A stretch of DNA of 12,801 nucleotides, from NCBI GenBank assembly GCA_017431395.1, contig JAFRLD010000019.1, positions 1 through 12,801 on the forward strand, written 5' to 3'. Numbering within the stretch: position 1 is the first letter of the stretch; each line of letters opens with the position of its first letter. The DNA comes from Bacillota bacterium (GTDB taxonomy: Bacteria > Bacillota > Clostridia > Peptostreptococcales > Anaerovoracaceae). Position numbers and translations under genes: made by a program. Shown one piece after another: positions 1 to 12,801 of the stretch. The notes under the pieces were generated by a model. The model worked only from the letters and a program-made list of their open reading frames with translations. It had not been told where the DNA came from and did no database searches.

Positions 1-38
1 CGCGAATCTTCGTTTTCGAACGGATGGATATAGCTGGA

Positions 39-3000
39 TCATTTACAGGGCCGCTTGACCACGAATCGGTCTAGGCAGGCCAGGATCCCGGGCAGTAGGA
101 AGATGACCAGGATCGTTGCGATCAGACAGCCGATGGAGAGGATCCGGCAGATCTGCCGGGTGGCAGGCTCTTCGAACGCGAAACTCAGGACGCCGACCGC
201 GGCGATCAGGATGGTCGCGGAAGTCAGTATCGTCTGAAGAGAGCCTTTGTAGGCGGCACGGATCGATTCGCGCCGGGATAGAGGCGCCGCGCCGGCCCCG
301 GCGACAGGCTCGGCCAAATCGGCCTCGGCAATCGAAGCCGCGCCGGTCCCGCCGGCCAAATCGGCCCCAGCAATCGAAGCCGCCTCCGCCCCGCTCCGGT
401 TCTCAATATAATAGGTCGTGTAGATGATCGCGTAATCGATGGTCGCGCCCATCATGATGCTTTGGACGATGAGCAGGGCCAGATAGTTCATGTCGATATG
501 CAGGGCGTTCAGCACCGCCATAGTCAGGAAGACGGCGCACTGGATGATCAGCACCAGAATCGCGGAGGTCACGAACCTCCGGAACGTCAGCAGGACGATG
601 AACAGAATGAAGAGCGCCGTCAGCAGGGTGACCCGGTTCAGTTCCGAATGGAAGGTCTGGGACATCTCATAAGCCATCGGGGTCGCGCCGATCAGGTACA
701 TGGGGGAGCTGAACCGCTCGCCGGTATAGGAGGTCAGCTGGTCCATGAAGGCTCTGGTTTCGTCCGAGTCCTCCGGAAGATCCGCGTTGATCATGAGCCG
801 GCCGTAATGCTCTCCGTGCAGTTTGCCGGCCGCCTCTTCGAGATCGTCGCGCATCTCATGGACGTCCTCGATCTCGTCCTCTTCCATAGCCTGTGAGAAG
901 GCTGGCCGTTCGATCATCTCTCCGTCCAGATGGGAAACAAGCTTCATCAGATCCATGCGCCAGGATTCATCGTAATAATTCCGCGAACCATAAAGCTCAT
1001 AGAGCATCTGCAGATCGCCCTCGGACATATCCTCGCTATAGCCGTCCAGCAGGTCCGAAAGCCCATGGTAAGTATACTCCGTTCCATTGACGGCCCCATT
1101 GATCAGCCTTTGGGCAAGGCGCAGATCCTTCGCGGAACCGCCGATGCGGCCCTTCATGTCGGGATCGCTCAGGACCGTGTTCACGAGGAAATTGATGAAC
1201 TGCTGCGGGGACAGCGTCCACCGGTCGGTATTGCCATGCTTATAGATATAAAGCAGATAGATGCTGCGGACGTCGGACTTCTTCATGCCGAGAAGCTTTC
1301 CCATAGAGGATGTAGAGAGCTTCTTGCCGCGCACGGAAGTGTCGATGATCTTCCGGAGCGTCCTCAGCTGTTTCCTCTGGGACTTGGTCAGGGAATGGCG
1401 GATCGTCTTGTCCGACAGCATATAGTGGATGAGTTTCTGTACGGAGATCTTGTGCGAGGCGGGGTCAGAGAGGATGTCCGAGTAAGCCCAGACCAGGGTC
1501 AGGGGCTGCTCATCAAGAGGGATCCCGTAGCCGGTCAGGGCCTGGACCATGGCAGGGATCTCGTATGGTGTGGGATCCATCTGGCCGATCTGCGAGAGGG
1601 CACCGATCAGCTGGGCGGTCTCTTCGCCGCCGAACTGGTCCTTCAGGGCAGGATCCTCCGACATCTGCTGCAGGATCTGCGCGACATCCGCGATGGTCCG
1701 GGTCCCTTCGACTCCCTTTTTCATATGATGGTTGACGTAGATCATCCGCATCTGGGGCTTTTTCATGCCGAGAAGCTTAGCGGCTCCCTTGTAGGTGCGC
1801 TTCTTCGTCATTTTCTTTTTATTCGTATAGACCCGCATGGATTCGAGCTGCTCCCGCTGGGAGGCGCTGATCATGCTCCCGTAATCCGGGTCCGTGGCCA
1901 CCTCGTCGATGAGGAAGGAGATAAAACGCGGCAGCGTCATCCGGCCGGGATCCGCAGAGCCTTTTTTGATCTGGTAATAGAGAAGCAGCTGCCGGGCCTG
2001 GGAGGTTTTCATGCCAAAAAAGCTGGCCAGGCCGGAGGCAGTCTTTTGCGAGGTAAGGGCATGGACATCGGTGAACTTCGCCATATCGTTGATCTGATCC
2101 CGGGTCTCATCATCCATCGTCCTGCCGAAGTCCGGGTCGTACATGACGTCCTCCTGCAGGAAAGAAACGAAGCGGGGGATCGTCATACCGAACTGCGGAT
2201 CGCCCGCGTAATAATCGTAGTAGATCAGGCGGAGCATGTCGGTGCTCATATCTGTATCGCTGAAATCGGTATCGGGATCGGACTCATCGCGCATATCGTC
2301 GATGAAGTCCTTCATATCTTCGGCGGTCCGGTCTTTGCCGATCGTACTCTCATAACAGACGGCGCTGCGGACTTCTTCCCGCGCGTCCAGCTTGTCTGCC
2401 AGCTTTCCGGCGGCGGAACTGTCCTTCTCGTTATACATCATGACGATCGTGTTGTCCTGACCGAAGGCGGCTTCGATGGCATCCCCGGCGCCATACTGGG
2501 CATAGGAGAAATCGACACCGCTTCTGGCCATGAAGCCTGCGATAAACAAACAGGCGAACAGGAGGGCCAGAGGAACACGCCCGCGGAACTGAAAGCCCGA
2601 AAGATGCGGCAGGTCGAACGGGAGCGTCGGCTTCGGTGTGCGCAGCATCAGCGAATCCAGCGCGAGCAGCATGGCCGGCAGGACCGTGAAGATGCAGAGC
2701 AGGCTGATGAGCACGCCCTTCGCGAGGGCGAGGCCGATGTCCGCGCCGACTCCGAACCGCATGAAGAGCAGGGCCAGAAGTCCCGCGAAAGTGGTCAGGG
2801 AACTGCCCGTGATCGCGCCGAACGACCGCATGAGCGCATACTTCATCGCCAGATGTTTGTCCTCGCAGACCAGCCTTTGCTGGCGGTAGCGGTTCAAAAG
2901 CATAATGGAGTAATCCATGCTGAGGGCGAGCTGCAGGATGGCGACGATGCCAAACGTGGTCTTCGAAATGCTGGGGAAAAAGATGTAAGTGCCCATGTTG

Positions 3001-3605
3001 ATCAGCACGGCGACCCCTACCGTCACCAGGAACGCGACGGGCTCGATCCAGGAATTCGCCATGATGAGCAGGACAAGAAAGATCAGGGCCACCGCAGACA
3101 GGGCGATCCAAAGCGGCAGTCCGTTGTGATTCGCGGCGTCGATGGTACCGCCCAGGGCGATCTCGTGGGATTCTTCGTAACGTTCTCCCACCTCCTGCCA
3201 GAGGGAGGCGGCCTCCTCGGAGTACTGGTCAAGGTCGCAGTTCAAAACATAGAGCGTATGTCCGTCCCGGTTGTAGTCGGTCCCGTCCTCAGAGTCCGGC
3301 AGCTCATAGTCTACGGACTCCACGCCGGAGAGATCTTCGAGCTCCGCCTTCATGGCGAGTTTCTCGTCCGCCCCATTGAGGTCATCGAACATGATCTTTA
3401 GCGTGCTGGACTCCTCCTCGCCGAATTCCGCTTCCATCAAATCAAGCCCGAGTCGCATAGAGGAATCGTCGGGCAGATATTTCGTCATATCCCGGTTAAC
3501 GTTGACAAAAGGAATCAGGGCACCACAGGCCAGGGCAAGGACGATGAATATGATCAGGATGATCCTGTTGTTTGTTACAAGAAATCCAGCAAAACGTTCT
3601 TTCAT
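39..3605 (-). CDS. MMPL/RND-family transporter with a repeat-expanded extracytoplasmic domain
   Basis: Large integral membrane protein of 1188 residues, predicted to export a hydrophobic or lipid-like substrate using the proton gradient; the substrate is unknown. It has the two-half RND layout. TM1 lies at about 13-33, followed by a first external domain (about 34-165), a helix bundle at about 166-320, another helix at about 344-362, a second external domain (about 366-985), and a second helix bundle from about 993 to the C-terminus. Each half has the MMPL Asp-Tyr pair of the proton relay (D231-Y232 in LSMDYSIML; D1057-Y1058 in GATIDYAII). The second external domain, about 620 residues, is far larger than I expect for the family and holds repeats at 457 to about 907. 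A cytoplasmic loop at about 1069-1113 carries an Ala/Gly-rich insert. The ATG at 3605 gives a proper N-terminus for the family (MKERFAGFLVTNNRIILI), but no Shine-Dalgarno precedes it. It is divergent from the EamA gene. The family call is secure; the function is not. Confidence 0.93.
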   Translation of the reverse strand: MKERFAGFLVTNNRIILIIFIVLALACGALIPFVNVNRDMTKYLPDDSSMRLGLDLMEAEFGEEESSTLKIMFDDLNGADEKLAMKAELEDLSGVESVDYELPDSEDGTDYNRDGHTLYVLNCDLDQYSEEAASLWQEVGERYEESHEIALGGTIDAANHNGLPLWIALSAVALIFLVLLIMANSWIEPVAFLVTVGVAVLINMGTYIFFPSISKTTFGIVAILQLALSMDYSIMLLNRYRQQRLVCEDKHLAMKYALMRSFGAITGSSLTTFAGLLALLFMRFGVGADIGLALAKGVLISLLCIFTVLPAMLLALDSLMLRTPKPTLPFDLPHLSGFQFRGRVPLALLFACLFIAGFMARSGVDFSYAQYGAGDAIEAAFGQDNTIVMMYNEKDSSAAGKLADKLDAREEVRSAVCYESTIGKDRTAEDMKDFIDDMRDESDPDTDFSDTDMSTDMLRLIYYDYYAGDPQFGMTIPRFVSFLQEDVMYDPDFGRTMDDETRDQINDMAKFTDVHALTSQKTASGLASFFGMKTSQARQLLLYYQIKKGSADPGRMTLPRFISFLIDEVATDPDYGSMISASQREQLESMRVYTNKKKMTKKRTYKGAAKLLGMKKPQMRMIYVNHHMKKGVEGTRTIADVAQILQQMSEDPALKDQFGGEETAQLIGALSQIGQMDPTPYEIPAMVQALTGYGIPLDEQPLTLVWAYSDILSDPASHKISVQKLIHYMLSDKTIRHSLTKSQRKQLRTLRKIIDTSVRGKKLSTSSMGKLLGMKKSDVRSIYLLYIYKHGNTDRWTLSPQQFINFLVNTVLSDPDMKGRIGGSAKDLRLAQRLINGAVNGTEYTYHGLSDLLDGYSEDMSEGDLQMLYELYGSRNYYDESWRMDLMKLVSHLDGEMIERPAFSQAMEEDEIEDVHEMRDDLEEAAGKLHGEHYGRLMINADLPEDSDETRAFMDQLTSYTGERFSSPMYLIGATPMAYEMSQTFHSELNRVTLLTALFILFIVLLTFRRFVTSAILVLIIQCAVFLTMAVLNALHIDMNYLALLIVQSIMMGATIDYAIIYTTYYIENRSGAEAASIAGADLAGGTGAASIAEADLAEPVAGAGAAPLSRRESIRAAYKGSLQTILTSATILIAAVGVLSFAFEEPATRQICRILSIGCLIATILVIFLLPGILACLDRFVVKRPCK
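311..383 (-). repeat. 42-bp-period direct repeat in the cytoplasmic loop of the MMPL gene
   Basis: Two 31-bp copies at 311-341 and 353-383 differ at two positions and lie exactly 42 bases (14 codons) apart. They encode the doubled peptide AASIAGADLAGGTG / AASIAEADLAEPVA. The insert interrupts the loop between YYIENRSG and LSRRESIRAAYKGSL, which joins two C-terminal membrane helices. It is in frame and looks like a recent local duplication. Copy number could vary between strains. Confidence 0.8.
885..2237 (-). repeat. About six tandem ~80-residue helical repeats within the MMPL protein
   Basis: Residues 457 to about 907 of the transporter align to themselves as consecutive units of 78-86 residues, starting near 457, 537, 619, 701, 779 and 865; the last is partial. 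The shared pattern is a helix with aromatic residues (IYYDYY, LLLYYQIKKG, IYVNHHMKKG, IYLLYIYKHG), then MTLPRFISFL-like, DPD-G-like, and a closing LLGMKK-like motif (FFGMKT, LLGMKK, LLGMKK). Units 1, 2, 4 and 5 are clearest; 3 and 6 have drifted. Part of the similarity survives in DNA: the 17-mer TTCATGCCGAGAAGCTT occurs at 1762-1778 and 1282-1298, encoding the end of units 2 and 4. The repeats lie between the membrane halves, on the outer face in the RND topology. I recognise no named domain here. Confidence 0.8.
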
Positions 3606-3607
3606 TA

Positions 3608-3616
3608 TGGTATAAT
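3608..3616 (+). promoter_or_regulatory. Extended -10 promoter of the EamA gene
   Basis: TGGTATAAT is a perfect extended -10 element (TG at 3608-3609, TATAAT at 3611-3616). No good -35 lies 17 bases upstream, which is tolerable for extended -10 promoters. The predicted start near 3623 gives a leader of about 56 bases to the ATG at 3679. The element overlaps the -10 of the opposing MMPL promoter, so the two genes probably compete for polymerase. Confidence 0.5.
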
Positions 3617-3643
3617 TTTATGCGTATTTACTGGAATTGACAA
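3615..3643 (-). promoter_or_regulatory. Predicted promoter of the MMPL gene (leaderless start)
   Basis: On the minus strand, TTGTCA (-35, positions 3643-3638) is followed after 17 bases by TAAAAT (-10, positions 3620-3615). Transcription should begin near 3607-3609, only a few bases before the ATG at 3605. With no Shine-Dalgarno in the intervening bases, the mRNA would be leaderless or nearly so. Confidence 0.5.
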
Positions 3644-3678
3644 CTGCGAAATCGTAGAGAAAGAAGGTTATTCGGACC

Positions 3679-4632
3679 ATGCAAAAGCTGGACAGCTCCC
3701 AGAAAAAAGGAAACACTAAATTGCTCGGCGCACTTTCTGTGACAGTCACATCGATCTGTTATGGACTGGTGCCCTCTTTTTCGTTCATCGCATTCGGGAT
3801 GGGCGTGGAGACGGAGACGCTCCTGTTCAATAAGTTCCTTTACGCGGCCATAATCATGTGGGCGTTCCTGCTGATCCGCGGGATCAAGGTCCGGTTCAGC
3901 CGCAGGGCGATGCTCGGGATGGTCGTGACCTGCATCGGATACGTCTGCATGTCCACAACGCTGTACATTTCCTTCGATTATATCTCGGGATCCCTTGCGA
4001 CCATCGTTTCGTTCACGTTCCCGGCGATGATCGTTGCCATCGAAATGATCACCCACAAGGAGCCGGTCAAGCTCACGAAGATCGCGGCGGTGGTCCTTTC
4101 GTTCGGAGGCCTGGTGCTGATCGTATGGTCGCCGGACATCATGGGCGGGGCGCTCATCGGAGTCTTCTTCGCGTTTCTGGCAGCGGTCTTTTATGTCGTC
4201 TATATCTTCGGCCTCGATTTCAAAAGCGTGCGCGAGGAGAGCAGCTTCGCGGTGGCGGGTTATGTCATGACCTCCGCGGCGGCGGTCAATTTCGTACGGT
4301 GCCTGATCAGCGGTAAGCCGCTGTTCACCTCGACCTTCGAACAGTTCGGGATGATGATCCTGCTCTCTGTGGTCTGCGTATTCATGGCGATCCTGTTCTA
4401 CGCCATCGGCGTACGTCTCATAGGACCGGGCAATGCGGCTCTGATCAATACCCTGGAGCCGGTCCTCGCATGCATCTTCGGCCATTTCCTCGTAGGGGAC
4501 CTTCTGACCGGCCGGATGCTCATCGGTGCGGCACTGGTTGTGATCGCCGTTCTGATCACCAATCTGCCGGGCAAGGGGGCGGCCCCTTCAAGCGAAATCG
4601 CCTCCCAAACCTCGCAGCATGACGATGTTTGA
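3679..4632 (+). CDS. EamA/DMT-family permease
   Basis: Membrane transporter of 317 residues in the drug/metabolite transporter superfamily, with about ten hydrophobic helices between residues 15 and 295 arranged as two EamA repeats. The second repeat ends with the typical signature GPGNAALINTLEPVLACIFG followed by a loop reading LVGDLLTGRMLIG, as in many DMT permeases; the first repeat has the matching SGSLATIVSFTFPAMIVAIE. The C-terminal tail of about 20 residues is polar. Such proteins move small metabolites or amino acids across the cytoplasmic membrane; nothing here identifies the substrate. The start at 3679 is preceded by AAGAAGG (3661-3667) with 11 bases of spacing. The gene is divergent from the MMPL transporter. 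Its stop codon is followed within a few bases by the operator-like repeats of the next gene, and I see no terminator between them. Confidence 0.92.
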   Translation: MQKLDSSQKKGNTKLLGALSVTVTSICYGLVPSFSFIAFGMGVETETLLFNKFLYAAIIMWAFLLIRGIKVRFSRRAMLGMVVTCIGYVCMSTTLYISFDYISGSLATIVSFTFPAMIVAIEMITHKEPVKLTKIAAVVLSFGGLVLIVWSPDIMGGALIGVFFAFLAAVFYVVYIFGLDFKSVREESSFAVAGYVMTSAAAVNFVRCLISGKPLFTSTFEQFGMMILLSVVCVFMAILFYAIGVRLIGPGNAALINTLEPVLACIFGHFLVGDLLTGRMLIGAALVVIAVLITNLPGKGAAPSSEIASQTSQHDDV

Positions 4633-4634
4633 TC

Positions 4635-4697
4635 GAAAATGACCAAAATGTGAAAGAAAATGACTGAATATGCTTGACTTTGACCACAAATGGTGGT
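4635..4697 (+). promoter_or_regulatory. Phased operator-like repeats upstream of the DeoR-family gene
   Basis: The 9-mer GAAAATGAC occurs at 4635-4643 and again at 4656-4664, exactly 21 bases apart. A third TGAC at 4681-4684 (in GACTTTGAC) follows 20 bases later, so the three sites lie on one DNA face at two-turn spacing. An inverted repeat, ACCAC-N5-GTGGT, covers 4683-4697 between the -35 and -10. Tandem phased sites are typical of DeoR-family operators, so autoregulation by the downstream protein is the likely role. This is inference from position and pattern. Confidence 0.5.
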
Positions 4698-4702
4698 ATT
4701 CT
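4674..4702 (+). promoter_or_regulatory. Promoter of the deoR-gap-pyk unit
   Basis: TTGACT (4674-4679), a 17-base spacer and TATTCT (4697-4702) preceded by an extended TGG make a strong sigma-A-type promoter. The predicted start near 4709 lies downstream of an in-frame ATG at 4690, so translation must use the ATG at 4729. Confidence 0.7.
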
Positions 4703-4728
4703 TTCATTGTAAGAAGGGAATCAAGCAA

Positions 4729-5565
4729 ATGCTGCAATATGACAGATTCGAGACCATATTGAATAAACTGCAGACACAGTCATCCGTCCGGGTGACAGAG
4801 CTTTCGAAGGAGCTTGGAGCCAGCGAGTCGACGATCCGGAGAGACATCGCAGACCTGGCCAAGGCGGGAAAGCTTCAGAAGGTGTTCGGCGGGGCAGTGC
4901 CTCTGCCGAATGGGACAAACGGGACAAACGGGACAAATGGTGCGAACGGTGCGAACGGAACAGACCGTGCCGATGAGACCGGAACTTCCCCCGCAGCCCG
5001 CAGAACCAACACCAGATCCAGGGACCTGCAGGAGAAAGAGAACATCCAGGCGGAGGAGAAGTCCGAGGTGGCCGCTTACGCCGCGACGCTGATCGAGGAT
5101 GGAGATCTGATCTACATAGATGCCGGAACGACGACCGGCCGGATGATCGATCACATCACCTGCACCGGAGCCACTTTCGTGACGAACGGTGCGAGGCATG
5201 CGATCCGGCTGGCGGCGAGAGGGCTCAAGACCTATCTGCTGTCAGGCAGGATGAAAGCAGCTACAGAAGCGATCATCGGCCCCGACGCGGTAGCCAGCCT
5301 GCAGAAGTATCACTTCACCAAATGTTTCATCGGGACCGATGGAGCGGACGAGGAATGCGGCCTGACAACGGCAGACATCGAAGAGTCCATGGTCAAGACG
5401 GAAGCGATCCGCCGCTCCGGCAGCGTATATGTCCTGGCGGACAGCAGCAAATTCGGCCTGGTGGCTCCGGTCACCTTCGCGCCGCTGGACGCAGGGACCA
5501 TCATTACGGACCGGCTCCCGGCAGAAGACTACCGGACGAAAGCGGACATTATAGAGTTACGTTAA
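4729..5565 (+). CDS. DeoR-family transcriptional regulator
   Basis: Cytoplasmic DNA-binding regulator of 278 residues. Residues 1-57 are a classic DeoR winged helix-turn-helix (VTELSKELGASESTIRRDIADLAKAGKLQKVFGGAV). From about residue 105 comes the DeoR C-terminal effector domain, related to sugar-phosphate isomerases, with DAGTTTGRM, FVTNGARHA, GTDGADEECGLTT and VLADSSKFG. Members bind a phosphorylated sugar and lose DNA affinity. I start at ATG 4729 because the promoter's predicted start lies after the in-frame ATG at 4690, MLQYDRFETIL is the usual family N-terminus, and AAGGGA sits about 10 bases upstream. Between the two domains is an unusual insert of NGT/NGA triplets (residues about 61-79) followed by a polar stretch. 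It lies 50 bp before gap, so control of lower glycolysis is likely. CggR, a different family, does that job in Bacillus. The effector is unknown; fructose-1-phosphate or another hexose or triose phosphate is plausible. Confidence 0.93.
   Translation: MLQYDRFETILNKLQTQSSVRVTELSKELGASESTIRRDIADLAKAGKLQKVFGGAVPLPNGTNGTNGTNGANGANGTDRADETGTSPAARRTNTRSRDLQEKENIQAEEKSEVAAYAATLIEDGDLIYIDAGTTTGRMIDHITCTGATFVTNGARHAIRLAARGLKTYLLSGRMKAATEAIIGPDAVASLQKYHFTKCFIGTDGADEECGLTTADIEESMVKTEAIRRSGSVYVLADSSKFGLVAPVTFAPLDAGTIITDRLPAEDYRTKADIIELR
4912..4965 (+). repeat. 9-bp in-frame tandem repeat in the deoR linker
   Basis: Six consecutive 9-base units run through the linker: GGGACAAAC twice, GGGACAAAT, GGTGCGAAC twice, then the diverged GGAACAGAC. 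They encode GTN-GTN-GTN-GAN-GAN-GTD. The array sits exactly between the DNA-binding and effector domains. Units stay in frame, so slippage would change linker length without breaking the protein. Confidence 0.9.
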
Positions 5566-5615
5566 CAATTACATTTGTAAATAATTAAGAAATCAATACA
5601 CAGGAGGAAACAAAC
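5566..5615 (+). promoter_or_regulatory. AT-rich gap leader with inverted repeat and strong RBS
   Basis: This 50-bp spacer is far more AT-rich than its surroundings. It holds the inverted repeat TTACA-TT-TGTAA (5569-5580) and the ribosome binding site AGGAGG (5602-5607), 8 bases before the gap ATG. A separate gap promoter would be expected for so strongly expressed a gene, but I find no convincing -35/-10 pair. A weak candidate is TTAACA at 5562-5567 with AT-rich sequence downstream. Confidence 0.3.
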
Positions 5616-6635
5616 ATGACAAAAATTGCAATCAACGGATTCGGACGTATCGGAAGACTGGCATTCAGAATGGTATTCGAGGACCCAGAGTGTGAGGTCG
5701 TTGCGATCAATGACCTGACAAGCCCGAATATGCTGGCGCATCTGCTGAAGTATGACAGCGTGCAGGGAAGATATTCTGCTACGCACACGGTCACCAGCGA
5801 TGAGAATTCCCTGACAGTCGACGGTAAGAAGATCCCGATCTTCAGCGAAGCGGACGCTTCCAAGCTCCCTTGGGGCGAATATGATGTTGACATCGTCCTG
5901 GAGTGCACAGGTTTTTATACCTCCAAGGCGAAATCCCAGGCGCATATCGATGCCGGAGCTAAGAAAGTCCTGATCTCTGCACCTGCAGGAAACGATCTGA
6001 AGACCATCGTTTATGGCGTTAACCACGAAACACTGACTAAGGAAGACAACGTTGTATCCGGCGCATCCTGCACCACGAACTGCCTGGCACCGATGGCTAA
6101 GGTCCTGGCGAACTACAGAGAGCTGAGAACCGGATTCATGACCACGATCCACGCTTACACCGGAGACCAGATGCTCCTCGACGGACCGCACAGAAAGGGC
6201 GACCTCAGAAGAGCGAGAGCCGGCGCGATCAACATCGTACCGAACTCCACAGGCGCAGCTAAGGCGATCGGCCTGGTCATTCCGGAACTGGACGGCAAGC
6301 TGATCGGATCCGCACAGAGAGTTCCTGTACCATCGGGCTCCATCACGATCCTGGACGCTACACTGAAGGATATGACAGACTCCGTTTCCGTAGAGGGCAT
6401 CAATGAGGCTATGAAGGCTGCGGCTTCCGAATCCTTCGGTTACACCGAAGAGGAACTGGTCTCCAGCGACATCATCGGAATCCCTTACGGTTCCCTGTTC
6501 GACGCTACACAGACTCTGGCAGAGAAGTGCGGCACACACATTTACGAAGTACGTATCGTTGCATGGTATGACAACGAGATGAGCTATGTGAACCAGCTGA
6601 TCCGTACCATGAAGCACCTGGGCACATTAGTATAA
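5616..6635 (+). CDS. gap: Glyceraldehyde-3-phosphate dehydrogenase, NAD-type
   Basis: Cytoplasmic glycolytic enzyme of 339 residues that converts glyceraldehyde 3-phosphate, NAD+ and phosphate into 1,3-bisphosphoglycerate and NADH. The N-terminal Rossmann motif is INGFGRIGR (residues 6-14). D33 in INDLTSP is the acidic residue expected for NAD rather than NADP use. The catalytic Cys is C152 in [12 protein letters not shown], and the partner His lies in [10 protein letters not shown]. The C-terminal WYDNEMSY motif is present. Length and sequence are normal for Firmicute GAPDH. AGGAGG at 5602-5607 fixes the start. Codon use differs from the neighbours: all 13 arginines are AGA (10) or CGT (3), whereas flanking genes favour CGG and CGC, a sign of very high expression. 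It lies 50 bp after the DeoR regulator and 21 bp before pyk. Confidence 0.98.
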
Positions 6636-6656
6636 CCGCGCAAAGGCTGGTCATCT

Positions 6657-8093
6657 ATGAAAGCAACAAAAATCGTTTGTACACTTGGACCCGCCAGCTC
6701 TGACCCGCAGATCCTGCAGGAGATGCTGCAGGCGGGAATGAATGTCGCCAGACTCAACTGTTCACACGGATCCCATGAGGAGCATCTCGCGAGGATCGAG
6801 ATGTTCCGGGAAGCCTGTGTTAAAGTCGGCCTGCCGCCGGCAGTCCTTCTCGACACGAAGGGGCCGGAGATCCGGCTCGGAACGTTCGCGGAGGGCAAGG
6901 TGGAACTGGTCCGGGGACAGCAGTTCATCCTGCGGGGATCGGATGAGATCCCCGGCAGCACGGAGGGCGTCGGCATTTCCTACAAAGGCTTGGCAGACCA
7001 GGTCTCGCCCGGCACCCGGATCCTCATAGACGACGGTAAGATCCAGATGGAAGTCGAATCCGTCAAAGATGGGGACATCATCTGCAGGGTAAAAGACAGC
7101 GGTCCGGTCAGTACGAAAAAAGGCGTCAATGTACCGGATATCCATCTGGATATGGAGTTCCTTTCGGAACGCGACAAGTCGGATCTTCTGTTCGGCATCG
7201 AACACGAAGTGGATTTCATTGCGGCTTCCTTCGTACGGACCGTGGATGATGTGAACGATCTCAGGACGTTCCTGCGGGAGAACGGAGGAGAGCAGATCCG
7301 GATCATCTCGAAGATCGAGAATCCGGAGGGCATCCATAACTTCGACGCGATCCTGGAGGCTTCCGACGGGATCATGATCGCCCGCGGCGATATGGGTGTG
7401 GAAGTCGACTACGCGACGCTGCCCGGTATCCAGAAGGCGTTTATCGAAAAATGCAACCAGAAGGGGAAGCCGGTCATCACCGCGACCCAGATGCTCGAAT
7501 CCATGATCAGCGAACCGACGCCGACCAGGGCGGAGATCACGGACGTAGCCAATGCCGTATTTGACGGGACGTCGGCAGTCATGCTTTCGGGAGAGAGCGC
7601 TGCCGGTCAGTACCCGGTCCAGAGCGTAGAGGCTATGTCCCGGATCGTGAAGCAGGCGGAGGAGGATCTGATGGGTCTGTCGAACCGCCCGCAGGGGACG
7701 GCCGCCTACCGGGATTTCGCTCCGGGAGAAGCGGACATTTCCACAGCGATCGGGCACGCCGCCTGCAAGGCAGCGGATGACATTGGAGCTAAAGCTTTGA
7801 TCGCGGTCACCTGCTCCGGATATACAGCACTTATGATGGCAAGATTCCATCCGTCGCAGCCGATCATCGCGGCGACACCGGAGCCCAGAGTGGCCAGGCA
7901 GCTGACGATCGTACGGGGCGTCCTGCCGGTGCTCACGAAACCGGAGGACGACATCCAGCCGCTCATAGAAGCAGCGCTTGAGGGAGCGCGGGCCCAGGCC
8001 TTCCTGAAGGAGGGCGACCGTGTGGTCATCAGCGCAGGCCTGCCTCTGAACATACCTGGGAATACGAATATGATCCGCGTATTCACGCTCTGA
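6657..8093 (+). CDS. pyk: Pyruvate kinase
   Basis: Cytoplasmic enzyme of 478 residues that makes pyruvate and ATP from phosphoenolpyruvate and ADP in the last step of glycolysis. The N-terminal KIVCTLGPAS is typical. Active-site residues are visible: R32, N34 and S36 in ARLNCSHG; D66 and R73 in LLDTKGPEIR; K219 and E221 in ISKIENPEG; D245 in ARGDMGVEV; T277 in TATQMLESM; then the VMLSGESAAGQYPV signature (about 308-321). The length is that of the single-unit enzyme, without the PEP-utiliser-like C-terminal domain of Bacillus and Geobacillus. Small departures from the consensus follow the signature Asp (VEVDYATLPGIQK). The start at 6657 has only a modest binding site, AAAGG (6642-6646), 21 bp after gap, so it is translated from the gap transcript. 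A strong terminator follows its stop. Confidence 0.97.
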   Translation: MKATKIVCTLGPASSDPQILQEMLQAGMNVARLNCSHGSHEEHLARIEMFREACVKVGLPPAVLLDTKGPEIRLGTFAEGKVELVRGQQFILRGSDEIPGSTEGVGISYKGLADQVSPGTRILIDDGKIQMEVESVKDGDIICRVKDSGPVSTKKGVNVPDIHLDMEFLSERDKSDLLFGIEHEVDFIAASFVRTVDDVNDLRTFLRENGGEQIRIISKIENPEGIHNFDAILEASDGIMIARGDMGVEVDYATLPGIQKAFIEKCNQKGKPVITATQMLESMISEPTPTRAEITDVANAVFDGTSAVMLSGESAAGQYPVQSVEAMSRIVKQAEEDLMGLSNRPQGTAAYRDFAPGEADISTAIGHAACKAADDIGAKALIAVTCSGYTALMMARFHPSQPIIAATPEPRVARQLTIVRGVLPVLTKPEDDIQPLIEAALEGARAQAFLKEGDRVVISAGLPLNIPGNTNMIRVFTL

Positions 8094-8126
8094 GAGAGCG
8101 ATCGAATAGAATATGTATCTTAAGAC

Positions 8127-8156
8127 GAGACTGCCGCAAGGCGGTCTCAATTTTTT
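8127..8156 (+). terminator. Intrinsic terminator of the deoR-gap-pyk unit
   Basis: A 9-bp stem, GAGACTGCC (8127-8135) with GGCGGTCTC (8140-8148), has one T-G wobble and a GCAA tetraloop. Two A residues and six T residues (8151-8156) follow. It lies 33 bases after the pyk stop. Confidence 0.93.
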
Positions 8157-8157
8157 A

Positions 8158-8186
8158 TTGACCCTGGGACACCACGACCGTATAAT
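8158..8186 (+). promoter_or_regulatory. Promoter of the isocitrate dehydrogenase/aconitase operon
   Basis: TTGACC (8158-8163) is separated by exactly 17 bases from a perfect TATAAT (8181-8186); transcription should start near 8193. The -35 begins one base after the T-run of the preceding terminator, so the two units are packed back to back. Confidence 0.88.
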
Positions 8187-8205
8187 TGTATACAGAAATA
8201 CAATT
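8184..8205 (+). promoter_or_regulatory. Inverted-repeat operator over the -10, GntR/FadR type
   Basis: Perfect 8-bp arms, AATTGTAT (8184-8191) and ATACAATT (8198-8205), flank a 6-base spacer. The left part also reads TTGTATACAG (8186-8195), one base from the palindrome TTGTATACAA, which is close to operators known for GntR/FadR-type repressors (GT-N-AC core). It overlaps the -10 and the transcription start, so a bound protein would block initiation. The likely ligand is the GntR-family protein encoded in this operon. Confidence 0.65.
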
Positions 8206-8229
8206 TTCCTATGAAAGGAGAACTATCTA

Positions 8230-9357
8230 ATGACATATCTCGAACATTTCGAACAGATCGTGAAGGATCAGCTGGCCAGGGTAGAGGCCATGAAAGAGGC
8301 GCAAGCGGCGCCGGATCTCACATCAAAAGAGAAGATCATCATCGGCACCATAGATGGGGACGGGATCGGTCCCATCATCATGGACTCCTGCCGGCAGATC
8401 TTAGAGAAGCTTCTGGCGGATGAGATCGGCTCCGGACGCATCGAGCTGCGGCGCATCGAGGGACTGACCATCGAGAACCGGATCGCGAAAATGGAGACCG
8501 TACCGGCGGAGGTACTGGCGGAGATAAAGAAGTGTGACCTGCTTCTCAAAGGACCGACGACGACCCCCGGCAAGGGCGATGGTATGCCGAATCTGGAGAG
8601 TGCCAACGTAACCCTGCGGCGGGAGCTGGACCTGTTTGCCAACGTCCGTCCCGTGGTGATCCCGGAGCAGGGGATCGACTGGATCTTCTATAGAGAGAAT
8701 ACCGAAGGGGAATATGCGCTTGGCAGCCGCGGCGTGGAGATCAACGATGACATCAGCATTGATTTCAAGGTGACCACGACGATCGGGACCCAAAGGCTGG
8801 CCCGCGCCGCCTTCGAATACGCGAAGAACAATGGCAACAAGAACGTTTCCATCGTGACCAAGGCGAATATCATGAAGAAGACCGACGGCAAGTTCCTCAG
8901 CCTTTGCATGGATGTGGCTAAGGACTATCCGGAGATCAAGGTGGATGACTGGTATGTGGATATCATGGCGGCGAACCTGATCAATCCGCTGTTTAATAAA
9001 GGATTTAATGTCGTCATCCTGCCGAACCTGTATGGGGACATCATCACCGATGAAGCGGCCCAGATGCAGGGCGGTGTAGGAACGGCAGGCAGCGCGAATA
9101 TCGGCGACAGATACGCTATGTTCGAGGCGATCCATGGCTCGGCTCCGAGGATGGTTGCTGACGGGATCGCGGAATACGCTAATCCGTCCAGCCTTTGCAG
9201 GGCGGCCTGCATGATGCTGCGGCACGCGGGCATGGCAGACCGGGCGGAAGCGCTGGAGAAGGCACTGGATGCAGCGGCGGCAGGATTGGATATGCCGGGC
9301 GATGGGACCGGAAACACAGCGATGGACTTCACGGCGTTCGTGCTGGAGCAGCTGTAG
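8230..9357 (+). CDS. icd: Isocitrate/isopropylmalate-family dehydrogenase, probably isocitrate dehydrogenase
   Basis: Cytoplasmic beta-decarboxylating dehydrogenase of 375 residues, predicted to convert isocitrate to 2-oxoglutarate and CO2. Isocitrate specificity is indicated by S124 and N126 with R130 and R140 (SANVTLR...LDLFANVRP), matching the S-x-N and arginine set of E. coli Icd. Also present are R155 in YRENTEGEY, K211 in TKANIMK, metal-binding aspartates D244, D270 and D274 (NLYGDIITDEA), and the cofactor loop HGSAPRMVADG. The cofactor is unclear: at the positions equal to E. coli K344-Y345 it has R307-M308, neither the NADP pair (Lys-Tyr) nor the NAD pair (Asp-Ile). An N-terminal extension of about 33 residues precedes the core. 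AAAGGAG (8214-8220) lies 9 bases before the ATG. It is first in the operon; the adjacent aconitase supports its TCA role over leucine or homoisocitrate pathways. Confidence 0.9.
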   Translation: MTYLEHFEQIVKDQLARVEAMKEAQAAPDLTSKEKIIIGTIDGDGIGPIIMDSCRQILEKLLADEIGSGRIELRRIEGLTIENRIAKMETVPAEVLAEIKKCDLLLKGPTTTPGKGDGMPNLESANVTLRRELDLFANVRPVVIPEQGIDWIFYRENTEGEYALGSRGVEINDDISIDFKVTTTIGTQRLARAAFEYAKNNGNKNVSIVTKANIMKKTDGKFLSLCMDVAKDYPEIKVDDWYVDIMAANLINPLFNKGFNVVILPNLYGDIITDEAAQMQGGVGTAGSANIGDRYAMFEAIHGSAPRMVADGIAEYANPSSLCRAACMMLRHAGMADRAEALEKALDAAAAGLDMPGDGTGNTAMDFTAFVLEQL

Positions 9358-9371
9358 CCAGGAGGGATCAG

Positions 9372-10034
9372 ATGGTACGCTATCAATTTGGAGGAGAAAG
9401 CGAACTGAGCAATGCGCCCATGTCCATGAGCCTGCTGGGGAAACTGCAGAGGGACATCCTGACCGGTAAATACCGCCCGGGCCAGAAGCTGACCGAGCAG
9501 AATCTATGCAAAGAATACGGGGTCAGCCGTACGCCCATCCGGGAGGCGCTGCGTCAGCTGGAGACCGACGGGCTGGTGGAGAACATCCTGAACCGGGGGT
9601 GTTTCGTGATCGGGTTTTCGGAGCAGGACTACGAGGATCTGTTCGACCTGCGAAAGGCCTATGAGATCCAGGCGGTCAAGTGGGCGATCGATCGGATCAC
9701 AGACGATGAGATGGACCGGCTGGAGGAGACGTTCGAGTTCATGGAGTTCTACACCATGCGCGGGGATCTGGACAAGATGCTGGTCATTAATGCCGGTTTT
9801 CATCAGGTGATCTATGAGGCGGCCCATAACCGGATGCTTCAGAAGACGCTGACGTCCTATCAGACGTTCCTGAGGTATCAGGGGATGAATATGGTGTATG
9901 GGCCGGATTATCTGACGACCGTTTTGGAGGAGCACAGGGCGATCTTCAAGGCATTTACAGATCATGACCCGAAGGCTGGTGCGGAGGCGATGGAACGCCA
10001 CATCAACCGGGCGAAGGAACGGAGGTGCGGCTGA
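9372..10034 (+). CDS. GntR-family regulator with FCD effector domain
   Basis: Cytoplasmic DNA-binding regulator of 220 residues in the FadR/VanR branch. Residues about 15-82 form the GntR winged helix (ILTGKYRPGQKLTEQNLCKE and SRTPIREALRQLETDGLVE, with the wing NRGCFVIGF). Residues about 85-215 form an all-helical FCD domain that usually binds a carboxylate through a metal. Its ligand set reads N140, H144, H188 and H210 (INAGFHQVI, EEHRAIFKAF, MERHINRAKER), with Asn where Asp is more common. The ATG at 9372 is chosen because AGGAGG (9360-9365) lies 6 bases before it and the family N-terminus begins here; the open frame further upstream merely overlaps the dehydrogenase gene. It is 14 bp after the dehydrogenase and overlaps the next gene by one base (TGATG). 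It probably represses its own operon through the inverted repeat at 8184-8205. Citrate or another tricarboxylate is a plausible inducer. Confidence 0.93.
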   Translation: MVRYQFGGESELSNAPMSMSLLGKLQRDILTGKYRPGQKLTEQNLCKEYGVSRTPIREALRQLETDGLVENILNRGCFVIGFSEQDYEDLFDLRKAYEIQAVKWAIDRITDDEMDRLEETFEFMEFYTMRGDLDKMLVINAGFHQVIYEAAHNRMLQKTLTSYQTFLRYQGMNMVYGPDYLTTVLEEHRAIFKAFTDHDPKAGAEAMERHINRAKERRCG

Positions 10035-10396
10035 TGAAACAGATAGAGCTCGTCCCGGCGCTGGAGCTGGGGAACAAGCTGAACGTAGATGTAATGGATT
10101 TTCCGGAGGACGCCGGAGGGGCGGCCGAAGGGGCTGCAGATGATGCGGCCGAAGGTGCAGCCGACGGTGCGGCCAGGCCGGCAGGTCCCAGACGCAAGCG
10201 CTGCGGGATCACGCTGGAATACGCGCCCCGGGATGTCCGGGAACTGCGGGAGCAGGGAATGGATCCGGAAGCCATGCTGGAGTATTACCGGAAGCGGGTC
10301 TACGATCTGGTGAAACTGAACATCTCACAGGACTGGGCGTGCTGCGGCGGCATGGATGAGGTCCTGCAGATCGTGAGAAAGCATATTGAGGGCTGA
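10034..10396 (+). CDS. Small unrecognised protein in the aconitase operon
   Basis: Protein of 120 residues that I do not recognise. Residues 1-26 form a short N-terminal segment (ELVPALELGNKLNVDVMDFP), 27-51 an Ala/Gly/acidic low-complexity stretch, 53-56 a basic RRKR, and 57-120 a predicted helical region (YAPRDVRELREQGMDPEAML, YYRKRVYDLVKL) ending in WACCGGMDEVLQIVRKHIEG. It has three cysteines: C57, C103 and C104. There is no signal peptide or membrane helix. It is clearly translated as part of the operon: its ATG overlaps the GntR stop (TGATG) and GGAGG (10021-10025) lies 8 bases upstream; a GTG at 10025 is less likely. The aconitase-family gene begins 39 bp after it. The position and vicinal cysteines suggest a partner or maturation factor for that iron-sulfur enzyme, but this is conjecture. 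Confidence 0.8.
   Translation: MKQIELVPALELGNKLNVDVMDFPEDAGGAAEGAADDAAEGAADGAARPAGPRRKRCGITLEYAPRDVRELREQGMDPEAMLEYYRKRVYDLVKLNISQDWACCGGMDEVLQIVRKHIEG
10121..10174 (+). repeat. 24-bp tandem repeat encoding an Ala-rich linker
   Basis: Two adjacent 24-base units (10121-10144 and 10145-10168) encode AAEGAADD and AAEGAADG, followed by a third GCGGCC start (AA). Each 24-mer is itself a near-duplicate of a 12-base unit. The array is in frame and splits the small protein into a short N-terminal part and a cysteine-containing C-terminal part. Confidence 0.8.
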
Positions 10397-10435
10397 GAGC
10401 GGCCCTGGAAGATAGGAGACTATGGAGGATTTGGA

Positions 10436-12801
10436 ATGGTAACGTTATATGAAGGCGGCGTTTATCTGGTGAACGGGACGGAACTCGTACCAGAAAACGA
10501 GGCGGCTTTAGCAGAGTCTAAGTATGGGAAGAAGCTGAACAAGGAGGAGGCGCGGCAGGGAACGATCGCCTGGTCCATCCTGTCGGAGCACAACCGTTCG
10601 GGCAATATGGATCAGCTGCAGATCGGATTCGACGCTATGGCATCCCACGATATCACATTCGTCGGGATCATCCAGACGGCGCGGGCGTCCGGTATGGACC
10701 GTTTCCCGATCCCTTATGTTCTGACGAACTGTCACAACTCCCTTTGTGCGGTGGGAGGGACCATCAATGAGGACGACCATGTGTTCGGATTGTCCGCGGC
10801 GAAGAAGTATGGCGGGATCTTCGTTCCGCCTCATATCGCGGTCATCCACCAGTATATGAGAGAGGCTATGGCGGGCTGCGGGAAGATGATCCTTGGCTCG
10901 GACAGCCATACGAGATATGGCGCGCTCGGGACCATGGCGGTCGGCGAGGGCGGCGGCGAGCTGGTCAAGCAGCTGCTGCAGGACACCTGGGACATTGCCT
11001 ATCCGGGTGTGGTGAACATTTATCTGACGGGAGCGCCCCAGCCGGGGGTCGGCCCGCAGGATATCGCGCTGGCCATTATCGGGGCGGTATATGAGAACGG
11101 ATATGTGAAGAACAAGGTGATGGAATTCACCGGCCCGGGAATCGCCTCTATGACCACGGACTTCCGGAACGCGGTGGATGTCATGACGACGGAGACGACC
11201 TGCCTCAGCTCGATCTGGGAGACGGACGAGGATACGAAAGCGTTCCTGACCCAGCACGGCCGGGGAGACGATTACCGGAAGCTGCAGCCTGCGGAGATCG
11301 CATATTATGACGGCTGCGTTTTCGTGGACCTGTCTCAGGTGAAGCCGATGATCGCTCTGCCGTTCCATCCGTCGAACACTTATACGATCGAAGAACTGAA
11401 CGGGAACCTGGAGGAGATCCTCCATGCTGTAGAGCAGAACGCGGTAGAGATCACCTCGAATCCGGACATCGAGTTCACGCTTCGGGATAAGATCGAAAAG
11501 AGCGCAGGCGGACCTGCCGGCGGGCGTCTCCGCGTGCAGCAGGGCATCATCGCGGGCTGCGCGGGCGGCAATTTCTGCAACGTTGCGGATGCGGCACATA
11601 TACTGAAGAATGCGAGCTGCGGCAGCGATGTGTTCAACCTGTCGGTCTACCCGTCATCGCAGGCGGTCTTCCTTGACCTCGTGAAGAAGGGCGCGATCAC
11701 AGACCTGATGGCAGCAGGCGCGGTCGTCAAGACGGCGTTCTGCGGCCCATGCTTCGGAGCGGGGGATACCCCGGCCAACAACGGCCTCTCGATCCGCCAC
11801 ACGACCCGGAACTTCCCGAGCCGCGAAGGCAGCAAACCGGGATCTGGCCAGCTGGCGGCAGTGGCGCTGATGGATGCCCGTTCGATCGCAGCGACGGCAG
11901 CGAATGGCGGTGTGCTGACGGCGGCAACGGATATAGCCGAGCTGTTCGAGGGATATGAGACACCTGCTTATGATTACGATGATTCCGTATACCGCGCCCG
12001 CGTGTATCAGGGCTTCGGTGCAGGAGACGCGTCAGCGGAGCTGATCTACGGTCCGAATATCAAAGACTGGCCCGAGCAGCAGCCGCTCGCGGAAAACATC
12101 CTGCTGAAGGTCTGCTCCCGCATCATGGATCCGGTGACGACCACAGATGAGCTGATCCCGTCCGGGGAGACCTCGTCCTACCGGTCCAATCCGCTGGGCC
12201 TTGCGGAGTTCACCCTGTCCCGCCGCGACCCGGAATACGTTGGCCGGTCTAAGGAAGTACGGGCTATGGAGGAGGCAAGACTCGCAGGGAAGACCGGCCA
12301 GGGCGTGGCAGCAGATGGTGCGGCGGCGAATGCGGCTCCGGCGGATCTCACAGCGGCGCTCGCTGAGGCAGCGAAGATCACGCCGGATGTGCCGGCTTCC
12401 GAGATCGAGATCGGCTCCATGATCTATTGCGTCCGTCCTGGAGACGGATCTGCCAGAGAGCAGGCGGCCAGCTGCCAGCGTGTGCTGGGCGGCCTGGCCA
12501 ACATCTGCGAGGAATATGCCACCAAGCGTTACCGCTCCAATGTCATGAACTGGGGCATGCTGCCGTTCCAGATGAAAGGCGAGCCGCCATTCGAAGTCGG
12601 CGACTACATCTACGTGCCCGGCGCGCGGGCGGCGCTTGATACCGATATGCAGGACATCAAAGCATATGTGATCCGCGGCGGGGAAGCGGGGGACGGACCA
12701 GATTTTGCAGAAGCGAAGGAGATCTCCCTCTACATCGCGCCGATGACCGACACAGAAAAAGAAATCGTCAAGGCAGGATGCCTGATCAACTTTAACCGGA
12801 A
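10436..12801 (+). CDS. Aconitase-family hydratase (3' end outside window)
   Basis: At least 788 residues, open to the window edge without a stop. It is predicted to interconvert citrate and isocitrate in the cytoplasm with a [4Fe-4S] cluster. The three cluster cysteines are C375 (GCAGGNFCN, where classical aconitases read SCTNS-like), C436 and C439 (FCGPCFGAG). Other active-site motifs are GSDSHT (D156, H158), RNFPSRE (R458 and R463, matching two substrate-binding arginines of mitochondrial aconitase), and in the C-terminal swivel domain GDGSARE (S672, R674) and KRYRSN (R698, R700). A poorly conserved Ala-rich linker at about 622-650 joins the swivel domain. It is neither a typical AcnA nor AcnB; it may be closer to the uncharacterised hydratase branch that includes YbhJ. 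ATG 10436 has GGAGG (10424-10428) 7 bases upstream. The neighbouring isocitrate dehydrogenase makes citrate/isocitrate the likely substrates. Confidence 0.9.

Follow-up and report, generated by a model that had tools for sequence, protein, structure and literature searches.

The window, by which we mean the whole 12,801-nucleotide stretch of DNA analysed here, carries a gene for an MMPL-type RND transporter whose outer domain is extended by an array of repeats (Table 1). The surroundings of the gene are seen on its 5′ side, as the contig ends just past its 3′ end. The sole Pfam match of the protein is PF03176, found in three stretches at 154.7 bits against a cut-off of 20.5 (E 3.8e-45), while hydropathy and the structural model give 12 predicted transmembrane (TM) helices with two large outer loops following TM1 and TM7. 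Structure comparison of the model returned MmpL4 and MmpL5 as fold matches to the MMPL core. None of the seven NCBIfam MMPL subfamilies listed, including TIGR00833 ActII, TIGR00921 HAE3, HpnN, BstA and MmpL3, reached its cut-off, the best scores being 120 bits against 874.7 and 96.6 against 351.9. The Asp-Tyr pairs in TM4 and TM10 sit where we take the RND proton relay to be. An Ala-rich low-complexity insert (residues 1073-1108, window 282-389), underlain by a 42-nt tandem duplication (DNA array 311-394), lies in the cytoplasmic loop that links TM10 to TM11; the insert is missing from the repeat-free paralog described below, and 3 of 30 relatives have enough residues at that place for a comparison.

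Table 1. Features of the pump gene in the window. Unit ends are extended up to the start of the next unit; PD2, porter domain 2.
Feature	Position in window	Strand	Basis
MMPL-type RND transporter gene, 1188 aa	39-3605	minus	ORF; PF03176; hydropathy; fold match to MmpL4/5
N-terminal core, residues 1-421 (TM1, porter domain 1, TM2-7, first half of PD2)	2343-3605	minus	aligns to repeat-free paralog residues 1-445
Asp231-Tyr232, TM4	2910-2915	minus	invariant in 45-sequence alignment
Repeat array, six four-helix units, residues 427-929, between PD2 strands 2 and 3	819-2327	minus	self-alignment, profiles, model, paralog alignment
Unit 1, residues 427-521, including low-confidence linker near 439-454	2043-2327	minus	profile in D-A-B-C register and model
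Unit 2, residues 522-603	1797-2042	minus	profile, D-A-B-C register
Unit 3, residues 604-683, divergent	1557-1796	minus	profile, D-A-B-C register
Unit 4, residues 684-763	1317-1556	minus	profile, D-A-B-C register
Unit 5, residues 764-844	1074-1316	minus	profile, D-A-B-C register
Unit 6, residues 845-929, last-unit type, one group across 13 proteins compared	819-1073	minus	profile and unit tree
PD2, second half, residues 930-986	648-818	minus	aligns to paralog from residue 463
C-terminal membrane half, TM8-12, residues 987-1184	54-647	minus	hydropathy and model
Asp1057-Tyr1058, TM10	432-437	minus	invariant in 45-sequence alignment

The initial annotation described six tandem repeats of about 80 residues in this outer domain, and this we confirm. 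Local self-alignment of residues 365-985 scored 214 against a maximum of 49 over 15 shuffles, far more than chance would give, and that maximum is surpassed by five off-diagonal alignments (214, 136, 71, 65 and 62). An iterated unit profile of 76 positions recovers six units at 45-95 bits each, with unit 3 as the lowest scorer. When the register is set one helix earlier, in the helix order D-A-B-C, the profile units fall at 427-513, 522-595, 604-674, 684-755, 764-836 and 845-922, all near full length, and we prefer this register because it leaves both terminal units whole. Repeats are thus indeed present in the region from 457 to 907 originally given, but the limits drawn there were too narrow, and the motifs MTLPRFISFL, DPD and LLGMKK recur as described yet in some units only. 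Each unit shares 20-34% identity with its best partner within the protein. At the DNA level one direct repeat, a 41-nt pair at 78%, lies inside the array (among 20 of 23 repeat families listed), and on this basis a recent DNA tandem repeat was rejected. The units, by the low identity between them, are old and divergent.

The own assembly (255 contigs, 79% complete) was searched with the window pump and holds one further MMPL gene, on contig C85, encoding a repeat-free protein of about 700 residues with the same topology. The two proteins are 31% identical over residues 1-421 and 25% over residues 929-1188 of the window pump, but between these halves 507 residues of the window pump stand opposite 17 in the paralog. 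Alignment with six repeat-free MMPLs, together with the model, places the array between PD2 strands 412-416 and 934-941, such that it is an insertion into PD2, between TM7 and TM8. The expectation that the repeats lie between the membrane halves and on the outer side agrees with both hydropathy and the model. The one-way stalk suggested at first does not survive this placement, if the modelled PD2 is right, since the strands that flank the array on its two sides belong to one porter domain; the array would instead go out and return, as an arch, a hairpin or a compact cage.

AlphaFold2 predicts four helices per unit, each helix 4-21 residues long and arranged in a repeating four-helix pattern, and in view of these short helices a coiled-coil insertion was rejected. 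The similar helical modules anticipated by the initial annotation are what the model gives, as alike all-helical units, each built of helix-loop-helix pairs with isolated bridging strands ahead of helices B and D. As pTM was 0.64 for a two-unit model and 0.52 for the full model, any arrangement of units relative to each other in these models is tentative. Comparison with Pfam, NCBIfam, PDB sequences and folds gave no convincing match for the unit.

Relatives were sought with residues 370-985, comprising the repeats and their PD2 flanks, by scoring the 7993 candidates that shared most words, with lengths in the range of 0.55-1.75 times. This yielded 58 proteins including the window's own, all 58 of which match PF03176. 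Their unit number runs from two (P0058, 814 aa) and three (P0055, P0057) up to 14 (P0037, 1895 aa), where incomplete proteins (P0036, P0043) account for some of the low counts and the choice of profile can move a count by one (14 or 13 in P0037, 5 or 6 in P0050). Versions with 2, 3, 5, 6, 7, 9, 11 and 14 units sit on much the same core. An insertion within the array of P0037, between units 7 and 8, carries two CxxCxGxG motifs, which resemble the DnaJ zinc finger. Genome loci were taken as the best 80 of at least 571 confirmed stretches and are not a random sample; in these 80, seven units occur in 36 loci, six in 21, five in 18 and eight in two, with nine, four and three units in one locus each, the three-unit gene being cut by its contig. 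Odd unit numbers therefore occur in 56 of these best 80 of at least 571 loci against 24 with even numbers, which weakly lowers the likelihood of two matched limbs of paired units, given that counts may shift by one.

By the titles of their records, labels as recorded, the relatives come mostly from uncultured Clostridia and Bacilli, with some labelled Saccharibacteria, Treponema, Paludibacteraceae and Eggerthellales. The unit profile matched in 2 of 299 genomes of the phylum, 3 of 291 of the class, 7 of 297 of the order and 7 of 197 of the family, counts that include the window's genome and come from overlapping sets. Among 25 genomes of the genus, counting the window's own, 11 match the window pump over a long stretch and three more have short fragments alone. 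The distribution of the family is patchy. These four profile searches returned 15 genes, every one an MMPL pump in which one or both halves of the MMPL core are present. Furthermore, 178 loci, most of them retrieved using the pump as query, contain 156 stop-to-stop frames with units, of which 155 have the N-terminal core, 154 the C-terminal core and none lacks both. Repeat-free MMPLs of about 700 residues are also present in genomes with an array pump, indicating that pumps of this kind do not all require the array.

In a tree of the core, calculated after the array had been cut out, one branch with an SH-aLRT of 100 (quick method) separates 66 rows with repeats from nine without, the paralog type falling on the opposite side from the window pump, with a program warning that long branches meet at this split. 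A six-unit copy from an Eggerthellales-labelled record (locus L063, 3597-7508) has an unusually long branch of 1.46 and a core of 822 residues. Core length is near-constant, with a median of 676 residues (rows 600-760), while units vary from 2 to 14; four of the 66 rows have cores outside 620-740 residues, two of which are cut or short. The array thus appears, from these comparisons, to grow and shrink by whole modules within the family. The array of P0037 has grown recently, with units 10 and 11 being 90% identical and units 4 and 5 76%. Units hold their position within the array: unit 1 of the window pump shares 70% identity with the first unit of P0003 but at most 34% with the other units of its own protein, and in a tree built on 79 units of 13 proteins, which has few columns and many unresolved forks, the last units form one group with support of 99, while the first units need three changes and the second units four. 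In 30 relatives from the window's clade the units are 54-63% identical to those of the window, as compared with 58-67% for porter domains 1 and 2, 70-83% for the membrane parts and 42% for the linker at 439-454, and six units are kept in 29 of the 30. This retention of positional identity, along with a pace of change like that of the other outer domains, suggests that the array is functional.

A divergent TetR-like gene of one family lies within 500 nt upstream of the pump gene in 44 of the best 80 of at least 571 loci; in these same 80 it is elsewhere in the locus in two and was not found in 34, a few of these loci being short on their upstream side. Two representatives match TetR_C_8, one scoring above the cut-off and one just below. 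The next largest neighbour cluster covers 19 loci with mixed lengths, strands and distances and the rest at most seven, among the 20 largest clusters listed, and within the same scope (20 clusters and the immediate neighbours of 40 loci, from the best 80 of at least 571) no neighbour resembling a conserved partner, nor a conserved same-strand neighbour, MmpS-like or other, was noticed. FarE of Staphylococcus aureus is an MMPL-type pump, for which we know of no described repeat array, and it resembles the family in being a Gram-positive pump with a divergent TetR gene, but differs from the window pump, whose gene is faced by that of an EamA transporter. According to PMC8844917, farE and the TetR-type gene farR are divergent, and phospholipid release is strongly raised when farE is up-regulated. 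As the locus comparison did not find the TetR-like family in the window's clade, a link of the window pump to lipid stress would be by analogy only. Three loci of that clade (L025, L026 and L027) have in place of TetR a divergent upstream neighbour family of 267-277 residues, the listed member of which begins like a lipoprotein or a signal peptide. The host genome, at 79% complete, gave two sortase matches and no match to Omp85, which was matched in 7 of 14 control genomes; this is in line with a monoderm, wall-bearing cell, as the Gram-positive host assumed at the outset would be.

The nearest analogue of the array pump is MmpL4/MmpL5, the mycobacterial MMPL type that exports siderophores and drugs, which has the same MMPL core fold and a long helical PD2 insertion between TM7 and TM8. 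According to PMC12501195, cryo-EM shows MmpL5 as a trimer, AlphaFold2 models the 196 residues inserted into its PD2 as a coiled-coil tube, and deletion of this insertion abolished function; a trimeric channel shaped like a needle is described by a second group (PMC12346298). The analogy has limits, as the insertion there is one long antiparallel coiled-coil hairpin of about 196 residues whereas here there are 2-14 short-helix modules, and MmpL4/MmpL5 work with MmpS, the like of which we did not notice as a conserved neighbour of the array pump. In this context we tentatively propose a model, which in our judgement falls a little short of probable, of a proton-driven MMPL (RND) exporter in which an array of four-helix modules lengthens PD2 towards the outside and carries hydrophobic cargo away from the membrane. 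The cargo would be a hydrophobic or membrane-active molecule, such as a fatty acid, a lipid or a similar toxic gut amphiphile, which the pump may pick up at the outer face of the membrane, move between porter domains 1 and 2 and hand into or along the array. The array would arch outward from PD2 and back, and such arrays, perhaps in a trimer as in MmpL5, may form a cage or conduit that would release the cargo at a distance from the membrane, inside the cell wall or past it. The array would in this way perform the task proposed for the coiled-coil tube of MmpL4/MmpL5, using a different and length-adjustable building block. What the analysis shows is the insertion and where it lies, its modular unit, the place-specific first and last units, the varying unit number, a constrained sequence and the conserved Asp-Tyr pairs; the substrate, oligomer and path in this model are inferred.

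The array may alternatively serve as a docking or binding scaffold that tethers the pump to a polymer of the wall or to an unlinked protein of the cell surface, or that binds substrate prior to export, with no path for cargo. We consider this possible though on balance improbable: the varied middle units and the place-specific first and last units fit fixed attachment points, the sortase matches make a sorted surface proteome probable and the cargo path it dispenses with is one that we infer, but no family resembling a conserved partner accompanies the gene in the best 80 of at least 571 loci, and all 15 genes that the unit profile detected are pumps, never a separate binding protein. That the modules might gate or sense, as EF-hand-like lobes of PD2 that shift upon ligand binding and switch the pump, draws on the helix-loop-helix pairs and the isolated strands before helices B and D, which at about 75 residues recall the EF-hand pair of a calmodulin lobe. 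Approximately 25-29 of the 50 VIA rows listed for the two-unit model are EF-hand proteins by title, and one of 28 units weakly matches PF09279 (E 0.029). Structural similarity to the EF-hand pair is weak, and the units lack calcium-binding loops, calcium-coordinating 12-residue EF-hand loops being found in 3/364 and 0/364. We regard such a role as unlikely. Equally unlikely is a neutral elaboration, in which tandem duplication in a tolerant loop produced a spacer with no role of its own. Copy numbers of 2-14 and recent duplications in single lineages, such as that of units 10 and 11 in P0037, are what this would produce, but units about as conserved as the porter domains in the 30 window-clade relatives, and six of them retained in 29, speak against it.

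The export model may be taken further to a self-contained wall conduit, in which several arrays of EF-hand-like, metal-free four-helix modules would form a cage or tube round the pump exit with a length set by module number (2-14), such that pump and adaptor are one polypeptide whose reach is tuned to the wall by lineage; this we hold to be improbable. Monoderms have no outer membrane, and how their RND pumps bring hydrophobic cargo across a thick wall is, to our knowledge, largely open. The 2-14 units among relatives suggest an adjustable external extension of the pump. The countable outer modules offer a natural ruler, as nature supplies versions with 2-14 units on a similar core. We thus describe a repeat-bearing MMPL subfamily whose architecture is well supported and whose function is a reasoned guess. 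We found no such MMPL subfamily described in the literature searched, in agreement with the initial annotation, and the unit, which none of the family libraries searched matches convincingly, is a domain worth defining.

Tandem arrays also occur elsewhere in the window. A 9-nt array at 4907-4958 encodes Asn-Gly-Thr/Ala repeats in a DeoR-type regulator gene, just past the DNA-binding domain. Finally, a 12/24-nt tandem array (10112-10174) falls inside a 123-aa frame at 10025-10396 that has no Pfam match and is flanked by the genes of an aconitase and of a GntR-type regulator.
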